Source: Geobacteraceae bacterium (lineage in GTDB: Bacteria; Desulfobacterota; Desulfuromonadia; Desulfuromonadales; BM103). From it: a stretch of 64,000 nucleotides of DNA. Shown in pieces: positions 1-64,000 of this stretch. The stretch covers positions 1-64,000 of the forward strand of contig JAHEDT010000010.1 of the NCBI GenBank assembly GCA_024641085.1. Reading direction: 5' to 3'. Within the stretch, counting starts at the first letter, position 1. The number at the start of each line of letters is the position of its first letter. Both the position numbers and the translations under genes were made by a program. The notes beneath the pieces are model-generated. The model ran no database searches, was not told the DNA's origin, and saw only the letters and a list, made by a program, of their open reading frames with translations.

Positions 1-2
1 CG

Positions 3-389
3 CTCTTTCTCATCCTGGCCGGAACCGCGGTCCAGAAGCACATGGACAAACTGGCCAATGAACAGGAAATTCTGCTTGCTGCGGCCGACATGGCGATCCA
101 GATCTTTGCCCTTGAAAGTGTCGTCCTGCGGGCAGAAAAAGCGACACGGAATGCGGGAGAGCAGAAGCAGAAACTGCTCGCGGCGGCAGTGAAGGTCTTT
201 GCCTTCAACGCCACTGAAATTGCCGGTACGGCCGCCAAGAAAGGCGCTTTCTACATCGAGGAGGGAGATGCCCTGCTGATGATTCTCTCCGGTGTGCGCC
301 GCTTCGCCAAGTATGACGCGACCGGGTTGCTGCAGGCCAAGCGGTTCCTGGCGCAGGCGGTCTGCGACGAGGAGAAGTACCTGTTTTGA
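3..389 (+). CDS. acyl-CoA dehydrogenase, C-terminal part (cut by window edge)
   Basis: The reading frame is open from base 3, so the gene begins before the window; about 128 C-terminal residues are visible. The segment is alpha-helical and rich in Ala, Lys and Glu, and resembles the extra C-terminal helical domain of acyl-CoA dehydrogenases (VLCAD/ACAD9 type), ending in an AVCDEEKYLF tail. Family role: FAD-dependent alpha,beta-dehydrogenation of acyl-CoA in beta-oxidation. No catalytic residue is in view, so the assignment rests on the C-terminal domain and on the neighbours: an MBL-fold protein starts 22 bases downstream, and a fatty-acid-type MerR regulator and SCP2-like protein follow. Substrate chain length cannot be judged. 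Confidence 0.7.
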   Translation, partial: LFLILAGTAVQKHMDKLANEQEILLAAADMAIQIFALESVVLRAEKATRNAGEQKQKLLAAAVKVFAFNATEIAGTAAKKGAFYIEEGDALLMILSGVRRFAKYDATGLLQAKRFLAQAVCDEEKYLF

Positions 390-411
390 TCCGGACTGAA
401 TCGGTGATACG

Positions 412-1377
412 GTGATTCGTCAGCATACCATTGACACGATTTATCATGTCGGCGCGGTCCACTGCTATTCCGGCGAACTTGGGGGGGACCTGGTTCTGTT
501 CGATACCGGGCCGCCGACCCGGGGCGCCAGGGAGTGCCTGCGCCAGGAGATTGACCTTGCCCGGCTGAAGCATGTTGTCGTGACACACTGCCACATCGAT
601 CATTGCGGTCTCATCTCCTGGCTTGTACAGCAGACGGGTGCGACCCTCTACCTGCCTTACCGGGATATCCTGAAATTTGCCCGGCATGAAGAGCGCCTGG
701 CAAAGTTGGCTGAACTGCTGCTGCAGGCAGGCTTCGATCACAAGTTCCTGGAGGTTTTTCGCCGGGAGCTGGATGAAGGCGAGGTGTTCGCACAATTGCC
801 GGACAGATTTCAGACGGTCGAGAGCGATCTCCCGAAGCACCTGGGCCTGGAAGTCGTCGCCTGTCCGGGGCACTCGCAGAGCGATCTGGTTCTGGTCGGA
901 CCGGATTGGGCGGTGACCGGGGATGTCCTGCTAAGGGGGATTTTCCAGGTGCCGCTGCTTGATATCGACCTGGAAACCGGCCGGCGTTTTCGCAATTATG
1001 AGGCGTACTGCACAACCCTTGGCAAACTGGCGGCCCTTCGGGGACGGCGGGTGCTTCCGGGACATCGCACCTCGATTGATTCGATTGACGAATCGATCCT
1101 CTTTTATGTCGGCAAACTGCTGGATCGGGCCGCTCAGTTGACGCGCTTTCCCCAGTTGGAGGATGTGCCCCAGATTGTCGACCAGTTGTTTGGCGGTGGG
1201 CAGAGAGAGCCCTTTTTCTACTATCTCAAAGCGTCGGAAATTATTTTCATGCGGGATTTCCTGTCCGATCCGGATCAATTGCGCATGGCACTCGAGCAGA
1301 TCGGCCTGTTTGAGCCTGTTGCCGACAAATTCCTGCAAACGGCCAAATCCCCGGGCCGTGCCAGCGTGAGTTCTTAA
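412..1377 (+). CDS. MBL-fold metallohydrolase
   Basis: A 321-residue metallo-beta-lactamase-fold protein. The metal-binding signature H59-C-H61-I-D63-H64 is intact, followed by a PGHSQSD segment near residue 150 (third His), a GDVLL segment (bridging Asp) and a late PGH segment, so two metal ions are probably bound. Family members hydrolyse thioesters, phosphodiesters or lactones; the sequence does not reveal the substrate. Next to an acyl-CoA dehydrogenase, a thioesterase-like role is an inference only. The start is a GTG with no strong Shine-Dalgarno, 22 bases after the dehydrogenase stop, and the next gene follows after 9 bases, so this is the middle gene of an operon. Confidence 0.85.
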   Translation: MIRQHTIDTIYHVGAVHCYSGELGGDLVLFDTGPPTRGARECLRQEIDLARLKHVVVTHCHIDHCGLISWLVQQTGATLYLPYRDILKFARHEERLAKLAELLLQAGFDHKFLEVFRRELDEGEVFAQLPDRFQTVESDLPKHLGLEVVACPGHSQSDLVLVGPDWAVTGDVLLRGIFQVPLLDIDLETGRRFRNYEAYCTTLGKLAALRGRRVLPGHRTSIDSIDESILFYVGKLLDRAAQLTRFPQLEDVPQIVDQLFGGGQREPFFYYLKASEIIFMRDFLSDPDQLRMALEQIGLFEPVADKFLQTAKSPGRASVSS

Positions 1378-1386
1378 GGAGTCAGC

Positions 1387-2565
1387 ATGGGCCATCATCT
1401 CGGCAGCAAAAGCAGCATCATCCCCCTCATCGATCGACTCAACAAGAACCCGATTGGCCTGGTCGATAATGAAAAGCTGCGCCGAATCCTGGCCATGCTG
1501 TTCAGTGAGGAGGAAGCCCTGGTCGCTTCGAAATTTCCCCTGGAGGAGGCGACCCTCGATGAACTCGCTTTGAAAACGGGTTTATCTGCCGAGATCTTGA
1601 CGCCGATTCTCGATGCCATGGCCGAGAAGGGGCTGGTCATGGATCTGCCTTATGCCGGCACGACTTATTTCATGCTGATGCCGGGGTTGATTGGCTTCTT
1701 CGAATTCACCTTCATGAAGAAGCGCGCCGATCTGCCGCTGCCCGAGCTGGCCCGCCTGATGTCCGAGTACCTGTTCGAAGACGCCACTCAAGGGCAGGCC
1801 AGGGAATTCTTCGGCAGTAAAACCAGTCTGACCCGCTCGCTGGTCTATGATGATGCCGTGCCGGTCAGCTCGGAAGTCACTCCTTATGAAAGCGCCCGCA
1901 GGATCATTACTGCCGCCAGCTACGGCGCAGTCGGCATGTGCTACTGCCGGCACAAGAAGGAACACCTTGGAGAAACCTGCGCCAAGCAAGCCCCCGTCGA
2001 GGGGACCTGTATCTCCCTGGGGACCTCGGCAAGATTCATGGTGCGTCGCGGTTTTGCCGAAGAGAAGAGCACCGATCAGCTGCTGGCGATTCTCGATCAG
2101 GCCAGGGACCTCAAGCTGACGCACATTACCGACAATGTCCGTCATAAACCTTCGTTCATTTGCAACTGCTGTTCCTGTTGCTGCGAACTGATGGCCGGAG
2201 TCCAGGCCGGTTACAGCGACGGGGTCGCCAAAACACCCTTTATGGCGGTCGTCGATACAGCAGAATGCAATGGCTGCACGCTGTGCTTTACGGCCTGTAA
2301 CGTGGGCGCGATTTCGTTGGGAACCGATCCGCCCCGTATGCATGCCATGATCAATAGGGCTCAGTGCCTGGGCTGCGGCGCGTGTGTGCCGGCCTGCCCC
2401 CTGGGAGCCGTCTCCCTGGTCGAGCGGGTCGACAGGCCGCTGCCGCCGGCGAAACGGAAGGATATGTTTGCCGCAATTTTGAAGGAGAAGGGGCGGCTGA
2501 CGCCTTATCTCGTGAGCGGAGCCAAGAAGAGGGCGCGGCGAATGCTGCAGAGGCGGAAAGGCTAG
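1387..2565 (+). CDS. cysteine-rich 4Fe-4S protein with winged-helix-like N-terminus
   Basis: 392 residues. Residues about 30-90 look like a small winged-helix fold (TLDELALKTGL). The middle holds C185/C187/C198/C208, then an unusual cluster FICNCCSCCCELM with six cysteines at 259-266. The C-terminal part is a classical two-cluster ferredoxin domain: C294-x2-C-x2-C-x3-C and C327-x2-C-x2-C-x3-C. A role in electron transfer is expected; the extra cysteines suggest a further metal or Fe-S site. AAGGAG at 1376-1381, overlapping the stop of the MBL gene, fixes the ATG. Being last in an operon with an acyl-CoA dehydrogenase suggests it carries electrons linked to acyl-CoA oxidation, which is inference. 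I do not know a named gene for it. Confidence 0.8.
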   Translation: MGHHLGSKSSIIPLIDRLNKNPIGLVDNEKLRRILAMLFSEEEALVASKFPLEEATLDELALKTGLSAEILTPILDAMAEKGLVMDLPYAGTTYFMLMPGLIGFFEFTFMKKRADLPLPELARLMSEYLFEDATQGQAREFFGSKTSLTRSLVYDDAVPVSSEVTPYESARRIITAASYGAVGMCYCRHKKEHLGETCAKQAPVEGTCISLGTSARFMVRRGFAEEKSTDQLLAILDQARDLKLTHITDNVRHKPSFICNCCSCCCELMAGVQAGYSDGVAKTPFMAVVDTAECNGCTLCFTACNVGAISLGTDPPRMHAMINRAQCLGCGACVPACPLGAVSLVERVDRPLPPAKRKDMFAAILKEKGRLTPYLVSGAKKRARRMLQRRKG

Positions 2566-2577
2566 CCCTGTGACAGT

Positions 2578-3021
2578 CTATCCCGCAGTCAGGTCCTGCT
2601 CGGGAAGCGTCCCAGGCGAGGTGTCGGGCGGGTTCTCGAGCAGGGCCTGAATCCGGCTGCGGTAGCTGGTGATGTCTCTGCGCAGCGAGGCCAGTCGCGA
2701 GATCTTGTCGTCAATTTTGCCAATATGCAGGTCGAGAATCTCGAGGACCTGGGGCGTAATCGTATCGAAATCCTGGTTGTGGGTGTCGAAGGTCTCGGCC
2801 AGGCTGAGCATCTCTTTCAGGCCGATACCGAGTTCTTTCAATTTGAGGATGAACTTGAGCCTGAGGACCTCCTCCCGGTTGTAACTGCGCGCCCCTCCAC
2901 TTTTCCTGTCGGAAGGGCCCATGAGGCCGACTTCCTCGTAGTAGCGGATGGTGCGGGTGGTGATGCCAAGCTGCTTGGCAAGCTTGCCGATCTGTATCAT
3001 CGGCTCGTGGTGGGTGGTCAT
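2578..3021 (-). CDS. MerR-family transcriptional regulator (LiuR-like)
   Basis: 147 residues with a MerR helix-turn-helix at 8-75 (IGKLAKQLGITTRTIRYYEE) followed by a coiled-coil dimer helix and a short C-terminal tail without the metal-binding cysteines of MerR, CueR or ZntR. This is the layout of regulators of branched-chain amino acid and fatty acid degradation. It lies tail-to-tail with the Fe-S operon and head-to-head with the SCP2-like gene; the 106-base gap contains the perfect palindrome TTTACGTAAA at 3032-3041, which resembles the LiuR-type motif. A GGGAAGG sequence precedes the ATG. The regulated pathway is inferred from context. Confidence 0.85.
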   Translation of the reverse strand: MTTHHEPMIQIGKLAKQLGITTRTIRYYEEVGLMGPSDRKSGGARSYNREEVLRLKFILKLKELGIGLKEMLSLAETFDTHNQDFDTITPQVLEILDLHIGKIDDKISRLASLRRDITSYRSRIQALLENPPDTSPGTLPEQDLTAG

Positions 3022-3031
3022 AGGCCTTCCC

Positions 3032-3041
3032 TTTACGTAAA
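3032..3041. promoter_or_regulatory. palindromic operator candidate for the MerR regulator
   Basis: TTTACGTAAA is a perfect 10-base palindrome between the divergent merR-type and SCP2-like genes, inside an AT-rich stretch (3031-3060) that would hold both promoters. Similar TTTACGTAAAC sequences are known targets of LiuR-type MerR proteins. Binding is inferred. Confidence 0.45.
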
Positions 3042-3127
3042 CTTACTATTCATTAACATTGATGCGTCCCCGGGTCAAGATTTCTGCAGCAGCGCCCGAA
3101 CAGGCTGCTCATGCGAAGGAGATTCTT

Positions 3128-3439
3128 ATGGTAGAGGAGATTTTTGCTCGTCTGGGGGAAAGTTTTCAGGCGGACAAGGTCGTGCGACCGAAGGTCTATT
3201 ATTTCTCTGTGGATGACGTGAAGAGGACCGTGGCCCTGGCGCCGGAAGGGGTCCGCGTGGACCATGGCAAAACCGTGGACGCTGCCGATTGCGTCTGCAA
3301 GACCAGCACGGAATTTTTTCTCAAAGTGTGGCAGGAAGGCTATCGGCCCGGTCTGCAGGATTTCCTGTCCGGTGCGATCAAGTCGAACGACCCGTTTGGT
3401 CTGCAGGAATTCCTGGCGGCCTTCGGCAAGGGGGGCTGA
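3128..3439 (+). CDS. SCP2 sterol-binding domain protein
   Basis: A 103-residue single-domain protein. The C-terminal half has the typical SCP2 pattern: DCVCKTS, then FLKVW, GLQDFLSGAIKSNDP and a final FLAAFGKGG. SCP2 domains bind lipids or acyl-CoA in a hydrophobic tunnel. The start is the ATG at 3128, chosen because GAAGGAG lies 8 bases upstream; an upstream in-frame ATG at 3059 has no ribosome-binding site and would cover the regulatory region. It is divergent from the MerR regulator and close to the acyl-CoA dehydrogenase operon, which fits a lipid or acyl-CoA carrier role. Confidence 0.8.
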   Translation: MVEEIFARLGESFQADKVVRPKVYYFSVDDVKRTVALAPEGVRVDHGKTVDAADCVCKTSTEFFLKVWQEGYRPGLQDFLSGAIKSNDPFGLQEFLAAFGKGG

Positions 3440-3519
3440 TGAGCGGCAAGGCGCCATGCGGCACAAACTGATACAGCAATCAGGCGGTCATCTTCGCCTG
3501 TATCCCCTGCGGCAATGGG

Positions 3520-4803
3520 TCAGCCAGGCTGGTACACGGGGACCACGTAAGGCCCTTCGGGAATCACGGCGACGGCCGTATCGCCGCACTCGTTGACGCA
3601 TTTTCGGAGCATTTCGTCCACGGAATCGATGAGGTGGACGCCGGTCAGCGCTTGGTCTGCTGCGGACAACTTCCCGGCGTAAAGGTAGACTTGCCCGGCG
3701 CGCATTGGCTTCAACTGCATTTGCGTCTGCCATTCATCAATATCTGCGTAATCCTTGCGGCTAATCTCCGCAAAAAAACCATCCATGCCGAGATCGATCA
3801 AACGCCGCTGTGCTTCGGCGTATTCCGTGGAGCCCAGACCTTCGGAGCACTCCGACACGATAATCAGATTGCCCCCCGGCTCCAGGATATTGATCGGGCC
3901 GACCATCCCCTTGACGGTCTGGTAGTAGGTCTTGTCGAGAGGGTAGCCGGCGGCGCTGGTGACCACGGTCCGGTAACGCCGACTCGATGGAACGAGCACA
4001 AAGTCGCGGGTGAAGGCGACACATTCCAGGTGGCTCTGGACGATTTCCCCGAAATTCACGAAAGACAGCTTGCGGTGTTCATCAATGACCGTATTGACGG
4101 CAAAGACCGGTCCGAGCATGCCAACGATCTCCAGCTGCTCTTCGTGAAGCGGGTTGCCGTCGAGGATGCAGCTGTCGGCCCTGGGATGGGACATGAAGCG
4201 CGCATTGTGAAAGGTGGTGATGGTCTGGCGATGGGCGATCCCCGGCGCGATCAGCTTGCGGCCGCCGGAGTAGCCCGCCATAAAGTGCGGCTCGACCAGC
4301 CCGGTGGCGATCTTGAGGTCGGCTTCAACAAAGCGGCGGTCGAGCTTCACCCGTGTCCCAGCACGCGTGGTGCCGAGATCGACATGATCGTCGTCGTTGC
4401 GCGCGAAATGATTCTCGACGCGAAAATTCTCCAGCACCCAGGAACTGTCGACCAGCTCTTCCAGCTCTTGGTCTTCGTTGGGTCTGTGCAGGCCGGTGGC
4501 AACCAGTATGCAGATCTTCTCTTTGGGAATGCCGGCGTCCAGGAGCTGGCGCAAGATGACGGGCAGCAGCAGCCCATTGGGAACGGGTCGTGTGATATCG
4601 CAGATCAGGATGCAGGCACTCGACCGTCCACGGGCCTCTTCGAGCAGGGAGCGCGATCCGGCCCCTTGACTCAGGGCCTTGCGCACCGCGGCTTGCGGAT
4701 CAGGGGAGACCGGCATCACCGGTTTGCGGATGACCTCCACCTCCCAACGGTCATCGAGGTGAACCGGGAAGGTCCCGGTTCCGTAAAACAGGTCAATTTT
4801 CAT
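3520..4803 (-). CDS. larA: LarA-type nickel-dependent racemase/epimerase
   Basis: About 427 residues from the ATG at 4803 (MKIDLFYGTG), the length and N-terminus expected for LarA; the longer open frame upstream is not supported. Residues matching the active site of Lactobacillus LarA are all present: H106 in ATGLHRP, H173 and K183 in EPHFMAGYSGGRK, and H199 in TTFHN. The Lys is the one that carries the nickel-pincer cofactor (NPN). Family members racemise or epimerise 2-hydroxyacids; many homologues act on substrates other than lactate, so the substrate is open. The cofactor genes larB, larC and larE are not in this window. It is convergent with the SCP2-like gene. Confidence 0.85.
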   Translation of the reverse strand: MKIDLFYGTGTFPVHLDDRWEVEVIRKPVMPVSPDPQAAVRKALSQGAGSRSLLEEARGRSSACILICDITRPVPNGLLLPVILRQLLDAGIPKEKICILVATGLHRPNEDQELEELVDSSWVLENFRVENHFARNDDDHVDLGTTRAGTRVKLDRRFVEADLKIATGLVEPHFMAGYSGGRKLIAPGIAHRQTITTFHNARFMSHPRADSCILDGNPLHEEQLEIVGMLGPVFAVNTVIDEHRKLSFVNFGEIVQSHLECVAFTRDFVLVPSSRRYRTVVTSAAGYPLDKTYYQTVKGMVGPINILEPGGNLIIVSECSEGLGSTEYAEAQRRLIDLGMDGFFAEISRKDYADIDEWQTQMQLKPMRAGQVYLYAGKLSAADQALTGVHLIDSVDEMLRKCVNECGDTAVAVIPEGPYVVPVYQPG

Positions 4804-5223
4804 GTTGGCCCATGTGCTGGTCGCGATGTAACGAAAATGACACCACTGTTGTCTTCCCTGTGCCTCTCTGCAGGCCGCCGGCACGGTGTGGAACCGAACC
4901 GGAACCAGGGGCCTGTGGTCCAAGCATTCTCATTATACCTTGCACTGCTGGGAACTCAAAGGTTCACGTCAGGCATGAGGCGCTGAGCGAACGGCACTGA
5001 CCTGCTCGCCCTTTGGAGCCGATGCAAGTCTTCCACGAGATGCAGTCGTCACCGACACGCTCTGGCTGTCGAGGTGATTGATTCCCGCCCGTCTGACCTC
5101 CGGGCCGCTTCGATGGTTGACCCATGAGCGTCGTCCTGTCGGAATGTGCCTTTGCACAGTTTGATTTCACGCGATGCCGACGAAAACTTTACGAGACTTC
5201 ACGTTTATCTTTATGCGACAGTC
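4804..5223. other. intergenic region upstream of larA and of the RNA candidate
   Basis: About 420 bases without a convincing gene. Short open frames on both strands have poor coding character and no ribosome-binding sites. A TTGACC at 5117-5122 and AT-richer DNA at 5180-5225 could hold promoter elements for the downstream RNA candidate. Nothing else is recognisable. Confidence 0.5.
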
Positions 5224-5350
5224 AGGTATCTTAACAACCATCGAGGCCTTGCCTTGGCAGGCAAGTCCAAGATAACCTCCTTCAAACCTCCACAAGCTAG
5301 AAACCCTTTGCCCCACGACCACCCTCCCGGTCGTGGGGCCTTTTTTTTCT
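5224..5350 (+). ncRNA. candidate structured small RNA with intrinsic terminator
   Basis: No gene on the + strand explains the strong terminator at 5311-5350. Just before it lies a long imperfect stem: AGGT plus ATCTT at 5224-5233 pairs with AAGAT and ACCT at 5270-5279, with one bulged base on each strand or nearby, enclosing CTTGCC-TTGGCA-GGCAAG around 5249-5266. A purine/pyrimidine linker (5280-5310) follows, then the terminator. This looks like a short transcript of about 120-150 nucleotides. It matches no riboswitch or 6S/SRP/tmRNA pattern I know. The 5' end is not fixed; a weak promoter (TTTACG about 5188, TTATGC about 5211) is possible. It could instead be the leader or tail of an unseen transcript. 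Confidence 0.4.
5311..5350 (+). terminator. rho-independent terminator
   Basis: CCCCACGACC (5311-5320), an 8-base loop, then GGTCGTGGGG (5329-5338), followed by CC and eight Ts. The ten-pair GC-rich stem and U-tract make it a strong + strand terminator. It lies opposite the end of the minus-strand aminotransferase gene and so must serve a different, + strand transcript. Confidence 0.85.
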
Positions 5351-5359
5351 GCGCCAGCC

Positions 5360-6529
5360 CTAAAGCCAGCCGTGTTCTCGAAAATAGTCGGCCAGCCGGT
5401 CTACGGCCCTGTCGAGGTTCTCCAGTGAATTTGCATAGGAAAAACGCAAGAACCCCTCGGCTCCGGGACCAAAATCGATCCCCGGGGTCAGGGCCACGCC
5501 GGTGGCCTCGAGGATCTCCCTGGCCAGGGCAAAAGAGTCGTGCGAAATGTGCCGGACATCGGCGAGGACGTAAAAGGCCCCTGCCGGACGGGTGTGGACC
5601 TTGAGACCGAGTTCCTCGAGGCGTGGGATCAAATGGCGGCGCCGGCGATCATACTCGGCACGCATCCTGGCCACGTAGGGCTCGCATTCGCGTAACGCTG
5701 TCACTCCGGCCAGTTGTACGAAGCTGTTGGCGCTGATCATCACGTTCTGATGAAAAGTCTGCAGGGCCCTGACGGTACTTTTGGGTGCGATCAGGTAGCC
5801 GAGCCGCCAGCCGGTCATGGCGTAGGCCTTGGAAAAGCCGCCCAGTACGAAGGCCTCGTCAGTGAATTCCAGGATGCTGTGCTCTTCCCCCTCATAGGTC
5901 AACCCGTGATAGATCTCGTCGGAAACCAGCGGAACGGGAAGCCCACCAAGTTCCGCCATCTGTGCAGCGGACAGGACCGAGCCGGCCGGGTTGGCCGGGG
6001 AATTGATCAGCAGGGCGCGGGTCCGGTTGCCGAGCAGTGCCCGCACCTCCTCCGGTTGCGGCTGAAATCCCAACTCCGGGCGGGTCCTCAGGAAACGGGG
6101 CACACCGCCTACAAAACGGATGAAATTCGGGTAGCAGGCGTAACCCGGATCTGTGAGAATGACTTCATCACCGGGGTTGCAGAGTGCGGCAAAGAGCAAC
6201 AGCATCAGGGGACTGGTGCCTGACGAGACGATGATCTGCTCCGGAGCAACCGTCACGCCATAACGTTTCTGGTAATGTTCTGCCAGGGCCTCGCGCAGTT
6301 CGATCCGGCCGAGGGAATGGGTATAGCGGGTTTCCCCGGCCGCCATCGCCTCACGCGCGGCCTTGACGATCGGTTCGGGGGTCGGGAAGTCGGGCTCGCC
6401 CAGGCAGAGATAGATAACCTCGCGACCTGCGGCCTCAAGCGCCTTGGCGCGCTCCATGATTTCCATGGCCAGGAACGGGGTCACGTCGTTGACGCGCTGA
6501 GCAAGGCGGATGTCGGTGGGGCTTGCCAA
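5360..6529 (-). CDS. class I/II pyridoxal-phosphate aminotransferase
   Basis: About 389 residues of an aspartate/aromatic aminotransferase-type protein. Visible landmarks are the N-terminal PFLAMEIMERA segment, GEPDFPTP, SSGTSPLM near the cofactor phosphate, NSPANPAGS (Asn contacting PLP), SDEIYHGL (Asp on the pyridine N) and GGFSKAYAMTGWRLGY with the Schiff-base Lys. The C-terminal RFSYANS Arg binds the substrate carboxylate. I place the start at the TTG at 6529 because AGGAGA lies 9 bases upstream; a TTG at 6553 has no ribosome-binding site. The amino-acid substrate cannot be told from sequence. It stands alone, with about 220 bases upstream. Confidence 0.85.
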   Translation of the reverse strand: MASPTDIRLAQRVNDVTPFLAMEIMERAKALEAAGREVIYLCLGEPDFPTPEPIVKAAREAMAAGETRYTHSLGRIELREALAEHYQKRYGVTVAPEQIIVSSGTSPLMLLLFAALCNPGDEVILTDPGYACYPNFIRFVGGVPRFLRTRPELGFQPQPEEVRALLGNRTRALLINSPANPAGSVLSAAQMAELGGLPVPLVSDEIYHGLTYEGEEHSILEFTDEAFVLGGFSKAYAMTGWRLGYLIAPKSTVRALQTFHQNVMISANSFVQLAGVTALRECEPYVARMRAEYDRRRRHLIPRLEELGLKVHTRPAGAFYVLADVRHISHDSFALAREILEATGVALTPGIDFGPGAEGFLRFSYANSLENLDRAVDRLADYFREHGWL

Positions 6530-6750
6530 GGCCTGGTCTCCTGTCGATTCCAAGTCAGCGGCCTGGCTCTGGTCAAGCAGAGCGCAGCCAGCAGCTCATT
6601 GTGGCGGCGATCAGTGTCAGCCGTTTTTCAAGCGGGTGTGGCTGAATATCCCATAGTCACTGCGGCTTTTCAAGTCGTTCCGAGTCCAGAGCTTCCATTG
6701 CCCCACCGTTTCAGTCATGGGCGTCATGGGTTGGAATCCCTCGCTACAAG

Positions 6751-6780
6751 AGAAAAGGCGACCCCCCAAAGGGCCGCCTC
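6751..6780 (-). terminator. terminator of the ileS-lspA-lipoprotein operon
   Basis: On the minus strand, AGGCGGCCC-TTT-GGGGGGTCGCCT forms a GC-rich hairpin followed by TTTTCTCTT, 7 bases after the lipoprotein stop codon. It closes the ileS-lspA-entericidin transcription unit. Confidence 0.75.
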
Positions 6781-6786
6781 TTCAAC

Positions 6787-6915
6787 TCAGCTGGCTTTTT
6801 TCTGGACCCACTCCCCGGCATCTTCCACGTCCTTGCCCAGCCCTTTCATGGTTTCGCAGGCAGTCAGTGTCAACACCATCATCCCGACGGCCAGAGCAAT
6901 CAAGATTTTCTTCAT
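6787..6915 (-). CDS. entericidin A/B-like small lipoprotein
   Basis: A 42-residue protein: a Lys-Lys start, a hydrophobic signal segment and the lipobox LTAC with Cys20, followed by ETMKGLGKDVEDAGEWVQK. The mature part, a single amphipathic helix with GLGKDVEDAGE, is the hallmark of the entericidin EcnA/EcnB family of tiny membrane lipoproteins; in E. coli these are an antidote/toxin pair. AAGGAGAA lies just upstream of the ATG, and the gene begins only 12 bases after lspA, whose product would cleave its signal peptide. Only one entericidin-like gene is present here, so a toxin-antidote pair cannot be claimed. Confidence 0.85.
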   Translation of the reverse strand: MKKILIALAVGMMVLTLTACETMKGLGKDVEDAGEWVQKKAS

Positions 6916-6927
6916 ACGGGGTTCTCC

Positions 6928-7428
6928 TTATGGTTCTCCTGCGGTGCGAGCCGAGGATTTATTGCGATCTTCAAGCCACATGTCGATCAACAGCAGGGTG
7001 ACACCGACGGTGATGGCCGAATCGGCGATATTGAAAGCTGGCCAGTGGTAGTGGCGCCAGAAGACGTCGAGAAAGTCAATCACCTCGCCGAGGCGGATCC
7101 GGTCGATCAGGTTGCCGAAGGCGCCCGAGAAAACCAGCGAAAGGGCGGTAAGTGCAAGTTTCTGGTCGTTCCTGATGCGCCTGATATACCAGAGGATGCC
7201 GAGCATGGCAACGATTGATACACAGATAAAGAAAGGGATGCGTACGGCACTGTCGGAGAGAATGCCGAAGGCGGCACCCTTGTTGCGCACGTAGGTCAGG
7301 TGGAAGACGTTATCTATCACCGGCACCGATTCGTGCAGCCGGAAGTTGGCGTCCACGTACAGTTTGGTCGCCTGGTCAAGGACCAGGATGACTACGGCGA
7401 TGATCGATAAGGTACGGTATCTGGACAT
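6928..7428 (-). CDS. lspA: lipoprotein signal peptidase (signal peptidase II)
   Basis: About 166 residues from the ATG at 7428 (MSRYRT), preferred over an upstream in-frame start because it gives the usual length. There are four hydrophobic segments. The two catalytic aspartates lie in GNLIDRI and FNIADSAI, and VRNKGAAFGI is the conserved periplasmic motif. The enzyme removes signal peptides from diacylglyceryl-modified prolipoproteins in the inner membrane. It lies 144 bases after ileS, a common arrangement in proteobacteria, and directly before an entericidin-like lipoprotein gene. Confidence 0.95.
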   Translation of the reverse strand: MSRYRTLSIIAVVILVLDQATKLYVDANFRLHESVPVIDNVFHLTYVRNKGAAFGILSDSAVRIPFFICVSIVAMLGILWYIRRIRNDQKLALTALSLVFSGAFGNLIDRIRLGEVIDFLDVFWRHYHWPAFNIADSAITVGVTLLLIDMWLEDRNKSSARTAGEP

Positions 7429-7572
7429 AGAACCCCGGTACGCGGGACGCGTTATGCGCAACGCTGACAACCTGAAAGCCTTTCCGTGCAGCGGGCAGGT
7501 TGTTGATTGATCGCCGGGGTTTCTAAGTGCTTCTCCCTGGCTCGCGTCCCGCGCTGCACGCCCCGGCTGTCG

Positions 7573-10347
7573 TCAGGCCAGAGCCTGAATACAGCGGTGA
7601 CAAATTTCCGGATGCGTGTCGCTCTCGCCGATCGTGGTGGCATAGTTCCAGCAGCGCGAGCACTTTTCTCCGTCGGCCTTGCGAACACGGATTCTCAACC
7701 CTGGCAGGCTCTCGCCGGCGCTTCCCTCCGGCAGACTGTCGCTGACTTCGACCTGGGAGACGATCAACAGCTCGGCGAGCTGGCCTGCTTCGCTCTTGAG
7801 CAGGAGGCCCAGGTCGCCGTCGGCGGCAAGCTCCACCCGGGCGTCGAGGGAATGGCCGATGGTCTTCTCGGAACGGGCCTGTTCCAGGACCTTGGCGATG
7901 TCGCCGCGCACGGCCAGCAGTTGCTCATATTTCTCTTCGAGTGCGGCATCGATCAGGCTGGCGGCGAAGCTCGGGAAGCCGGCCAAGTGAACGCTCACCT
8001 CGCGCTCGCCCGGCAAGAACCCCCAGATTTCCTCGGCAGTGAAAGACAGGACCGGGGCCATCATGCGGGTGAGCGCGTCGAGGATGCGGTACATGGCGGA
8101 CTGGGCGCTGCGGCGGGCCCGACTGGTGGCCGGTGACGTGTAGAGACGATCCTTGAGCACGTCGAGATAAAAGGCACTCATGTCAACGGCACAGAAATTG
8201 TGCACGGCATGATAGAGCACATGGAATTCGTAGGCCTCGTAGGCCTTCAGAACCCTTTTCACCAAGCCCTCGAGGCGGGAAAGCGCCCAGCGGTCAATTT
8301 CGAGCAGGTCGCTGTCGGCCAGACTGTCGGTAAGCGGATCGAAATCGTGAATGTTCCCGAGAATGTAGCGCGCCGTGTTGCGGATCCGGCGGTAGGCTTC
8401 GGAGACCTGCTTGAGAATGGCATCGCCGACCCGGGTGTCGTTGCGGTAATCCTGGGTGGCGACCCAGAGGCGTAAAATTTCGGCGCCGTACTGCTTGATG
8501 ACCTTCTCGGGGGCAACCACGTTGCCCACCGATTTCGACATCGGCCGGCCCTTCTCGTCGAGGACGAAGCCGTGGGTGAGCACCGCTTTGTAAGGTGCGG
8601 CGTCACGGGTGCCGACCGCTGCCAGCAGGCTGGAGTGAAACCAGCCACGGTGCTGGTCGCTGCCTTCCAGGTACATGTCCGCCGGCGCATGCAGGTGGCC
8701 GTTCTGTTCCAACACTGCGGCATGCGAAACGCCGGAATCGAACCAGACATCGAGAATGTCCATTTCCTTGCGAAAGTCGTTCTCGCCGCATGCGGGGCAG
8801 ACGGTGCCGTCGGGCAGCAGTTGGCTGGCCTCCTTTTCAAACCAGACGTCGCTGCCGGTCTCCTCGAAGAGGTCGGCGACATGGTGCATGATCCTGCCGT
8901 CGGCAAGGGCCTCGTCACAGTGATTGCAATAGAAGACCGTGATCGGCACCCCCCAGCTGCGCTGGCGGCTGATGCACCAATCTGGACGGTTCTCGATCAT
9001 GTTGTAGATGCGGTCCCGTCCCCAATGGGGGATCCACTGCACATCGTTGATGTGCTTGAGCGCTTTCTGGCGCAGCTGGTTGGCCTCCATGGAGATGAAC
9101 CACTGCTCGGTGGCGCGGAAGATGATCGGTTTCTTGCAGCGCCAGCAGTGCGGGTAGCTGTGGGCTATCTTGCTTTCCTGCAACAGGGCGCCGACTTCGG
9201 CCAGTTTGGCTGTGACCCGGGGGTTGACGTCCGGCACCCTGGCGCCGCCGAAGAATTCCAGGTCTTCCCGGTAGCAGCCGTAATCGTCCACCGGGTTGTA
9301 GATCTCGAGCCCATAGCGCAGGCCGGTCAGATAGTCGTCCTGCCCGTGCCCGGGAGCGGTATGCACGCAGCCGGTGCCCGCTTCAAGTGTGACGTAGTCG
9401 CCAAGCACCAGCAGCGAGTCGCGATCGTACAGGGGGTGGCGGCAGGTGCGTTTTTCAAAGTGGTCTGCCTGGAAGGTCTTGACGACCTTGAAGTCCTTGA
9501 TATCGAGTGCAGCCATGACCTTGCCGTAGAGGCCTTCGGCCATGACCAGCAGTTCGCTGCCGGTATCGACTGCCACGTAAGGGAGCTCCGGATGCAGGCA
9601 GACTGCGAGGTTTGCAGGGATTGTCCAAGGCGTCGTGGTCCAGATCACGAAGGCCAGCGGCTTGCCGCTCAGCGCTTCGAACCCGGGGGGGAGCTCATCG
9701 CGATAAGGGAACTTGACATAAATGGACGGCGAAACGTGGTCTTCGTATTCGACTTCGGCTTCAGCAAGAGCGGTGACGCAGGATGAACACCAGTGGATCG
9801 GCTTGCGCCCCTTGTAGAGCCCTTGACGCTCGGCAAAGCGCGCCAGTTCGCGAGCGGTGGCGGCCTCGTAATCGGTGGTCATGGTCAGGTAGGGATGCTG
9901 CCAGTCGCCAAAAATCCCCAGGCGGCGGAATTCTTCGCTCTGGACCGCAACCCACTCCTGGGCATAGCTGCGGCACTCCTTGCGGACCTCGGCCTTGCTC
10001 ATGTCACGTTTTTTATTGCCGAGTTTCTGGTCCACTTTCAGTTCAATCGGCAGACCATGGCAGTCCCATCCGGGAACGTAGGGCGCATAATAGCCCTGCA
10101 TGCGCTTGCTCTTGATGACGAGGTCCTTGAGAATCTTGTTCAGTGCATGGCCGATGTGGATGTTGCCGTTGGCATAGGGGGGGCCGTCGTGCAGCGTGAA
10201 GTTCGGCTTCTCTTTGCCCGGTTCGGTGACCAGTCGGTCAAGGTCGAGCTCTGCCCAGCGCTGCATGATCTCCGGTTCACGCTGCGGCAGATTGCCGCGC
10301 ATTGGAAAGTCGGTTACCGGAAGATTGAGTGTCTCTTTATAGTCCAT
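7573..10347 (-). CDS. ileS: isoleucyl-tRNA synthetase
   Basis: About 924 residues. The class I motifs are intact: PPYANGNIHIGHA (HIGH) and RPMSKSVGN (KMSKS). The C-terminus carries a zinc-binding CSRCWNY ... EICHRC site, as in bacterial type I IleRS. The start is placed at the second ATG (10347; MDYKETLNLP) because GGAG is 7 bases upstream of it and only 1 base from the ATG at 10353. The leader carries a clear sigma-70 promoter; I see no T-box. It is the first gene of ileS-lspA-lipoprotein. Confidence 0.97.
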   Translation of the reverse strand: MDYKETLNLPVTDFPMRGNLPQREPEIMQRWAELDLDRLVTEPGKEKPNFTLHDGPPYANGNIHIGHALNKILKDLVIKSKRMQGYYAPYVPGWDCHGLPIELKVDQKLGNKKRDMSKAEVRKECRSYAQEWVAVQSEEFRRLGIFGDWQHPYLTMTTDYEAATARELARFAERQGLYKGRKPIHWCSSCVTALAEAEVEYEDHVSPSIYVKFPYRDELPPGFEALSGKPLAFVIWTTTPWTIPANLAVCLHPELPYVAVDTGSELLVMAEGLYGKVMAALDIKDFKVVKTFQADHFEKRTCRHPLYDRDSLLVLGDYVTLEAGTGCVHTAPGHGQDDYLTGLRYGLEIYNPVDDYGCYREDLEFFGGARVPDVNPRVTAKLAEVGALLQESKIAHSYPHCWRCKKPIIFRATEQWFISMEANQLRQKALKHINDVQWIPHWGRDRIYNMIENRPDWCISRQRSWGVPITVFYCNHCDEALADGRIMHHVADLFEETGSDVWFEKEASQLLPDGTVCPACGENDFRKEMDILDVWFDSGVSHAAVLEQNGHLHAPADMYLEGSDQHRGWFHSSLLAAVGTRDAAPYKAVLTHGFVLDEKGRPMSKSVGNVVAPEKVIKQYGAEILRLWVATQDYRNDTRVGDAILKQVSEAYRRIRNTARYILGNIHDFDPLTDSLADSDLLEIDRWALSRLEGLVKRVLKAYEAYEFHVLYHAVHNFCAVDMSAFYLDVLKDRLYTSPATSRARRSAQSAMYRILDALTRMMAPVLSFTAEEIWGFLPGEREVSVHLAGFPSFAASLIDAALEEKYEQLLAVRGDIAKVLEQARSEKTIGHSLDARVELAADGDLGLLLKSEAGQLAELLIVSQVEVSDSLPEGSAGESLPGLRIRVRKADGEKCSRCWNYATTIGESDTHPEICHRCIQALA

Positions 10348-10393
10348 GGCCATACTCCGCAAAGGTCCCTGATGCAGTCGATTAAAGCGCTGA

Positions 10394-10421
10394 ACAATAC
10401 CAGAACTACTGAATAAGTCAA
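10394..10421 (-). promoter_or_regulatory. sigma-70 promoter of ileS operon
   Basis: On the minus strand TTGACT (10421-10416), a 16-base spacer and TATTGT (10399-10394) lie about 45 bases upstream of the ileS start. The match to the -35/-10 consensus is good and the leader would be about 40 nucleotides. Confidence 0.7.
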
Positions 10422-10630
10422 GGAAAATCGGGCCTTTCGCGTGGCGGGGCAGCGGCCGGGCCTGCGTAATGATCAACCGGGCGCGGGCCTTCAGCAGAAG
10501 GGCGCAGCTGCAGGTCCTTAGGATTCCCAAACCTGCGCGGCAGCACCAGGGGAGCGAAACAATCGGCCGGACCTGGATTCCCGATTGAGCGTCTATTCTC
10601 CCCCGGGTCCTGGGCGTTTGGCTGCTTCCC

Positions 10631-11308
10631 TTACGGACCGCTGGTTATTGCCGTGCGACAGACTCCCTTGAGTGGGCATTGCTGGCATAATGTGCGGTTC
10701 TTGCGACAGCAGCTCTTGGCCAGTTGCACAATCTGGGCGTGATACTCGTTGTAAGCGGCGACATCTTCGGCAATGCTCAGCATGAACATCGAGCGAACTT
10801 GGTCGTAGGTCTCCGCACCATGCAGAAGGCCGATCCGTCCAAAAACCCGCCTGGTGTAGGCGTCGACCACGAAGGACGGCCGGTTGACGGCGTAGAGGAG
10901 AATCGAGTCGGCTGTCTCCGGGCCGACACCCGGCATGGCCAGGAGCCTGGCCCGGGCTTGGTCGAGCGGGCCGCTGCAGAAGGCGGCCAGATCGTTATTC
11001 CAGTCCTGCGACAAGTGCTTGGCCAGGTTGTGCAGGCGCGCCGCTTTCTGGCGAAAAAAACCGGCCGGCTTGACCAACTCCTCCAGTTGACTGACGGTCA
11101 GTGCCGTCAACGGCTCCGGGCCCAGAGCCCTGGCCCGTCTGAGGTTGTCAATCGCCCGTTCCACGTTGGTCCAGGCGGTATTCTGCGTCAGGATGGCTCC
11201 GACGACCACTTCGAAAGGGCTCTCCGCGGGCCACCATTGGAGAGGACCGAAATGATCGTGAAGCCGCCTCTGGATCTGGCTGATAAGGTTGTCTGGTTGA
11301 TTGTTCAT
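10631..11308 (-). CDS. HhH-GPD DNA glycosylase, endonuclease III-like with 4Fe-4S cluster
   Basis: 225 residues. The helix-hairpin-helix MPGVGPETAD (125-134) and the catalytic Asp149 in FVVDAYTRR are present. Four cysteines C201-x6-C208-x2-C211-x5-C217 form the FCL Fe-S cluster. Where endonuclease III has the Schiff-base Lys (GVGRKT), this protein has Glu131. Loss of that Lys is typical of monofunctional glycosylases of the MagIII/3-methyladenine branch, so I expect base excision without beta-lyase activity. It starts 48 bases after the histidine kinase gene. The substrate base is not predictable. Confidence 0.85.
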   Translation of the reverse strand: MNNQPDNLISQIQRRLHDHFGPLQWWPAESPFEVVVGAILTQNTAWTNVERAIDNLRRARALGPEPLTALTVSQLEELVKPAGFFRQKAARLHNLAKHLSQDWNNDLAAFCSGPLDQARARLLAMPGVGPETADSILLYAVNRPSFVVDAYTRRVFGRIGLLHGAETYDQVRSMFMLSIAEDVAAYNEYHAQIVQLAKSCCRKNRTLCQQCPLKGVCRTAITSGP

Positions 11309-11356
11309 GTCAGGCCGGTGATGATCCGGGGCTGGCGGCGGTCTTGCCGTACTGGC

Positions 11357-12868
11357 TCATGGCCCGCCTTCGGGCAGGGTGTCGAAGGCCGAGCTTCTCG
11401 GCAGGGAGAGACAGAAGGTCGCTCCTCCCCCAGGGGTCTGCTCCACCCACACTTCGCCGCGGCAGCGCAAAGCGGCCTTGCGCACGATGGCCAGGCCGAC
11501 TCCGGTTCCGCGCTGCTGATCCTTGGCGTTTTTCCCCCGGTAGAAGATCTCGAAGATTGTTTCCCGTTCGTTGTGGGGAATCCCCGGACCGTGGTCACGG
11601 ACGAAGTAGATGATGTTTTGCTTATCCTCCCAGCAGCCTACTTCAAGGGCTCCGCAGTCTCGCGGAACATAGTGGTAGGCGTTGCCGAGCAGGTTGACAA
11701 AAATCTGGTACACCAGGGTTTCCGGGATCCAGGTCTCAAATAAATTCCCTCGCTCGACCTGCCGGTTGCCGCCTTCTTCTTGGTCGAGCTCTCTGATAAC
11801 TTCGTCAACAACCTTGTTGACGTCGGTGGGATACTGGGCAGGAGTTACATGGCCAACATGGGCCAGGTCGAGAAGATCATCGAGCAGGGTGATGGCCCGT
11901 TCGCCTTGCCGTTCAACATCACTGAGAATCTGCAGAATCTGGTCGTCGAAGGCTTTGCCGTAACTGGTCTGCAGAAAGTCCATATAGGTGACCACGGGGG
12001 CAAGGATGCCACGCAGGTCGTGGGAGATGGAATGGGCGAACGCATCAAGCTCGCGGTTGGCCTCCCGCAAATCAGTCTCGGTTTTCTTCCGTGTTGTGAT
12101 ATCCCGGCAGACCGCAAGCTTCTGCTGAATGCCGTCTGCGTCCGGAAGCGGAGTGTGGCTGATTTCGTAGAGCCTCCCCTGGCTGCCCAGCTTGCGTTCG
12201 TCTCGAACCGTGCGCTGTTTGAAAACCTTGTCCATGGGGCACCAGGGACATACGGTTCGTTCGTTGTGCAAGATCTCGTGACAGGGCTCTCCGACCCGGT
12301 CGCCAAAGATTTCCCGCATTGACCGGTTCATATAGGTCAGTTGGTATTCTTCCGTGGCGATATATGCCAAATCGTCCATGTTTTCGAGCACGCTGCGGAA
12401 GCGCGCTTCGCTTTTTTTGAGCTCGTTTGTCCGCGCCCTGACGCGGGTCTCGAGATTTGCGGCCTGCTCGCGAAGCGAGTCTTCCAGGCTTTTTTGCCGC
12501 GTGATGTCGATGAAAGATTCAATGCCGCCGATGATTTCCCCCGCAGAGTTTCGCAGGTAATCCATGTTCTTGAGCAGTTGAATGGTCCCGCCCGCCTTGG
12601 TCACGATGGTGCATTCGATACCGATGATCGGTTTGGGAATCGCCTGGTTGTACAGGCCACAGCCATCACCGCACGGGACGCCTTGCAGAAATGAGCAGTG
12701 CCGACCGACAGCCTCCTCTTCGGGGAATCCGGTAATTCTTTCGGCTGCGGGGTTCCAGTAGGTTATCTGCATCTCTTGGTCGACGACAAAAAGACCGCTC
12801 GGGATGGTTCCCAGGGCCTGTGCAAGGGTGATGTTTGCGATGATTGAATGGTTGTCGGTCATATTCAT
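11357..12868 (-). CDS. PAS-domain sensor histidine kinase
   Basis: About 503 residues with no membrane segments, so cytoplasmic. PAS1 (about 12-125) contains C58, C66 and C70; PAS2 (about 155-262) contains C196, C207 and C210 in HNERTVCPWCPMDKV. A coiled linker (128-155) joins them. The phosphoacceptor is His283 in SISHDLRG; the ATPase domain has an N-box NLLGNAYHY (N396), G1 DHGPGI and G2 GTGVGLAI. The cysteine-bearing PAS domains suggest a metal, heme or redox sensor. No response regulator is adjacent, so it is an orphan kinase. Starts at 12868 and 12862 are both possible. Confidence 0.9.
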   Translation of the reverse strand: MNMTDNHSIIANITLAQALGTIPSGLFVVDQEMQITYWNPAAERITGFPEEEAVGRHCSFLQGVPCGDGCGLYNQAIPKPIIGIECTIVTKAGGTIQLLKNMDYLRNSAGEIIGGIESFIDITRQKSLEDSLREQAANLETRVRARTNELKKSEARFRSVLENMDDLAYIATEEYQLTYMNRSMREIFGDRVGEPCHEILHNERTVCPWCPMDKVFKQRTVRDERKLGSQGRLYEISHTPLPDADGIQQKLAVCRDITTRKKTETDLREANRELDAFAHSISHDLRGILAPVVTYMDFLQTSYGKAFDDQILQILSDVERQGERAITLLDDLLDLAHVGHVTPAQYPTDVNKVVDEVIRELDQEEGGNRQVERGNLFETWIPETLVYQIFVNLLGNAYHYVPRDCGALEVGCWEDKQNIIYFVRDHGPGIPHNERETIFEIFYRGKNAKDQQRGTGVGLAIVRKAALRCRGEVWVEQTPGGGATFCLSLPRSSAFDTLPEGGP

Positions 12869-12934
12869 GGCAAGTTCCGTGTAACTAACGAGAATCTTAA
12901 CAGAAGTACGTGCCGTTCCACAATGGTTGTTTGG

Positions 12935-13651
12935 TCAGGCCCTGCCGAAGACCGCTACCTGGACCTCTGTTGCGCCACCTGCACGCAGGGTCCGGCTGCA
13001 CTCCCGAACCGTTTCGCCGGTCGTCATGACGTCATCGACCAGCAGAATGCTCAGCTCTGCGGCACTCGAGGTCAGGGTAAATGCGTTGCGCAAATTACTG
13101 CGACGTGACGCCGCCGGCAATTCTTGTTGCGGGGGGGTGTGACGAATGCGCTGCAGGAGTCTGATGTCGAGGGGCACCTCCAGTTGCCTGGCCAGCGGCC
13201 GGGCAATTTCGCAGGCCTGGTTGTAGCCGCGCTTTCGCAGGCGCCGGGGATGCAGCGGCACCGGAACGATGCAGTGCGGGAGAAATGCCTCGCGCCCCTG
13301 GATGACGGTCTGGCCGAGGAACTGGCCGAGCGGTTTGGCCAGAGTGAGTTGATTGCGATATTTGAGGCGCAGTATGGCCTCTTTGGTGACTCCCTGATAG
13401 ATGCGGGCCGCATGGACAACTGAGAAGGCCGGCGGCCGTCTCAGGCAGGTGCCGCAGAGGTGGTTTGAGCTGCCGGTGGGGTATGGCTGGGCACAGCAGG
13501 GACAATGGGCCGGGCCGAGAGGCATCATGCCGGCCAGACAGGTACTGCAGAAGGGCTTCTTCGATGTCAGAGGCTGCCCGCAGAGCAGGCATGCCGGCGG
13601 CAACAGCAGGTCAACGCATGTCGCCAATGCCCGGGAAAATCTGGTCCACAC
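12935..13651 (-). CDS. ComF-family phosphoribosyltransferase-like protein
   Basis: 238 residues. The N-terminus has paired CxxC motifs (ACLLCG, CSTC, CPCC, CGTC) forming a zinc finger; the C-terminal half is a type I phosphoribosyltransferase fold with the PRPP loop LLVDDVMTTGET. ComF proteins support DNA uptake in competent bacteria, but homologues are widespread in non-competent species and their catalytic role is unclear. The start is GTG, preceded by a GAGGGGGG stretch. It lies 78 bases downstream of gpmI, after a hairpin terminator. Confidence 0.9.
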   Translation of the reverse strand: MWTRFSRALATCVDLLLPPACLLCGQPLTSKKPFCSTCLAGMMPLGPAHCPCCAQPYPTGSSNHLCGTCLRRPPAFSVVHAARIYQGVTKEAILRLKYRNQLTLAKPLGQFLGQTVIQGREAFLPHCIVPVPLHPRRLRKRGYNQACEIARPLARQLEVPLDIRLLQRIRHTPPQQELPAASRRSNLRNAFTLTSSAAELSILLVDDVMTTGETVRECSRTLRAGGATEVQVAVFGRA

Positions 13652-13704
13652 GGCCCCCCCCCTCGGTCACTGCAAAATAACATAGAGCCCCGCGGCTCAA
13701 AGCT

Positions 13705-13726
13705 GCCGCCCGACAGTTCGGGCGGC
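13705..13726 (-). terminator. terminator-like hairpin after gpmI
   Basis: GCCGCCCG (13705-13712), a 6-base loop and CGGGCGGC (13719-13726), 4 bases after the gpmI stop. On the minus strand the tail is AGCTTTGAG, so the U-tract is weak; it may attenuate rather than stop transcription into comF. Confidence 0.55.
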
Positions 13727-13729
13727 CAG

Positions 13730-15259
13730 TTACCCCACCAGGTTTTTGCCCGTCATTTCCTGCGGGGCTGTGAGCCCCAGCAGGTTGAGGATGGTCGGCG
13801 CAATGTCGGCGAGGATTCCTGACTGCAAATTGGCATGGCGGCGGTCGGGGTCAACCAGGATCAAGGGCACCCGGTTGGCTGTGTGCGCCGTGTGCGGTGC
13901 GCCGTTGCTGTCGACCATCTGCTCGCAATTGCCATGGTCGGCTGTGATCAGGGCACTGCCGCCGGCCGCGAGCAGAGCGTCGACGACCCGCCCGGTGCAG
14001 CTGTCCACCGTTTCCATGGCAGAGATGGCCGCTGAAAGCACTCCGGTGTGGCCAACCATGTCGGGGTTGGCAAAGTTGAGGATGATCAAGCCATAGCAAC
14101 CCATCTGGATGCGCCGGATCACTTCGTCGGTGACCTCGGTAGCACTCATGGACGGCTTCTGATCATACGTGGCGACATCCTTGGGCGACGGGATCAGCAC
14201 CCGGTCTTCGTTGGCATACGGCACCTCGTTGCCGCCATTGAAAAAAAAGGTGACGTGAGCGTATTTTTCAGTTTCCGCAATACGCAGCTGACGCAGGCCG
14301 GCGTCTGCGACGACCTCTCCCAGCAGCCGGGGATAACTTTCGGCAGCGAAGGCCACCGGCAGGTTGAATGTCTCGTCATATTCCGTCAGGGAGGCAAACA
14401 CCGACAGTTGTGGGACCTGGGGTCTTGCGAAGGCGTTGAATCCTGGCTGGGTGAAGGCCCGCGTGATCTCCCTGGCCCGGTCGGCGCGAAAGTTGAAAAA
14501 AATCACGCCATCCTGGTCGCTGATGCGGCCGACCGGCAGGCCGTTCTGCTGGATGACCCGTGGTTCGACGAATTCATCGGTCTGGCCGGCAGCATAAGCC
14601 GACCGGATGGCATCGGCACTTGAGTCGGCGGGGTGCCCCTGCCCCAGGGCCATTGCCTGCCAGGCTCGCTCAACGCGATCCCAGCGATTGTCACGGTCCA
14701 TCGCAAAATAGCGCCCGATGACGGTCGCCAGGCATCCGTGGCCCAGGTGCGTCATCTCTGCCTCGAGTTGCTCGAGGTAGCCGGCCCCGCTCTGCGGTGG
14801 TGTGTCCCGTCCGTCCATGAAGGCGTGGACATACACGGTGACCGCCTCGCGTTTTGCCAGTTCAAGCAGGGCCAAGAGATGCTTGAGGTGGGAATGGACG
14901 CCACCATCCGAGACCAGACCCATGAGGTGCAGTCTGCCGCCGGCCTTGCGAATCTTACCCATGGCCTCGCGCAGCACCGGGTTGGTGAAGAAGTCGCCTT
15001 CCTCGATGCTGCGATTGATGCGGGTCAGCTCCTGGTAGATAATCCGCCCGGAGCCTATGTTCAGGTGGCCGACTTCCGAATTGCCCATCTGGCCTTCCGG
15101 CAAGCCGACGTTGAGCCCGGAAGCGTTGAGCCAGGAGGTCGGGTAGCTGGCGGCTAACTCCTTGAGACGCGGGGTGCGCGCCAGGCAGGCGGCGTTGTTA
15201 TCACAGTTTTCGTTGATGCCCCAGCCATCGAGGATAATCAATGTAACCGGTTTTCTCAT
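13730..15259 (-). CDS. gpmI: 2,3-bisphosphoglycerate-independent phosphoglycerate mutase
   Basis: About 509 residues, the normal length. The N-terminal LIILDGWGI binds manganese; [12 protein letters not shown] holds the catalytic Ser (in NSEVGH), followed by [11 protein letters not shown] and the C-terminal ADHGNCE metal motif. It interconverts 3- and 2-phosphoglycerate in glycolysis and gluconeogenesis. The start is taken at the ATG at 15259, which overlaps the lapAB stop as ATGA and suggests translational coupling; a GTG at 15271 is an alternative. Confidence 0.95.
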
Positions 15260-16638
15260 GCCCCCTGCCACTCTTTTTGCTCACCGTGATGGATGATCAT
15301 TTTATCGAGTTCCAGAGGACGGGCTTTCTGGAAGAGTTTGCGATCGATCAGGCTGGACGTGTCCCATTCGCCGCACGCCGGGCAGCGGCTTTTCCACTCG
15401 GACGTCACGTGCTGGCACTTTTCACAGACGCAGCTGAGTTGGAGACGCTTGGAAATGCCCAGGGCCTTCTGGTATTCGATGATCGCCTGTTCCGGTTCAC
15501 GGCAGCGCCGGTAGGTTTCCGCGAGCAGCAGGTGGACTTGCGAGGACTCGACTCCTGAACTTTCTACGGCCTGCAGCTGTTCCTTGGCTTCATCAATCAT
15601 TTCCAGGCGCAGGCAGAGCTTGCCGTAGAATATTCTGAACAGCAGGTCATCACCCTGTTCAATGACCTGGCCACGGAAGAAGTTGAGCAGCGAAGAGGGG
15701 TCTTCGCGTTGCATGAAATAATTCTCGAGCCGTTCCAGGAAGACCCCTTTGCCAAGCTTCTTGTACCCATCCTGCCAGGTCTTGACGGCATCGTCACCGC
15801 GCCCCAGGGTGATATAGGCGTCACCGAGTGAAACCTGTGCCGGAGCAAAGTCGGCCTTCTGGCGCAGGATGTCTTTCAACTCGGACTTGGCCTCATCGGC
15901 ACCTCCGCTGCTGATGGCCTGTTGGGCCACTTCATAGCGCAGGTAGAGGAGCATTTCCTTCTCCTGGGCGATGCGATTGGCGCCGGGGCCTGCCTTGAGG
16001 ACCTGGCGCTGACTTTCCAGGGCCTCCTTCCAGTTATCGTGTTTCATATAGAGATCCCGCAGGGAACGCAACGCCTTGCGATTGTCTTTTTCCAGCGCGA
16101 TCAATGCCTGGTAGGCTGCAATGGCCTCATCGTCGTGGCCGGTCTCTTCCTGAATCGCTGCGGTTTTGAAGAGGACTTCCATGCTCTTCTGATCGATGTC
16201 AAGGGCCTTGCGCAGTGACTCCAGAGCTTCCGAGGGGTTGCCCTCCTGGCTGGCCAGGCTGGCCATGGCGATCAGCGTATCGACCCTCCTGGGGTCGCGG
16301 TCGAGGGCCTTTTTGAGCAGAACCCGCGCCTTTTTCAGGTCGCCGGACAACAGACGGCCAACGCCTTCGCGATAGATAGTGCTGATTTCACGCTGTTTCT
16401 TCTCGGTACGATCGCGGCTCCAATGCTTCATCCAGCCGGCCATCGTGCTATAGATGTGCGCGCCGAAACCGAGGATCAAGCCGATAATGATACAGCCGAT
16501 CACGATCATTGCCGCAGGGTAGGACAGACTCTGCTCAGGCAGGTAAAAAACCGTAACCATGTGGGGGTTGAGTCCCCAGAAATAGAGAAAGAAGAGTACA
16601 AAGAAAATAAACAGCAGAATCACGGCCATGAATGTCAT
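15256..16638 (-). CDS. LapA-LapB fusion: membrane-anchored TPR protein with rubredoxin-type zinc ribbon
   Basis: 460 residues. Residues 1-70 form a LapA-like part with two membrane segments (about 3-22 and 41-63). Residues 85-395 are TPR repeats ([29 protein letters not shown] and others), and C405/C408 with C419/C422 form a zinc ribbon (CEKC ... CPAC), as in E. coli LapB (YciM). LapB controls lipopolysaccharide synthesis through FtsH-dependent turnover of LpxC. In E. coli lapA and lapB are separate genes; here they are one. AGGAGG precedes the ATG. It is followed by gpmI with a 4-base overlap and preceded by a dksA-like gene. Confidence 0.9.
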
Positions 16639-16679
16639 CGTTTCCTCCTGGAATGCACCCCATCAGGTGTGAGGGGTTG

Positions 16680-17030
16680 TTACTCCCCGTATTTTTCAAT
16701 ATCCGTCTTACACTCAATACAATAGCGCGAAAAAGGCCGGACTTCCATGCGTCGCGGCGAAATTTCCTCGTCACAGCCCATGCAGATCCCATACTCACCT
16801 TTATCGATCTGCTCCAGGGCAACGTCGATGTCGTGGATGCGGCGACGCTGGGTTTCCGAGAGGTTGAACAGCACATCGCGGCTGTAAGCCACAGAGGACA
16901 TGTCGCCGATGTCAGGCACGCCATCCTGTCCTATTTCACGGCAGGTTGCGTAAGAATTACTGACTTCCTGCAGCAACTCCTGGCGCTGTTTAAGCAGCTC
17001 TTCTTTGACCTGGGCAAACTGTTTACTCAT
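16680..17030 (-). CDS. DksA/TraR-family zinc-finger protein
   Basis: 116 residues: an N-terminal helical coiled coil (1-70) and a C-terminal C4 zinc finger, CMGC at about 84-87 and CIEC at about 105-108. DksA-type proteins enter the RNA polymerase secondary channel and act with ppGpp. The acidic coiled-coil tip here reads DIGDMSS rather than the DxxDxA pattern of E. coli DksA, so it may be a paralogue with altered function. GAGGAG lies upstream of the ATG. It is the upstream neighbour of lapAB, 41 bases away. Confidence 0.9.
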   Translation of the reverse strand: MSKQFAQVKEELLKQRQELLQEVSNSYATCREIGQDGVPDIGDMSSVAYSRDVLFNLSETQRRRIHDIDVALEQIDKGEYGICMGCDEEISPRRMEVRPFSRYCIECKTDIEKYGE

Positions 17031-17107
17031 GCTGTTCTCCTCATTAACCGGTAAAACCTATTGTAAAATATATCGTCACAGTTAACCACAAAACAGGGTT
17101 TCAGGCG

Positions 17108-17161
17108 AAAAAAAAATATCGCTGCTGCGGCCAAACCGCCTCGCCAGGCGGCGTGCTGGCC
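17108..17161 (-). terminator. possible terminator after rlmH
   Basis: A hairpin CCGCCT-CGCC-AGGCGG (17136-17151) with an outer GGCC/GGCC pairing lies just after the rlmH stop; nine Ts on the minus strand (17116-17108) follow about 12 bases later. The spacing is not ideal, but the structure separates rlmH from the dksA-like gene. Confidence 0.4.
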
Positions 17162-17164
17162 ATG

Positions 17165-17635
17165 TTAATGGTGGTAGGGTTCATTGCGGATGATGGTGCA
17201 GCACCGATAGAGTTGTTCGAGCAACAGCAGTCGGGCCATCTGATGAGTCAGGGTCATCGGTGACAGGGACATGACCAGGTCCGCCCGATCGCGCATGGCA
17301 TCGCTCAGGCCATAAGGGCCGCCAATCAGCAGAACCCATTCCGGGATGCTGCGCACCATGTGTTCGTGCATGAGGTCGGCCAGCTGCTCCGAACGCAAGC
17401 CCTTGCCACGCTGATCAAGAGCGATCACAAAGGCCCCGTTGGGGATCCGCTGGGCAAGATTTTCACCCTCCGCAGCGATGATCCGTGGCAGGTCCTGCTT
17501 GCGGCCGGTTTTGTGCTCCTTGATTTCAGTGATGGACAGGGGCAGGTAGCGCTTGAGACGCTCGGCGAATTCGGCACAGCCCTCATTGAGGTAGGAAAGG
17601 GTCAGTCGGCCGACGCAGAGCAGATGCAACTTCAC
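17165..17635 (-). CDS. rlmH: 23S rRNA pseudouridine-1915 N3-methyltransferase
   Basis: About 156 residues of a SPOUT methyltransferase. The trefoil-knot motifs are visible: FVIALDQRGK, LLIGGPYGLS and the C-terminal LLLLEQLYR with the RNEPYHH tail that is nearly invariant in RlmH. The start is the GTG at 17635, which overlaps the rsfS stop as GTGA; longer starts inside rsfS are not needed. It methylates pseudouridine 1915 in helix 69 of 23S rRNA. It is the last gene of the nadD-rsfS-rlmH run. Confidence 0.95.
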   Translation of the reverse strand: MKLHLLCVGRLTLSYLNEGCAEFAERLKRYLPLSITEIKEHKTGRKQDLPRIIAAEGENLAQRIPNGAFVIALDQRGKGLRSEQLADLMHEHMVRSIPEWVLLIGGPYGLSDAMRDRADLVMSLSPMTLTHQMARLLLLEQLYRCCTIIRNEPYHH

Positions 17636-18009
17636 GAGGAGGCCCGAACCGCCTGCGGTGCATCGTCCTGTACTGTGACCTCCTCGGCGTCGCACCAGAG
17701 TCCGTCCAGGTCGTAAAAAAGCCGGACGGGCTCGTGAAACACGTGCACCATGACATCGCCGTAGTCAATCAGGACCCAGCGGCCTTCGTTGAGGCCTTCG
17801 ATGCCGATCGGCATGGTGTCATACTCTTTTTTCAGCCCGAGATGCACCGCTTCGGCAGCGGCCTTGACCTGGCGGTCTGAGCTGCCGCTGGCGATGACCA
17901 GGAAATCGGTTAAAGAAGAAATCTTGCGAACGTCGAGGATGCGGACGTTAAAGGCTTTTTTGTCGAGGACGAAGGCGGCGCATTTTTGCGCCCGGTCTTG
18001 CGATTGCAA
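17632..18009 (-). CDS. rsfS: ribosomal silencing factor
   Basis: 125 residues of the RsfS/Iojap family, with the signature SSLTDFLVIASGSSDRQV and GRWVLIDYGDVMVHVF. It binds ribosomal protein L14 and blocks joining of the ribosomal subunits under starvation. The start is a TTG at 18009 with AGGGAG 8 bases upstream, one base after the nadD stop. It overlaps rlmH by 4 bases. Confidence 0.95.
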   Translation of the reverse strand: MQSQDRAQKCAAFVLDKKAFNVRILDVRKISSLTDFLVIASGSSDRQVKAAAEAVHLGLKKEYDTMPIGIEGLNEGRWVLIDYGDVMVHVFHEPVRLFYDLDGLWCDAEEVTVQDDAPQAVRASS

Positions 18010-18010
18010 A

Positions 18011-18697
18011 TCAGTGACTCCCTTTGGTTGTTATTTGCCGGTGTTTCAGTGGCCCCCTGTGGTAAAGACCATGTGCTTCTATATAATCAGCGACCTCCGA
18101 AGGAACCAGGTGGCGGACCGATCGGCCTTCGGCCAACATGGCCCGGACTTGGGTCGAGGAAATATCCAGGTAAGTTTGTTTTAGAAATATCAAATAGTTG
18201 CCAGATTTGTGCTGCATCCTGCCGGTCCGGTCATCGTAACAGAAGTCCGTGTGCATCGCAACGGGCAGGGGGGTCAGAGGTTCGTTAACGACCACGCCGG
18301 GGCGGGTGGTCACCACCAGGTGGCTAAGACTGAAGAGCCGGGTAAAGTCTTTCCAGGACGCGATGTCGCGATATGAGTCGAGTCCGATAATGAAGTAGCG
18401 TTGACCCTCCGGGTCTTCACGGCGCAGAATCTCGAGCGTATCGACTGAAAAACTTTTGCCACTGCGCCGGATTTCCAGGTCGGAGGCATAAAAGCCCCGA
18501 TGGCCGCGGACCGCTACCTTGACCATGGCCAGGCGATGCCTGAAGGACACTTCCCCGGCAACGTCCTTGTGGGGAGGCTCTGCGGCCGGGATAAACAGCA
18601 CCCTGTCCAACTCGCAGGCTTGCTGCACCTCTTCGGCAATGCGCAGGTGGGCCAGGTGAATCGGATTGAATGTGCCGCCGAGAATGCCGGTCTTCAT
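18011..18697 (-). CDS. nadD: nicotinate-nucleotide adenylyltransferase
   Basis: About 228 residues. The nucleotidyltransferase motif GGTFNPIHLAH is at the N-terminus and the C-terminal SSTQVR motif is intact. It makes nicotinate adenine dinucleotide from NaMN and ATP. The start is taken at the ATG at 18697; a TTG at 18715 overlapping the proA stop is the alternative. Its substrate NaMN is also the product of pncB, present at 38.5 kb in this window. Confidence 0.95.
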   Translation of the reverse strand: MKTGILGGTFNPIHLAHLRIAEEVQQACELDRVLFIPAAEPPHKDVAGEVSFRHRLAMVKVAVRGHRGFYASDLEIRRSGKSFSVDTLEILRREDPEGQRYFIIGLDSYRDIASWKDFTRLFSLSHLVVTTRPGVVVNEPLTPLPVAMHTDFCYDDRTGRMQHKSGNYLIFLKQTYLDISSTQVRAMLAEGRSVRHLVPSEVADYIEAHGLYHRGPLKHRQITTKGSH

Positions 18698-18711
18698 CGG
18701 GTCCCGTCTCT

Positions 18712-19968
18712 TCAAATGCGAACCTGGCCATCACCCAGGACGATGAACTTGCGCGTGGTCAGATCCTCCAGGCCCATGGGGCCGAAGGAGTGCAGCTTGG
18801 TGGTGGAGATGCCGATTTCAGCCCCAAGGCCCAGCTGGTTGCCATCGGAGAAGCGTGACGAGGCGTTGACCATGACGACGCTGGAATTAACCTCGCGCAG
18901 GAAGCGCTGCGAGTTTTCGTAACTGCGGGTGACGATGGCCTCGGTATGCAGAGAACCATACTTGCGGATGTGCGCAATGGCTTCGTCGAGGCTCTCGACG
19001 ACCCGTACCGCGAGGGTCAGATCGAGATATTCCGCGTACCAGTCGTCTTCAGTGGCCGGCAGAACCTCGGCCATGAGTTCACGAGTGGTCTCACAGCCGC
19101 GCATTTCCACGCCCTGGGCCCGCATGGCTGAAGCGATGCGCGGCACAAAGGTCTCGGCGATGTCCTGGTGGATCAGCAGGGTCTCCATGGCATTGCAGAC
19201 TCCCGGACGTTGTACCTTGGCGTTGATGCAGATTTTTTCGGCCTGCTCGTAGTCGGCGCTGGCGTCGACAAAGGTGTGGCATACCCCCTTGTAGTGCTTG
19301 ATGACCGGAATCCGCGAATGTTCGCTGACGAAACGGATCAGTCCCTCGCCACCACGCGGGATGATCAGATCGATCTGCTCTTCGAGCTTGAGCAGTTCGA
19401 TCACGGCCTCCCGGTCGGTGGTCTCGATCACCTGCAGGGCGGCTCCGGGCAGGCGCATCCGTTCGAGTTCACTTCTCAGGATCCTGCCGATTGCCAGGTT
19501 GGAATGGATCGCTTCTTTGCCGCCGCGCAGGATCACGGCGTTGCCGCTCTTCAGGCAGAGCCCGGCGGCATCGGCGGTGACGTTGGGCCGCGATTCGTAA
19601 ATGATGCCAATCACGCCGAGCGGTATGCGCATACGGCCGACCTGCAGGTCGTTGGGACGGCGCCACATCCCGGTCACTTCACCGACCGGATCGGGCAGCC
19701 CGGCAACCTCCCGCAAAGCGTCGGCCATAGCGCGAATGCGATGGGCATCGAGCGTCAGGCGGTCGACCATGGCCGGGGCCAGCCCTTCTTTGCGGGCCGC
19801 GGCAAGGTCCTTCTCGTTGGCTTCGATCAGTTCCTCGGTGTGGTCCAGCAGGCTATTGCCCATGCATATCAGCAGCTCGTCCTTGACTGCAGAGGAGAGG
19901 CTGGCCAGGGTCTGGGAGGCAGTCTTGGCATCCTGTGCGATTTTCAGCATCTGTTCGGCTATGTTCAT
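18712..19968 (-). CDS. proA: gamma-glutamyl phosphate reductase
   Basis: About 418 residues from the ATG at 19968, chosen for AAGGAG 6 bases upstream. It has an aldehyde dehydrogenase-like fold with the catalytic Cys in [14 protein letters not shown] and the NAD(P)-binding segment [20 protein letters not shown]. It catalyses the second step of proline synthesis. It lies 67 bases after proB and directly before nadD. Confidence 0.96.
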
Positions 19969-20035
19969 TTTTTGCTCCTTCACATTGCCACTGGCCACTC
20001 ATGCCTGCCGGAGTCGATTGCAAATCCTGAACATC

Positions 20036-21166
20036 TCATTCGTCACTGGTGTTCATGACCAGGTTGTCGCGATGTACCACCTCGTCGCCGTACTGGTAGC
20101 CCAGGATCTCTGCAATTTCTTTGGTCTTCCTGCCGATGATCCGGCTCAGCTCCGCTGAGGTGTAATTGGTCACGCCCTTGGCAAATTCATTGCCATCGAG
20201 GTCGCAGAGGCGGACTGCATCACCACGCTCAAAGCTGCCGTCGAGTTTGTATATCCCTGATGGCAACAGGCTTTTGCCCCTCTCGGTCAAGGCTTTTTGC
20301 GCGCCTTCGTCGAGAATCAGTTTGCCTTTCGGCTTCTTGGTAAAGGCAATCCAGTGCTTGCGGGCGGCCATCGGGTCGCGGGCCGGCAGAAAATAGGTGC
20401 CAAGTTCGTGGCCGTCGAAGAGGTAGAGCAGGTTGTGCGCTATACGGCCGTTGATGATGGCCGTCCCGGCACCGTACAGGGTCGCCCGCTTGGCGGCTTT
20501 CAGCTTGGTGACCATGCCGCCGGTGCCGAGGTCGGATCCCTCGATGCCGGCCATGGCTTCGATCTCCGGGGTGATGCGTTCGACATCTGAGATCAGTCGG
20601 GCCTCGGGATTACTCCGCGGGTCACTGTCGTAGAGGCCGTCGACGTCAGAGAGGATGACCAGCAGCTGGGCTTCCACCAGGTTGGTGGCCATGGCCGAGA
20701 GATTGTCGTTGTCGCCAAAGCGGATTTCATCAACCACCACGGTATCGTTTTCGTTGATGATCGGCACGATGCCGTATTCCAGAAGCGTCATCAAGGTGTT
20801 GCGCGCATTCAGGTAGCGCCGTCGGTTGGCGAGATCGTCACGTGTCAAGAGCACCTGACCGGCTTTAAGACCGTGATGCCCCAGGGCATCCTTGTAGGCG
20901 CGCATCAGGCGACTCTGACCGATGGCGGCGGCCGCCTGCTTGAGTGGGATGGTCTTGGGCCTGCCGACGATCCCCAGGTCGGCCTTGCCGGCGGCAACCG
21001 CTCCTGAAGAGACCAGGATGACTTCATAACCTCGCTGACGAAGCTGCTGAACATCTTCGCAGAAGGTTGCAATGCGTTCGAGGTCGAGACCGGCGCTGTT
21101 GGTGATGACGCCGCTGCCGATCTTTATGACCACCCGTTTGACATGTGCCAGAAGAATTGTGCGCAT
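20036..21166 (-). CDS. proB: glutamate 5-kinase
   Basis: About 376 residues from the ATG at 21166 (MRTILLAHVKRVVIKIGSGV). It has an amino-acid kinase domain (1-260) with KIGSG, SSGAVAAG and SDVDGLY, and a C-terminal PUA domain (about 285-370). It makes gamma-glutamyl phosphate and is normally inhibited by proline. No strong Shine-Dalgarno is visible. The start lies 52 bases after obgE. Confidence 0.95.
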   Translation of the reverse strand: MRTILLAHVKRVVIKIGSGVITNSAGLDLERIATFCEDVQQLRQRGYEVILVSSGAVAAGKADLGIVGRPKTIPLKQAAAAIGQSRLMRAYKDALGHHGLKAGQVLLTRDDLANRRRYLNARNTLMTLLEYGIVPIINENDTVVVDEIRFGDNDNLSAMATNLVEAQLLVILSDVDGLYDSDPRSNPEARLISDVERITPEIEAMAGIEGSDLGTGGMVTKLKAAKRATLYGAGTAIINGRIAHNLLYLFDGHELGTYFLPARDPMAARKHWIAFTKKPKGKLILDEGAQKALTERGKSLLPSGIYKLDGSFERGDAVRLCDLDGNEFAKGVTNYTSAELSRIIGRKTKEIAEILGYQYGDEVVHRDNLVMNTSDE

Positions 21167-21218
21167 TGGTATGTGTGCTTGCCTGGTTGTGGAACCTATT
21201 GAAAAAACAGAAAAAATA

Positions 21219-22259
21219 TTAACGTTCGACGGCAGGGCTGTCAAGTTTTCCGGCTTGGCGCATGCGGTCCAGTTCCCTGGCGACGACCGTGACCAGTTCA
21301 GCCAGACCCTCCCTGGTGACGGCGGAGATGGCCATGGTTCGATAGCCGCGGGCCTCGAAGGCCGGCCGCAGTTCTGCCGTCTGCTCACGCACCTCGGTGA
21401 TGTCCTGCTTGGTGAAGACCACCAGCATCGGCCGCTCGCTTAAAGCCTGGTTATAACGTGCCAACTCGCGGTTGATCGTGTCGAAGTTCTCCACCGGATC
21501 GCCCTGCTGAAGGCCTGATAGATCGACGAGATGGAGGAACAGGTCCGTGCGCTCTATGTGCCGCAAAAAGCGTACGCCCAGGCCCTGGCCGTCGCTGGCC
21601 CCTTCGATCAGACCGGGGATGTCGGCCATGACGAAGGAACGGAAATCGCCATGCCGGACCACGCCGAGATTTGGCACCAGGGTGGTGAATGGGTAGTCGG
21701 CAATCTTCGGTCGGGCCGCGGACACGGATGCAATCAATGTCGATTTTCCGGCGTTTGGCAGGCCCACCAGGCCGACATCGGCGAGCAGTTTGAGCTGCAG
21801 GCGCAGCGTGCGCTCTTCCCCGGGAGTCCCCGGCTGGGTATGTCTGGGGGCCCGGTTGGTCGAGGTCAGGAAGCGGGCGTTGCCGCGGCCGCCCTGACCA
21901 CCCTTGAGCAGGAGAAACCCCTGGTCGGCCCTGGTCAGGTCGGCGAGTCGTTCGCCGGTCTCGTCGTCATAGACCAGGGTGCCGGGGGGGACCTTGATGA
22001 CCAGGTTGTCGCCACTCTTGCCGTGCATGTTCTTGCCCATGCCGGGTGCGCCGTTCTTGGCCTTGAGATGCTGCTTGTAGCGCAGGTCAAGGAGGGTCGA
22101 GAGGGCCATGTCCACTTCAAAAAGAACATCCCCGCCACGGCCGCCATCGCCGCCATCCGGACCACCAAGCGGCACGAACTTCTCGCGGCGGAAGGAGAGG
22201 CAGCCACGGCCACCGTCGCCGGCCTTGGCGTGTATTTTGACTTCATCGATGAATTTCAT
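21219..22259 (-). CDS. obgE: Obg/CgtA GTPase
   Basis: 346 residues. The N-terminal Obg fold (MKFIDEVKI, with glycine-rich loops such as GGDGGRGGD) precedes a GTPase domain with GLPNAGKST (P-loop), DIPGLIEGA (switch II) and FTKQD (NKxD type). It has no long acidic C-terminal tail. It acts in 50S assembly and stress signalling. The start is the conserved MKFIDEV, but no Shine-Dalgarno is visible, and two terminator hairpins lie between it and rpmA, the nearer ending about 17 bases upstream. Confidence 0.96.
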   Translation of the reverse strand: MKFIDEVKIHAKAGDGGRGCLSFRREKFVPLGGPDGGDGGRGGDVLFEVDMALSTLLDLRYKQHLKAKNGAPGMGKNMHGKSGDNLVIKVPPGTLVYDDETGERLADLTRADQGFLLLKGGQGGRGNARFLTSTNRAPRHTQPGTPGEERTLRLQLKLLADVGLVGLPNAGKSTLIASVSAARPKIADYPFTTLVPNLGVVRHGDFRSFVMADIPGLIEGASDGQGLGVRFLRHIERTDLFLHLVDLSGLQQGDPVENFDTINRELARYNQALSERPMLVVFTKQDITEVREQTAELRPAFEARGYRTMAISAVTREGLAELVTVVARELDRMRQAGKLDSPAVER

Positions 22260-22276
22260 AGTCCAAACTTAAAAAG

Positions 22277-22313
22277 CGCGAAGTGCGCAGGGTAAAGTTG
22301 TTCGCGCTTCGCG
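22277..22313 (-). terminator. terminator or attenuator hairpin immediately upstream of obgE
   Basis: CGCGAAGTGCG (22277-22287) pairs with CGCGCTTCGCG (22303-22313) with one G-U pair. On the minus strand it is followed by CTTTTTAAG, giving a plausible terminator whose U-tract ends about 12 bases before the obgE start codon. Confidence 0.6.
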
Positions 22314-22330
22314 TTTCTTTGAATTTAACA

Positions 22331-22371
22331 TAAAAAACCCGAAGCTCACTGAGAACCTCGGGTTTTTTAAG
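22331..22371 (-). terminator. terminator of rplU-rpmA
   Basis: AAAAAACCCGA ... TCGGGTTTTTT is an almost perfect inverted repeat with A and T runs on both sides, so it works in either direction. It lies 19 bases after the rpmA stop and ends the ribosomal-protein transcript. Confidence 0.85.
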
Positions 22372-22389
22372 TTGTTCAGGAGCCTATCC

Positions 22390-22641
22390 TCAGGCGTAGA
22401 CGCTGACTTTCTTGCGATCCTTGCCGAGACGCTCGAACTTGACCTTGCCTTCGACCAGGGCGAAGAGGGTGTAGTCCTTGCCGCAGCCGACATTGTTGCC
22501 GGGATGAATGGTCGTGCCGCGCTGGCGAACCAGGATCGATCCCGCGGTAACCAGCTGGCCGTCGTAACGTTTGACCCCGAGGCGTTTTCCTGCGCTGTCA
22601 CGGCCGTTCCTGGAACTGCCTCCAGCTTTTTTGTGAGCCAT
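22390..22641 (-). CDS. rpmA: 50S ribosomal protein L27
   Basis: 83 residues with the L27 N-terminus [16 protein letters not shown] and core [21 protein letters not shown]. The first residues are already MAHKKAGG, so the N-terminal processing found in Firmicutes is not needed. It lies 11 bases after rplU. Confidence 0.98.
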
Positions 22642-22652
22642 GATTTTACTCC

Positions 22653-22961
22653 TTAAGCTTCGATCGCTGTAATCTTCAAACGGGTGAGGGGCTGACGGTG
22701 GCCGTTCATCTTGCGATAGTTTTTGCGCCGTCTCGACTTGAAGACCAGGATTTTCTTGTCCTTGCCCTGTTCGACGATCTGCGCTTTGACTTTCGCTTCA
22801 GGTAAGAGAGGTGTTCCGATTTTTACCTCTTCTCCGCCAACCATGAGGACCTCGTTCAGTTCGATGGTCTCGCCCACCGCACCGTCCAGTTTTTCGACCT
22901 TGAGCAGGTCGCCTGCGGAAACTTTATATTGCTTTCCTCCGGTTTTAATGACCGCGTACAT
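22653..22961 (-). CDS. rplU: 50S ribosomal protein L21
   Basis: 102 residues: [18 protein letters not shown] at the N-terminus and the [18 protein letters not shown] tail typical of L21. A GAGGTG lies upstream of the ATG. It is the first gene of rplU-rpmA, preceded by a leader hairpin and a near-consensus promoter. Confidence 0.98.
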
Positions 22962-22992
22962 GCCGGTTCACCTCGCTTTCTTGCCTTGGATT

Positions 22993-23008
22993 GCGGACGC
23001 AGGTCCGC
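22993..23008 (-). promoter_or_regulatory. leader hairpin in rplU 5' UTR
   Basis: GCGGAC-GCAG-GTCCGC is a perfect 6-pair hairpin between the predicted transcription start (about 23015) and the rplU ribosome-binding site. Many ribosomal-protein operons are autoregulated through leader structures; whether this one is recognised by L21 or another protein is unknown. Confidence 0.4.
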
Positions 23009-23021
23009 TCAGGAACTGGTA

Positions 23022-23051
23022 CTTATACGTCCGCCAATGAGTGCATGTCAA
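23022..23051 (-). promoter_or_regulatory. strong sigma-70 promoter of rplU-rpmA
   Basis: Minus strand TTGACA (23051-23046), an 18-base spacer and TATAAG (23027-23022). This is one of the best consensus matches in the window, as expected for a ribosomal-protein operon. Confidence 0.8.
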
Positions 23052-23209
23052 GCAAAAATTGACTGACAGGCGGCCCCTTCTGGAAAGCGCGTATGGGGAA
23101 AGACGTCTTGGACTCGATGGCAGGTCATGCCCAGGACATGCACAGCGGGTTTTCAGTCGCACCTGTTGCTCAGAACGTCCGGGTTTGGTCCTGGCTCTCG
23201 CAAACACCC

Positions 23210-23238
23210 AAGCCCCCGGTCTTCGGACCGGGGGGCTT
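23210..23238 (-). terminator. hairpin terminator after the SDR gene
   Basis: AAGCCCCCGGTC, a UUCG tetraloop and GACCGGGGGGCTT form a very stable stem with one extra G. It lies about 100 bases after the SDR stop; the minus-strand tail GGGTGTTTG is moderately T-rich. It also insulates the rplU promoter from upstream transcription. Confidence 0.65.
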
Positions 23239-23335
23239 GTTTCATGGGGCATCGTCACAACGGGGCATGGTCTCTCCGGCCACCTGACCGCCATCTGGAA
23301 GTGCGGGGCTCGCAAGCCAGTTTGTCTGCTGCCGG

Positions 23336-24106
23336 TCATTCGCCTTCGAAGTAGATCATCTTTCTCGTCATCCCGCCGTCGATGACGATGTTCTCGCCGG
23401 TGATGAAACCAGCCTCGTCCGAAGCGAGGTAGAGAACCATAGAGGCAATATCCTCCGGTCGACCCACTCGGCCCGAGGGGTGCTGCGCGTGGTCCTGCTC
23501 GCTCAACTGCGCTGGGGAACGGCGGGAGCGGCTGGCCCAGGGCGTGACGTCAACCCATCCGGGAGAGATGCAGTTGACGCGCACCTCGGGACCAAGACTG
23601 AGCGCCAAAGCATGGGTCAGGGCAACGAGCCCCCCCTTGGAGGCGGAGTAGCTCTCTGTGTGCGGCTCGGACATGACTGCACGAGTCGATGCAATGTTGA
23701 CTATGCTGCCGCGCCGGGTGCGCAGCAACGGGACGAACGCGCGGCTGCATAAAAACGGGCCGGTGAGGTTGATGTCCAGGACTCTCTGCCACTCCTTGAG
23801 CGACAACTCCTCTATCGGTTTTCGCACCATGAGTCCGGCATTGTTGACCAAGAGGTCCAGTCCGCCGCCAACAGCAACCTGTTGCCGCAGCCGTTCGACT
23901 GCCTGTTCCTCTGAAATGTCGGTCAACAAAAACTCAATCGGGCCAAGATGTGCGAACTCGGCATACGTTTCGGCCCCGGCTTCGGCATCGCAGTCTGCTA
24001 TCCAGACTCGGGCCCCGGCGTTGAGCAGCGCCTCGGTAATTGCCCGGCCGATCCCTTGCCCGCCGCCTGTGACGACGGCGATCTTATCGGTTAAATCGAA
24101 GGTCAT
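23336..24106 (-). CDS. short-chain dehydrogenase/reductase
   Basis: About 256 residues from the ATG at 24106, which has GGAGAG upstream. Classical SDR motifs: TGGGQGIG (cofactor binding), NNAG, and the catalytic Ser-Tyr-Lys with Y/K in SYSASKGG. After the DCD segment near beta-2 an acidic residue suggests preference for NAD(H). The C-terminal FITGENIVIDGGM is typical of 3-ketoacyl/polyol-type SDRs. The substrate is unknown. It is divergent from a MaoC-type hydratase gene, which hints at acyl-CoA or hydroxyacyl chemistry. Confidence 0.88.
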   Translation of the reverse strand: MTFDLTDKIAVVTGGGQGIGRAITEALLNAGARVWIADCDAEAGAETYAEFAHLGPIEFLLTDISEEQAVERLRQQVAVGGGLDLLVNNAGLMVRKPIEELSLKEWQRVLDINLTGPFLCSRAFVPLLRTRRGSIVNIASTRAVMSEPHTESYSASKGGLVALTHALALSLGPEVRVNCISPGWVDVTPWASRSRRSPAQLSEQDHAQHPSGRVGRPEDIASMVLYLASDEAGFITGENIVIDGGMTRKMIYFEGE

Positions 24107-24459
24107 GTTCGGGGCTCTCCTTGGGCAGTCGCAACCAAAGTGCAATCAATGGAAGAGGGCCTGTTGGCAGTGTTCCTGAGATCCTTCTGCGCGGGCCGAT
24201 TCATGAATTTCAGAGCGGCTGACGCTCTGACTGAATTTGCTGTTTTTGCCACGGGAATTCAATAACATAATTTCCGGGAAGGCCCGGAATTGACCGGCTG
24301 AATTTATTTCGATACATTGGTTTTGAGTTATCTAATGCCGCCATCTGAAAAACCTGGAGCCGTATTGAGCTATGGTCTCAAGCCATCCAAGAGAGAGGAT
24401 GGTTTCTCATGCCTTGACCTGCCGATCAGCAGCCGACGGCCCTGTGGGGTGAACACTCT
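24107..24459. other. divergent control region between SDR and MaoC genes
   Basis: About 350 bases. It holds two perfect inverted repeats: TCAGAGCG-GCTGA-CGCTCTGA (24210-24230) and TTCCGGG-AAGG-CCCGGAA (24272-24289). The second abuts the -35 box of a promoter directed at the MaoC gene. A small AT-rich segment (24230-24320) surrounds them. No open frame here is convincing. Confidence 0.55.
24290..24318 (+). promoter_or_regulatory. promoter of the MaoC gene
   Basis: TTGACC (24290-24295), a 17-base spacer and TACATT (24313-24318). The inverted repeat at 24272-24289 ends exactly at the -35 box, a position suited to activation or repression. The leader would be about 135 nucleotides. Confidence 0.55.
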
Positions 24460-24891
24460 ATGAACTACCGACTGACGACCTTCGACGACCTGCATGTGGG
24501 CCAGCGGGCCAGCTTCGCCAAGACCATTTGCGATGCTGACTTGCATCATTTCGTGGCGATTACCGGCGACGTCAACCCTCTCCACGTCGACGATGAGTTT
24601 GCTCAAGGGACCTTCTTCGGCAGTCGCATCGCTCACGGTATGCTGACGGCCTCGCTGTTCTCGACTCTGGTAGGGATGCATCTGCCAGGAATCGGCGCGA
24701 TCTACCGCTCCCAGACCCTGGAGTTTCTGAAACCGGTCCGGATTGGGGACACTCTTACCGCGATCTTTGAGATTGACTCCATCGACCGTGAGAACAATTG
24801 CATCGAACTGGCCGGTTGGATCGAGAATCAGCGTGGAGAGGTCGTCATCAAGGGGCGCACGCTGGCAAGCCTGATGCGGCCGAGGGGCTAA
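24460..24891 (+). CDS. MaoC-like (R)-specific enoyl-CoA hydratase
   Basis: 143 residues with a single hot-dog domain. The hydratase-2 signature FVAITGDVNPLHVDDEFA contains the catalytic Asp and His, and SRIAHGMLTASLFSTLVG is the second conserved block. PhaJ-type enzymes hydrate trans-2-enoyl-CoA to (R)-3-hydroxyacyl-CoA. A GGGGTGA sequence is upstream of the ATG. With a divergent SDR it could form a small acyl-CoA module; no PHA synthase gene is in view. Confidence 0.88.
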   Translation: MNYRLTTFDDLHVGQRASFAKTICDADLHHFVAITGDVNPLHVDDEFAQGTFFGSRIAHGMLTASLFSTLVGMHLPGIGAIYRSQTLEFLKPVRIGDTLTAIFEIDSIDRENNCIELAGWIENQRGEVVIKGRTLASLMRPRG

Positions 24892-24923
24892 TTTCTCCCT
24901 CCCCCGGCGCCTGTGCGTTTTTT

Positions 24924-24959
24924 CTGTTGACCGGATACTGAATTCTGGACACCCCGTGG
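24924..24959 (-). repeat. dispersed intergenic repeat, copy 1
   Basis: Read on the minus strand, this 36-base segment (CCACGGGGTGTCCAGAATTC onward) matches 62891-62926 on the + strand with about 4 mismatches. It follows the MaoC stop codon. Related TCCAGAATACAG-type sequences lie at 59405-59450. It looks like a small non-coding repeat family. Confidence 0.65.
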
Positions 24960-25056
24960 CCTGTCGCGCGGCAGTCCCTTTAAACAGTCATTCCGATAAT
25001 ATTCCAGGCCATCCAGTTTGATTGCCGGGTGGCCAAAGCACGTCACCGGCGGCACT

Positions 25057-25413
25057 TTATGCGCGGATCACCGGTATATCAGGCTGCAGGTAAATTCTGG
25101 CTTGTTTGCCAAGCTGTTCAGGCCTGACTTCCAGGCCGACCGCAGGCTTCTTTTCATCACCGTCGAGGAACCCCAGGCTGCTGACCAGGCGCCATTTACG
25201 CCCATCTTGCAAGAATTTTCGGTATGGGATCATGCGCCAGTCAACAGGGCGCTCTCCTCTGTTCATCAGCTCAATAGCTTCAGTAACGAAGCTCTTCCCA
25301 GGGCGTACGCCAACAAACTCAAAAACCAGGTTGTCGGCAAACCTGATGGCAAGATCACCGCATTCATGCTCGTATAGTTGCGCACTCGTGCTGAAATGTA
25401 TTTTCTGCCCCAT
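25057..25413 (-). CDS. hypothetical protein
   Basis: 118 residues, no signal peptide or membrane segment. Notable stretches are HECGDLAIRFADNLVFEFVG, a central MNRGERPVDWRMIPYRKFLQDGRKW, and a C-terminal GLEVRPEQLGKQARIYLQPD. AAAAGGAAAAG lies upstream of the ATG, which supports translation. I recognise no family. It stands alone in a region of lower GC content with no clear neighbours, pointing to accessory DNA. Confidence 0.55.
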   Translation of the reverse strand: MGQKIHFSTSAQLYEHECGDLAIRFADNLVFEFVGVRPGKSFVTEAIELMNRGERPVDWRMIPYRKFLQDGRKWRLVSSLGFLDGDEKKPAVGLEVRPEQLGKQARIYLQPDIPVIRA

Positions 25414-25897
25414 CTGCTTTTCCTTTTGTGTGGAGTCACCATCGTAGTTTATATTTTCATTCTAATACAGAACCTGTTTAGAAATCGACCCCACCCCTGC
25501 CCGATGTGACTGCTTTAGACCTTCTGGCCGGGGGCTTTCTCGTTTTCAGGAGACCGGGTCAAAAACAGCCGTGTTCTCGACAAGCTAGTTCGGATGCTTC
25601 CTGATCCGTAAAGGATTGCCCCTGGTTCGACTGCTGGTTGGCCATTCATAATGTCTCAAGCCGTGCCTGGTCTTGATTCCAAGATAGACGCGTTCATCCT
25701 GAGCGCCGTAACCCTGCCACGGTTGGGGCGCAATCCAGCCTGCAGAAGCCGACCATTGATTAATTGGTAGGATAAGCTACAATTCCTTCTGTATTTATGA
25801 GCCAATATCCATAAGCCGTGGCAACGTACAGATCATCACGATTTTGCCACTTAAAAACATACTGCACATTCAAAAAATTAGGCAAAGGAGAACTCCA
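25414..25897. other. gene-free stretch upstream of the YSC84-like gene
   Basis: About 480 bases with lower GC than the neighbouring genes. No open frame with a ribosome-binding site is visible. A TTCGA motif near 25629 is not part of a tRNA fold. AT-rich DNA at 25745-25870 probably contains the promoter of the downstream gene. Confidence 0.4.
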
Positions 25898-26464
25898 TTG
25901 AAATTACTCAAGACTCTGTTGGTTGGACTCATCATGTCCCTCGTTTGCACAACTGTGTATGCTGATTCGTATGCAGATGCGAAGAAAATGTTCGATGATG
26001 CCGGCATTGCTATCATGTTTGAAAATGCATACGGTTATGCGCTGTTCCCAACCATAGGCAAGGTTGGTATTGCCGTCGTGGGCGGGGCTTACGGAGAAGG
26101 TCGCGTTTACGAGCAAGGCAAACACATCGGCAATTCGAATATGATGCAGGGTACGGTCGGTTTGCAGCTCGGTGCGTCAGGTTACAGCCAGGTCGTATTC
26201 TTCCAGGACAAACGGGCTCTTACCGAGTTCACCAATGGTAACTTCGAGTTCGGTGCCGAAGCACAGGCCACAGCAATCACCGCAGCCGCAGGGGCCTCAG
26301 CCAATACGGCGGGGAGTTCCGCGGTCGCCAGCGGGGGGAAAAATAATGCTAATGTGGGCAGTGCAGGTTACTATAAAGGCATGGCCACATACACCATCAC
26401 CAAGGGCGGCTTGATGTATGAAATCAGTATCGGCGGGCAGAAATTCAGTTTTACCCCGCTTTAA
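25898..26464 (+). CDS. secreted YSC84/SYLF-domain protein
   Basis: 188 residues. The start is the TTG at 25898, because AAAGGAG ends 7 bases upstream and the next residues (KLLKTLLVGLIMSLVCTTVYA) form a signal peptide cleaved after VYA; longer starts would spoil it. The mature protein has the lipid-binding SYLF/Ysc84 pattern: ADAKKMFDDAG, AYGYALFPTIGKVGIAVVGG and a final YEISIGGQKFSF. An Ala/Ser/Asn-rich insert (about 130-165) is low in complexity. Likely a periplasmic or outer-membrane-associated lipid-binding protein; its role is unknown. Confidence 0.85.
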   Translation: MKLLKTLLVGLIMSLVCTTVYADSYADAKKMFDDAGIAIMFENAYGYALFPTIGKVGIAVVGGAYGEGRVYEQGKHIGNSNMMQGTVGLQLGASGYSQVVFFQDKRALTEFTNGNFEFGAEAQATAITAAAGASANTAGSSAVASGGKNNANVGSAGYYKGMATYTITKGGLMYEISIGGQKFSFTPL

Positions 26465-26506
26465 AAAACGGTTTATTGCTGCGTCCAGCATGTCAGTATC
26501 CATAAA

Positions 26507-26546
26507 ACAGGAAAGCCCTCGATCGACTGATCGGGGGCTTTCCTGT
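26507..26546. terminator. bidirectional terminator between YSC84-like gene and rng
   Basis: ACAGGAAAGCCC pairs perfectly with GGGCTTTCCTGT. The minus-strand side is followed by TTTTAT and ends the rng transcript; the + strand side has a poorer U-tract. It sits between two convergent genes. Confidence 0.75.
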
Positions 26547-26625
26547 TGGTGTCCTTGACCAGTAATCCCGTTCCTCCCTGGTTTCTAATGCAGGGGGGGT
26601 GGATTTGAGCGCAGGGCGGAAAAAG

Positions 26626-28137
26626 TCAGCCGACGATGATCTCGAACTGTTCGAGATGAAACCCCTGGCGAGCCGTGATGGTGATCTGCTTCTCGAATTT
26701 CTTTTCCAGTTCCTCGATACCGTGCCGTTCCTCGTCGTAGAGCAGCGAGGCGATGTCCGGGTGCACCAGCAGGGTCATGCGGTAGCCCGGTGCCGGCCCC
26801 ATTTCGCGCTGCAACTCGCGAAAGATTTCATAAACGGTGGTCGTACGGCTTTTCACATAGCCCTTGCCGTCACAGTAGGGGCACGCCTCGCACAGGGTCC
26901 GGCCGATACTTTCGCGGACCCGCTTGCGGGTCATTTCCACCAGTCCGAGCTCGGAAATCTTGAGAATGTTGGTCTTGGCCTTGTCGTTCTTGAGGGTCTC
27001 TTCGAGGGCGGCATGAACCTTCTCGCGGTGGGGCTCCTTCTCCATATCGATGAAGTCGATAATGATCAGCCCGCCGATGTTGCGCAGCCGCAGCTGGAAG
27101 GCGACCTCTTTGACCGCCTCGAGGTTGGTTTTGAGAATCGTGTCCTCGAGGTTGTGCTTGCCGACAAATCGACCGGTATTGACGTCGACCGCCGTGAGCG
27201 CTTCGGTTTGCTCGATGATGATATAACCGCCACTCTTCAACCAAACCTTACGGCCGAGAGCACGGGCAATTTCCACCTCGAGGCCGAAGGTGTCGAAAAT
27301 CGGCTCGTTGCCGAGGTAAAGCTCGACCTGGAAGTTGTAAGCGGGCATGAAGGTTTCAAGAAACTGGATAATCTTGCGGTACTCGACTGGGCTGTCCACG
27401 ACGATGCGTGAGACGTCCTCGGTGAGAATGTCGCGCAGCACCTTGCTGGTGACGTCAAGGTCCGAATGGATCAGGCAGGGCGCTTTTTTGCCGGCACAGT
27501 TTTCACTGATGTGATCCCAGAGGTTGACCAGGTAGTCCATGTCGGCCTTGAGCTCTTCGCCGTCACGACTTTCCGCTGCGGTGCGGACAATGAAGCCGGT
27601 CCCGGCGGGGCGCATGACATCCACCAGGTGACGCAGGCGCTCGCGCTCCTCTTCCTGTTCAATCCGGCGGGAGATGCCGACATGGTCGACAGTCGGCATG
27701 TAGACCAGATTGCGTCCCGGCAGGGAGATGTGCGAGGTAATCCGGGCCCCCTTGGTGCCGATCGGCTCCTTGGCGACCTGGACCAGGACCTCCTGTCCCT
27801 CCTGCAGCAGCTCCTCGATCGGCGGCAGCGGCGGACGCTCTTCGCCGCTTTCCTCGGTCTGCTGGTCGTGACGATGGCCGACTTCCACGAAGTGTTCAAC
27901 GGCCTCCATCTCGTCGAGGACATCGGCCACATAGAGAAAAGCCGCCTTCTCCAGGCCGATATCGACGAAGGCCGCCTGCATGCCGGGCAGGACCCGGATG
28001 ACACGGCCATGGTAGATGTTGCCGACAATGCCGAGCTCACGAATGCGCTCGATGTACAGTTCGGCAATATGGCCGCTCTCGAGAAGCGCAATTCGCGTCT
28101 CATGGGACGTGGTATTGATGACCAGTTCCTTGGACAT
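26626..28137 (-). CDS. rng: ribonuclease G/E family endoribonuclease
   Basis: About 503 residues from the ATG at 28137 (MSKELVINTT; AAGGAG 8 bases upstream). It has an S1 domain (about 38-130), an RNase H-like/5' sensor region and the DNase I-like catalytic domain with DVNTGRF and IDFIDM aspartates. The Zn-link is CEACPYC. There is no long C-terminal scaffold, so it is RNase G-sized. It matures 16S rRNA 5' ends and turns over mRNA. It lies next to the radical SAM gene, a conserved pairing in this group. Confidence 0.94.
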   Translation of the reverse strand: MSKELVINTTSHETRIALLESGHIAELYIERIRELGIVGNIYHGRVIRVLPGMQAAFVDIGLEKAAFLYVADVLDEMEAVEHFVEVGHRHDQQTEESGEERPPLPPIEELLQEGQEVLVQVAKEPIGTKGARITSHISLPGRNLVYMPTVDHVGISRRIEQEEERERLRHLVDVMRPAGTGFIVRTAAESRDGEELKADMDYLVNLWDHISENCAGKKAPCLIHSDLDVTSKVLRDILTEDVSRIVVDSPVEYRKIIQFLETFMPAYNFQVELYLGNEPIFDTFGLEVEIARALGRKVWLKSGGYIIIEQTEALTAVDVNTGRFVGKHNLEDTILKTNLEAVKEVAFQLRLRNIGGLIIIDFIDMEKEPHREKVHAALEETLKNDKAKTNILKISELGLVEMTRKRVRESIGRTLCEACPYCDGKGYVKSRTTTVYEIFRELQREMGPAPGYRMTLLVHPDIASLLYDEERHGIEELEKKFEKQITITARQGFHLEQFEIIVG

Positions 28138-28282
28138 GACGGGACTCCTTAGTAAAAAATATAAAAGTAGAGAACTTGAATACGTAATGGTGCACAGTGA
28201 CAGCATGAGCGCATTCTCAATGATTTGATCGTCGAGTTTCGCCACGGCACTGACCGTGCCTGCGTCTGCGGTGCGTATTGCT

Positions 28283-30814
28283 CTATAAATCTACCCGTGT
28301 TCCGGTATCTTTCAACTCGATACCGGTTTTGCAGATGCCCAGACTGCGAACGTCCTCAACCTCCCTTTGCAGCAGGTAGGCTGCCAGGAACAGTGGGCTT
28401 CCTGAGGGCATCTTCATCCAGAGCAGGTCCTGCTGCAGCTTAAGGTCCATGACCCAGGGCCGCAGGTCGATCTCCTCCTGGCGGTTCTTTTTCGTCCTGG
28501 CAACAATAACCCGGTCTTGGGCCAGGAAGTCCGTCAGCCGATCCTCGAGTTGATCGTCCACGTCACCGGGGAGAGGAACCTTGAAGGTTGCTGAGACAAT
28601 GCTGTTGGCTGGCGCATCGTTTTTGCGCGGCCAAGGTTCAGCCTTGAGAATCGCAACCCCTTCCGGGAATTCGCGGTTAAGCCGATCATAGACCTCCTGC
28701 GGTTCACACCATGTGATCAGTTCCAAGTCGATAAGTTCCGCTTGACTGGCGACACCAAGCGGCAGAGCGTCACCGAAGCTGATGCGGGGAGCCGGATGAA
28801 ACCCACCTGAGTACCTGATCGGCAGGCCCGCCCGGCGGACCGCCCGGTGGATCAAGGTCATGTACTCGAGGTGGCTGAGGCTGGCCGTTCGCCCGGTTTT
28901 AGTCACTGTCAGGCGCACCTTTGGCAGCATGGCCGGTTGCTCCTGGGTGGGCTCGGCGGTTTTCGTTGTCGCAGGCGGCGGTTGCTGGCGCCGGTTGTCT
29001 GAAAGCCGCGGGCGGACGGTCTCGAAGTCGCAGAGGCCGCAGTCGCTGCATTGGCCGTGCCGGCAGTCCGGGGTGGCTATGCCGAGCAGCGCGGCCTGGA
29101 GTTCGCGTAGCAGAAAGTCCTTGCTGACGCCCGCGTCGATATGGTCCCAGGGGAAGGTCTCTCCCGGCAGTCGCTGGCGCAGGTACCAGGCGGGGTCAAG
29201 GCCGGCGAGCACGAACGCTTCCTGCCAAAGATCCCAACGAAAATGCTCGCGCCAGCCATCGAAGCGGCAGCCACGGGTAACCGCGGTCTCGAGGACCGCC
29301 CCTAGGCGGCGGTCACCTCGGGCGAAAACCCCTTCGAGCAGGGAGAGTTCCGCGTCGTGCCATTTGAGACGCATGCGCTTCTTCTTGAGGGCCTCGCGCA
29401 GCTTGGCCTGGCGGAGCAGGGTTTCGTCCAGTCCGATCTGGGCTTCCCACTGAAAGGGTGTGTGGGCCTTGGGGACGAAGGTTGAAACCGACACGTTGAC
29501 ATCCGCACCACCCTGGGTCCCGCGTCCGGCGGTTTTGACGCGGGCGGCGAGATCGACCAGCTCAGCCAGGTCTTCCTCGGTTTCGGTCGGTAGACCGATC
29601 ATGAAGTACAGCTTGATGATCCGCCAGCCGAGCTCAAAGGCGGTCCGGGAGCTTTCAACCAGGTCCTCGGCGAGAATCCCCTTGTTGATGACCTTGCGCA
29701 AGCGCTCGCTGCCTGCTTCGGGAGCCAGGGTGAAGCCGGTCTTGCGCACCTTTTTGATTTCGTTCATCAATTCGGGGGTCAGGGAGCCGACCCGCAGGCT
29801 CGGCAGGGAGATTGCCACGCGCTGGTCTGCATAACACGCCATGAGGTCCTGCATCAGGGATTCAATAGCGCTGTAATCGCCGGTTGACAGGGATAGCAGG
29901 GAGACTTCGTCGTAGCCGGAATGGCGCAGCAGTTCCTCGACCAGGTTGCGGATCGTCTCCGGCCTTCGTTCCCGCACCGGCCGGTAGATGTAGCCGGCCT
30001 GGCAGAAACGGCATCCGCGCGTGCAGCCCCGGGCCACCTCGACCGCCACCCGATCATGAATGGTTTGCAGAAAAGGGACGATCGGCTGCTCGGGGTATGG
30101 AGCGGAGTCAAGATCGGCCAGGACCCGGCGGCGGACCTTCGGCTGCTGCGGGTCGAGCGGAGTAATCTCTGCAATCCGGCCATCCGGCAGGTAGCTGACA
30201 GAGAAATGGCTCGGAACGTAGAGACCTTCGATAGCGGCCAGGCGTTTCAACAGGCATGCCCGGTTCTCGCCGGCGGCTTTGCTGGTGCGGAGTGCGTCAC
30301 ACAATTCGACCACGACTTCTTCGCCGTCGCCGATGACCGCACAGTCGATGAAGTCGGCGAGTGGCTCCGGGTTGAAGGCGCAGGGACCGCCAACGACGAT
30401 CAGGGGGGCCTGGTCACTGCGTTCGGTCGCGCGCATGGGGAGGCCGGAGAGGTCGAGCATCATCAGGACGTTAGAGTAGCTGAGCTCGTACTGCAAAGAG
30501 AAGCCGATGATGTCGAACTCGGCCAGGGCACGTCCGCTTTCCAGGGAAGTAAGTGGAGTGTCGCCGCCGCGCAACTGGGCTTCACGATCAGGCCAGGGTG
30601 CGTAGGAACGTTCTGCAGCGATCCATGGTTTGTCGTTCAGAACCCGGTAGAGGATGGCCGAACCGATGTGGCTCATGCCGACTTCATAGACGTCAGGGAA
30701 GGCCAGGGCAAAGGTCACCTCAACCTGACTGAGGTCCTTGTGAATACTGCCGCGCTCACCGCCCAGGTAGCGGGCCGGGCGGTTCAACTGGTAGAGCGAT
30801 GATTGATTTGTCAT
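28283..30814 (-). CDS. B12-binding-type radical SAM protein fused to DUF2344 (TIGR03960/TIGR03936)
   Basis: About 843 residues from the ATG at 30814 (30826 also possible). The N-terminal third resembles a cobalamin-binding-like domain (EVGMSHIGSAILYRVLN, FSLQYELSYSNVL). The radical SAM core has C264-x3-C268-x2-C271 in RGCTRGCRFCQAG. A cysteine cluster C584/C589/C592/C595 follows, then from about residue 630 the DUF2344 domain (TASLSHLEYM, SGGFHPAPRISFGDAL). The family is widespread next to rng and may act in RNA modification; its reaction is not established. Confidence 0.88.
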   Translation of the reverse strand: MTNQSSLYQLNRPARYLGGERGSIHKDLSQVEVTFALAFPDVYEVGMSHIGSAILYRVLNDKPWIAAERSYAPWPDREAQLRGGDTPLTSLESGRALAEFDIIGFSLQYELSYSNVLMMLDLSGLPMRATERSDQAPLIVVGGPCAFNPEPLADFIDCAVIGDGEEVVVELCDALRTSKAAGENRACLLKRLAAIEGLYVPSHFSVSYLPDGRIAEITPLDPQQPKVRRRVLADLDSAPYPEQPIVPFLQTIHDRVAVEVARGCTRGCRFCQAGYIYRPVRERRPETIRNLVEELLRHSGYDEVSLLSLSTGDYSAIESLMQDLMACYADQRVAISLPSLRVGSLTPELMNEIKKVRKTGFTLAPEAGSERLRKVINKGILAEDLVESSRTAFELGWRIIKLYFMIGLPTETEEDLAELVDLAARVKTAGRGTQGGADVNVSVSTFVPKAHTPFQWEAQIGLDETLLRQAKLREALKKKRMRLKWHDAELSLLEGVFARGDRRLGAVLETAVTRGCRFDGWREHFRWDLWQEAFVLAGLDPAWYLRQRLPGETFPWDHIDAGVSKDFLLRELQAALLGIATPDCRHGQCSDCGLCDFETVRPRLSDNRRQQPPPATTKTAEPTQEQPAMLPKVRLTVTKTGRTASLSHLEYMTLIHRAVRRAGLPIRYSGGFHPAPRISFGDALPLGVASQAELIDLELITWCEPQEVYDRLNREFPEGVAILKAEPWPRKNDAPANSIVSATFKVPLPGDVDDQLEDRLTDFLAQDRVIVARTKKNRQEEIDLRPWVMDLKLQQDLLWMKMPSGSPLFLAAYLLQREVEDVRSLGICKTGIELKDTGTRVDL

Positions 30815-31318
30815 GAGGTCCCGCATGTCGCTGCTTGGCTGCGCTGGGCAAGTCGGCGGCGCATGATTATTTCTCTGGAGGATGAAAATCTTTAAAATAG
30901 CACGTTCTTTTTTGTCTGAACAAGTATTACACCGAAGCGGTCGACAAATTAGTGCGCTTGTTCTCAGGAGGATCTTGGGCGACGTTGCCCGGTTAGGGCC
31001 GGAACCCTGGCAAGCCGGCAAATCATGGGGAGAGCAACGCAAACAGTTCACAAAAATGGGTGACCAGGGAACGGTCGGTTTGTTCCTGCGGCTATGTCGC
31101 AGCTGGTCTTATCATCACACGGGTGGCCGATCAGAGGTTACGAAGAGATCAATCAGGGTACAAAGTCCGGATGGGGCCCAGTCGCGATTTATTGGTAAAC
31201 CGGACTATGGCTGTTTGCTTTTACCCGGCAAGCAGAAGACAGCGTTGCAAAGCCCGGCAGGGGGTGCCGGTTATTATCAACTTGCCGGGCGTCGCCACAA
31301 CAGTGGCCGAGAGGCTGA
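30815..31318. other. gene-free stretch upstream of the radical SAM gene
   Basis: About 500 bases with several inverted repeats and no convincing gene. GTTGC ... GCAAC (about 30984-31042) encloses GGTT/AACC and GCCGG pairings; CTGCGGCTATGTCGCAG is at about 31087; GCCCGGCA/TGCCGGGC (about 31253-31293) could terminate the miniprotein gene on the minus strand. I cannot match it to a known riboswitch or RNA family. It would include the promoter and leader of the radical SAM-rng unit. Confidence 0.4.
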
Positions 31319-31420
31319 TCAGCGTTTGCCGATGCTGCGTTTGGGGGCGTGGCACTGACGGCAGGCTGCCGAATAGGACTTGCCGCATTCTTTACACTGC
31401 TGCATCTTCGTCTCGCTCAC
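31319..31420 (-). CDS. zinc-ribbon miniprotein
   Basis: A 33-residue open frame from the GTG at 31420, with GAGG 5 bases upstream; the ATG at 31405 is an alternative. The product has QCKECGKSYSAACRQCHAP, i.e. Cys-x2-Cys, seven residues, Cys-x2-Cys, a compact zinc ribbon, then a basic tail PKRSIGKR. A possible promoter (TTGACT at 31504-31499, ATGATT at 31481-31476) is upstream. Too short for most gene finders. The function is unknown; a nucleic-acid or ribosome contact is plausible from the basic tail but is inference. Confidence 0.5.
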   Translation of the reverse strand: MSETKMQQCKECGKSYSAACRQCHAPKRSIGKR

Positions 31421-31821
31421 AACTGCCTCTATATATGGGGGTGGTTGTTTTTTCTGCTACAAGAAGTTGTATTTTAATCATGTTCCCCATGCGGTGCAAG
31501 TCAATTTTAATCAAAATTGGCGCAGTTTCCTGCAAGGGTGACAAATGCTGGCTGATGCCCACGGACAAGGTGCCCGCAAGCCCGCTGTTTTGGCTGATTA
31601 TCTTTGCGCGACCATGAACATAATCGCAAAATTAATTTAAAAAAACCAACGTATATGCGGAGTATTTTGCCTCTATACTTTAAAAAACTTAATAAAAACA
31701 GAATTTTAAGTATTTTTTAAATTATGAAATTATTTTAACTTTTCTTATTGACATGAGATTTATTTAATGTTAAAAGTTTAATCAAAGATAATTAAAAAAC
31801 ATTAAGAAATAGGAGGACATC
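31421..31821. other. AT-rich island
   Basis: About 400 bases, the last 200 (31620-31820) almost entirely A and T with many A- and T-runs, in sharp contrast to the GC-rich genes around it. It holds the promoter for the two small membrane proteins and the weaker candidate for the zinc miniprotein. No open frame is convincing. It could be an UP-element-rich promoter, a target for H-NS-like silencing, or imported DNA. Confidence 0.6.
31748..31776 (+). promoter_or_regulatory. strong sigma-70 promoter for the tandem small membrane proteins
   Basis: TTGACA (31748-31753), exactly 17 bases of spacer and TAAAAG (31771-31776), preceded by A/T tracts that resemble an UP element. The predicted start is about 40 bases upstream of the first ATG. 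The -35 is a perfect consensus. Confidence 0.75.
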
Positions 31822-31968
31822 ATGAAAACTCAAAGTCGCTTTATGGATAGCGTCAAAAGCAGTTACCTGGTTCTGGTCATCGCCCTGCTCGGCGTGTTCG
31901 CATTCATCTCCGCTGTGCTGATCGCCTGGCCGGCCCTGGCATACATCGGTTCGAAACTGTTCAACTAG
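31822..31968 (+). CDS. small membrane protein, first tandem copy
   Basis: 48 residues with an AGGAGG 5 bases before the ATG. A polar N-terminus (MKTQSRFMDSVKSS) leads into one long hydrophobic helix (about 16-41) and the tail GSKLFN. Residues 22-41 (LLGVFAFISAVLIAWPALAY) are identical to the second copy. No signal peptidase site is obvious, so it is probably a single-pass inner-membrane protein. I recognise no family. The promoter and ribosome-binding site suggest abundant expression. Size and hydrophobicity would fit a membrane toxin, a regulatory subunit or a structural peptide, none of which is shown. Confidence 0.8.
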   Translation: MKTQSRFMDSVKSSYLVLVIALLGVFAFISAVLIAWPALAYIGSKLFN

Positions 31969-32026
31969 GACGTCACTTTAACCATCCACCCTTCCGCCCG
32001 GCGGGAGAGCCCATAGGAGGCACACC

Positions 32027-32173
32027 ATGAAAACCGCAGCCACGATCCTCAGCACCGTCAAAGCCAGCTACACCATCGCCATCATGGGCCTGCTCGGCGT
32101 GTTCGCCTTCATCTCCGCCGTGCTGATCGCCTGGCCGGCGCTCGCCTACCTCGGCGCCAAGATGTTCAACTAG
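32027..32173 (+). CDS. small membrane protein, second tandem copy
   Basis: 48 residues, the same length as the first copy and about 70 percent identical by eye; the N-terminal halves diverge (MKTAATILSTVKASYT) while residues 22-41 are identical. AGGAGG lies 6 bases before the ATG. It starts 58 bases after the first copy and shares its transcript, which ends near the hairpin at 32225-32254. Conservation of the membrane segment with a drifting N-terminus suggests that the helix is the functional part, possibly as a heterodimer or paired subunit (inference). Confidence 0.8.
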   Translation: MKTAATILSTVKASYTIAIMGLLGVFAFISAVLIAWPALAYLGAKMFN

Positions 32174-32224
32174 TTCACCGGACAATTGCCGGGCCTCCGC
32201 CCGGTCATGAACAGAGGCAATAAA

Positions 32225-32254
32225 AAAGGCCGCTCTCTGATGAGAGCGGCCTTT
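32225..32254. terminator. bidirectional terminator
   Basis: AAAGGCCGCTCTC-TGAT-GAGAGCGGCCTTT is a perfect 13-pair stem. On the minus strand it is followed by TTTTTTA, a strong terminator for the ferritin-like gene; on the + strand the U-tract is shorter but ends the small-membrane-protein transcript. Confidence 0.85.
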
Positions 32255-32278
32255 GCTTGTTGGCTGATCGGAACGTTG

Positions 32279-32743
32279 CTATCGACTCATACCGAACATG
32301 GCCCTGTAGTCGTCTTCGACCAGTTCCAGGTGGTTGTGTGTCGAAGTGGCGTTGGCAAGGTAGACCCGGGCAATATCGGGGTCGTCTATTTTGGCGGCCA
32401 TTTCGCGGAGAGCCTTTTCCAGCGCGTCTTCCTGTTCGATCGCTAATTCAAGGGCCTTGCGCTCGTCAAAGTCCTGCACCAGGAGGCTCTGCAGGTTCTT
32501 CCACCAGGTCGAATTGGTGTTCGGCGGGGCACTCATGAACTCATGAAAAGAGGGAATGTCCTTTCCGGGATAGATTCTGAAGAACGATTCGGCATGCTGA
32601 TATTCTTCTCGGGCAAGGATTTCGAAGGTCTGGCGTGCCTTGTCCTCCGCCATGCGTTCGGCGCCGTACTTGTAGTAATCCATGGCGTCTTTTTCGGTCT
32701 GGATGGAGTCCTTGATCGCCTTTTGCACGTCAATGATTCCCAT
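32279..32743 (-). CDS. ferritin-like (rubrerythrin-type) diiron protein
   Basis: 154 residues, four-helix bundle. Iron ligands can be seen in AIKDSIQTEKDAMDYY (Glu), REEYQHAE (ExxH) and later Glu-rich helices DALEKALREMA and HNHLELVEDDYRAMF. There is no C-terminal rubredoxin domain, so it is the short form. Such proteins reduce peroxide or handle iron in anaerobes under oxidative stress. AGGAGG lies 10 bases before the ATG. Monocistronic, with its own terminator. Confidence 0.88.
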   Translation of the reverse strand: MGIIDVQKAIKDSIQTEKDAMDYYKYGAERMAEDKARQTFEILAREEYQHAESFFRIYPGKDIPSFHEFMSAPPNTNSTWWKNLQSLLVQDFDERKALELAIEQEDALEKALREMAAKIDDPDIARVYLANATSTHNHLELVEDDYRAMFGMSR

Positions 32744-32915
32744 GATTGTAAGCCTCCTCTACTGGCACGGTTTCCGCTCAAAAATTAACCGGGCATATTC
32801 ATAACACATTTTAAGAAACAGGTCTCGCTTTTTTTCCTCTCGACAGGGCTTCAGTCCAGCCCAAAAGGCCGGTAATCAGGCAACCTTTTTAGCCGCCTGG
32901 CTGATGCCCGGCGGG

Positions 32916-33269
32916 TCAGTCGTTCAGCCAGGCTGACAGTTCGCTGCGGGTCACCTCAGCATCTCCGGTATTAAGTTCGACCAGCTTGCGCAGATGGATA
33001 AGGGTGTCAAGGTCTTCGCTGATGAACTTGAATCCGTAATGGTTCTCCTCGCAATGCTTCAGCTCCGCCTGGAAATCAAGGGAGATCGACGTCCCCGGCA
33101 GGGTTATGCAGAGGCTGCAGCGGCTGCCGGGATCGAGGGGCAGTGGGGTTTCTGTGCCGACCATGGCCCCTTTCAATGCAATCTCGAGCAATTTAGCCGA
33201 CCAGACCTTCTGGCCGTTGCTCAGGGTGACTTCGGCTGCAAACGGAAATCTGCGGAAGCGACGGTGCAT
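32916..33269 (-). CDS. PilZ-domain protein
   Basis: 117 residues, a single PilZ domain. The N-terminal arginine motif is HRRFRRFPF (RxxxR) and the second motif is LEIALKGAMVG (D/NxSxxG degenerated: Glu and Ala replace the usual Asp/Asn and Ser), so c-di-GMP affinity may be altered. A likely effector or adaptor for c-di-GMP signalling. A second, longer PilZ protein is at 52.5 kb. Confidence 0.75.
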   Translation of the reverse strand: MHRRFRRFPFAAEVTLSNGQKVWSAKLLEIALKGAMVGTETPLPLDPGSRCSLCITLPGTSISLDFQAELKHCEENHYGFKFISEDLDTLIHLRKLVELNTGDAEVTRSELSAWLND

Positions 33270-33364
33270 CGGAATTCTCTCTCGTCAATAGGTTCTGCCG
33301 GACAATTGCTGATTCAAGATCTCCCCGGCAGTTTAACGCAGAATGACGGCGAGGCAAATAATTC

Positions 33365-33991
33365 TCAGGGGCGCGTCTCGTTGGTTGTGTCCGGCAGGCC
33401 GAAATCATGATTGCACCTGGAGAAAAAGTTGCGTATCAGCCGGTAGGTGAGCCCCCACAGGAGGGGCTCCTGCGGTTCCAGAAGTTCAACCACGGGGTGA
33501 GCTCGCTCGACACCACGGTAAAAGAAGGTCCGATACTGCTGTCGCTCAGGTTCCAGGAGCTTCTGCAGGGGACACCAGAAGGCCCTGGCGACTTCGTGAT
33601 TTGGCTGCAATCTTACCGGACCCAGCAGTTGATAGACAAAACAGGACACCAGTACAGGCATGACCGAACCGTAAAGATCATCGAGGCGGCCTAGATATTG
33701 GCTCTGGCTGAGATCAAGCGTCAGCTCTTCGAAGGTCTCACGTACGGCTGCCTGCTGCGGTGTTTCGCCGCTCGGATTGAGCCGCCCGCCCGGGAACCCG
33801 ATGTTTCCCGACCATGGGTCGTGATCATGCTCAGCACGCACGATAAAGAGGACTTCAGGCGAAGAGGCCCTTTCCCTGAGGAGCATGGTGACGGCGGCAT
33901 GTCCGCGATCAGCGGGAGACAATATGATCGGGCTCTGGTTCCCAAGGTGTTGAGCGATGCTGGTGATCTGTAAATTGCTTTTCGCTGTCAT
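33365..33991 (-). CDS. Nudix hydrolase, CoA pyrophosphatase-like
   Basis: About 208 residues from the ATG at 33991, which overlaps the upstream stop as ATGA. The extended Nudix box FPGGRLNPSGETPQQAAVRETFEEL has the REtfEEL core. The layout resembles CoA diphosphatases (NudL/YeaB), which cut CoA into phosphopantetheine and adenosine 3',5'-diphosphate. It is translationally coupled to the chelatase VWA frame, so the two are co-expressed; a functional link is unknown. Confidence 0.85.
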   Translation of the reverse strand: MTAKSNLQITSIAQHLGNQSPIILSPADRGHAAVTMLLRERASSPEVLFIVRAEHDHDPWSGNIGFPGGRLNPSGETPQQAAVRETFEELTLDLSQSQYLGRLDDLYGSVMPVLVSCFVYQLLGPVRLQPNHEVARAFWCPLQKLLEPERQQYRTFFYRGVERAHPVVELLEPQEPLLWGLTYRLIRNFFSRCNHDFGLPDTTNETRP

Positions 33992-34860
33992 GACGTTTGC
34001 GAGGGTCCTGATTGCTCGATAAGTTGCAGCACCTGCTCGGAGCGCAGGTCGTGAATGTGCCGGCATTCGACGCCAAGGGCACGTGCCAGTCGCGGCATGA
34101 GGTTCTGACGCTTCTGGTGCTCAAGGGTTTCTATAACCAGGGCCGGGATCCTCTCCCGGTGCATGTGAGTTGCCAGGGCCAGCGCCTCGTCGACCGGGTC
34201 AGCTCCAGGTTCCAGCGAAACGGTTGCCTCGCCGTCGGAAATCAGAACCATCAGAGGGGTGACACCCCGATGTTTTATCCTGGCTTGGCGAATCACCTCG
34301 CGGGCTTTTTGCAGCCCCGCGGCCAGGGGGGTTGCGCCGCCGACGGGCAGATGGTGCATCTCTTGTCTGACCAGCGTGACGCTTGCTGTGGGCGGGACAG
34401 CCAGCCGTGCTTCTCGGCCGCGAAAGGTGATCAGACAGACCTGGTCGCGGTTCAGATAGGCTCTGGACGCAAGCGCCAGGCAGGCACCGAGAGCCGCCGT
34501 GATGCGCGCCTTGGGGCCGTCACCCATGGAATCCGAGGTGTCGATGACGAAAACCACCAGCCGGCGCCTTGACCGGCTGCGCAGCTGCAGATGCAAATCC
34601 TCTTTCGTGAGTTTCCGCTCCTGATCGGCCCCGGCTGATCGCGCCTGGCGCAGAATCGAGGTATTAAGAGTTCTGCCCAGGTCCAGTGGAGTGCCGGGCT
34701 CTGCATGCTGCCATGGCCGGCTGCCGATGCGTCTGCCGGTGGCAGGTGCCCCGGTTGGCTCAAAGCGCCGGCCAGGTTGTGGCCGGGACAGCTGCTCAAG
34801 ATACAGGTCGATTGTGCTCAGGTCGAGGGAGTCGTCGGCGCAATAATAGCGGTCTTCAAT
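33988..34860 (-). CDS. chlD: chlD-type chelatase, -1 frame extension: linker plus von Willebrand A domain
   Basis: This frame has no good start of its own (first candidate TTG at 34596, no ribosome-binding site) but is open without a stop from the A10 tract at 34869-34860. It encodes IEDRYYCADDSLDLS, an acidic and then proline/arginine-rich linker, and a VWA domain with the MIDAS motif VFVIDTSDSMGDG and SDGEATVS. That is the architecture of the C-terminal half of ChlD/BchD and of cobalt-chelatase medium subunits. A -1 frameshift after decoding AAA at 34862-34860 gives one 675-residue AAA-linker-VWA protein (385 + 290 residues), the normal medium-subunit size. It overlaps the Nudix start by 4 bases. 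Alternative: an authentic mutation or sequencing error in the homopolymer. Confidence 0.8.
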   Translation of the reverse strand: MEDRYYCADDSLDLSTIDLYLEQLSRPQPGRRFEPTGAPATGRRIGSRPWQHAEPGTPLDLGRTLNTSILRQARSAGADQERKLTKEDLHLQLRSRSRRRLVVFVIDTSDSMGDGPKARITAALGACLALASRAYLNRDQVCLITFRGREARLAVPPTASVTLVRQEMHHLPVGGATPLAAGLQKAREVIRQARIKHRGVTPLMVLISDGEATVSLEPGADPVDEALALATHMHRERIPALVIETLEHQKRQNLMPRLARALGVECRHIHDLRSEQVLQLIEQSGPSQTS

Positions 34861-36014
34861 TTTTTTTTTAGATAAGTAAACAACCTGCTGCCAGCTGCAG
34901 CGGCACCTGGGAAGTCCATATTGTCGAGTTCCTGCAGATCATCGTGCTCTCCAGGCCCCTCTGCGTCATGCGCAGCAGCCAACCCAACTCGTCCCTGGTC
35001 CTTCAACCATCCGGACAGCTTGCCGTCGATCTCAGCCTGCGAGAGGATTGCAGTCCCGGGGCAGCGGTGCGCCAGGGCAAAGCCGGCAACTTCAGCCAGG
35101 TCGTCCAGGGTGGCCCTGTCGTGATCCAGCAGGGCGGCCAAGGCTCTGGCCGCACGCACCAGGGCCAGTTCTGCCCTGTGGCCCTGAGCCCTGAGTGCGG
35201 TCGCAATGGCAACCGCGCCATCGATCACCTCGACAGGGATAGTCACGTCCTCCAGGCGGTCTCTGGCGGTTATGACCTGTTGCCGCAGCGCCTCTTCGCG
35301 GTCGCGGTAGTCCTTGCGGAAAGCTGTCGGATCACGGTCAAAAGCAAGCCGTTGTGTGACGATGCGGCGCCTCAGCCCCATATCGTCGAGCCCGGATATG
35401 GTGACGCAGAGTCCAAAGCGGTCGAGGAACTGGGGGCGCAGCTCACCTTCCTCGGGGTTCATGGTGCCGATCAGGATGAAGCGGGCCGCATGACTGAATT
35501 GCAGTCCTTCCCGCTCGACCAGGTTCAGGCCGGAAGCGGCCGTATCGAGCAGCATGTCGACCAGGTGATCGGGCAGCAGGTTGACTTCGTCGACATAAAG
35601 AATGCCGCGATGGGCGGCTGCGAGCAGGCCCGCTTCGAACTGCCGTTGGCCGCTTCGCAGGGTGTGTTCCAGGTGGAGGGTGCCGACCAGGCGATCTTCT
35701 GTGGTCGAGAGGGGCAGGTCGACGAAAGGGGTCTCTATCAATGCCCGCGGCAGAATATCTCCCGCGGCCAGTCTGGCCCGACACCCGTCGTGCAGCTCTT
35801 CAGGCCGCTCGGGGTCGCAGTGGTAGGAGCAGCCCGAAACGACCGCCACTTCCGGGAGCAGCGTTGCCAGAGCCCTGGCAGCGGTCGATTTGGCCGTCCC
35901 CTTCTGGCCTCGCACCAGGACCCCGCCAAGCGCGGGATCGACTGCGCAGAGCAGCAGCGCCGTCTGCATCGTCTCCTGGCCGAGAATGGCGGTGAAAGGG
36001 TAGGTCGCCGGCAT
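34818..36014 (-). CDS. chlD: chlD-type chelatase, zero frame: AAA+ (ChlI-like) subunit
   Basis: 398 residues in the zero frame. AAA+ motifs: Walker A GQKGTAKS (36-43), Walker B ILYVDE (138-143), sensor-like TMNPEEGELRPQFLDRFG. A cysteine set C62/C66/C78 (CSYHCDP) is also seen in cobalt-chelatase small subunits. After LFTYLKKK the zero frame reads 14 more residues (LKTAIIAPTTPST) and stops. As is, the product is a ChlI-sized motor subunit; with a -1 shift it extends into the VWA frame. Magnesium or cobalt chelation needs a large ChlH/CobN subunit, not in this window. It lies 79 bases after a ClC channel gene. Confidence 0.9.
   Translation of the reverse strand: MPATYPFTAILGQETMQTALLLCAVDPALGGVLVRGQKGTAKSTAARALATLLPEVAVVSGCSYHCDPERPEELHDGCRARLAAGDILPRALIETPFVDLPLSTTEDRLVGTLHLEHTLRSGQRQFEAGLLAAAHRGILYVDEVNLLPDHLVDMLLDTAASGLNLVEREGLQFSHAARFILIGTMNPEEGELRPQFLDRFGLCVTISGLDDMGLRRRIVTQRLAFDRDPTAFRKDYRDREEALRQQVITARDRLEDVTIPVEVIDGAVAIATALRAQGHRAELALVRAARALAALLDHDRATLDDLAEVAGFALAHRCPGTAILSQAEIDGKLSGWLKDQGRVGLAAAHDAEGPGEHDDLQELDNMDFPGAAAAGSRLFTYLKKKLKTAIIAPTTPST
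34860..34869 (-). other. A10 slippery tract in chlD
   Basis: Ten consecutive A residues on the coding (minus) strand, read in the zero frame as CTA AAA AAA AAA TTG. Repairing tRNA-Lys one base back gives ATT GAA GAC and the open VWA frame. A10 also favours polymerase slippage (one added or two lost A). A 7-pair hairpin CCGGCCA/TGGCCGG lies about 75 bases downstream (34786-34768), rather far for a classical stimulator; I see no strong Shine-Dalgarno just upstream. Confidence 0.7.
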
Positions 36015-36093
36015 GGTCTTCAGGTGTGCCTCTCGTTAAATGATCTGTCCTTCAGTATCTCAGGAGCCCTTTGCCGGAGTCAATCAGCCGCCA

Positions 36094-37914
36094 TCAATCC
36101 GTCGAATAGTGCTCCTTTTTCTTTTCCATCTCCATGGCGTAGCGGGCCAGTACGGCGCGGCGGGTCAGCATGAACAGCACATGATGGGGGTCCTCATCGG
36201 CAACCACCGGAATTTCCTCCAGCCCGCGGCTTGACAGCTTGCGCATGACTTCCGTCAGGGATTCGTCGGGACTGGTGGTGATGACCCGGGACACGGCGAT
36301 ATCCCTGGCCAGGACCAGGCTCGGTGGAAGCTCTTCGGCGAGGATGCGGCGGATGTCGTTGACCGAGAATATGCCGGTCATCCGCATCTGATTATCGACA
36401 ACCGGGTAGTAGGCTCCGTCGGCAATGGCAATTTTTTCGAGAATCTCCGGTAGGGTCAGATGTTCGGCAATCAGGGTCGGCTTGCGACCATGCTCGTGCA
36501 GGTCGGTGACGCGGATTCCCTCCAGAACATCGACGATGAATTCGCCGAGATGAACCGGTGAATCGATCCGGCTTTTGACCTGTTTCTGGTAAATCGAATT
36601 GCGCGGGTAGACGATCATGGCCACGGTGCAGACCAGCATCAAGGGCGCCAGCAGCCCGTAATTCCCGGTCAGTTCGCTGACCATGATCAGGGTGGCGATC
36701 GGCGTATTCGAGACGCCGGCGAAAAATCCGGCCATGCCGATCAGCACGTAGGCCCGCGGGTCATGGACCATCGCCGGGAAGAGTGCCTGCGCCGAGGCGC
36801 CGAACGTCCCTCCGAGCATGGCGCCGATGACCAGGCTGGGGGCGAAGACGCCGCCGGAACCGCCGGAGGAAATGGTCAGGCTGGTGGCGAGTATCTTGGC
36901 CAGGGCAACGATCAGCATGATCCACAGGGCGACCTTGCCATAGAGGGCGGCCTGCACCATTCCGTAGCCGGATCCAAGCACCTGGGGCACGGCCATGGCC
37001 AGCAGGCCGAGCAGCAAGCCGCCCACGGCAGGTTTGAGCATCACCGGGAAGTCCCACTCTTTGAATTTATGCTGGATGCCGTAGAAACATTTCACGTACA
37101 GCTTGCCGAAGAGAGCGCAGATGATGCCGAGCAGCAGGAAGCAGATGAGTTCCCGTGGATGCTCGAAGCTGAATTGCGGTGTGGCCAGCAACGGCTTCCA
37201 GCCGGTGGTGGCGCCGAACAGGGAGAACGCCGTAATTGAGGAGATGATCGCCGGAATCAATCCTTCATGTTCGAATTCCGGGTTCTTGTAAAGCACTTCG
37301 ACGGCAAACAGGGCTCCACCCAGGGGGGAGCGGAATGTGGCGCCGATGCCACCTGCCATGCCGGCCAGTAACAGAATCCTCCGGTCAGAAGAGGTCAGCC
37401 TGAGCCTGGTGGCGATAAAGGAGCCGAAACCGGCGCCGATCTGTGCAATTGGCCCCTCGCGACCGGCCGAACCGCCGGTGCCGATCGTCGCAATGGAGGC
37501 GAGGCCCTTGATGATCGGCACCCGGCCCCTGATGATGCCGCCCTTGTTGTGAAAAGCGTCAATAGCCGCATCCGTGCCGTGGCCTTCCGCCTCGGGGGCA
37601 AATTTGAAGACCAAAAAGCCTGAAATCAAGCCACCTACGATCGGTACCAGGAAAAGGAACCAGCGATGATCCATGGACAGGCTGTCGATCATGTGGTCGC
37701 CCATGGCGAGGATCCCCTCAGTCCCCTCGCGCGGCGGATGGTAACCGGCCAGGTTGTTCAGGAACAGGTGTTCGACGCTGTTGGTGGCGAAGTAAAACAG
37801 GACCGCTGCGCTACCGGTGACCAGGCCGACCAGCACGCTGAGGATGACCGGGCGGGTCAGCACGCGCCAGTCGAGTTTTTTCAGGGGATTGAGGAGGGTG
37901 TCAAGGTTGGCCAC
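36094..37914 (-). CDS. ClC-family chloride channel/antiporter with CBS domains
   Basis: 606 residues. ClC signatures: GSAGREGPIAQIGAG with the gating Glu in GREGP, and GSGGVFAPSLVIGAMLGG. About ten hydrophobic segments fill residues 20-450; two CBS domains occupy about 470-600, which usually bind nucleotides. Whether it is a channel or a proton antiporter cannot be told reliably. It probably starts the transcription unit that continues with chlD and the Nudix gene. Confidence 0.93.
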   Translation of the reverse strand: MANLDTLLNPLKKLDWRVLTRPVILSVLVGLVTGSAAVLFYFATNSVEHLFLNNLAGYHPPREGTEGILAMGDHMIDSLSMDHRWFLFLVPIVGGLISGFLVFKFAPEAEGHGTDAAIDAFHNKGGIIRGRVPIIKGLASIATIGTGGSAGREGPIAQIGAGFGSFIATRLRLTSSDRRILLLAGMAGGIGATFRSPLGGALFAVEVLYKNPEFEHEGLIPAIISSITAFSLFGATTGWKPLLATPQFSFEHPRELICFLLLGIICALFGKLYVKCFYGIQHKFKEWDFPVMLKPAVGGLLLGLLAMAVPQVLGSGYGMVQAALYGKVALWIMLIVALAKILATSLTISSGGSGGVFAPSLVIGAMLGGTFGASAQALFPAMVHDPRAYVLIGMAGFFAGVSNTPIATLIMVSELTGNYGLLAPLMLVCTVAMIVYPRNSIYQKQVKSRIDSPVHLGEFIVDVLEGIRVTDLHEHGRKPTLIAEHLTLPEILEKIAIADGAYYPVVDNQMRMTGIFSVNDIRRILAEELPPSLVLARDIAVSRVITTSPDESLTEVMRKLSSRGLEEIPVVADEDPHHVLFMLTRRAVLARYAMEMEKKKEHYSTD

Positions 37915-38014
37915 GGTTACAGGGCTTGTCTCTCGTCAGTTCCTGACAGTCAGGTGGTGTGATGCGTTATGGTGCAACGGCTGCCCGCTGACTAGCCGAG
38001 TCCATAATCGCCGA

Positions 38015-38320
38015 CTAGTAGCTGAGTTGTTTTTGCAGGGCGGTTTTGGTCTCCTCCGCCCACTTGCTGTTGATCAGCTTGACCTTTTTGAGGTAGCCGG
38101 AAGAAATCATTTTGCTGTCAGCCTTGGTTTTCATGAAAGAGCAGACCAGGAAATTTGAGTAATCGATATCCTTCCAGATCTTGTCCTGCATGTCCGGCGG
38201 GATGGGGTAGTTCTGCTGCAACTGGGAGAGCAGGAAGGCCTTGTGATCTTCGATTTTCGGGACTGTGTAGTTCAGGTAAACCAGGCCGGCGATCAGAATG
38301 AAAAAGATGAGTCGGGACAT
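38015..38320 (-). CDS. hypothetical small membrane-anchored or exported protein
   Basis: 101 residues: a short N-terminal hydrophobic segment (MSRLIFFILIAGLVYLNYTV) followed by a polar, Lys-rich domain with EDHKAFLLSQL and SNFLVCSFMKT. The layout resembles small DUF4359-like proteins of other bacteria, but I am not certain of the family. It is separated from the ClC gene by about 100 bases. Possibly a periplasmic protein tethered by its N-terminus. Confidence 0.6.
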   Translation of the reverse strand: MSRLIFFILIAGLVYLNYTVPKIEDHKAFLLSQLQQNYPIPPDMQDKIWKDIDYSNFLVCSFMKTKADSKMISSGYLKKVKLINSKWAEETKTALQKQLSY

Positions 38321-38496
38321 GATGAAAAGTGCTCCTCGATAAAATTACAGTTCGGAGCCTAGGATAACGCAAAAAAGTCAGGATGAACAGGGTTTCAATC
38401 ACCTAAATTCACGATAATATTGCTCTGTAAGTATGCCATCACTTCGCAGCGCAGTCTTCCGGTACGGCGCTCGAGAGAGTTTGGAAAGGAAACGCC

Positions 38497-39921
38497 ATGC
38501 CTCAGGCACTCATGACGGATCTCTATGAATTGACCATGCTGGCTGGATACCTGCGTGAGGGGATGCACGAACAGCCCGCGGCCTTCGACCTGTACTTTCG
38601 CGAGGCGCCGTACCATGGGAGCTATGCGATCTTTGCCGGCCTGCAGCCGGCACTCGACTACCTGTCGTCCTTGAGCTTCTCTGATGCTGACCTGGGCTAT
38701 CTGGCCAGCCTTGATCTGTTCTCCCGGGAGTTCCTAGATTTTCTCAGGGAATTTCGGTTTCACGGCCGGGTGACCGCGCCGCGCGAAGGGGAGGTGGTTT
38801 TCCCGGGGGAACCGCTGCTGTCCGTCGAGGGCACGCTGGCCGAGGCCCAGTTCGTGGAAACCGTCCTGCTCAATATAATCAATTTCCAGACCCTGGTGGC
38901 CACCAAGGCGGCCCGTCTGACCCTGTCCGCACGCAGCAGCCAGGTCATCGAGTTCGGCCTGCGCCGGGCCCAGGGCCCTGACGGCGGCCTGAGCGTCGCC
39001 CGCGCGGCTGCGGTCGGCGGTGTTCGTTCCACCAGTAATGTCCTGGCCGGGCGCTGTTTCGATTTGCCGCTCAAGGGGACGCACGCGCACAGCTGGGTCA
39101 TGGCATTTCCCGACGAACTGAGCGCCTTTCGCGCCTATGCGGAATGTTTCCCCGACAGCAGCGTGCTGCTGGTTGACACCTACGACACCCTGACCAGCGG
39201 GCTGCCGAATACCCTCACCGTGGCTCGGGAACTGCGCGCGGCCGGGCACGAGCTGCTCGGCATTCGTCTTGACTCCGGCGACCTGGCCTATCTCAGCCGC
39301 GAAGCGCGTCGGATGCTGGATGATGCCGGCTTCCCCGAGGTCAGGATCGTCGCCTCGAATGAGCTCGATGAGCATGTCATCGATTCGATCCGCAACGAAG
39401 GCGGTCGCATCGATATTTATGGTGTGGGAACACGCCTGGCGACCTGTGCCGGCCCGGGCGGAGGCGCCCTCGGCGGTGTCTACAAGCTGGTGGAGTACGC
39501 CGGCCAACCGCGTATGAAAGTCACCAGTGATCCGGCGAAGAGCACCTTGCCCGGTTGCAAGCGCGTGCTGCGGGTGATCGACGACCAGGACCGGTTCGTG
39601 ATGGATGTCCTCGACCTCAAGGATGGTTCAGGCGAACCTTTTGCCACCGGCCAGGTGGTTTACGACCCTGCCAATTCACAGCGGCATAAAACAATTCCCA
39701 CAGGATGCCGCATCGTCGATTGTCGCTCGGTGGTCATGGATCAAGGTAGAATTCTGAGCCCAGCCCCGGCCTTGGCTACCATGGCCGACTACTGTGCTGA
39801 CCAACTGCAGAGGATGCCCGACGGCAGCCTGCGCCTGGTCAACCCGCATATCTACAAAGTCGGTATCAGTGAGCGGCTGCTCAAACTCAGGGAACGGCTG
39901 ACAAAGAACCCGGAAGAATAG
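38497..39921 (+). CDS. pncB: nicotinate phosphoribosyltransferase
   Basis: 474 residues of the NAPRTase family: MTDLYELTMLAGYL at the N-terminus, FGLRRAQGPDGG, TSNVLAG, THAHSWVM and LDSGDLAYLS in the PRPP/base-binding core, and GVGTRLAT. It converts nicotinate to NaMN, which nadD (at 18 kb) adenylylates. GGAAAGGAA precedes the ATG. Its stop codon TAG is formed by the first bases of an inverted repeat, so the C-terminus may have been set by insertion of that element. It is convergent with a nicotinamidase-like gene. Confidence 0.93.
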   Translation: MPQALMTDLYELTMLAGYLREGMHEQPAAFDLYFREAPYHGSYAIFAGLQPALDYLSSLSFSDADLGYLASLDLFSREFLDFLREFRFHGRVTAPREGEVVFPGEPLLSVEGTLAEAQFVETVLLNIINFQTLVATKAARLTLSARSSQVIEFGLRRAQGPDGGLSVARAAAVGGVRSTSNVLAGRCFDLPLKGTHAHSWVMAFPDELSAFRAYAECFPDSSVLLVDTYDTLTSGLPNTLTVARELRAAGHELLGIRLDSGDLAYLSREARRMLDDAGFPEVRIVASNELDEHVIDSIRNEGGRIDIYGVGTRLATCAGPGGGALGGVYKLVEYAGQPRMKVTSDPAKSTLPGCKRVLRVIDDQDRFVMDVLDLKDGSGEPFATGQVVYDPANSQRHKTIPTGCRIVDCRSVVMDQGRILSPAPALATMADYCADQLQRMPDGSLRLVNPHIYKVGISERLLKLRERLTKNPEE

Positions 39922-39993
39922 GGGTCAGGTCTACACATTTCACAAAAAATGCACAATTTGCAGAAAATGTGAAATGTGTAGACCTGACCCCTA
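39919..39993. repeat. 75-base perfect inverted repeat (REP/MITE-like)
   Basis: Arms 39919-39944 and 39968-39993 are perfect reverse complements of 26 bases (TAGGGGTCAGGTCTACACAT ...), with a 23-base AT-rich centre. GGGGTCAGGTCTACACA-type palindromes resemble repeats mobilised by IS200-like REP transposases in this bacterial group. It overlaps the pncB stop codon, and as RNA could act as a terminator for both convergent genes. No transposase is nearby. Confidence 0.85.
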
Positions 39994-40004
39994 AGGCACG
40001 TTGT

Positions 40005-40526
40005 CTACTCAACTTTTACCCCGAGGACTTCCGACATCTGTTTCAGGGCAAAGGCGCCGTCTACGGCGGCAAGGTTGGCGACGCAGTTCCTGGGCACGGT
40101 GACATCGTAGCCGCGGATGACTGCGTCGTAGGCGGTGAACAGGACACAGATGTTGGTGACACACCCGGTCAGTGTCAGGTGGTCGATTTTGAGGCTTTGC
40201 AGCAAACCTTCCAGGCCGGTCTGGTGAAACCCTGAATATCCGGTTTTTCCGATCACGGGGTCCATCTCCCCGGGAGCCAGTTCATCGATGATCTGTGCCC
40301 CCGTGGTGCCGCGTACGGCATGTGGCGGCCAGCCCATACGTGAGAATTCGGGATCGTCAGGCGCGTGGGCATCGCAGATGTAGATGACCGGCCGCTTGGC
40401 GGCCCTGGCCGCAGCGATCCGGTTCTGGATGGCCTTGATGATCGAGCGGGTCTCGGGAACCTCCAAGGGTGCCCCCGGCTGAACGAAATCATTAAGCATA
40501 TCGATAATCAGGAGTGCGTCGGCCAT
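40005..40526 (-). CDS. isochorismatase-family cysteine hydrolase, nicotinamidase-like
   Basis: 173 residues. The catalytic triad is visible: Asp9 in LLIIDMLNDF, Lys in GKTGYSGF and Cys in TGCVTNICV; metal-ligand candidates are in CDAHAPDD. Nicotinamidases (PncA) make nicotinate, the substrate of the convergent pncB gene, which makes this function likely; the family also includes other amidohydrolases. GGGAGA precedes the ATG. It lies 24 bases after the DUF748 gene. Confidence 0.82.
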   Translation of the reverse strand: MADALLIIDMLNDFVQPGAPLEVPETRSIIKAIQNRIAAARAAKRPVIYICDAHAPDDPEFSRMGWPPHAVRGTTGAQIIDELAPGEMDPVIGKTGYSGFHQTGLEGLLQSLKIDHLTLTGCVTNICVLFTAYDAVIRGYDVTVPRNCVANLAAVDGAFALKQMSEVLGVKVE

Positions 40527-40550
40527 TCTTGTCTCCCAAATGACGGATGG

Positions 40551-43500
40551 TTAACGAACTGCCACGCCGAATTCGACCCGTGCGCGGGAGTGGATTTCCT
40601 TGTCCGGTACTGACGTAATATCGGACTCCTGCAAAAAGATCCTTTCCTGTGCGAGCAGCCCTTCTTTGGTCAGGTAGTTCTGCACGGCCAGGGCCCGTGC
40701 CTGGGCGAGGTCGGCGAGATCGCTCTCGGTCACCGTGGTGTTGGTGTAAATCAGCTTCTCCATTTCCGAGGCCGGCAGTTTTTTCGTCAACCCGATGAAG
40801 TTGCGCGGTTTTGGGAAGTCGGCGTCGCGATAGACCTCCCAGAGGTAATCGGCATATTCTTCATCAGGCACGGTCACGGCATCCTCGCTGGTTCCTTCGG
40901 GGAGTTTTTCCTCCTTGACCAGGTCGAGGTACTTGAGGCGTTTGACCTGCGTGCTGAGTTGCTCCCTGCGGTAGCCTTCAGCGTCCTGCTCAGGATCTAC
41001 GAATCCGCTGACTTCAATCTCGAGACCCGGGCGTTTCGCCAGGGCTTCGGCCATGTGCTGCAGTTTACCCTGTTCGTCCGGGCTCAGGCGCGATGAGCCG
41101 TACTCGAAGCTGACACTGCTGAAGTCTTCGCCGCCTCCCCCGGCCAGGGCGCCGAGCAGGGCAAAGGGCGAGGACACGGCCTTGACCACCAGGTTTCTGA
41201 TAATGGTCCAGACCACTCCGGCAACACTGAATTGCGGGTCGTCGAGACTACCGGAGACGGGGATGTCGAGGTGAATTTCGCCATTGCTGTCCTTGAGCAG
41301 GGCGACCGCCAGTTTCACCGGCAGGCTGATCGCCTTTTCGCTTTCAACCTTGTCGCCGAAAGTGAACTGGTCGAGGAAGACCTGGTTTTTCGCCGTGAGC
41401 TTGCCGTTCTCGATGATGTATTCGAGGGCCAGATTGAGCTTGCCCTTCTTGATCAGGTAGCCGACATAGGTGCCGGAGTAGGGAGAGAGCGGGCTCAGCT
41501 CTATGTCGTTGAAGCTCAGCTTGAGATCGAGGAAGAGCTGCTCAGACAAGGGGTTGAGCTCGCCGCTGATTTCCAGGGGCGACTGGTTGCGCAGGCTGCC
41601 GCGCAGATCGACCGTTGCCCGTGCCTCCGTTGCCGACGAGAGCCCCTTGATTCGTCCTCCCAGCTCGCGCATGTCCGCATGGAAGGGGCGGGGGAGGTTC
41701 CGATCGGTAAAATCGACCTGGCCGCCCTGCAGGGTGACGGTTTCGATGCGGATGTCGGGCGGCGCGGCAGGCTGTGTCGTCGTCTCTTCCGGTGCGGTTG
41801 CCGGCGCTTGCTTGGTTTCGGGCGCGGCCCCTTCGGGACTCGGACCGGTGCCCGGTTTGCGGAAAGCTTCGACCAGGTTGAGCCGGGCCTGCTCATCGAT
41901 CAGGACCTTGGCGAAATAATCGCTGAGTGTGATCGATTTGACCGTGATGGCCAGGGGGGCTACCTGGCCATCGATACCGGCCAGTTGCAGGCTGTCCCAT
42001 TTCAGCAGGTCTTCCCGGTGGAGGCCGTCCAGAAGGTGGAAGTGGCTGACGCCGATATCGCCGGAGAAGGCAACCTTAACGTTTTCTGACCCTGCATCGA
42101 CGCTGCTTTTCAAGTGTGCATCGAAGATGCCGTCGGCGAGGGCCAGGTTGGCCTGTTCGGCAAGGTAAGGCGCAAAAGTTGCCAAAGGGATGCGTTTGAG
42201 CTGGCTGTCCAGGCGAATCGATTGGTCGGCGAGCGATGCTGTGCCCTTGATCTCGATCCGGCCTTTGCTCTGGAAGTTGGTCGTGAGAGTGAAGGGGCTC
42301 TCGACCCTCTCCGGTGCTGCAAGGTTATGAAACGTCAGGTTGAAATCGCGGGCCTCGAGTTTCACCGGAGTCGCCGGGAGATAGTCGCTGATTTCGAAGA
42401 CATTGTTGATGATGGAGAGCTCGCCGATCCTGTAGCTGAATGCCGGCCCAGTTTGAGCTTGTGCCGGTGCAGATTTCTCACCCGGAGCCTCCGTCAATTT
42501 GGCCAGAACCGGAAAGTTCCTCGAGAAGAAGGACCATTGCCCCTCATGGCTGCGTGAGAAATTGACCCGACCGTTCTGGTAGAGTGCCGAGCCGATCTCC
42601 AGCCGGTTCTTGTGCAAGTCGAAGGAAAGGTTGGCAAGATCGACCAGGTCAAACCCGAGCCCCTCATCCTTGTTGAAGGCCATGTAGGCATCCTGCCACT
42701 TGAAATGGCCATTGCTGATCAGCAGCGGGTGCTCGGGGTTGACTGCCAGATTCAACTGGAGCCCGAGTCTTCCGCCGAGAGGTCCGGAATAGGTGTCTTG
42801 GTAATAGGCCTCATAGGCGCCAAGATCGACGTTGCCAACTTCGGTCTTGAGATCCAGGGTGAAGGGCTTGAGCAGAAAGTGGCCGTTGATCGTAACAGTC
42901 TCTTGCCGATCGGTTTCCAAGGCGAGTTCAAAGGGAATCCCGCTAGTGGCATCGAGATCGAAATTGTTGACGTCGATGTTGATCTTCCGAGCCACCGTTT
43001 TGAATCCTCCAGAGGGGAGGTTGTCCTCGACAAAGACCACGCTGTCTCGAGCCTTGAAGCTGTCGACCAGGAGTTTGAAGGGCGCCGAGGGTTCCTCCTG
43101 CTCTGCACCGGGTTCCTGAGCGGTTTGTGCAGGTACCATGCGGGCATGATTCCATGTGCCCTGGCGGTCGCGTTTCAGCTGGACTTCAAGGTTGTATAAG
43201 CGTACTGCGGCGATGTGCAGCTCTCTCTTTAATGGCTGCGAAGGAGCGATCTCGACCTGTAGCAGCGGCAGGAAGAAAAGCTGCTCATGCAGACGGTCCC
43301 AGATGTCGAGAGACGTCAGGTTGAGCCGTCCGCTCACTTCCAGTTCGCCGCCCGCCTCGGCGGAAATCCTGTAGAGGATGTCAAGGTCGAGAGTGAGTCC
43401 GCCGGTACGCAGTTCGACCGGCAGTTCGACCGGGATATAACTGAGGTAGAAGGGCAGGTCGATATTGGCGAGGTTCAGGTTGAAGTGCAGCTCCTGAACG

Positions 43501-44141
43501 GTGCTGAAAGGTTTGAGCTTCGCCTCGAGATTGATCGGCGAACCGTTGATCACGGCCCTGAATAGAGGTTGGGCCGGTTCCTCGACCAGGTAGGGAAGGT
43601 TGCCGATCACCGGCAGGACCAGCTGCAGGTCGCGAATGGTGTGATGCACCTGACTGGCAAGGCTGCTGTCGACAAGGTCGATGCGGCCATCGTTGATCGA
43701 CAGGTTGTTGATCGAGAAGCGTGCCGGTTCCCCGTCAGGTTCTGCGGGTACATTTTCCGCCCGGGCGGGGATCAGGTCGCTGAAGTTGAAGGTGTCGGCG
43801 GTCAACCGTTCGAGATGGACGGCCGGGCTGTCGAGGCGCAGCTCGCGAACGATCGGGGCCAGGTGGAGGATTGACTTCGGACTCAGGGCAACCCGCAGCA
43901 GCTTCCAGCCAATGAAAGGCACAGCATGGTCCCGTTCGCTCAAACTCATGTCTCTGACTTCGACGGCGAGTGTGAACGGGTTGATGCTGATGGAACCGAT
44001 TGCAAGCGAACGGCCGGTTTCTTCAGCAACCCAGTCCTGGGATTTTGTAATGATGATGCCGGGCAGCAGCAGGGTGACGAAGAGCAGAACCAGTACGATG
44101 AGGCCGCCGCATGCGAGGATGATCCGTTTCCAAGTAAACAT
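40551..44141 (-). CDS. AsmA-like DUF748 protein, giant membrane-anchored
   Basis: About 1196 residues from the ATG at 44141 (AAGGAAG upstream; a GTG at 44150 would sit too close to it). One N-terminal membrane helix (about 5-30) is followed by a long series of beta-rich repeats typical of AsmA/YhdP/DUF748 proteins (FNLANIDLPFYLSYIPVELP, LNLNLANI-type stretches), with a Pro/Ala/Thr-rich linker near 760-800. The C-terminus (about 1010-1195) has an FEYGSSRLSPDEQGKLQHM segment resembling an OmpA-like start. Such proteins bridge the periplasm and may move phospholipids to the outer membrane. It probably shares a transcript with the nicotinamidase-like gene. Confidence 0.85.
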   Translation of the reverse strand: MFTWKRIILACGGLIVLVLLFVTLLLPGIIITKSQDWVAEETGRSLAIGSISINPFTLAVEVRDMSLSERDHAVPFIGWKLLRVALSPKSILHLAPIVRELRLDSPAVHLERLTADTFNFSDLIPARAENVPAEPDGEPARFSINNLSINDGRIDLVDSSLASQVHHTIRDLQLVLPVIGNLPYLVEEPAQPLFRAVINGSPINLEAKLKPFSTVQELHFNLNLANIDLPFYLSYIPVELPVELRTGGLTLDLDILYRISAEAGGELEVSGRLNLTSLDIWDRLHEQLFFLPLLQVEIAPSQPLKRELHIAAVRLYNLEVQLKRDRQGTWNHARMVPAQTAQEPGAEQEEPSAPFKLLVDSFKARDSVVFVEDNLPSGGFKTVARKINIDVNNFDLDATSGIPFELALETDRQETVTINGHFLLKPFTLDLKTEVGNVDLGAYEAYYQDTYSGPLGGRLGLQLNLAVNPEHPLLISNGHFKWQDAYMAFNKDEGLGFDLVDLANLSFDLHKNRLEIGSALYQNGRVNFSRSHEGQWSFFSRNFPVLAKLTEAPGEKSAPAQAQTGPAFSYRIGELSIINNVFEISDYLPATPVKLEARDFNLTFHNLAAPERVESPFTLTTNFQSKGRIEIKGTASLADQSIRLDSQLKRIPLATFAPYLAEQANLALADGIFDAHLKSSVDAGSENVKVAFSGDIGVSHFHLLDGLHREDLLKWDSLQLAGIDGQVAPLAITVKSITLSDYFAKVLIDEQARLNLVEAFRKPGTGPSPEGAAPETKQAPATAPEETTTQPAAPPDIRIETVTLQGGQVDFTDRNLPRPFHADMRELGGRIKGLSSATEARATVDLRGSLRNQSPLEISGELNPLSEQLFLDLKLSFNDIELSPLSPYSGTYVGYLIKKGKLNLALEYIIENGKLTAKNQVFLDQFTFGDKVESEKAISLPVKLAVALLKDSNGEIHLDIPVSGSLDDPQFSVAGVVWTIIRNLVVKAVSSPFALLGALAGGGGEDFSSVSFEYGSSRLSPDEQGKLQHMAEALAKRPGLEIEVSGFVDPEQDAEGYRREQLSTQVKRLKYLDLVKEEKLPEGTSEDAVTVPDEEYADYLWEVYRDADFPKPRNFIGLTKKLPASEMEKLIYTNTTVTESDLADLAQARALAVQNYLTKEGLLAQERIFLQESDITSVPDKEIHSRARVEFGVAVR

Positions 44142-44267
44142 CAGGGACACTTCCTTCAGAGTAGGTGATATTTTAAGGCTAGCAGGTCTGCGGACGGACG
44201 CAATGATTCAAGATGCTGAATAAGTCCTTCCTCTCCGCTTGCGATGGGTTCGTGCAGAAAATAATGC

Positions 44268-44311
44268 TTGACGATATTAAAACGAGTGTTTAAAACAAAT
44301 GTATGTTTGTT
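44268..44311 (+). promoter_or_regulatory. promoter and operator of the tetR-RND efflux operon
   Basis: TTGACG (44268-44273), a 17-base spacer and TAAAAC (44291-44296). The inverted repeat AACAAA-TGTATG-TTTGTT (44294-44311) overlaps the -10 box, well placed for repression by the TetR protein encoded just downstream. Confidence 0.6.
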
Positions 44312-44347
44312 AATGCTTGTCACCCTTTCAGGAGTTGAGACAGCTCA

Positions 44348-44983
44348 ATGAGCCCGCCAGATACCAAGCAGAGAATCCTCGATGCCGCGGAGCATCTTTT
44401 CGCGACAGACGGGTATCATGCGACCTCGTTGCGCTGCATAACGCATGCGGCCATGGTTAACCTGGCAGCGGTCAACTACCACTTCGGCAGCAAGGAGGCC
44501 CTGCTCGAAGCGGTCATCGTGCGTCGATTGACTCCGCTCAACGAGATGCGGCTTGGTCAGCTCGAGGCGCTGCTGCAGAGATCGGAGCAGTCCCGGCAGG
44601 TGCCGTCCTGTCGAGAGGTCCTGAGGACATTTGTCGAGCCGACCCTGCGCCAGCGCCAGAATGGCTCTGAAAAGGGAGATTTCGTCACCCTGATCGGCCG
44701 GACGCTTGCCGAACCGCGCGGCATTGCCATGACGATCTTCATGCGTCACATGGACCCGTTGATGATCCGGCTCTACCAAGCGTTGAGCCTTGCGCTGCCC
44801 GGGTTGTCGCAGCAGCTCCTGTTCTGGCGGATCCACTTTGCCGTCGGTTCCCTGAGCCACATCATGCGCTGTCACGAGCGGCATTCTCTGGTGCCGGAGG
44901 ATGTCCGCATCGATCTGCCCGTCGATGAGCTGGTTGAACTATTTCTCGATTTCGCGGTCGCTGGCATGGAGGCGGCAGGATGA
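44348..44983 (+). CDS. TetR-family repressor (CerR-like)
   Basis: 211 residues. The N-terminal HTH (KQRILDAAEHLFATDGYHATSLRCITHAA) and VNYHFGSKEALLEAV are typical of TetR proteins. The C-terminal ligand domain (about 80-200) has the length and pattern of the CerR-type group found beside RND pumps. It is the first gene of the operon and its stop overlaps the next ATG (ATGA). Autoregulation by binding the operator at 44294-44311 is inferred. Confidence 0.9.
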   Translation: MSPPDTKQRILDAAEHLFATDGYHATSLRCITHAAMVNLAAVNYHFGSKEALLEAVIVRRLTPLNEMRLGQLEALLQRSEQSRQVPSCREVLRTFVEPTLRQRQNGSEKGDFVTLIGRTLAEPRGIAMTIFMRHMDPLMIRLYQALSLALPGLSQQLLFWRIHFAVGSLSHIMRCHERHSLVPEDVRIDLPVDELVELFLDFAVAGMEAAG

Positions 44984-46395
44984 TGCGCCTTGCTCTCCTC
45001 CTCACGGCCCTGCTTCTGGCGGGCTGCCCGATACACAATCCGACCGAAGTGACTCTGCCGGTCGATCCGCCGCCGGCTTATCTCGGCCCTCAGCCGACCG
45101 ACCGGACCGGCCTGCCGCTTGAAAGGTGGTGGCTGGCGTTTAATGATCAACAGCTCACTCTGCTGATGAACGAGCTTTTCGCCAACAACCTGGAATTGAC
45201 CCAGGCGATTGCGCGTATGGAACAGGTCGAAGCAGCGTTCAGGATCATGCGCAGCGCCCAGTCGCCGGCACTCTCCGCCGGTGGCCGCCTGGAGCGATCC
45301 GGCCAGCCCGGCCTGACCGGTGATTTTGTTGGCGACAGCCGGCAACTGTCGTTGGCCGCCGCTTATGAACTGGATCTCTGGGGGAAACTCGCGGCCCGCA
45401 GCCGGGCGGCCAGCCTGGAACTGGAGGCCAGCCAGCAAGACGTCCAGACGCTCTACCTTGGTTTGTCAGCTCGCCTGGCCGACCTCTACTTCGTGGCCGT
45501 TGAGCAACGGGCGCAACTGGCTCTGGCCGATCAGGTGATCGCATCTTTTTCGGATACCGCCGCGCGGGTCGAAAGCCGCTACCGCCGGGGCTTGGTCCCG
45601 GCGGTCGATCTGTACCAGGCACGCCAGAGCCTGGCCGGGGCACAGGCCGCACGGCATCTCTTCGCCGCCCGCCTTGCAGAAGCCGAGCATGCCATCGGTG
45701 TTCTGATCGGACGCTACCCGCAGGGCAATCAAGGCGGCAGCCTCGCCACATTGCCGGCCGCTCCCAGCCTCTATGCCGTCGGAATCCCCGCAGAGCTGAT
45801 CAGTCAACGCCCGGACCTGCAGGCGGCGCTGCAGCGGGTTGCCGCGGCCGACTCCAGGGTGGCAGCGGCGATCGCCGACCGTTTTCCGTCGATCACGCTG
45901 TCGGGGAATTACGGCACCTTGCGGCAGGAAGTGACCGCTGGCCTGATCAAGGGAGAGTTCTGGAGCCTGCTCGGCAGCCTGGCCCTGCCGGTGATCGACG
46001 GAGGCCGGCGGCGTGCCGAGGTCGACAGAAACGAGGCGGCGCTGCGGGAAGCCGTGGCCGGTTACCAGCAGAAGGTCCTGACGGCCTTCCAGGAAGTCGA
46101 GGACGCTCTGGCGAACAATTATGCCACCGGCCAGCGGGTCGAGAGCCTGGTGGAAACCGCCAAGGCGACCGCGGCAACCTTGCGCTTGTCTACGGAGCGT
46201 TACCTGGCCGGGCTGGTCGACTATCTCCCCGTGCTGACGGCCCAGCGGGCCGATGCTGAAACCCGCAGCCGCCTGCTCGACGCGCAGCGCCAGCTGCTGA
46301 CCGACCGCATCAGTCTGGCAAGGGTGCTCGGTGGGTCCTGGATGCAGGAGCAAATGAATACACGTCTGCAGGTCGTAAAGGATAAGCCGCAATGA
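44980..46395 (+). CDS. RND efflux outer-membrane lipoprotein (NodT/TolC type)
   Basis: 471 residues. The signal peptide ends in LLLAGC with lipid-modified Cys16. Two outer-membrane-efflux repeats follow (about 70-270 and 275-460), with the segments ARMEQVEAAFR, AAYELDLWGKL, ISQRPDLQAAL and ALPVIDGGRR. It forms the trimeric outer-membrane channel. ATGATG start, overlapping the tetR stop, and the next gene overlaps this stop by 4 bases. Confidence 0.93.
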   Translation: MMRLALLLTALLLAGCPIHNPTEVTLPVDPPPAYLGPQPTDRTGLPLERWWLAFNDQQLTLLMNELFANNLELTQAIARMEQVEAAFRIMRSAQSPALSAGGRLERSGQPGLTGDFVGDSRQLSLAAAYELDLWGKLAARSRAASLELEASQQDVQTLYLGLSARLADLYFVAVEQRAQLALADQVIASFSDTAARVESRYRRGLVPAVDLYQARQSLAGAQAARHLFAARLAEAEHAIGVLIGRYPQGNQGGSLATLPAAPSLYAVGIPAELISQRPDLQAALQRVAAADSRVAAAIADRFPSITLSGNYGTLRQEVTAGLIKGEFWSLLGSLALPVIDGGRRRAEVDRNEAALREAVAGYQQKVLTAFQEVEDALANNYATGQRVESLVETAKATAATLRLSTERYLAGLVDYLPVLTAQRADAETRSRLLDAQRQLLTDRISLARVLGGSWMQEQMNTRLQVVKDKPQ

Positions 46396-47567
46396 AAGTC
46401 AAAAGAGCCGTGTTGCCGCTGCTGGTGCTTGTCGTCGCCCTTGGGCTGACCCTTGTGCTTGTCAAGTCACGCAAGTCGCCGATGCCGCAAGAGACTCCTC
46501 ACCTCGGGCCGCTGGTTGTCGCAACGGAACTGGTCAGGACGAACCGCCAGGTCGTGGTTATCGGCACCGGAACCGTCCAGCCGCGTTACGAGGTCACGAT
46601 TACGCCGCAGATCAAGGGTCGGGTCAGCGAGATCTCTCCCCGAATGGTGGTCGGTGGACAGCTCCGCAAAGGGGAGCAGCTCTTTGCGATTGAGGATGAA
46701 GATTACCGTTTGGCGATCGAACTGGCCCGTTCCAGCCTGGCTCAGGCGGAGCTTGAACTGCTGCGCAACGAGAACCTGGCCGAAGTCGCCCGCAGGGAAT
46801 GGCGGGAGTTGAACCCCGGCAGTTCCGAACCGCCCAATCCGCTGGTCGTCTATGACCCGCAGCTGAAAAATGCCCGGGCACAGCGTGACGCCGCGCTCGC
46901 CAACGTCAGGCAGGCCGAGCTCAACCTGCAGCGGACCCGGATTTTTGCCCCTTTCAAAGGTTATGTGCGCAGTGAGCAGGTCGAGATCGGCCAGTTCGTC
47001 AATGCCGGTGGCCCGGTGGCGACCGTCGTCGGCACCGATCAGTTGGAAATCATCGTACCCCTGCCGCTCGACGAACTGGCCTGGTTGCAGGTGCCGCGCA
47101 ACGGTGAGTCCCGGCGTGGCTCTCCGGCTCAGGTTGTGCTGCAGTCCGGCGACCAGCTCTTCCGATGGCAGGGGGAGATAAGCCGTGCCATGGGCGAGAT
47201 CGACCCACGCAGCCGGATGGCCCGCGTGGTGGTGACGGTCGCCGATCCCGTTTCCAGGGATGGCACGTCAAGGAGTCTCCTCAATGAACTTCTGCCCGGC
47301 ATGTTCGTCGAGGTTCACCTGCAGGGCGCCGATCTCACCGGGGTTTTCGCGGTGCCCCGCGGCGCTCTGCACGACAACGACACCCTCTGGATCGTCGACG
47401 ATGAAAACCGGCTGCATATACGCCCGGTTGATATCCTGCGCCGGGAACGTAATGAAGTGCTGGTCCGTTCCGGTCTCGAGCCAGGGGAGAAGCTCGTTTT
47501 GACCAACCTCTCCGGGGCTTCCGAAGGACTGCTGCTGAGGCCACAGCTGAGCGAGGTCGGGCAATGA
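46392..47567 (+). CDS. RND efflux periplasmic adaptor (membrane fusion protein)
   Basis: 391 residues: an N-terminal membrane anchor (about 5-24), a biotinyl-lipoyl-like half (TGTVQPRYEVTITPQIKGRV), a helical hairpin (LARSSLAQAELELLRNEN), the second half (LQRTRIFAPFKGYVRSEQVE) and beta-barrel/proximal domains. It bridges the inner-membrane pump and the outer channel. It overlaps both neighbours by ATGA, so stoichiometry is probably set by translational coupling. Confidence 0.92.
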   Translation: MKVKRAVLPLLVLVVALGLTLVLVKSRKSPMPQETPHLGPLVVATELVRTNRQVVVIGTGTVQPRYEVTITPQIKGRVSEISPRMVVGGQLRKGEQLFAIEDEDYRLAIELARSSLAQAELELLRNENLAEVARREWRELNPGSSEPPNPLVVYDPQLKNARAQRDAALANVRQAELNLQRTRIFAPFKGYVRSEQVEIGQFVNAGGPVATVVGTDQLEIIVPLPLDELAWLQVPRNGESRRGSPAQVVLQSGDQLFRWQGEISRAMGEIDPRSRMARVVVTVADPVSRDGTSRSLLNELLPGMFVEVHLQGADLTGVFAVPRGALHDNDTLWIVDDENRLHIRPVDILRRERNEVLVRSGLEPGEKLVLTNLSGASEGLLLRPQLSEVGQ

Positions 47568-50500
47568 ACGGAGCGATTCGCTGGATGGCGGAGAATCATG
47601 TCGCCGCCAACCTGCTGATGCTGGTTCTGATTGTCGGGGGATTGATCCTCGGCTTCAGCATCAAGCAGGAAGTGTTTCCGGACATCTCGTTGGATCGGAT
47701 CCAGGTGAGCGTCGCCTATCCCGGTGCCGGCCCGGAGGAGGTCGAAGAAGGGGTTCTCCTCAAGATCGAGGAAAACCTCTCCGGTGTGGATGGCATCAAG
47801 CAGGTCAAGTCAGTGGCGGCCGAAGGCTACGGGGTGGTCACCGCGGAGATCATGACCGATGCTGACATCGACCTGGTCCTGCAGGATATCAAGAGTGAAG
47901 TCGACCGGATCACCACTTTCCCGAAAGACGCCGAGAAGCCGGTGGTCAGCAAGATGCTCAACCGCAGGGAAGTCATCTCCGTGGTCGTGTACGGCAAGTT
48001 GCCTGAGCGCAGCCTGCGGGAACTGGCGGAGCAGGTGCGCGACGAACTGCTGCTGGAACCGGGCATCACCCAGGTCGACCTCAGCGGCGTGCGCCCCTAT
48101 GAGATTTCCATCGAGATCGATGAAGCCAACCTGCGCCGCTACGGGCTGACTTTCGATCAGATCGCGCAACGCATCCGCCAGGCGTCTCTCGACCTTCCCG
48201 GCGGGTCGATCAAAACCAGCGCCGGTGAGATCCTGGTCAGGACCAAGGAACGGCGCTACGTTGGACGTGAATACGCCAGTATCGTCATCCTGACCAACCC
48301 GGACGGCACGGAAGTGACACTCGACGAGATCGCCACAATCAGGGATGGCTTCGAAGAAACCGACCAGTTCGGACTCTTCGACGGCCTGCCGGCGGCCATG
48401 GCCAAGGTCTACCGGGTTGGCGACCAGAAGCCGACTGAGATTTCCGACACGGTGAAAAAGTTTGTTGAAACCAGGCGTCGCCAGCTACCCGAATCGGTCG
48501 ATCTGGCGACCTGGAACGACAATTCGGAACTCTTCAAAAGCCGCAAGGATCTGCTCACCAGGAACGCCCTGATCGGCCTGGTGCTGGTCTTTATCACCCT
48601 CGGGCTGTTTCTCGAGATCCGCCTGGCCCTCTGGGTCATGCTCGGTATCCCCATCTCTTTTTGTGGCGCACTGCTCTTCATGCCGGCGATCGATATCTCG
48701 ATCAACATGATCTCGCTGTTTGCCTTCATTATGGCGCTCGGCATCGTGGTCGACGACGCCATTGTCGTCGGCGAGAATGTCTATGAGCACCGCCAGTCCG
48801 GCAAACCCTACCTGCAGGCAGCGATTGACGGCACGATCGAGGTTGCCCAGCCGGTCATCTTTGCGATCCTGACCTCGGTCACCGCCTTCCTTCCCCTGCT
48901 CTTCACCAGTGGCATCATGGGCAAGTTCATCATGGTGATCCCGGCGATCGTCATTACCATCCTGCTGGTGTCGCTCATGGAATGCCTGTTCATTCTGCCT
49001 GCGCACCTGGCGCTCGGCCAGCCCCGCCAGGCACCGGGGCGATTCCTGGGCGGTCTCGACAACCTGCGTCAGAGTTTCGGCCGGCTCCTGCAGACCTTTA
49101 TCGACGGGCCTTACCGGAAGGTTCTGACCCTGTGCCTGGAGTATCGCTACACGACCGTTGCCTTAGCCTGCGCCGTGCTGCTCCTGGCCGGAGTCGGTCT
49201 GGTCGGTGGCGGCATCGTCAAGTTCCGCTTCATGCCTGAAGTGGATGGCGATGTGATTCAGGTGGCCCTGGAATTGGCCCCCGGAAGTCCGGTGGCATTG
49301 ACGACGCAAATTCAGCAGCAGGTCGTTGACGCCGGGGAGGCGGTGGTCGCCGAGTTCGATCATGCTCGGCCGGCGGGCGATTCGGTGATGCGCCACATCT
49401 ATGCGGCCGTCGGCACAGCCGTGGCGGAACGCGGCCCGGCAGGGGCCTTCGCCAGTACGGGAGGGAATCTTGCCAATATCTCGATGCTCCTGACGCCGAG
49501 TGAACGGCGCAGTGTGCCAGCCACCGAGATCGCCAATCGCTGGCGCGAGCGGGTGGGTGAAATCGTGGGAGTGGAAACCCTGACCTTCACATCGAACCTG
49601 ATCCACCTCGGCGCCAATATCGACGTGCAGCTGGCGCATGAGAATTTTTCTGTTCTGGATGAGGCCGCCGAGCGGCTCAAAAAAATTCTGGCGACTTATC
49701 CAGGGACGGGCGACATCAGCGACAACTACACGCTTGGGAAACGGGAAGTCAAACTCCGCCTGAAGGCCGAAGCCCGCACCCTGGGTGTTACCGAGGAGGA
49801 ACTGGGTCGTCAGCTGCGCGGTGCATTTTATGGATCCGAGGCGCTGCGCCTGCAGCGCGGCCGTAATGAAGTCAAGGTCCAGGTTCGCTATCCTGAAGAG
49901 AGTCGACAGCACTTCTGGAATCTCGAAACCATGCGGGTCAGGATCCCCGGCGGCGGCGAGATCCCGCTGGCCAGGGCTGCAGTCCTGGAGGAGAGTCACG
50001 GTTTCAGCAAGATCAACCGGACCGACCGCAAGCGGGTGATCGATGTCACGGCGAACGTGGACAGCCAGGTTGCCAACGCCGAGGAGATTCTCGCCGAGAT
50101 CAAGGCGACCGCCCTGCCGAAGCTGATAGCTGACTATCCCGGCTTGAGTTATGACCTGGAGGGCGAGGACAAGAACCGCCGCGAGTCGATGGCGAGTATG
50201 TTTACCGGATTCAAGCTGGTGCTGATTGTCATCTTTGCTCTGCTGGCGATCCCGTTTCGCAGCTACTCCCAGCCGCTGTTGATCATGGTGGCGATCCCGT
50301 TCGGGATTGTCGGCGCAATCCTCGGCCACTTTATCATGGGCTATAACCTGAGCATCCTGAGCATGTTTGGCATCGTGGCCCTGACCGGCGTGGTGGTCAA
50401 TGACTCATTGCTGCTGATCGACTACGTCAATCGATCCCGGCGGCAGGGAAGATCTTTGCGGGACGCACTCATGGATGCCGGACAAAGGCGTTTTCGGCCG

Positions 50501-50734
50501 ATCCTGCTCACCTCCCTGACGACTTTTTTCGGTTTGACGCCGATGATTTTGGAGACGAGCGTGCAGGCCCAGTTTCTCGTGCCCATGGCGCTCAGCCTGG
50601 CCTTCGGTATTCTGTTTGCCACCGGGATCACCCTTTTGCTGATCCCTTCGCTCTACCTCGTCCTTGAAGATGCCCGCAAGCTCTTCGGCCTGAACCCGGG
50701 CCATGCGGACCATCACACCAGACCGGGCTCCTAG
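47564..50734 (+). CDS. RND-family efflux permease
   Basis: 1056 residues of the AcrB/MdtB superfamily: a membrane segment at about 10-28, a large porter domain, the TM2-6 block (about 330-470) with ALGIVVDDAIVVGENV holding the proton-relay aspartates, and a second TM block near 870-1030 with FGIVALTGVVVNDSLLLID. It exports drugs, solvents or other hydrophobic compounds using the proton gradient. The substrate is unknown; the TetR partner probably senses it. Confidence 0.94.
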   Translation: MNGAIRWMAENHVAANLLMLVLIVGGLILGFSIKQEVFPDISLDRIQVSVAYPGAGPEEVEEGVLLKIEENLSGVDGIKQVKSVAAEGYGVVTAEIMTDADIDLVLQDIKSEVDRITTFPKDAEKPVVSKMLNRREVISVVVYGKLPERSLRELAEQVRDELLLEPGITQVDLSGVRPYEISIEIDEANLRRYGLTFDQIAQRIRQASLDLPGGSIKTSAGEILVRTKERRYVGREYASIVILTNPDGTEVTLDEIATIRDGFEETDQFGLFDGLPAAMAKVYRVGDQKPTEISDTVKKFVETRRRQLPESVDLATWNDNSELFKSRKDLLTRNALIGLVLVFITLGLFLEIRLALWVMLGIPISFCGALLFMPAIDISINMISLFAFIMALGIVVDDAIVVGENVYEHRQSGKPYLQAAIDGTIEVAQPVIFAILTSVTAFLPLLFTSGIMGKFIMVIPAIVITILLVSLMECLFILPAHLALGQPRQAPGRFLGGLDNLRQSFGRLLQTFIDGPYRKVLTLCLEYRYTTVALACAVLLLAGVGLVGGGIVKFRFMPEVDGDVIQVALELAPGSPVALTTQIQQQVVDAGEAVVAEFDHARPAGDSVMRHIYAAVGTAVAERGPAGAFASTGGNLANISMLLTPSERRSVPATEIANRWRERVGEIVGVETLTFTSNLIHLGANIDVQLAHENFSVLDEAAERLKKILATYPGTGDISDNYTLGKREVKLRLKAEARTLGVTEEELGRQLRGAFYGSEALRLQRGRNEVKVQVRYPEESRQHFWNLETMRVRIPGGGEIPLARAAVLEESHGFSKINRTDRKRVIDVTANVDSQVANAEEILAEIKATALPKLIADYPGLSYDLEGEDKNRRESMASMFTGFKLVLIVIFALLAIPFRSYSQPLLIMVAIPFGIVGAILGHFIMGYNLSILSMFGIVALTGVVVNDSLLLIDYVNRSRRQGRSLRDALMDAGQRRFRPILLTSLTTFFGLTPMILETSVQAQFLVPMALSLAFGILFATGITLLLIPSLYLVLEDARKLFGLNPGHADHHTRPGS

Positions 50735-50763
50735 CAGGTTTGTTGCGTTCCACCTCGCGTCGC

Positions 50764-50783
50764 CGGCGGCCTCATGGCCGCCG
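50764..50783 (+). terminator. terminator-like hairpin after the RND operon
   Basis: CGGCGGCC-TCAT-GGCCGCCG, an 8-pair GC stem about 30 bases after the permease stop, followed by TTGGTTTCC. The U-tract is weak, so partial termination is likely. Confidence 0.5.
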
Positions 50784-50896
50784 TTGGTTTCCATTCTTGA
50801 AATATTCCGGGTTCTATCGTTAAATGCCCGGAACTTAAAATTACACCTGGGCCTGCGGGTTATCTCTGACCCTGGGAAAAAGGCAGGATACCGACG

Positions 50897-51724
50897 TTGT
50901 TACTCAATAATTATCACTTTCGCAAAGTCAAAAAGCTCACCGGCCAGGCGATCGGTGATTTCAACCTGATCGAAGACGGTGACCGGATTGCCGTTGCCGT
51001 CTCCGGTGGCAAGGACTCCTATGCCCTGCTCCACATCCTCGAACAGCTGCGCCGCCGGGCCCCCATTCACTATGAATTGATTGCGGTCAATGTGGATGCC
51101 GGTTTCCCTGGTTACCGCAAAGATATCCTGGAGAGCTATCTGAGAGGCTGCGGTTTCCGGGTGCACATGGAAGCCACCGACTGCTCGCAGATCATCGACG
51201 AGAATCTGCGCCCCGGGTCTTCCTACTGTGCTTTTTGCGCGCGCCTGCGGCGGGGCTTTCTTTATACCGTGGCTGACCGGCTCGGCTGCAACAAGATCGC
51301 CCTCGGCCACCACCTCGACGATTTCATCGAGACTCTGCTGCTCAACCAGTTCTATGTCGGTACCCTGGCGGCCATGAGTCCCAGGCTGCTGGCAGACAAC
51401 CAGCGTCACACCGTGATCCGGCCGCTGGTCTATGTGGAGGAATCCGATATAATCAAATTGGCCCGGCAGAACGCCTTCCCGGTCATTGATTGCGGTTGTC
51501 CGATGATGGGACAGGTGGACCAGAAACGCCAGCGGATGAAGCAGCTGCTCAGCGAGCTGCACAAGGAAAACCGGCATCTCAAGCGCAGTATGATCCGCGC
51601 CCTGAGCAATGTCCGCCCACGTCACCTGCTGGATCGCGAGATGATCAGACTCCTGGAGCTGGACGAGAGGAAGACTGATGAACCGATCCCGAGGGGACAG
51701 CAAGCCGACACCGAGAAGCGTTGA
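50897..51724 (+). CDS. ttcA: tRNA 2-thiocytidine synthetase
   Basis: 275 residues. The PP-loop SGGKDSYALL, the Fe-S cysteines in YCAFCARLRRG and later DCGCPMMG are those of TtcA, which thiolates C32 of certain tRNAs using a 4Fe-4S cluster. A TTG start is the only reasonable in-frame choice near the N-terminus (LLNNYHFRKVKK); AGGCAGGA lies upstream. Its 3' end overlaps the SpoIIE-type phosphatase gene by 47 bases. Confidence 0.92.
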   Translation: MLLNNYHFRKVKKLTGQAIGDFNLIEDGDRIAVAVSGGKDSYALLHILEQLRRRAPIHYELIAVNVDAGFPGYRKDILESYLRGCGFRVHMEATDCSQIIDENLRPGSSYCAFCARLRRGFLYTVADRLGCNKIALGHHLDDFIETLLLNQFYVGTLAAMSPRLLADNQRHTVIRPLVYVEESDIIKLARQNAFPVIDCGCPMMGQVDQKRQRMKQLLSELHKENRHLKRSMIRALSNVRPRHLLDREMIRLLELDERKTDEPIPRGQQADTEKR

Positions 51725-52481
51725 CCCTCTTGAGATCAAGCTTGCGGGCGAGGTCCAGAAACTGCTTCTGCCTAAGAGTTCCCCGCTCTGCAGTTGGTGC
51801 GGCATGGCGGCGAAAAACCGCATGGCCGACGTGCTCGGCGGCGACTTTTACGACTTTATTCAGCTCGATCGCGGCTGCCAGGTCCTCTTCATCGGCGACG
51901 TGACCGGGCACGGACTGCACGCTTCGGTGGTCATGTCGCTGGTCTACGGTTTCATTCATCGGGCTGCCGTCGAGGAATGCAGCCCGCAGGATGTGGTCGC
52001 CGATCTCAATATGTTCCTGCGCACCTTTGCCCGGCGTTCCAACCGTCTCGATCATTTCTTTTCGGCGACGCTCTTTTTCAGTGTCATCGACCCCATCAGC
52101 CTGATAATGCACTATGTCAATGCCGGGCACCCCGCCGCCCTGGTGCGTCGCCGGGACGAGCTGGTCCGCCTGCCGGCGACGAGTCACCCTGTGGGCTTCT
52201 TCGACCAGGCAGAGTTCCGAGCCGTTCGTTTCCAGCTCGAAGCCGGAGACCGCTTGTTGCTCTATACCGACGGGTTGATTGACAGCAGCAGCCCAAACGG
52301 CGAAATGTACGGTGCGGACCGTCTTGATGCGGCTTTTCGCAGACTGGATGGCGATCATATGGTATTTTTGGAGCGGCTATTCGCCGAAATCGGCGACTAC
52401 CTCGCCGGCCAGCCGCCATTCGACGATTGCACGGCGATCGTGATGGATCTGCATGGTGCCAGTTTGGGAAGGAACCAGTGA
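51678..52481 (+). CDS. SpoIIE/RsbU-type PP2C protein serine phosphatase
   Basis: 267 residues, essentially one PP2C-SpoIIE domain. Metal-binding aspartates lie in VLGGDFYDF and FIGDVTGHG; YTDGLIDSSSPNGEMYG and FDDCTAIVMDL complete the fold. A CSWCGM near the N-terminus is unusual. It has no REC, PAS or HAMP domain of its own, so it must be controlled by a partner. Such phosphatases act on anti-anti-sigma (STAS) proteins. GAGGAAG precedes the ATG; it overlaps ttcA and precedes a PilZ gene by 1 base. Confidence 0.9.
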   Translation: MNRSRGDSKPTPRSVDPLEIKLAGEVQKLLLPKSSPLCSWCGMAAKNRMADVLGGDFYDFIQLDRGCQVLFIGDVTGHGLHASVVMSLVYGFIHRAAVEECSPQDVVADLNMFLRTFARRSNRLDHFFSATLFFSVIDPISLIMHYVNAGHPAALVRRRDELVRLPATSHPVGFFDQAEFRAVRFQLEAGDRLLLYTDGLIDSSSPNGEMYGADRLDAAFRRLDGDHMVFLERLFAEIGDYLAGQPPFDDCTAIVMDLHGASLGRNQ

Positions 52482-52482
52482 C

Positions 52483-53184
52483 ATGTCGTTGTTAGGGGGG
52501 AAACCGCCCGATACCAAGCAGGTAGGGGTATTGACCCGCAACCCGCAGTTCAAAAAACTCCTTGCCAGCATCCTGGCTGAATGGAAGTTCGTTACCGTTG
52601 ACGACCTGGCGGCCGCGAGGGTTGCGTTCGTTGAGCGCGGGCTGGAATTGCCGCCCCAGGTTGGCGAGGTGGTCTGGCTGACATCCATGCCGCCTGCCGA
52701 AGGAAGTTTCCTGGTGCCCCCGATCTCCCTGTCCCATCTCTACCACCTGCTCGAGGCCCAGTTCTTCTCGACTCCCCGCCGCCATATCCGGGTCGCCGTG
52801 GATCTGGCCATTAGCCTGGACATTGACGGCACCTGGCTGGAAGGCCGCCTGCTCTCTCTCTCCGGTCGCGGCGGCCGGATTGCCTGTCCGCATGAAATGC
52901 CGCGCGGCAGGTCGATGAATCTCCAGGTCACACTGGATGGCAGGGTGCAGTCCCTCGTGGCGGAGGTCATCTATTCCCTGCCCGCCGGGGATGCGCAGAT
53001 GAACTCGCAACCCCAGGTCGGCGTGCTGTTCAAGCCCTGTAGCGATCAGCAGTTCGAGGTGCTCCGGCAATTTATCGAAAAGACCTGTATCGTGCGCGCC
53101 TGCACCAGGGAGGGCATTACATTGCACGACCCCTGCCTGAGCTGGCTGGATGTGCCGGCCGAGTCCTGGACTGCCAGGCGCTGA
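52483..53184 (+). CDS. PilZ-domain protein with N-terminal receiver-like region
   Basis: About 233 residues from the ATG at 52483. The N-terminal half (1-95) looks like a degenerate receiver-type domain without the phosphoacceptor set; the C-terminal half is PilZ: RRHIRVAVD (arginine motif) and LSLSGRGGRIA. It probably binds c-di-GMP. It immediately follows the SpoIIE phosphatase, suggesting joint control of a surface or motility output. Its stop is 3 bases from the convergent regulator-DnaJ gene. Confidence 0.75.
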   Translation: MSLLGGKPPDTKQVGVLTRNPQFKKLLASILAEWKFVTVDDLAAARVAFVERGLELPPQVGEVVWLTSMPPAEGSFLVPPISLSHLYHLLEAQFFSTPRRHIRVAVDLAISLDIDGTWLEGRLLSLSGRGGRIACPHEMPRGRSMNLQVTLDGRVQSLVAEVIYSLPAGDAQMNSQPQVGVLFKPCSDQQFEVLRQFIEKTCIVRACTREGITLHDPCLSWLDVPAESWTARR

Positions 53185-53187
53185 CGC

Positions 53188-55098
53188 TCAGTTGAACATT
53201 TTGCCGAACAGCCCCTTCTTCTCCTTTTTGGCGGTTGCCTTGCGCATGTTCATCAAGCGCAGCTCACGTTGGGCATCGGTGCAATTCGGGTCACACTTGA
53301 TCGCCTGTTCGAAGCGGCGCTGCGCTTCCTTATGGTTCCCTTCGTCCCTGCTGAGATAGCCGAGATACAGATGGGCCAGGCTCAGTCTGGGATTCAATTC
53401 GATGGCCCGCACCAGGTCCCTGCGACTGCTGATGGCGGTCTCCGTGGCCAGCGGGTCGGCTTTGTAGGCTGACCATGCCCGGAACATCAGATACTCCGCT
53501 TCGTTGGGGTTGAACCCCAGTGCTTCAGTGAAGGCCTGCCGGGCGTCGGCGTATCTCCTGGTCCGGAAGAACGCTTTCCCCATCTGGAAAGCGTTTTCAG
53601 CCTGGAGAATCGTTTCCAGGTTGGTTGTCGTGCCGGTCGTCTTGCCCCTGCCGCTGCGATCACTGATATAGCGCGCCCTGGCCGAGGTGTCACTCAGGGT
53701 TTCGTGAGCATCGCTGATCCGCTGGAACAGCTTGTTAACCTTGTCTTGCAGATCGTGCAGACCGTCCTGTTCGAAAAAACGATCCGGGTGATATGTCTTG
53801 GCCAGGTTGTGATAAGACCTGCGGACCTGTTCCCGGGAATCGGATTCACTGACGCCCAGCAGAGTGAAAAAATCCTGTTCCATCATCCAGGCATAATCCT
53901 TGAGAAAGTTTTGCCGCCGAGAGTGACGATCTTCCACGTTGCCGCCGACCGGTTCGCCCGGTACCGCGGTCGGCTCACCATGCCCGATCAGAATGCCTGT
54001 GCTCAGGAGCGCGGCCAGCAGTGGTTCCGCCTCTTTGCGTGAGAGCGCATGGCGTTTGAGAATTTCGCGCAAAGTCGTCTGTCCCTGGCAACGATCCAGA
54101 ATCCGTTGCTCCATGGCCGTGAGCTGGATTTCCTGGAAACGATAGAGGGGATTTTCGGCCTGTTGCAGGTAGTGATCATAGTGCGGGTCGAGAATCTTCA
54201 ATAGCTGTTCGCGGCCGGCATGTTCACGCAAGCCCTGCAGGATCAGGTTGGCGGTCGACAGGTTGATGCTGGTCACGCCCTGTTTGAATTCGCGCGCCTG
54301 TATGAACCGGTAGCTGCCGTCCGACCAGGAAAAGATTTCGAGGAGCTTTTCCCGGGCCTGGCAGTGCAGGCCGTCGTCCAGCTGCTGTGGCGTGATCAAA
54401 CCCATCTCTATCAGCGCCGTGCCGTGCCGTTGGCCTTTCCCCCGGGCGACTTCGACCGAGCTTTTTAGCTCTGCTTCGTTGAGCTGTCCGTTGCGCAGGA
54501 GTATCTGGCCAAGAAATTCGTTAACCAGGTTGGACCGGACGAAAATCGGATAACCGTCACGGATGTAGACGACCTTCTTGACCCCGTGGTTCTCCAGGTG
54601 CAGCAGCCCGGTGGCGCGCAGGCTATAGAGGTTGTGCAGGATGCGTGGCAGACCGGTCTCGTTGAGTTGCCCGCCGATGCTCAGACGCTCGGCCCCGGGC
54701 GCTGCCTCCGGCCCTCCGATCAGGGTATCGATCTTCTCGTGCAGCGTTTGCAGCGGAAAGGGCTTGAGCAGGTAGTCCGTCGCCCCGTACTCGTCGCGGG
54801 CATCGTTGATGTGCTCGGTCTGTTTGTAAAAGGCGGTCATCATGATGACCGGCAGGTGCTTGGTCTTCGGCAGGGATTTCAGCTTGCGGCAAAGTTGCAA
54901 CCCGTTGGTGCCCGGCAGGAGGATGTCGAGCAGCGCCAGGTCGAAATGGTGCTTTTCCAGTTCCTGGAGAGCCTCTTCCGCCGCTGCGAAACTCTCGACT
55001 TCATAACCGCGCAGGCGCAGCGACTCGGTGATGAAGCGGCGGATGTTCGGATCGTCATCGACAATCAGGATATGTTTGCGGCCCCCCTCAGAACCCAT
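53188..55098 (-). CDS. response regulator - DUF4388 - DnaJ - TPR fusion protein
   Basis: About 636 residues from the ATG at 55098 (AGGAG about 10 bases upstream). Domains: a receiver (8-125) with VDDDPN, phosphoacceptor Asp58 and Lys112; a PatA-type DUF4388 region (138-290; GLPRILHNLYSLRATGLL, YPIFVRS); a helical region; a J-domain (409-480) with HPD at 437-439; and TPR repeats to the C-terminus (495-615). Receiver plus J-domain in one chain suggests phosphorylation-controlled recruitment of DnaK, an inference. It overlaps nothing and follows glnE by 1 base. Confidence 0.9.
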   Translation of the reverse strand: MGSEGGRKHILIVDDDPNIRRFITESLRLRGYEVESFAAAEEALQELEKHHFDLALLDILLPGTNGLQLCRKLKSLPKTKHLPVIMMTAFYKQTEHINDARDEYGATDYLLKPFPLQTLHEKIDTLIGGPEAAPGAERLSIGGQLNETGLPRILHNLYSLRATGLLHLENHGVKKVVYIRDGYPIFVRSNLVNEFLGQILLRNGQLNEAELKSSVEVARGKGQRHGTALIEMGLITPQQLDDGLHCQAREKLLEIFSWSDGSYRFIQAREFKQGVTSINLSTANLILQGLREHAGREQLLKILDPHYDHYLQQAENPLYRFQEIQLTAMEQRILDRCQGQTTLREILKRHALSRKEAEPLLAALLSTGILIGHGEPTAVPGEPVGGNVEDRHSRRQNFLKDYAWMMEQDFFTLLGVSESDSREQVRRSYHNLAKTYHPDRFFEQDGLHDLQDKVNKLFQRISDAHETLSDTSARARYISDRSGRGKTTGTTTNLETILQAENAFQMGKAFFRTRRYADARQAFTEALGFNPNEAEYLMFRAWSAYKADPLATETAISSRRDLVRAIELNPRLSLAHLYLGYLSRDEGNHKEAQRRFEQAIKCDPNCTDAQRELRLMNMRKATAKKEKKGLFGKMFN

Positions 55099-55099
55099 G

Positions 55100-58000
55100 T
55101 CACGCATTCTCCTTGCAATGCAGCACCCGTTCAAACACCTCTCGGATCGTCTGAGTCGTCCGGGCGTAATCTTCCAGGAAGCGTTTCTCAGGCCGCAAGG
55201 GAGCGCCAGGGTAGCCGAGGTGCCGGGCCAGTTTTGCCAGGTAGGCTGTATCGGCAGACAGCTCGTTGACCGACTGGTCGTGGACCAGGCGTAGCTTGTT
55301 TTCCAGACGGCGCAGGAACTTATAGCCGGCAACCAGGGTCTCATAGTCTTTTTCCGAAATCAAGCGCTCGCTCTGCAGGAGGCGCAGGGCGTCGACCGTG
55401 TTACGGCAACGCAGGGCGTGCCGGTCACGGCCATGCCGCAGCTGCAGGTACTGGGCAATGAATTCGACGTCGACCATGCCGCCGCGGCCGGTTTTGATGT
55501 TGAGATGCTGGGCGTCTTCCTTGCCGAGTTCCTTCTCCATGCGTTGTCGGAGGCGGCAGATCTCTTCGGCAAGGTTTTCAGGCAGCGGACGCTCGTAGAC
55601 GATTTCTGCTGTCAGGGCATCAAAGCTTGCGGCCAGTTCTGCCGAGCCGGCGACGACCCTGGCCTTGATCAGCGCCTGTCGCTCCCATGGTGCGGCGGAA
55701 CTCTTGTGGTATTCACGGTAGGCGGGCAGAGAAGAGACCAGCGGCCCCTGATTGCCGGACGGCCGCAACCGGGTGTCGATTTCGTAAACATAGCCTTCCT
55801 GGGTCATCAGGGTCAGTACCGAGATGACTCTCTGGGCGAGGCGGGCAAAGTACTGTTGATTGGTTTGCGGCCTGAATCGCCCCGGATCAGTTCCTTCGGC
55901 CGGCCCGGTCTCCCCTTCTCCTTCATAAATAAAGATGAGGTCCAGGTCGGAGTGATAGTTCAATTCCATTCCACCCAGCTTGCCCATGCCGACAATAACG
56001 AATGCCGCTTTATGAGATTCGCCGACATCATCCCGGCAGAAAGGCAGACCGTAACGTTCCAGAAGTTCCTCCCGGGCGATGGCCAAGGCATGCTGCAGGC
56101 AGACATCAGCGACCAGCGAGATCTGGAGGGTGGTCTGGCCCTGCGGCGTATGACCATGGATGTCGTTGAGGGCGATGCGCAGGAATTCCTCGTTGCGGAA
56201 GCGGCGCAGGGTATTGAGCTTGTCCTCGTAATATTCCGCATGACTCATCTGATCGCCCAGCTCGGTACTGAGATCCTGCGCTTCCTTGAGATTCAGGGCG
56301 TAGCTCGTTGCCACCAGTGAGTCGAGGACTTCCGGGTGCTGAATGAAGTTACGTGAAAGAAACTGACTGGTGGCAAAGAGTGAGACCAGGACCTTGATGA
56401 TCCCGGGATTCTCTGCAAGCAGGGCGTAGTAGGTGCCCCGTGCCCGGCGGCAGGCTTCGAGAAACTTTTCCATGTTCGCCAGGGCCATCGGCGGATCCGG
56501 GCTGTACATCACCTCCTGGAAGAGCAGCGGTGCGATCCGGTCCAGCAGGCGACGCGCCCGTTCGGTCAGGTACCCCCTGGTGCCGCCCTGGCGCAGGACC
56601 TTGAGGCTCTCGTAGGCAGCCTCCGGCGGGCGGAAGCCTTTTGCCTCGAGGATGTCCAGGCAGAGGTCGGGATCGGCGTTGGCGTCGAACAGGGTGGCGA
56701 CCTCGGGGCTGACCTGGGAGGGCAACTCTTCTTCGCTGGTATAGAAAAGGTCGCGGAAAATCGCGGTGACCTTGTCCCGGTGCTGCTTGAGGACCGTCAT
56801 GAACTCGTCCGCGTGCTTAAATCCGCAGCGCCTGGCCAGGGTGGCGAGCTCTTCCGGTCGGGTCGGCAGGTTGTGTGTCTGTTGCTCGTGGACCACCTGG
56901 ATGCGATGCTCGACGGTCCGCAGGAAGCGGTAGGCGGCACTCAGGTCGTCGCGCTCCTCGACGGTAATCAGGCCTTCGGCGCAGAGCACCTGCAGGGCGG
57001 CAAGGGAGTTGCGCTGCCGCAGCCGCGGGTTCTTGCCGGCGTTGATCAGCTGCAGGGCCTGAATAAAGAATTCAACCTCACGGATGCCGCCGTGCCCAAG
57101 TTTGAGATTCAGTTCGCCCTCTTTGACCCGGGTCAGACTCCTGTCGATCTTCTGCTTCATCACCTTGATATCGTCAATCATGGCGTAGTCGAGGTGGCGG
57201 CGGTAGATGAACGGCTGCAGGCGTTGCAGAAGCTGCCCGCCGAGTGCTTTCGAGCCGGCAACCGGCCGGGCCTTGAGCATTGCCGAACGCTCCCAGCTCT
57301 GCCCCCAGCCCTCGTAATACATTTCACCGGCGGCGATCGAGTTGGCCATCTCGCCGCTGTTTCCCTCCGGCCGCAGGCGCAGGTCGACCCGGAAGACGAA
57401 GCCGTCTTCGGTGGCCTGGCCGATGGCACGGGTGATGAGTCCCGACAGCTTGATGAAATACTGATGAAGGGAAATGCGGTTGCGCGGTCCGCGAATCGGG
57501 TCGGCAATCCCGGCCGTCTGGCCACGATCGGAGCTGTAGAAATAGATCAGGTCGATGTCGGAAGAGAAATTGAGTTCACAACCACCGAACTTGCCCATGC
57601 CGAGAATGGTGAACTCGGCCTGTTCTGCCAAGCAGCCTTCTTTGGCATCGAGCAGCGGGGCCCCGTATTCGGCCTGCAACTGCAGGCTGCAGACTTCGAA
57701 CGCTCTTTGCAGGGACGCCGCCGCCAGGGAAGAGAGCTCGGCGGTGACTTCCTCGAGCGCCGCCAGGCCGCACAGGTCCCGTCCGCCGATGCGCAGCATT
57801 TCACGGGCTTTGAAAATGCGCAGACCTTTTTTCAGCAGTGCAAAATCGGCATCATCCGCGACCTGTTGACGCAGCTCTGCGCACATCTGCGTCTCGCTTT
57901 TCGTGGTGTTGATCTGGCCCCCCAGGAACAGCTCCTCGCAAAAGTCTGTTCGGCGGAAGAGGACCCCGGCGAGAAAAGGCGAAGCGCCGAGAATCGTCAA

Positions 58001-58294
58001 TAACTGACTGGCGTGGGTCCGATCGTTGAGAACTGCCGACAGCCCTGGTTTGGCGGTCGTACCGCTCAAGCGTTCGAGATTGTTGAGCGCCAGATCGGGA
58101 TCTGCCGTCGACAAAGCCTGAAGGGCGAGTGCGGCAACCAACTGCGGGTCGCAGAGGAACTGCTGTAAAAGGACAAGGTTGGCCGCGGTTTTAGCCGGCT
58201 GGGCAAAACCTGCTCTGGCGGCGGTTGCCGCCAGGGGCTCTGCATCGCCGGTCATGAGCAGCTCATGCCATGTCTGGAGCTCAGTGAAGCTCAT
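55100..58294 (-). CDS. glnE: bifunctional glutamine synthetase adenylyltransferase/deadenylase
   Basis: 1064 residues, longer than the roughly 950 of E. coli. Two nucleotidyltransferase domains are visible, with NFSSDIDLIYFY in the N-terminal half and NYHSDLDLIFIY in the C-terminal half, each followed by a GlnD PII-uridylyltransferase-like helical region. It adenylylates and deadenylylates glutamine synthetase in response to PII and glutamine. It follows mtnA by 8 bases and precedes the regulator-DnaJ gene. Confidence 0.95.
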   Translation of the reverse strand: MSFTELQTWHELLMTGDAEPLAATAARAGFAQPAKTAANLVLLQQFLCDPQLVAALALQALSTADPDLALNNLERLSGTTAKPGLSAVLNDRTHASQLLTILGASPFLAGVLFRRTDFCEELFLGGQINTTKSETQMCAELRQQVADDADFALLKKGLRIFKAREMLRIGGRDLCGLAALEEVTAELSSLAAASLQRAFEVCSLQLQAEYGAPLLDAKEGCLAEQAEFTILGMGKFGGCELNFSSDIDLIYFYSSDRGQTAGIADPIRGPRNRISLHQYFIKLSGLITRAIGQATEDGFVFRVDLRLRPEGNSGEMANSIAAGEMYYEGWGQSWERSAMLKARPVAGSKALGGQLLQRLQPFIYRRHLDYAMIDDIKVMKQKIDRSLTRVKEGELNLKLGHGGIREVEFFIQALQLINAGKNPRLRQRNSLAALQVLCAEGLITVEERDDLSAAYRFLRTVEHRIQVVHEQQTHNLPTRPEELATLARRCGFKHADEFMTVLKQHRDKVTAIFRDLFYTSEEELPSQVSPEVATLFDANADPDLCLDILEAKGFRPPEAAYESLKVLRQGGTRGYLTERARRLLDRIAPLLFQEVMYSPDPPMALANMEKFLEACRRARGTYYALLAENPGIIKVLVSLFATSQFLSRNFIQHPEVLDSLVATSYALNLKEAQDLSTELGDQMSHAEYYEDKLNTLRRFRNEEFLRIALNDIHGHTPQGQTTLQISLVADVCLQHALAIAREELLERYGLPFCRDDVGESHKAAFVIVGMGKLGGMELNYHSDLDLIFIYEGEGETGPAEGTDPGRFRPQTNQQYFARLAQRVISVLTLMTQEGYVYEIDTRLRPSGNQGPLVSSLPAYREYHKSSAAPWERQALIKARVVAGSAELAASFDALTAEIVYERPLPENLAEEICRLRQRMEKELGKEDAQHLNIKTGRGGMVDVEFIAQYLQLRHGRDRHALRCRNTVDALRLLQSERLISEKDYETLVAGYKFLRRLENKLRLVHDQSVNELSADTAYLAKLARHLGYPGAPLRPEKRFLEDYARTTQTIREVFERVLHCKENA

Positions 58295-58302
58295 CGGGTC
58301 GG

Positions 58303-59379
58303 TTATCCGTCCTTTCGGACAAAAACGGCCAGCTGCTCGGTGTAGTTGCCCCTGGCGACACCATGTTGCGTGATGATGGCGCTGACCAGTCGTGCCGGGG
58401 TGACGTCAAAGGCCGGGTTGAACACGGCGATCCCCTCCGGGGCCAATTGCTGTTCGCCGAGATGGGTCACCTCACGGCTGTCGCGCTCTTCAATCGGAAT
58501 CTCTGACCCGTCGGCGGCCTGGAGGTCGATCGTCGAGGTCGGCGCCGCCACGTAAAAGGGGATGTTGTGCTCCCTGGCGAGCACCGCGACCGTATAGGTG
58601 CCGATCTTGTTGGCGACGTCGCCGTTGGCGGCGATGCGGTCGGCACCGACGACCACTGCGTCGATGGCGCCCTTGGACATCAGGTAGCCGGCCATGTTGT
58701 CGCAGATCAGGACCGTCTGGATATGGTCCTGCTGCAGTTCCCACGCAGTCAAACGGGAGCCTTGCAGGAAGGGGCGGGTCTCGTCAGCAAACACGGTGAC
58801 CTGTTTGCCGGCCGCCACTGCCGCGCGAACCACGCCCAGAGCCGTGCCGTAGCCGCCGGTAGCCAGGGCTCCGGCATTGCAATGGGTCAGGATGCGCACC
58901 TGGTCAGGCAACAGTGCTGCGCCATGTCGACCCATGCTCATGTTGATGCGGATGTCTTCCTCGTTGATCGCCATGGCCTCGTACTCGAGGCCGATCTTCA
59001 GGTTCCCGACCGGCTGGTCGGCATTGGCCCGCACCAGGCTTTTCATGCGCTCCAGAGCCCAGCAGAGGTTGACTGCCGTCGGCCGGGTTGCCGCGAGCAC
59101 CTCGCACACCTGCTCAAACCCGGTGACAAAATCGGCATATTGCTCAGCCTCGCTGGCCAGGGCGCCGAAATAAGCACCGTAGGCCGCGGTGACTCCGATC
59201 GCCGGTGCTCCGCGCACCACCATGCTGCGGATCGCTTCGGCGACCTCGCGGTAATCGGTGTACTCCAGCCAGACCTCTTCTGTGGGCAGCCGTCGCTGAT
59301 CGAGCAGGCGCAGAACGCCGTCGCTGTATTTGATCGGGCGGATGCCCGCCGCATTGGGGAAAAAATCGCAATTACTCAT
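58303..59379 (-). CDS. mtnA: S-methyl-5-thioribose-1-phosphate isomerase
   Basis: 358 residues. Catalytic Cys in LTHCNAGALATGGYGTALG and Asp in VGADRIAANGDVANKIG are as in MtnA; RGAPAIGVTAAYG is the sugar-phosphate loop. It isomerises MTR-1-P to MTRu-1-P in methionine salvage. Elsewhere in the family similar proteins are eIF2B-like, but these motifs support MtnA. AAGGG precedes the ATG. It lies 130 bases after gatB, with a small repeat in between. Confidence 0.93.
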   Translation of the reverse strand: MSNCDFFPNAAGIRPIKYSDGVLRLLDQRRLPTEEVWLEYTDYREVAEAIRSMVVRGAPAIGVTAAYGAYFGALASEAEQYADFVTGFEQVCEVLAATRPTAVNLCWALERMKSLVRANADQPVGNLKIGLEYEAMAINEEDIRINMSMGRHGAALLPDQVRILTHCNAGALATGGYGTALGVVRAAVAAGKQVTVFADETRPFLQGSRLTAWELQQDHIQTVLICDNMAGYLMSKGAIDAVVVGADRIAANGDVANKIGTYTVAVLAREHNIPFYVAAPTSTIDLQAADGSEIPIEERDSREVTHLGEQQLAPEGIAVFNPAFDVTPARLVSAIITQHGVARGNYTEQLAVFVRKDG

Positions 59380-59404
59380 GTTAAACCCTTCGGAATGATG
59401 GGCC

Positions 59405-59450
59405 CCCTGTATCCAGAATACAGAATACAGAAGGGAGAAGACAGAAGGAA
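59405..59450. repeat. intergenic repeat related to the 24.9 and 62.9 kb copies
   Basis: TCCAGAATACAGAATACAGA and the following AAGGGAGAAGACAGAAGG resemble the TCCAGAATTCAGTATCCAG core of the other copies. It lies between gatB and mtnA. Only the core motif is shared, so this is a weaker member. Confidence 0.45.
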
Positions 59451-59509
59451 AGCACTCTGCCGTGCAATGACGTATACTGCTCCAGCCTCCACCAGCCTCC
59501 AGCCGCCAG

Positions 59510-60958
59510 TCACCCGTGTAGTTTCTTCTTCAGGAGCTGGTTGACCATCCCCGGGTTGGCTTTGCCCTGGCTGGCCTGCATCACCTTGCCGACGAAAAAG
59601 CCGATCAGCTTGTCTTTCCCCGAGAGGTATTCGCTCACCTGCTCCGGATGAGCGGCAATCACCTGGTCGACCAGTCCTTCGATCTCTCCCGTATCGGTTA
59701 CCTGCTTGAGCCCCTGTGCCTCGATGATCCGGTCGGCGGGTTCGCCGTTTTGCCACATCTGCTCGAAGACTGTTTTGGCGATTTTGCCGGAGATCGTCTC
59801 GTCAGCAATCCGAGCCAGCAGGCCGCTGAGCATTTCAGGGGTCACAGGTGCGGAAGTAATGGCAGTATCGGTCTCCTTGAGCTTGCGGAGCACTTCACCC
59901 ATGACCCAGTTGGCACAGCTCTTGGCGTCTTTGGCGAGGGTGACACAGGCGTCGAAATAGTCAGCCAGCTTGCGATCGGCGGCGAGGACTTCGGCATCGT
60001 AGGTCGACAGGCCCAGTCCCTCAACGAAGCGGCGGCGCTTCGCCTCCGGCAGTTCGGGGAGGGTCGCCCGCACCTCCGCAATCCATTCCTGGCTGATCAC
60101 CAGCGGCACCAGGTCGGGATCGGGAAAGTAACGGTAGTCGTGGGCCTCCTCCTTGCCGCGCATGGAGCGGGTCATGCCGGTGTTGCTATCGAACAGGCGG
60201 GTCTCCTGGATGACCTTGCCGCCGCTTTCGATCAGGTCGATCTGGCGCTCCACCTCGTATTCGATGGCCTGCTTGATGAACCGGAACGAGTTGATGTTCT
60301 TCAACTCGGCACGGGTGCCAAACGCCTTCTGACCGTGGGGGCGGACCGAGACGTTGGCGTCGCAGCGAAAACTGCCTTCCTCGAGGTTGCCGTCGCAGAC
60401 ACCGAGATAAACCACGATCTGATGCAGTTTTTTCAGGTAGGCGATCGCTTGGTCGGCCGAGCGCATGTCCGGTTCCGAGACGATCTCCAGCAGGGGCGTG
60501 CAGGCCCGATTGAGGTCGACCAGGGAACTACCGGCGGTTTCCGGAGTCTCGCCGTGGATCAGCTTGCCGGCATCCTCTTCCATGTGGGCCCGGGTGATGC
60601 CGATGCGTTTGACCCCGCCATCTTCAAGGTCGATATCCAGCCAGCCGTGTTCACAGACCGGCAGCTCGAACTGGGAGATCTGGTAGCCTTTCGGCAGGTC
60701 AGGGTAGAAATAGTTCTTGCGGGCGAAGATCGAGCGCGGCGCAATCCGGCAGTTGGTCGCCAGTCCGGTCCTGATCGCAAACTCCACCGCCTTGCGGTTG
60801 AGAACCGGCAGGGCCCCTGGCAGGCCGAGGCAGACCGGGCAGGTCTGCGAATTGGGCGTCCGGCCGAACTCGGTGGAGCAGCCGCAGAATATCTTGGTCC
60901 TGGTGGTCAGCTGGACATGCACTTCCAGACCGATGACAGTTTCGTAATGTTCATTCAT
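59510..60958 (-). CDS. gatB: Asp/Glu-tRNA(Asn/Gln) amidotransferase subunit B
   Basis: 482 residues. The kinase-like GatB core has [19 protein letters not shown] with zinc-type cysteines, and [19 protein letters not shown]; the C-terminal YqeY-like tail (about 330-480) binds tRNA. It phosphorylates the misacylated Glu- or Asp-tRNA before amidation by GatA. It presumably serves tRNA-Gln or tRNA-Asn synthesis. AAGGG lies upstream of the ATG. It follows gatA by about 100 bases that contain an inverted repeat. Confidence 0.96.
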
Positions 60959-60972
60959 AAATCAAAACCCTT

Positions 60973-61050
60973 GCCACCAAGACTCCAAGACGCAAAGTCG
61001 TTGTGATTCTGCTGTTAACGTCTTTGTCCGCTTGGTGTCTTGGTGCCTTT
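60973..61050. repeat. inverted repeat between gatA and gatB
   Basis: CCACCAAGACTCCAAGACGCAAAG (left) and the reverse complement of GCTTGGTGTCTTGGTGCC (right) match over about 30 bases with a few mismatches. CACCAAGACACCAAGACGCAAAG-type sequences recur in many bacterial genomes as intergenic repeats. In the gatAB mRNA it would form a long hairpin. Confidence 0.65.
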
Positions 61051-61057
61051 GCGGCGC

Positions 61058-62515
61058 TTAAAGTTGCGGTTTCCGTTGATGCCATGTTGTGGCCTGCTCG
61101 AAAGCATATGCCGTGCTGAGGATGGCTGCTTCGTCGAAAGGCTTGCCAATCAGCTGCAGGCCGATCGGCAGGCCGTCAGCCGAGAAGCCGCAGGGCAGGC
61201 TCATGGCGCAGGTGCCGGCCAGGTTGACCGGGATGGTGTAGATGTCCGAGAGGTACATCTGCAGCGGATCGTTGACCTTCTCGCCAAGGGCGAAGGCCGG
61301 GGTCGGCGCCACCGGGGTCAGCAGGACATCGACTTTTTCGAATGCGTCGAGAAAATCCTGGCGAATCAGCGTCCTGACTTTCTGCGCCTTGAGATAGTAA
61401 GCGTCGTAGTAGCCGGAAGAGAGCGCGTAGGTGCCGAGCATGATGCGGCGCTTGACTTCGGGGCCGAATCCGGCGGCCCGGCTCTGCATATACATGTCGA
61501 TCAGGTTCGCCGCCTGGTCGGCACGCAGGCCATAACGAACACCGTCATAGCGGGCCAGGTTGCTCGAGGCCTCGGCGGTGGCGATCAGGTAGTAGCAGGC
61601 AACCGCATAGGTGGTGTGCGGCAGACTGACGTCGATAATTTCGGCGCCGAGGTTGCGGCAGGTTGTCGTCGCCTGTTCGACGGCCCGGCGGACGTCATCA
61701 TCCAGGCCATCAATGAAATATTCCTGCGGCAGGCCGATGCGCAGACCCTTCAGGTCCCGGGTCAGCCCTGTCTGGTAGTCGGGGGCCGGTGTGTCGACCG
61801 ATGTCGAGTCTGCAGGGTCGTATCCGGCGATGGCCTGCAGCATGAGAGCACAGTCGCGCACGTCCCGGGTGATCGGGCCGACCTGGTCGAGAGAGGAGGC
61901 GTAGGCGACCACCCCGAAGCGGGAGACCCGACCGTAGGTCGGCTTCAAACCGACCACGCTGCAGTAAGCTGCCGGCTGTCGGATCGAACCGCCGGTATCC
62001 GTGCCCAGAGCCGCTGCCGCCTGACTGGCAGCGACACAGGCGGCGCTGCCGCCGGAAGAGCCCCCCGGAACATGGGAGAGCTCCCAGGGATTGCGAACCG
62101 CACCGAAGGCGCTGTTCTCGTTGGAACTCCCCATGGCGAACTCGTCCATGTTCAGTTTTCCGACGATGACTGCCTTCTGTGCCTTGATGCGGGCAATGGC
62201 CGTGGCGTCGTAGGGCGAGGTGTAATTGCCAAGTATGCGCGAGCCACAGGTGGTCAGCACACCGGCGGTATTGAAAATATCCTTTGCGGCAATCGGCAGG
62301 CCGGTCAGCGGCTTTGTCTCGCCCGCGGCCATAGCCCGGTCGGCGGCCTCTGCTTCAGCCTTCGCCGTCTCGGCGCAGACGGTAATAAAGCTGTTCAGTT
62401 TCGGGTTGGTTTCCGCAATACGCTCCAGGTAGGCAGTGGTCACTTCAACTGCCGAGAGCTCCCGGCGATCCAGCAGGTCCCGCAGTTCCGCCAGGGTCAG
62501 GTCGTAAATCGTCAT
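61058..62515 (-). CDS. gatA: Asp/Glu-tRNA(Asn/Gln) amidotransferase subunit A
   Basis: About 485 residues from the ATG at 62515. The amidase triad is visible: Lys78 (LPIAAKDIF), cis-Ser153 in PGGSSGGSA and nucleophile Ser177 in TGGSIRQPA, aligned with Staphylococcus GatA. It releases ammonia from glutamine for transfer by GatB. Order is gatC-gatA-gatB on the minus strand, 31 bases after gatC. Confidence 0.96.
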
Positions 62516-62546
62516 GGTCGTCTGTCCATCAATGTTAGGTGAAAGT

Positions 62547-62834
62547 TCACTCGATGACCCGGCGGACCCGGAACGCGTTCTCTGCGGCATCGGGAGCGTT
62601 GCTCAAGGCCTGCTCCGGAGTGAACCCCGGCTTGACTTCATCGGCACGAAAAGCGTTTTCCATTGGCACGGCATGGGCGGTCGGCACGATCCCCTCGGTG
62701 TCGAGAGAGTTGAGCTGGTCCACGTAGTCGAGGATCGCGTCCATCTCGCAGGTCAGCGAGTCGATTTCCTGCTCGCTCAAAGCCAGGCGGGCCAGACGGC
62801 TGACATGCTCGACGTCTGCATGGGTAATCTTCAT
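62547..62834 (-). CDS. gatC: Asp/Glu-tRNA(Asn/Gln) amidotransferase subunit C
   Basis: 95 residues: [20 protein letters not shown] and [19 protein letters not shown] are near-identical to GatC consensus segments. It is a structural belt that holds GatA and GatB together. GGAGG lies about 10 bases before the ATG. It is the first gene of the gat-mtnA-glnE-regulator run. Confidence 0.96.
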
Positions 62835-63304
62835 TTTCGGTAAACCTCCAAGATCTTGTTTCGTCTAAAAAGTATCTGCACTGCGGCAAGCCACGGGGTC
62901 TCCAGAATTCAGTATCCAGTAGACAGAAGATTCTCCGACTTTCCCTGGCTGTCAGGACGTATTCCCGATTCTAAATTCTGGGTGCTGGATTCTCTCAATA
63001 AGGAGCGAACCAGGCGGCAATCAAAGCATGGTGCAGCAAGCTGCGGGGAATGAACCCTCCCGTCGATTAGTTGAGAAAATTAGCACGGGCTCCCATGGCA
63101 TGGCAAGCATGAGAAGGGTGTCCGGGGCTGGTGCACGGTATGTTTTCCCTGGCCCCGATTGATTTGAGTTGCTAAAATCAGCAGGAGTGGCAAAGTATAC
63201 GCAACACGACTTGATCGAACGTGCCTGCAGGCGTTGAGAGACGGCGCGGCACCGCAGATCAGTCTCGACTTATCTCACACCACGAATACCCAAGGGGAGG
63301 TTGT
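62835..63304. other. intergenic region between gatC and the OmpA lipoprotein gene
   Basis: About 470 bases between divergent genes. It contains the dispersed repeat (62891-62926) and an inverted, imperfect partner at about 62965-62998 (CTAAATTCTGGGTGCTGGATTC). The promoters for gatC and for the lipoprotein must lie here, but none matches the consensus well. No convincing open frame. Confidence 0.5.
62891..62926 (+). repeat. dispersed intergenic repeat, copy 2
   Basis: CCACGGGGTCTCCAGAATTC onward for 36 bases, matching the reverse complement of 24924-24959 with about 4 mismatches. Confidence 0.65.
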
Positions 63305-63967
63305 ATGATGTTCACGTTGAAGCGGTTGTCCATTCTGGCCCTGGTCGCAGTGACCTTGTGGGGATGTGCTGAACCGCAGACAAAAACTCAGCAGGGTGCG
63401 ATCTATGGCACCGGAATCGGCGCGGCCGTCGGCGCCGGCCTGGGCCAGGTGATCGGCGGCAACACTAAATCGACTCTGGTTGGCGCCGGTATCGGAGCCG
63501 TTCTCGGCGGAGTGGCTGGCGGCAGTATCGGCCGTTACATGGATAACCAGGAAGCGGCTTTGCAGCAGCAGTTCGCGGCCTCTGAAGCGGCCAATATCCA
63601 GCGCAACGCCGATGTCCTGGCCGTCACGTTCAAGTCGGACGTGCTCTTCGATATCAACTCGGCAGCGCTCAAGCCCGGCGCATATGCGGAGATCGACCGC
63701 GTCGCCCAGGTTCTGGTCCAATATCCCCAGACTACGATCCAGATTGCCGGGCACACCGATAGCACCGGCACCGAAGTCTACAACCAGCAGCTTTCCGAGC
63801 GCCGGGCCATGAGCGTGCAGAATGCCCTGGCCAACCAAGGCGTTGCCCCGGCGCGCATGCACACCATCGGGTTTGGCGAGAGTCAGCCGATTGCCGACAA
63901 CACAACGGAATCAGGACGTCAACTGAACCGGCGCGTCGTGGTGACCATCACCCCTCAGCAGGGCTGA
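63305..63967 (+). CDS. OmpA-family lipoprotein with glycine zipper
   Basis: 220 residues from the ATG at 63305 (63308 also possible; GGGGAGG just upstream). The signal peptide ends in LWGC with Cys21. Then a glycine-zipper segment (about 36-80; GTGIGAAVGAGLGQVIGG, GAGIGAVLGGVAGG) and a C-terminal OmpA peptidoglycan-binding domain with VLFDINSAAL, GHTDSTGTEVYN and NRRVVVTI. This is the YiaD/Pal-like layout: a lipoprotein linking the outer membrane to peptidoglycan. Confidence 0.9.
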   Translation: MMFTLKRLSILALVAVTLWGCAEPQTKTQQGAIYGTGIGAAVGAGLGQVIGGNTKSTLVGAGIGAVLGGVAGGSIGRYMDNQEAALQQQFAASEAANIQRNADVLAVTFKSDVLFDINSAALKPGAYAEIDRVAQVLVQYPQTTIQIAGHTDSTGTEVYNQQLSERRAMSVQNALANQGVAPARMHTIGFGESQPIADNTTESGRQLNRRVVVTITPQQG

Positions 63968-64000
63968 AATTAAGACAGGTCCACTCTTTAAAACGACGAG

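Follow-up and report, generated by a model that had tools for sequence, protein, structure and literature searches.

The window analyzed here is a stretch of 64,000 nucleotides from a Geobacteraceae bacterium. Its minus strand carries a chlD-type gene in which the AAA+ frame adjoins the VWA frame and a single frameshift joins the two, which is the layout of frameshifted chlD genes (fs-chlD). The features of the locus are as follows.

36094..37914, minus strand: ClC-type chloride channel gene with CBS domains, immediately upstream of fs-chlD
34818..36014, minus strand: 0-frame ORF of 398 aa, AAA+ ATPase module (ChlI-like, predicted small subunit) with Walker A GQKGTAKST, Walker B YVDE, sensor TMN, and the LDRF arginine
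34869-34860, minus strand: A10 slippery run, CTA AAA AAA AAA TTG, containing A_AAA_AAA in the 0-frame phase
34818..34859, minus strand: 0-frame tail, LKTAIIAPTTPST plus stop, unconserved in sequence and length
33988..34860, minus strand: -1 frame, an acidic and then Pro/Arg-rich linker followed by a VWA domain with a DTSDSM MIDAS motif
33365..34000, minus strand: NUDIX hydrolase gene (CoA pyrophosphatase-like), which overlaps the last part of the VWA frame

Read on the minus strand, the slip site is ...TTT ACT TAT CTA AAA AAA AAA TTG AAG ACC..., and the 0-frame product ends as LKKK-LKTAIIAPTTPST-stop. The -1 frame goes on as KKK-IEDRYYCADD... to the stop at 33988. The predicted long product (medium subunit) therefore comprises 385 residues through the third Lys plus 290 residues of the -1 frame, 675 aa in total. 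A preliminary description of this DNA had given the AAA+ frame as running from 36014 to 34818 with its stop 14 codons past CTA AAA AAA AAA TTG, the -1 frame as open through the linker into a VWA domain with an intact DTSDSM motif, and the product lengths as 398 and 675 residues. All of these numbers were correct when recomputed, and the open -1 frame was seen on the minus strand. For the Walker A motif (around 35905), GQKGTAKST, with A for G, is found in the window and in its two closest relatives; the others have GTGKST. Directly before the run (about 34920-34870, minus strand), the clade described below shows strong conservation of the motif PG[SA]xAAG[ST]xLFxxLKKK, which in the short product would be the C-terminal tail; the linker preceding this motif is variable.

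In comparisons with solved structures, ChlI and BchD were the best relatives of the two halves: the AAA+ half matched ChlI 8osf (E 1.7e-86; 6l8d and 1g8p were also matched, at about 1e-86), and the VWA half matched BchD 2x31 (E 1.4e-22). The NCBIfam model TIGR02442 aligned to both halves in order (model positions 1-314, then 404-638). When the halves were scored apart, the AAA+ half reached 448 bits and the -1 half 173 bits (curated cut-off, 779 bits). A defence-system reading was rejected, as it had only a single weak match.

To survey conservation, we examined 277 genomes of the class and found the clade to which this gene belongs in 22 of them, all of the same order; in one carrier (G002), the gene is broken across two contigs. 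All 22, near-finished assemblies included, have A9 or A10 with the VWA domain in the -1 frame, and the run ends exactly at a 0-frame codon boundary in every case. The 0-frame tails stop 12-63 nt past the run, and none of the 22 clade genes is a single uninterrupted (fused) frame. The three Lys codons of the run are AAA in 22/22, while the Lys codons of these genes upstream of the run comprise 78 AAA and 103 AAG (n = 181). The difference between A9 and A10 is a CTT to CTA substitution without an indel, indicating that indels are not what changes the length of the run. Runs of nine or more A occur only 18 times in the 3.5-Mb genome, and two of these are A10; given this rarity and the recurrence of the same site in all 22 clade genomes, the slip site is not a chance occurrence. 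The other A9 within the window (17108) sits between ORFs. The AAA+ half gave dN/dS values of 0.06-0.17 and the -1-frame half values of 0.07-0.32; judged by these ratios, both halves are under purifying selection. The preliminary description had proposed a programmed -1 shift at poly-A that gives predicted small (AAA+) and medium (AAA+-linker-VWA) subunits, and had suggested checking relatives for conservation of the run and both frames. The conservation in 22/22 genomes supports this proposal; uninterrupted frames in relatives, which the description had named as a refutation, were seen in no close relative. The frameshift is very probably genuine and programmed.

In a wider survey of 80 named loci, 35 were A-run genes with a -1 shift, mostly from Anaerolineae (A9 in 25, A10 in 4, A8 in 2, and A7 in 4). 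All 35 hold A_AAA_AAA in the ribosomal phase, and only one has CobN in the surrounding stretch examined. In the AAA+ tree, the clade of the window (21 Desulfuromonadia rows and two named loci, one of them from Desulfofustis) is split off by a branch with an SH-aLRT of 100. Most of the Chloroflexota genes form another group (SH-aLRT 99), and the genes beside CobN, which are fused or split, are placed elsewhere. Three fused genes within the Chloroflexota clade retain the run (A9, A7, and A9) and meet a -1 stop 12-26 nt past it, while fused genes adjoining CobN are mostly without a run. Among the genes of family f37, from the same phylum, four that are fused still have A10 in this position, and both other frames close within 35 nt of the run; their sister gene L191 has its long product in the -1 frame. 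The long frame among relatives is thus 0 or -1. Since fused relatives keep the run and close the -1 frame with a stop, the two-product output seems to be the conserved property, and selection seems to keep this output whichever frame is long. These frame-inverted relatives amount to a natural experiment for asking whether the ratio of the two products or the shift as such is under selection, and for telling ribosomal from transcriptional slippage. The fused relatives in which the run is kept are L180, L189, L190, L192 (family f37), and L199, together with L088, L092, and L104; their -1 stops lie 12-26 nt downstream, and the +1 frame is closed within 35 nt in most.

Long homopolymers are prone to sequencing errors and can vary in length, so that the split could in principle reflect an error, a pseudogene, or a phase-variable tract. 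The same layout is, however, shared by 22 genomes, among them the one-contig assembly G034 and the two-contig assembly G056, the change in run length is a substitution rather than an indel, and the dN/dS is low in both halves. For the clade, this comparison excludes sequencing error or a pseudogene, and we see almost no chance for this group of explanations. The VWA part could also be a separate protein arising from re-initiation or internal initiation, given the long ORF after the first stop with a TTG at 34596. In this gene, the first possible start codon in the -1 frame lies 263 nt downstream of the run, beyond a conserved stretch, which argues against re-initiation; moreover, the conserved -1 peptide starts right at the run, and the start-less stretch is conserved in near relatives. 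We regard such a separate protein as very improbable.

As to how the programmed shift would occur, ribosomal and RNA-polymerase slippage may each operate at this sequence. Thermus thermophilus dnaX uses transcriptional slippage at an A9 run, and E. coli dnaX uses a ribosomal -1 shift. If RNA polymerase slipped on A9-A10, A11 (and A9) mRNAs would arise and be translated normally. Consistent with this, the run in the clade is never shorter than 9, though A7 suffices for A_AAA_AAA. In f37, A10 is also retained whether the long frame is 0 or -1, and in the fused members neither of the other two frames stays open beyond the 35 nt noted above. A downstream stimulatory RNA structure is usual but not obligatory in fs-chlD (PMC9227772); no conserved structure or covariation was found downstream of the run in the clade, where the mean z was -0.45 versus -0.07 to -0.31 at control offsets and the alifold energy was near 0, although lineage-specific structures would escape this analysis. 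This lack of a conserved stimulator in the clade counts for polymerase slippage. The wider, mostly Chloroflexota set gave a weak stem-loop signal (mean z -0.73 versus about 0 at matched controls). Mixed shift directions have been taken as the mark of transcriptional slippage (PMC3711429), and a toggling long frame can be read along with this; against it, the shift is -1, never +1, in each of the 22 clade genes and of the 35 A-run shifted genes in the wider survey. In the A7/A8 members from Chloroflexota, the phase of A_AAA_AAA is without exception the ribosomal one, which, with the uniform direction, counts in favor of a ribosomal -1 shift. Other chlD sites, placed in E. coli reporters, gave frameshifting of 63% for A11, 40% for A9, and 10% for A7 (PMC3711429), which likewise counts for a ribosomal shift; because efficiency rises with run length, long runs would be selected under either mechanism, which weakens the argument from run length. 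On balance, ribosomal or mixed slippage is favored, and polymerase slippage by itself is a serious but less probable account. Both products would probably be made via -1 ribosomal slippage on A_AAA_AAA aided by the length of the run, with RNA-polymerase slippage possibly contributing too.

The products had been assigned in the preliminary description to the small and medium subunits of cobalt chelatase. In favor of this assignment (or of Mg chelatase), the best curated model, TIGR02442, is named 'putative cobaltochelatase', and Antonov's model for other fs-chlD genes (2020) reportedly has them giving small and medium cobalt-chelatase subunits. However, in this genome, whose assembly is 99.5% complete, the CobN/ChlH large subunit (PF02514), the search for which had been suggested beforehand, is absent, and none of the corrin-ring genes CbiC, CbiD, CbiK, and CbiX was found. 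Among the 22 carriers, CobN occurs in one genome (G082), plus a fragment in another, so that 20 are without it. CbiC, present in 197 of the 277 genomes of the class, is rarer among the carriers (11/22) than among its other genomes (186/255; Fisher p 0.03, with kinship ignored). The six family members bearing the ClC-fs-chlD-NUDIX cluster are all without CbiC. With these partners missing, the assignment is not supported and seems most unlikely, and these gene contents call for giving up the cobalt label in the Geobacteraceae bacterium. No second ChlI/ChlD locus was found elsewhere in the genome, and the unshifted product would therefore be its sole small subunit. Elsewhere in the class, contig C3 of genome G258 carries three chlI/chlD-type genes (L138, L141, and L161) and two CobN genes.

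The ClC gene is linked to fs-chlD in all six family members carrying fs-chlD, and the NUDIX gene is likewise linked to it in this family. The cluster of ClC, fs-chlD, and NUDIX genes (33365-37914; L022-L028) is conserved in the family of the window only. A putative sigma-70-like site lies in the gap between the ClC gene and chlD (36083-36054). Elsewhere, the neighbors vary and include genes for a P-type metal ATPase, an Na/Ca exchanger, a lactate-racemase-like protein, and kinases. A heavy-metal P-type ATPase gene is found downstream of fs-chlD in L151, L152, L158, and L160 (four genomes of one genus), and an Na/Ca exchanger gene follows fs-chlD in L150. No neighbor common across the clade that would point to a target was found, and the neighbors of Chloroflexota fs-chlD genes are not widely conserved. 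Assigning a function from neighbors was therefore rejected, because ClC and NUDIX are restricted to the family and the other neighbors differ.

Taken as a whole, the gene is likely to be a frameshifted chlD without a large subunit, whose two putative products would form an AAA+/VWA ring with a role other than cobalt or Mg-porphyrin chelation. Slippage at A10 would yield the short AAA+ protein and the long AAA+-linker-VWA protein in a fixed ratio, and the two could assemble into a ring of the ChlI/ChlD or NorQD type. ATP hydrolysis would then move the VWA/MIDAS arm to remodel a target, or insert metal into it, the target being other than a cobalt corrinoid or Mg porphyrin. Since the partners for cobalt insertion are absent, this is probably an orphan ChlI/ChlD-like AAA+/VWA motor with another job. 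Against the non-cobalt reading stand the CobN of G082 and the CbiC of 11 of the 22 carriers; against the explanation as a whole, the clade has neither a conserved downstream RNA stimulator nor a common neighbor indicating a target.

The MoxR-type pairs of an AAA+ ring and a MIDAS-bearing VWA partner (NorQD, CbbQO, CoxDE, and RavA-ViaA) remodel a target or load metal into it. By analogy, the working principle is most likely that of AAA+/VWA pairs such as NorQD, in which the ATPase ring moves the VWA arm and opens the target for metal insertion (PMC13036017). Unlike these pairs, the sequence in the window belongs to the chelatase branch and has no target operon adjoining it. Mg-chelatase ChlI/ChlD and cobaltochelatase CobS/CobT (TIGR02442) share the homologous AAA+ and VWA parts in the same order, whereas here two subunits are predicted from one gene in a genome without ChlH/CobN. 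As in dnaX of T. thermophilus and E. coli, two ATPase isoforms would come from one gene with an A-rich slippery run; in contrast to dnaX, the short product here is the unshifted one, and it is the frame-inverted fused relatives that have the dnaX layout.

The closest known systems are the fs-chlD genes of the literature (Antonov 2013, PMC3711429; Kuznetsov 2022, PMC9227772), which likewise have AAA+-linker-VWA split at poly-A with VWA in the -1 frame and are predicted to give small and medium products. Some of these are without a large subunit; such genes were reported in 2022, with their function called unexplored, and the subset includes Spirochaeta thermophila and Brevefilum (Kuznetsov, PMC9227772). 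The clade of the window differs from them in being separate and order-wide (SH-aLRT 100), in having A9-A10 only, and in being without a detectable RNA stimulator, and the genome of the window is without the tested corrin-ring genes. The order-wide clade of fs-chlD without a large subunit is new, and its kind was already known. As a broader possibility, to which we give somewhat less than even weight, these genes may encode an AAA+/VWA machine for remodelling that is widespread in anaerobes and has no relation to metal insertion into tetrapyrroles. Its ring pair would always be produced from one gene by poly-A slippage, and the long frame may flip between lineages with the run and the double output retained. 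Chelatase motor subunits without a large subunit are a kind lacking any assigned role, here in a clade that spans an order, and the unusual conservation pattern makes a real question testable. Because the six family members are without CbiC, the motor can be studied there free of the corrin pathway.

Follow-up and report, generated by a model that had tools for sequence, protein, structure and literature searches.

A receiver, a PATAN-type domain, a J-domain and TPRs in one protein encoded after glnE in Geobacteraceae: a candidate response regulator with a chaperone-recruiting output

Results

The gene after glnE and the domains that it encodes

The window, a 64,000-nucleotide stretch of DNA from a Geobacteraceae bacterium, contains a gene of 636 codons plus stop, here called the REC-J gene, which lies directly downstream of glnE (Table 1). 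The preferred start is the ATG at 55098, preceded by an AAGGAG at a distance of about 10 nt; a single base separates this ATG from the glnE stop at 55100. The gene of the IF-2B family on the other side of glnE is one that we take to be mtnA.

Table 1. Coordinates of the REC-J gene, its encoded parts and its neighbours in the window
Feature	Residues	Position	Strand	Basis or remark
REC-DUF4388(PATAN)-winged-helix-like-J-TPR protein		53188..55098	-	ORF and start analysis, Pfam, 24-row alignment A1
Receiver (REC)	10-123	54730..55071	-	Pfam Response_reg 9.7e-28
Asp58 codon	58	54925-54927	-	inside REC
Lys112 codon	112	54763-54765	-	inside REC
DUF4388 (PATAN-type)	143-293	54220..54672	-	PF14332 1.3e-20
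MshEN_N-like four-helix bundle	195-247	54358..54516	-	within DUF4388; 24+5+24; profile and fold
Winged-helix-like segment	294-375	53974..54219	-	predicted helices and strands, high confidence
J-domain	409-477	53668..53874	-	PF00226 5.4e-13
HPD codons	437-439	53782-53790	-	inside J-domain
TPR region	503-613	53260..53592	-	several TPR Pfam models, best 1.4e-09
C-terminal helical tail	614-636	53191..53259	-	starts in conserved arginine-rich stretch
glnE		55100..58294	-	directly upstream; Pfam and NCBIfam
mtnA-type gene, IF-2B family		58303..59379	-	Pfam IF-2B
PilZ-domain protein		52453..53184	+	convergent; Pfam PilZ 2.6e-10
SpoIIE-type phosphatase		51678..52481	+	convergent; Pfam SpoIIE 1.7e-41

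A preliminary description of this DNA had read the product as a receiver, a DUF4388, a J-domain and TPRs in one protein, with the phosphoacceptor Asp58, Lys112 and an intact HPD motif. Pfam recovered all four domain types in that order, and all of the named residues were present in the numbering of the 636-residue protein (the Pfam query had 639 residues, and 3 was subtracted from its positions). REC carried the acidic pair, phosphoacceptor Asp, Thr/Ser and Lys at residues 14, 15, 58, 88 and 112, and a fold search with the predicted model matched the REC fold with a best Z of 21.2 over 121 residues (rmsd 1.1). DUF4388, which we take to be the PATAN domain, scored 74.1 bits against a PF14332 cut-off of 25, matched in 24 of 24 orthologues, and was recovered again by a whole-genome scan. 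The DnaJ model scored 49.3 bits (cut-off 27.8) and TPR_2 37.8 bits (cut-off 27), with further TPR models also above their cut-offs and the TPR region modelled as all-helical with pLDDT of about 90 or more. The winged-helix-like segment gave weak sequence matches to NPRL3-type HTH, and R611, E612, R614, L615 and R619 were invariant in the 24 rows of A1. None of the 16 Pfam families on the protein was a C-terminal substrate-binding or zinc-finger domain of a type A or B DnaJ, which leaves it among the remaining J-proteins, presumably those named class C.

Because one or more models of every one of the four domain types exceed their Pfam cut-offs, and because orthologues with as little as 38% identity repeat the same domain order, the REC-DUF4388-J-TPR architecture, as read from sequence, is not a product of chance. 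A structure prediction for the full protein from the 24 orthologues had a mean pLDDT of 82.4 but a pTM of 0.53, so that the single domains can be taken as reliable and their placement relative to each other as uncertain.

Conservation of the receiver and J-domain signatures

A protein search of 58 relatives, counting the window's own genome among them, found matches at E<=1e-30 in 30; the close relatives with named records were Desulfuromonadales, Geobacteraceae and Deltaproteobacteria genomes. From 29 extracted rows we assembled alignment A1, which holds 24 full-length rows with 38-80% identity to the window protein and omits L015 for its aberrant C-terminus, L017 and L019 for their similarity to rows that were kept, L037 for a stop near its doubtful start and L038 for its lack of a REC. 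Asp58, Lys112 and HPD were present in every row of A1. Among all of the extracted rows, HPD was found in 29 of 29, and both Asp and Lys in 28 of the 28 that have a REC.

The preliminary description had proposed a search for the spread of this architecture, and had named loss of HPD or of the phosphoacceptor in orthologues as evidence against its reading. With a profile of the part that follows REC, full-length matches were found in 53 of 194 genomes of the class, all within one taxonomic order, and related forms occurred in the phylum. All 53 proteins were read: HPD was present in 53, Asp58 in 51 (the exceptions being one Asn and one Glu) and Lys112 in 52 (one Arg), figures that leave the reading standing and indicate that the J-domain signature is held more strictly than the phosphoacceptor. 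One of the 53, the L102 copy, is split by a stop codon. The two full-length orthologues whose phosphoacceptor is replaced by Glu or Asn (L194 and L094) keep an intact HPD, and the Glu-bearing one might mimic phosphorylation.

Other positions of the J-domain were less typical. In helix II, the genome's own DnaJ has two basic positions, of which the first was non-basic in 24 of 24 aligned orthologues and the second in 22 of 24, being basic in the other 2. In E. coli DnaJ, this pair has a part in the binding of DnaK, and since it is missing here, the J-domain of the REC-J family may be weak or specialised. Taken with the retained signatures, the sequence data partly support the coupling of a receiver to DnaK that the preliminary description proposed, and we regard that coupling as a reasonable reading.

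Relatives that lack HPD or REC

A second family in the class matched the profile only from about the J-domain on (positions about 230-496), in 47 genomes, from which we fetched 12 members. These proteins resemble the window's family in domain order, in their similar length and C-terminal tail, and in their REC residues (REC was present, with Asp in 11/12 and Lys in 12/12), but HPD was present in 0/12. Their middle is a divergent PATAN-like part in which DUF4388 was undetected in place in the three proteins scanned, and their insert is only weakly MshEN-like (30.5% probability with hhalign). Both families occur together in 10 of the 194 class genomes. The retention of Asp in 11 of the 12 HPD-less members suggests that in these relatives REC can act without DnaK.

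Across the phylum, 65 of 297 genomes gave a match (E<=1e-20). We fetched 14 stretches from outside the class and read 15 DUF4388-J-TPR proteins in them, of which 8 had a REC and 7 did not, and 13 had HPD. Four of the REC-bearing proteins follow glnE; in two stretches, REC-less proteins follow mtnA. One genome (G215) encodes tandem REC-less DUF4388-J-TPR proteins after mtnA (L142, ORFs from 4229 and 5896), with HPD in one and missing in the other. In a tree of 51 proteins, for which the HPD columns were included, the window's family and its HPD-less counterpart formed separate clades with full support, and their sisterhood had weak support. HPD status changed at least three times on this tree and REC presence at least four times, which argues, at the level of sequence, for a stable core of DUF4388, J and TPR to which REC and HPD are variable additions among the relatives.

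These changes bear on two alternatives to a receiver that controls DnaK recruitment. In the first, the J fold would serve mainly as a binding module within a REC-PATAN regulator, and DnaK recruitment would be minor or absent. The existence of an HPD-less sister family that is otherwise built in the same way, the at least three changes of HPD status and the missing helix-II basic pair in the window's own family are all as this alternative predicts, but a pure scaffold would have no need of the HPD that is kept in 53 of 53 members as distant as 38% identity, and we consider it rather unlikely. The second alternative retains the co-chaperone and gives up the switch: REC would serve for dimerisation only, or would be a relic, and DnaK would be recruited whether or not the protein is phosphorylated. 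One orthologue without REC, the REC-less PATAN-J-TPR proteins of other classes and the replaced Asp in 2 of 53 orthologues fit such a constitutive co-chaperone, which we nonetheless judge unlikely, as the acidic pair, Asp, Thr/Ser and Lys are otherwise retained. The orthologue concerned (L075, genome G041, ~1618-3156 on the reverse strand) lies directly after glnE, and its chain begins at DUF4388.

A conserved site and its repeated loss

Where the flanking sequence was long enough for neighbours to be counted (21 loci from 21 genomes; tblastn matches above 60 bits), the REC-J gene was always immediately downstream of glnE, in the same orientation, and mtnA preceded glnE. On its convergent side, the same loci had genes for PilZ in 16 cases, SpoIIE in 10 and ttcA in 20. 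For comparison, 20 genomes that have no full-length REC-J gene were searched for GlnE, and the 1.5 kb that follow glnE were read. In all 20, mtnA was near glnE, and at 10 of the 20 sites one or more of the PilZ, SpoIIE and ttcA genes followed glnE with no full-length REC-J gene between. The conserved locus, together with these glnE sites without the gene, indicates on sequence grounds that the REC-J gene is old, vertically inherited, repeatedly lost and dispensable, and that its neighbours are independent of it. At one such site (L147, genome G009), remnants of residues 5-40 and 590-636 with 69-72% identity lie between glnE and PilZ, and these are, as judged from their sequence and position, the scar of gene loss at a conserved site.

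The preliminary description had also pointed to the PilZ and SpoIIE neighbours as signalling proteins; their genes are convergent to the REC-J gene, not co-directional with it, and such genes persist where it is missing. A single signalling operon that includes these neighbours was rejected, because PilZ, SpoIIE and ttcA lie on the opposite strand and run towards the REC-J gene, and because at least one of them is still near glnE at 10 of the 20 sites without it. On present evidence, the PilZ neighbour stands outside the mechanism proposed below. Pfam and NCBIfam scans found no kinase among the neighbouring proteins that they covered, and no type IV pilus gene was recognised beside the REC-J gene.

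The position after glnE also suggests a role in nitrogen control, in which the protein would act on GlnE or on glutamine synthetase. The operon-like arrangement in 21 of 21 loci, and its recurrence for four distant proteins of other classes, are what such a role predicts. However, all 20 of the genomes examined for sites without the REC-J gene have glnE, mtnA adjoins the gene in two distant stretches that gave no glnE match, and vertical inheritance alone can preserve a gene order of this kind, so that we consider this role improbable.

An MshEN-like bundle inside DUF4388

We folded the PATAN part and the following segment separately, because receiver domains filled the fold searches with the whole model. 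This segment was predicted with a pLDDT of 91.9 and a pTM of 0.87, and a part of it that the preliminary description had not noticed, the four-helix bundle of residues 195-247, provides the best clue to the target of the protein. In a Foldseek comparison, the bundle matched MshE (5htl) with a probability of 1.00, an rmsd of 0.7 and 32% identity over 53 columns (E 0.28). The top row of a VIA-align search had a Z of 8.4 (rmsd 2.7, 61 residues aligned), and the next seven rows were likewise PilF or PilB N-domains, at Z 7.1-7.3; as unrelated fumarases followed at Z 6.9, the fold score by itself is middling.

An hmmsearch of PDB sequences returned 17 matches, the best 14 of which were pilus or MSHA motor ATPases (PilF 1.6e-14, MshE 6.9e-09). 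With hhalign, the bundle aligned to a profile of 16 PilB-type N-termini from the relatives' genomes at 3.7e-13 over 53 gap-free columns, as against 0.44 for the rest of DUF4388 and 0.0074 at best for 20 column-shuffled copies, and the corresponding insert gave 9.9e-13 for the 15 proteins read from other classes. No Pfam MshEN model matched any of the 24 members at E up to 1, so that the homology shows at the profile and fold level only. Passages of Wang et al. (PMC5013675) describe MshEN as two 24-residue motifs joined by 5 residues, and the 24+5+24 layout of the bundle is the same. By profile and modelled fold, we conclude that the bundle is MshEN by descent. It shares this four-helix bundle with MshE, PilB and PilF and differs from theirs in that the N bundle stands alone, inserted in DUF4388, and in that several base- and ribose-contacting side chains are replaced.

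The latter difference concerns the ligand residues and the RLG...Q motif, which we took for MshE from passages of the same paper (PMC5013675). In the first unit, the position of MshE Arg9 is Phe or Cys (Arg in 0/24) and that of Gln32 is Ala, Ser, Val or Met (Gln in 0/24). In the second unit, the position of Leu39 is His, Gln or Ile (Leu in 0/24), that of Arg38 is Arg in 8/24, and that of Gln61 is Gln in 24/24. We did not find the RLG...Q ligand residues in both units of the bundle in the 24 rows, and as most of the ligand-contacting residues are replaced, their sequences suggest that the bundle is probably not a c-di-GMP receptor. A dual-input protein, in which the MshEN-like bundle binds this second messenger, is very improbable, with the exact 24+5+24 layout and the invariance of Leu196, Gly197, Gly226, Leu240, Leu244 and Gln247 in the 24 rows in its favour and the residue replacements just listed against it.

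For the beta part of PATAN and the winged-helix-like segment, fold searches gave no confident match, the best rows being weak (GATOR1 chains, Foldseek E 0.16). The genome encodes two DUF4388 proteins, and the sole one besides the REC-J protein has 411 residues (L064:1131-2366, contig C31). Its insert looks MshEN-like by eye, and a single-sequence search of the PDB gave no MshEN match for it.

DnaK, PilB-type ATPases and flagella in the relatives

The window's genome encodes one full-length DnaK and has seven J-domain matches. PilB-type ATPases were found in 58 of 58 relatives, with five matches at E<=1e-100 in the window's own genome. Because PilB is universal among these relatives, whether or not the REC-J gene is present, presence and absence cannot test a link to PilB, and we rejected co-occurrence with type IV pili as support for one. 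FlhA had no match in the window's genome at the cut-off used and was found in 20 of 58 relatives, including 0 of the 22 genomes of the window's family; some genomes with the REC-J gene have FlhA and others do not, and we drew no inference from this.

Discussion

Most two-component systems act through DNA binding, through second-messenger enzymes or through the docking of proteins. We found no published account of a protein that joins a receiver and a J-domain in a literature search that covered papers open without subscription and thus not the original PATAN paper. The matching passages in the same literature state no relation between PATAN and MshEN; passages place MshEN domains outside pilus motors as well. 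As far as its sequence allows it to be judged, the architecture is one of known parts newly combined, a signalling regulator and a J-protein, found through one order with related forms in the phylum.

Two cyanobacterial systems resemble these halves, as judged from their published descriptions. Passages of a review (PMC12288463) report that PATAN-REC regulators of Synechocystis bind the motor PilB1. Cyanobacterial PATAN-REC response regulators (PixG, PixE and LsiR) are described as having a REC and a PATAN-type domain, as the REC-J protein has, and differ from it in that here a J-domain and TPRs are fused to them. In Nostoc, according to parts of another paper (PMC9239167), DnaK1 binds PilB and Hfq, and DnaK1 with its partner DnaJ3 is needed for the motility polysaccharide; the same text reports that the DnaK1-PilB pair of Synechocystis was negative in a two-hybrid assay. 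DnaJ3 is a TPR-containing DnaJ in passages of the review (PMC12288463), and the DnaK1-DnaJ3-GrpE system at the type IV pilus motor, with its TPR-bearing J-protein and DnaK, is like the present case in this respect; it differs in that the passages mention no receiver or PATAN in DnaJ3, and that here the parts lie in one polypeptide, in a genome with one full-length DnaK.

We tentatively favour, as possible on the sequence data and on analogy with these systems, that the REC-J protein is a response regulator with an Hsp70-recruitment output, a phospho-gated adaptor that would bring DnaK to a PilB-type motor or its partner. By the logic of gene fusion, the presence of REC, PATAN, J and TPR in one chain suggests that they serve the same pathway. 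The domains, their conservation, the history of the family and the MshEN homology are observations, next to which we infer every step of the following mechanism. A histidine kinase would phosphorylate Asp58, as the conserved acidic pair, Asp, Thr and Lys suggest, and the phosphorylated REC would alter receiver packing and so expose or orient the effector parts. DUF4388/PATAN, with its MshEN_N-like bundle, may dock on a PilB-type motor ATPase or its partner, a step to which both the MshEN homology and the published binding of PATAN regulators to PilB1 point. The J-domain would then load the single full-length DnaK while the TPRs hold a client, and the signal would thereby lead to the remodelling of a motor for pili or secretion, or of a protein coupled to that motor, such as a polysaccharide exporter.

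The conserved signature residues at both ends (HPD in 53/53, Asp in 51/53, Lys in 52/53), the one full-length DnaK of the genome and the MshEN homology of the insert speak for this phospho-gated adaptor. Against it are the dispensability of the REC-J gene, the fact that no type IV pilus gene was recognised beside it, the negative two-hybrid result for DnaK1 and PilB of Synechocystis, the occurrence of MshEN domains outside pilus motors, the missing helix-II basic pair, the Asn and Glu in place of Asp in two orthologues, the uncertain placement of the domains, and the HPD-less and REC-less relatives, from which it follows that neither end is indispensable in the wider kind. If the J-domain works, fusion to a receiver would put chaperone recruitment under direct phosphorylation control. 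The two-component signal would end in the remodelling of a motor by Hsp70, through one fused polypeptide instead of the separate proteins of cyanobacteria. The families with and without HPD are a natural experiment on what the J-domain contributes.

The most useful new lead is the MshEN homology, which offers a physical reason for the published binding of PATAN to PilB. A further proposal, which we hold to be doubtful, is that the helical insertion of PATAN-type regulators was captured from the very motor family that they regulate, as a copy of its control bundle, the MshEN_N of PilB or MshE. The REC-J protein might thereby engage, or compete with, the regulatory domain of the motor, and when phosphorylated might bring DnaK there.

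The window's genome contains a second pairing of a receiver and a J-domain, as separate proteins. On contig C83, a J-domain protein of 202 residues with HPD is encoded just downstream of, and on the same strand as, a receiver protein of 234 residues whose C-terminus looks PilZ-like by eye (L063:4478-5086 and L063:5212-5916).
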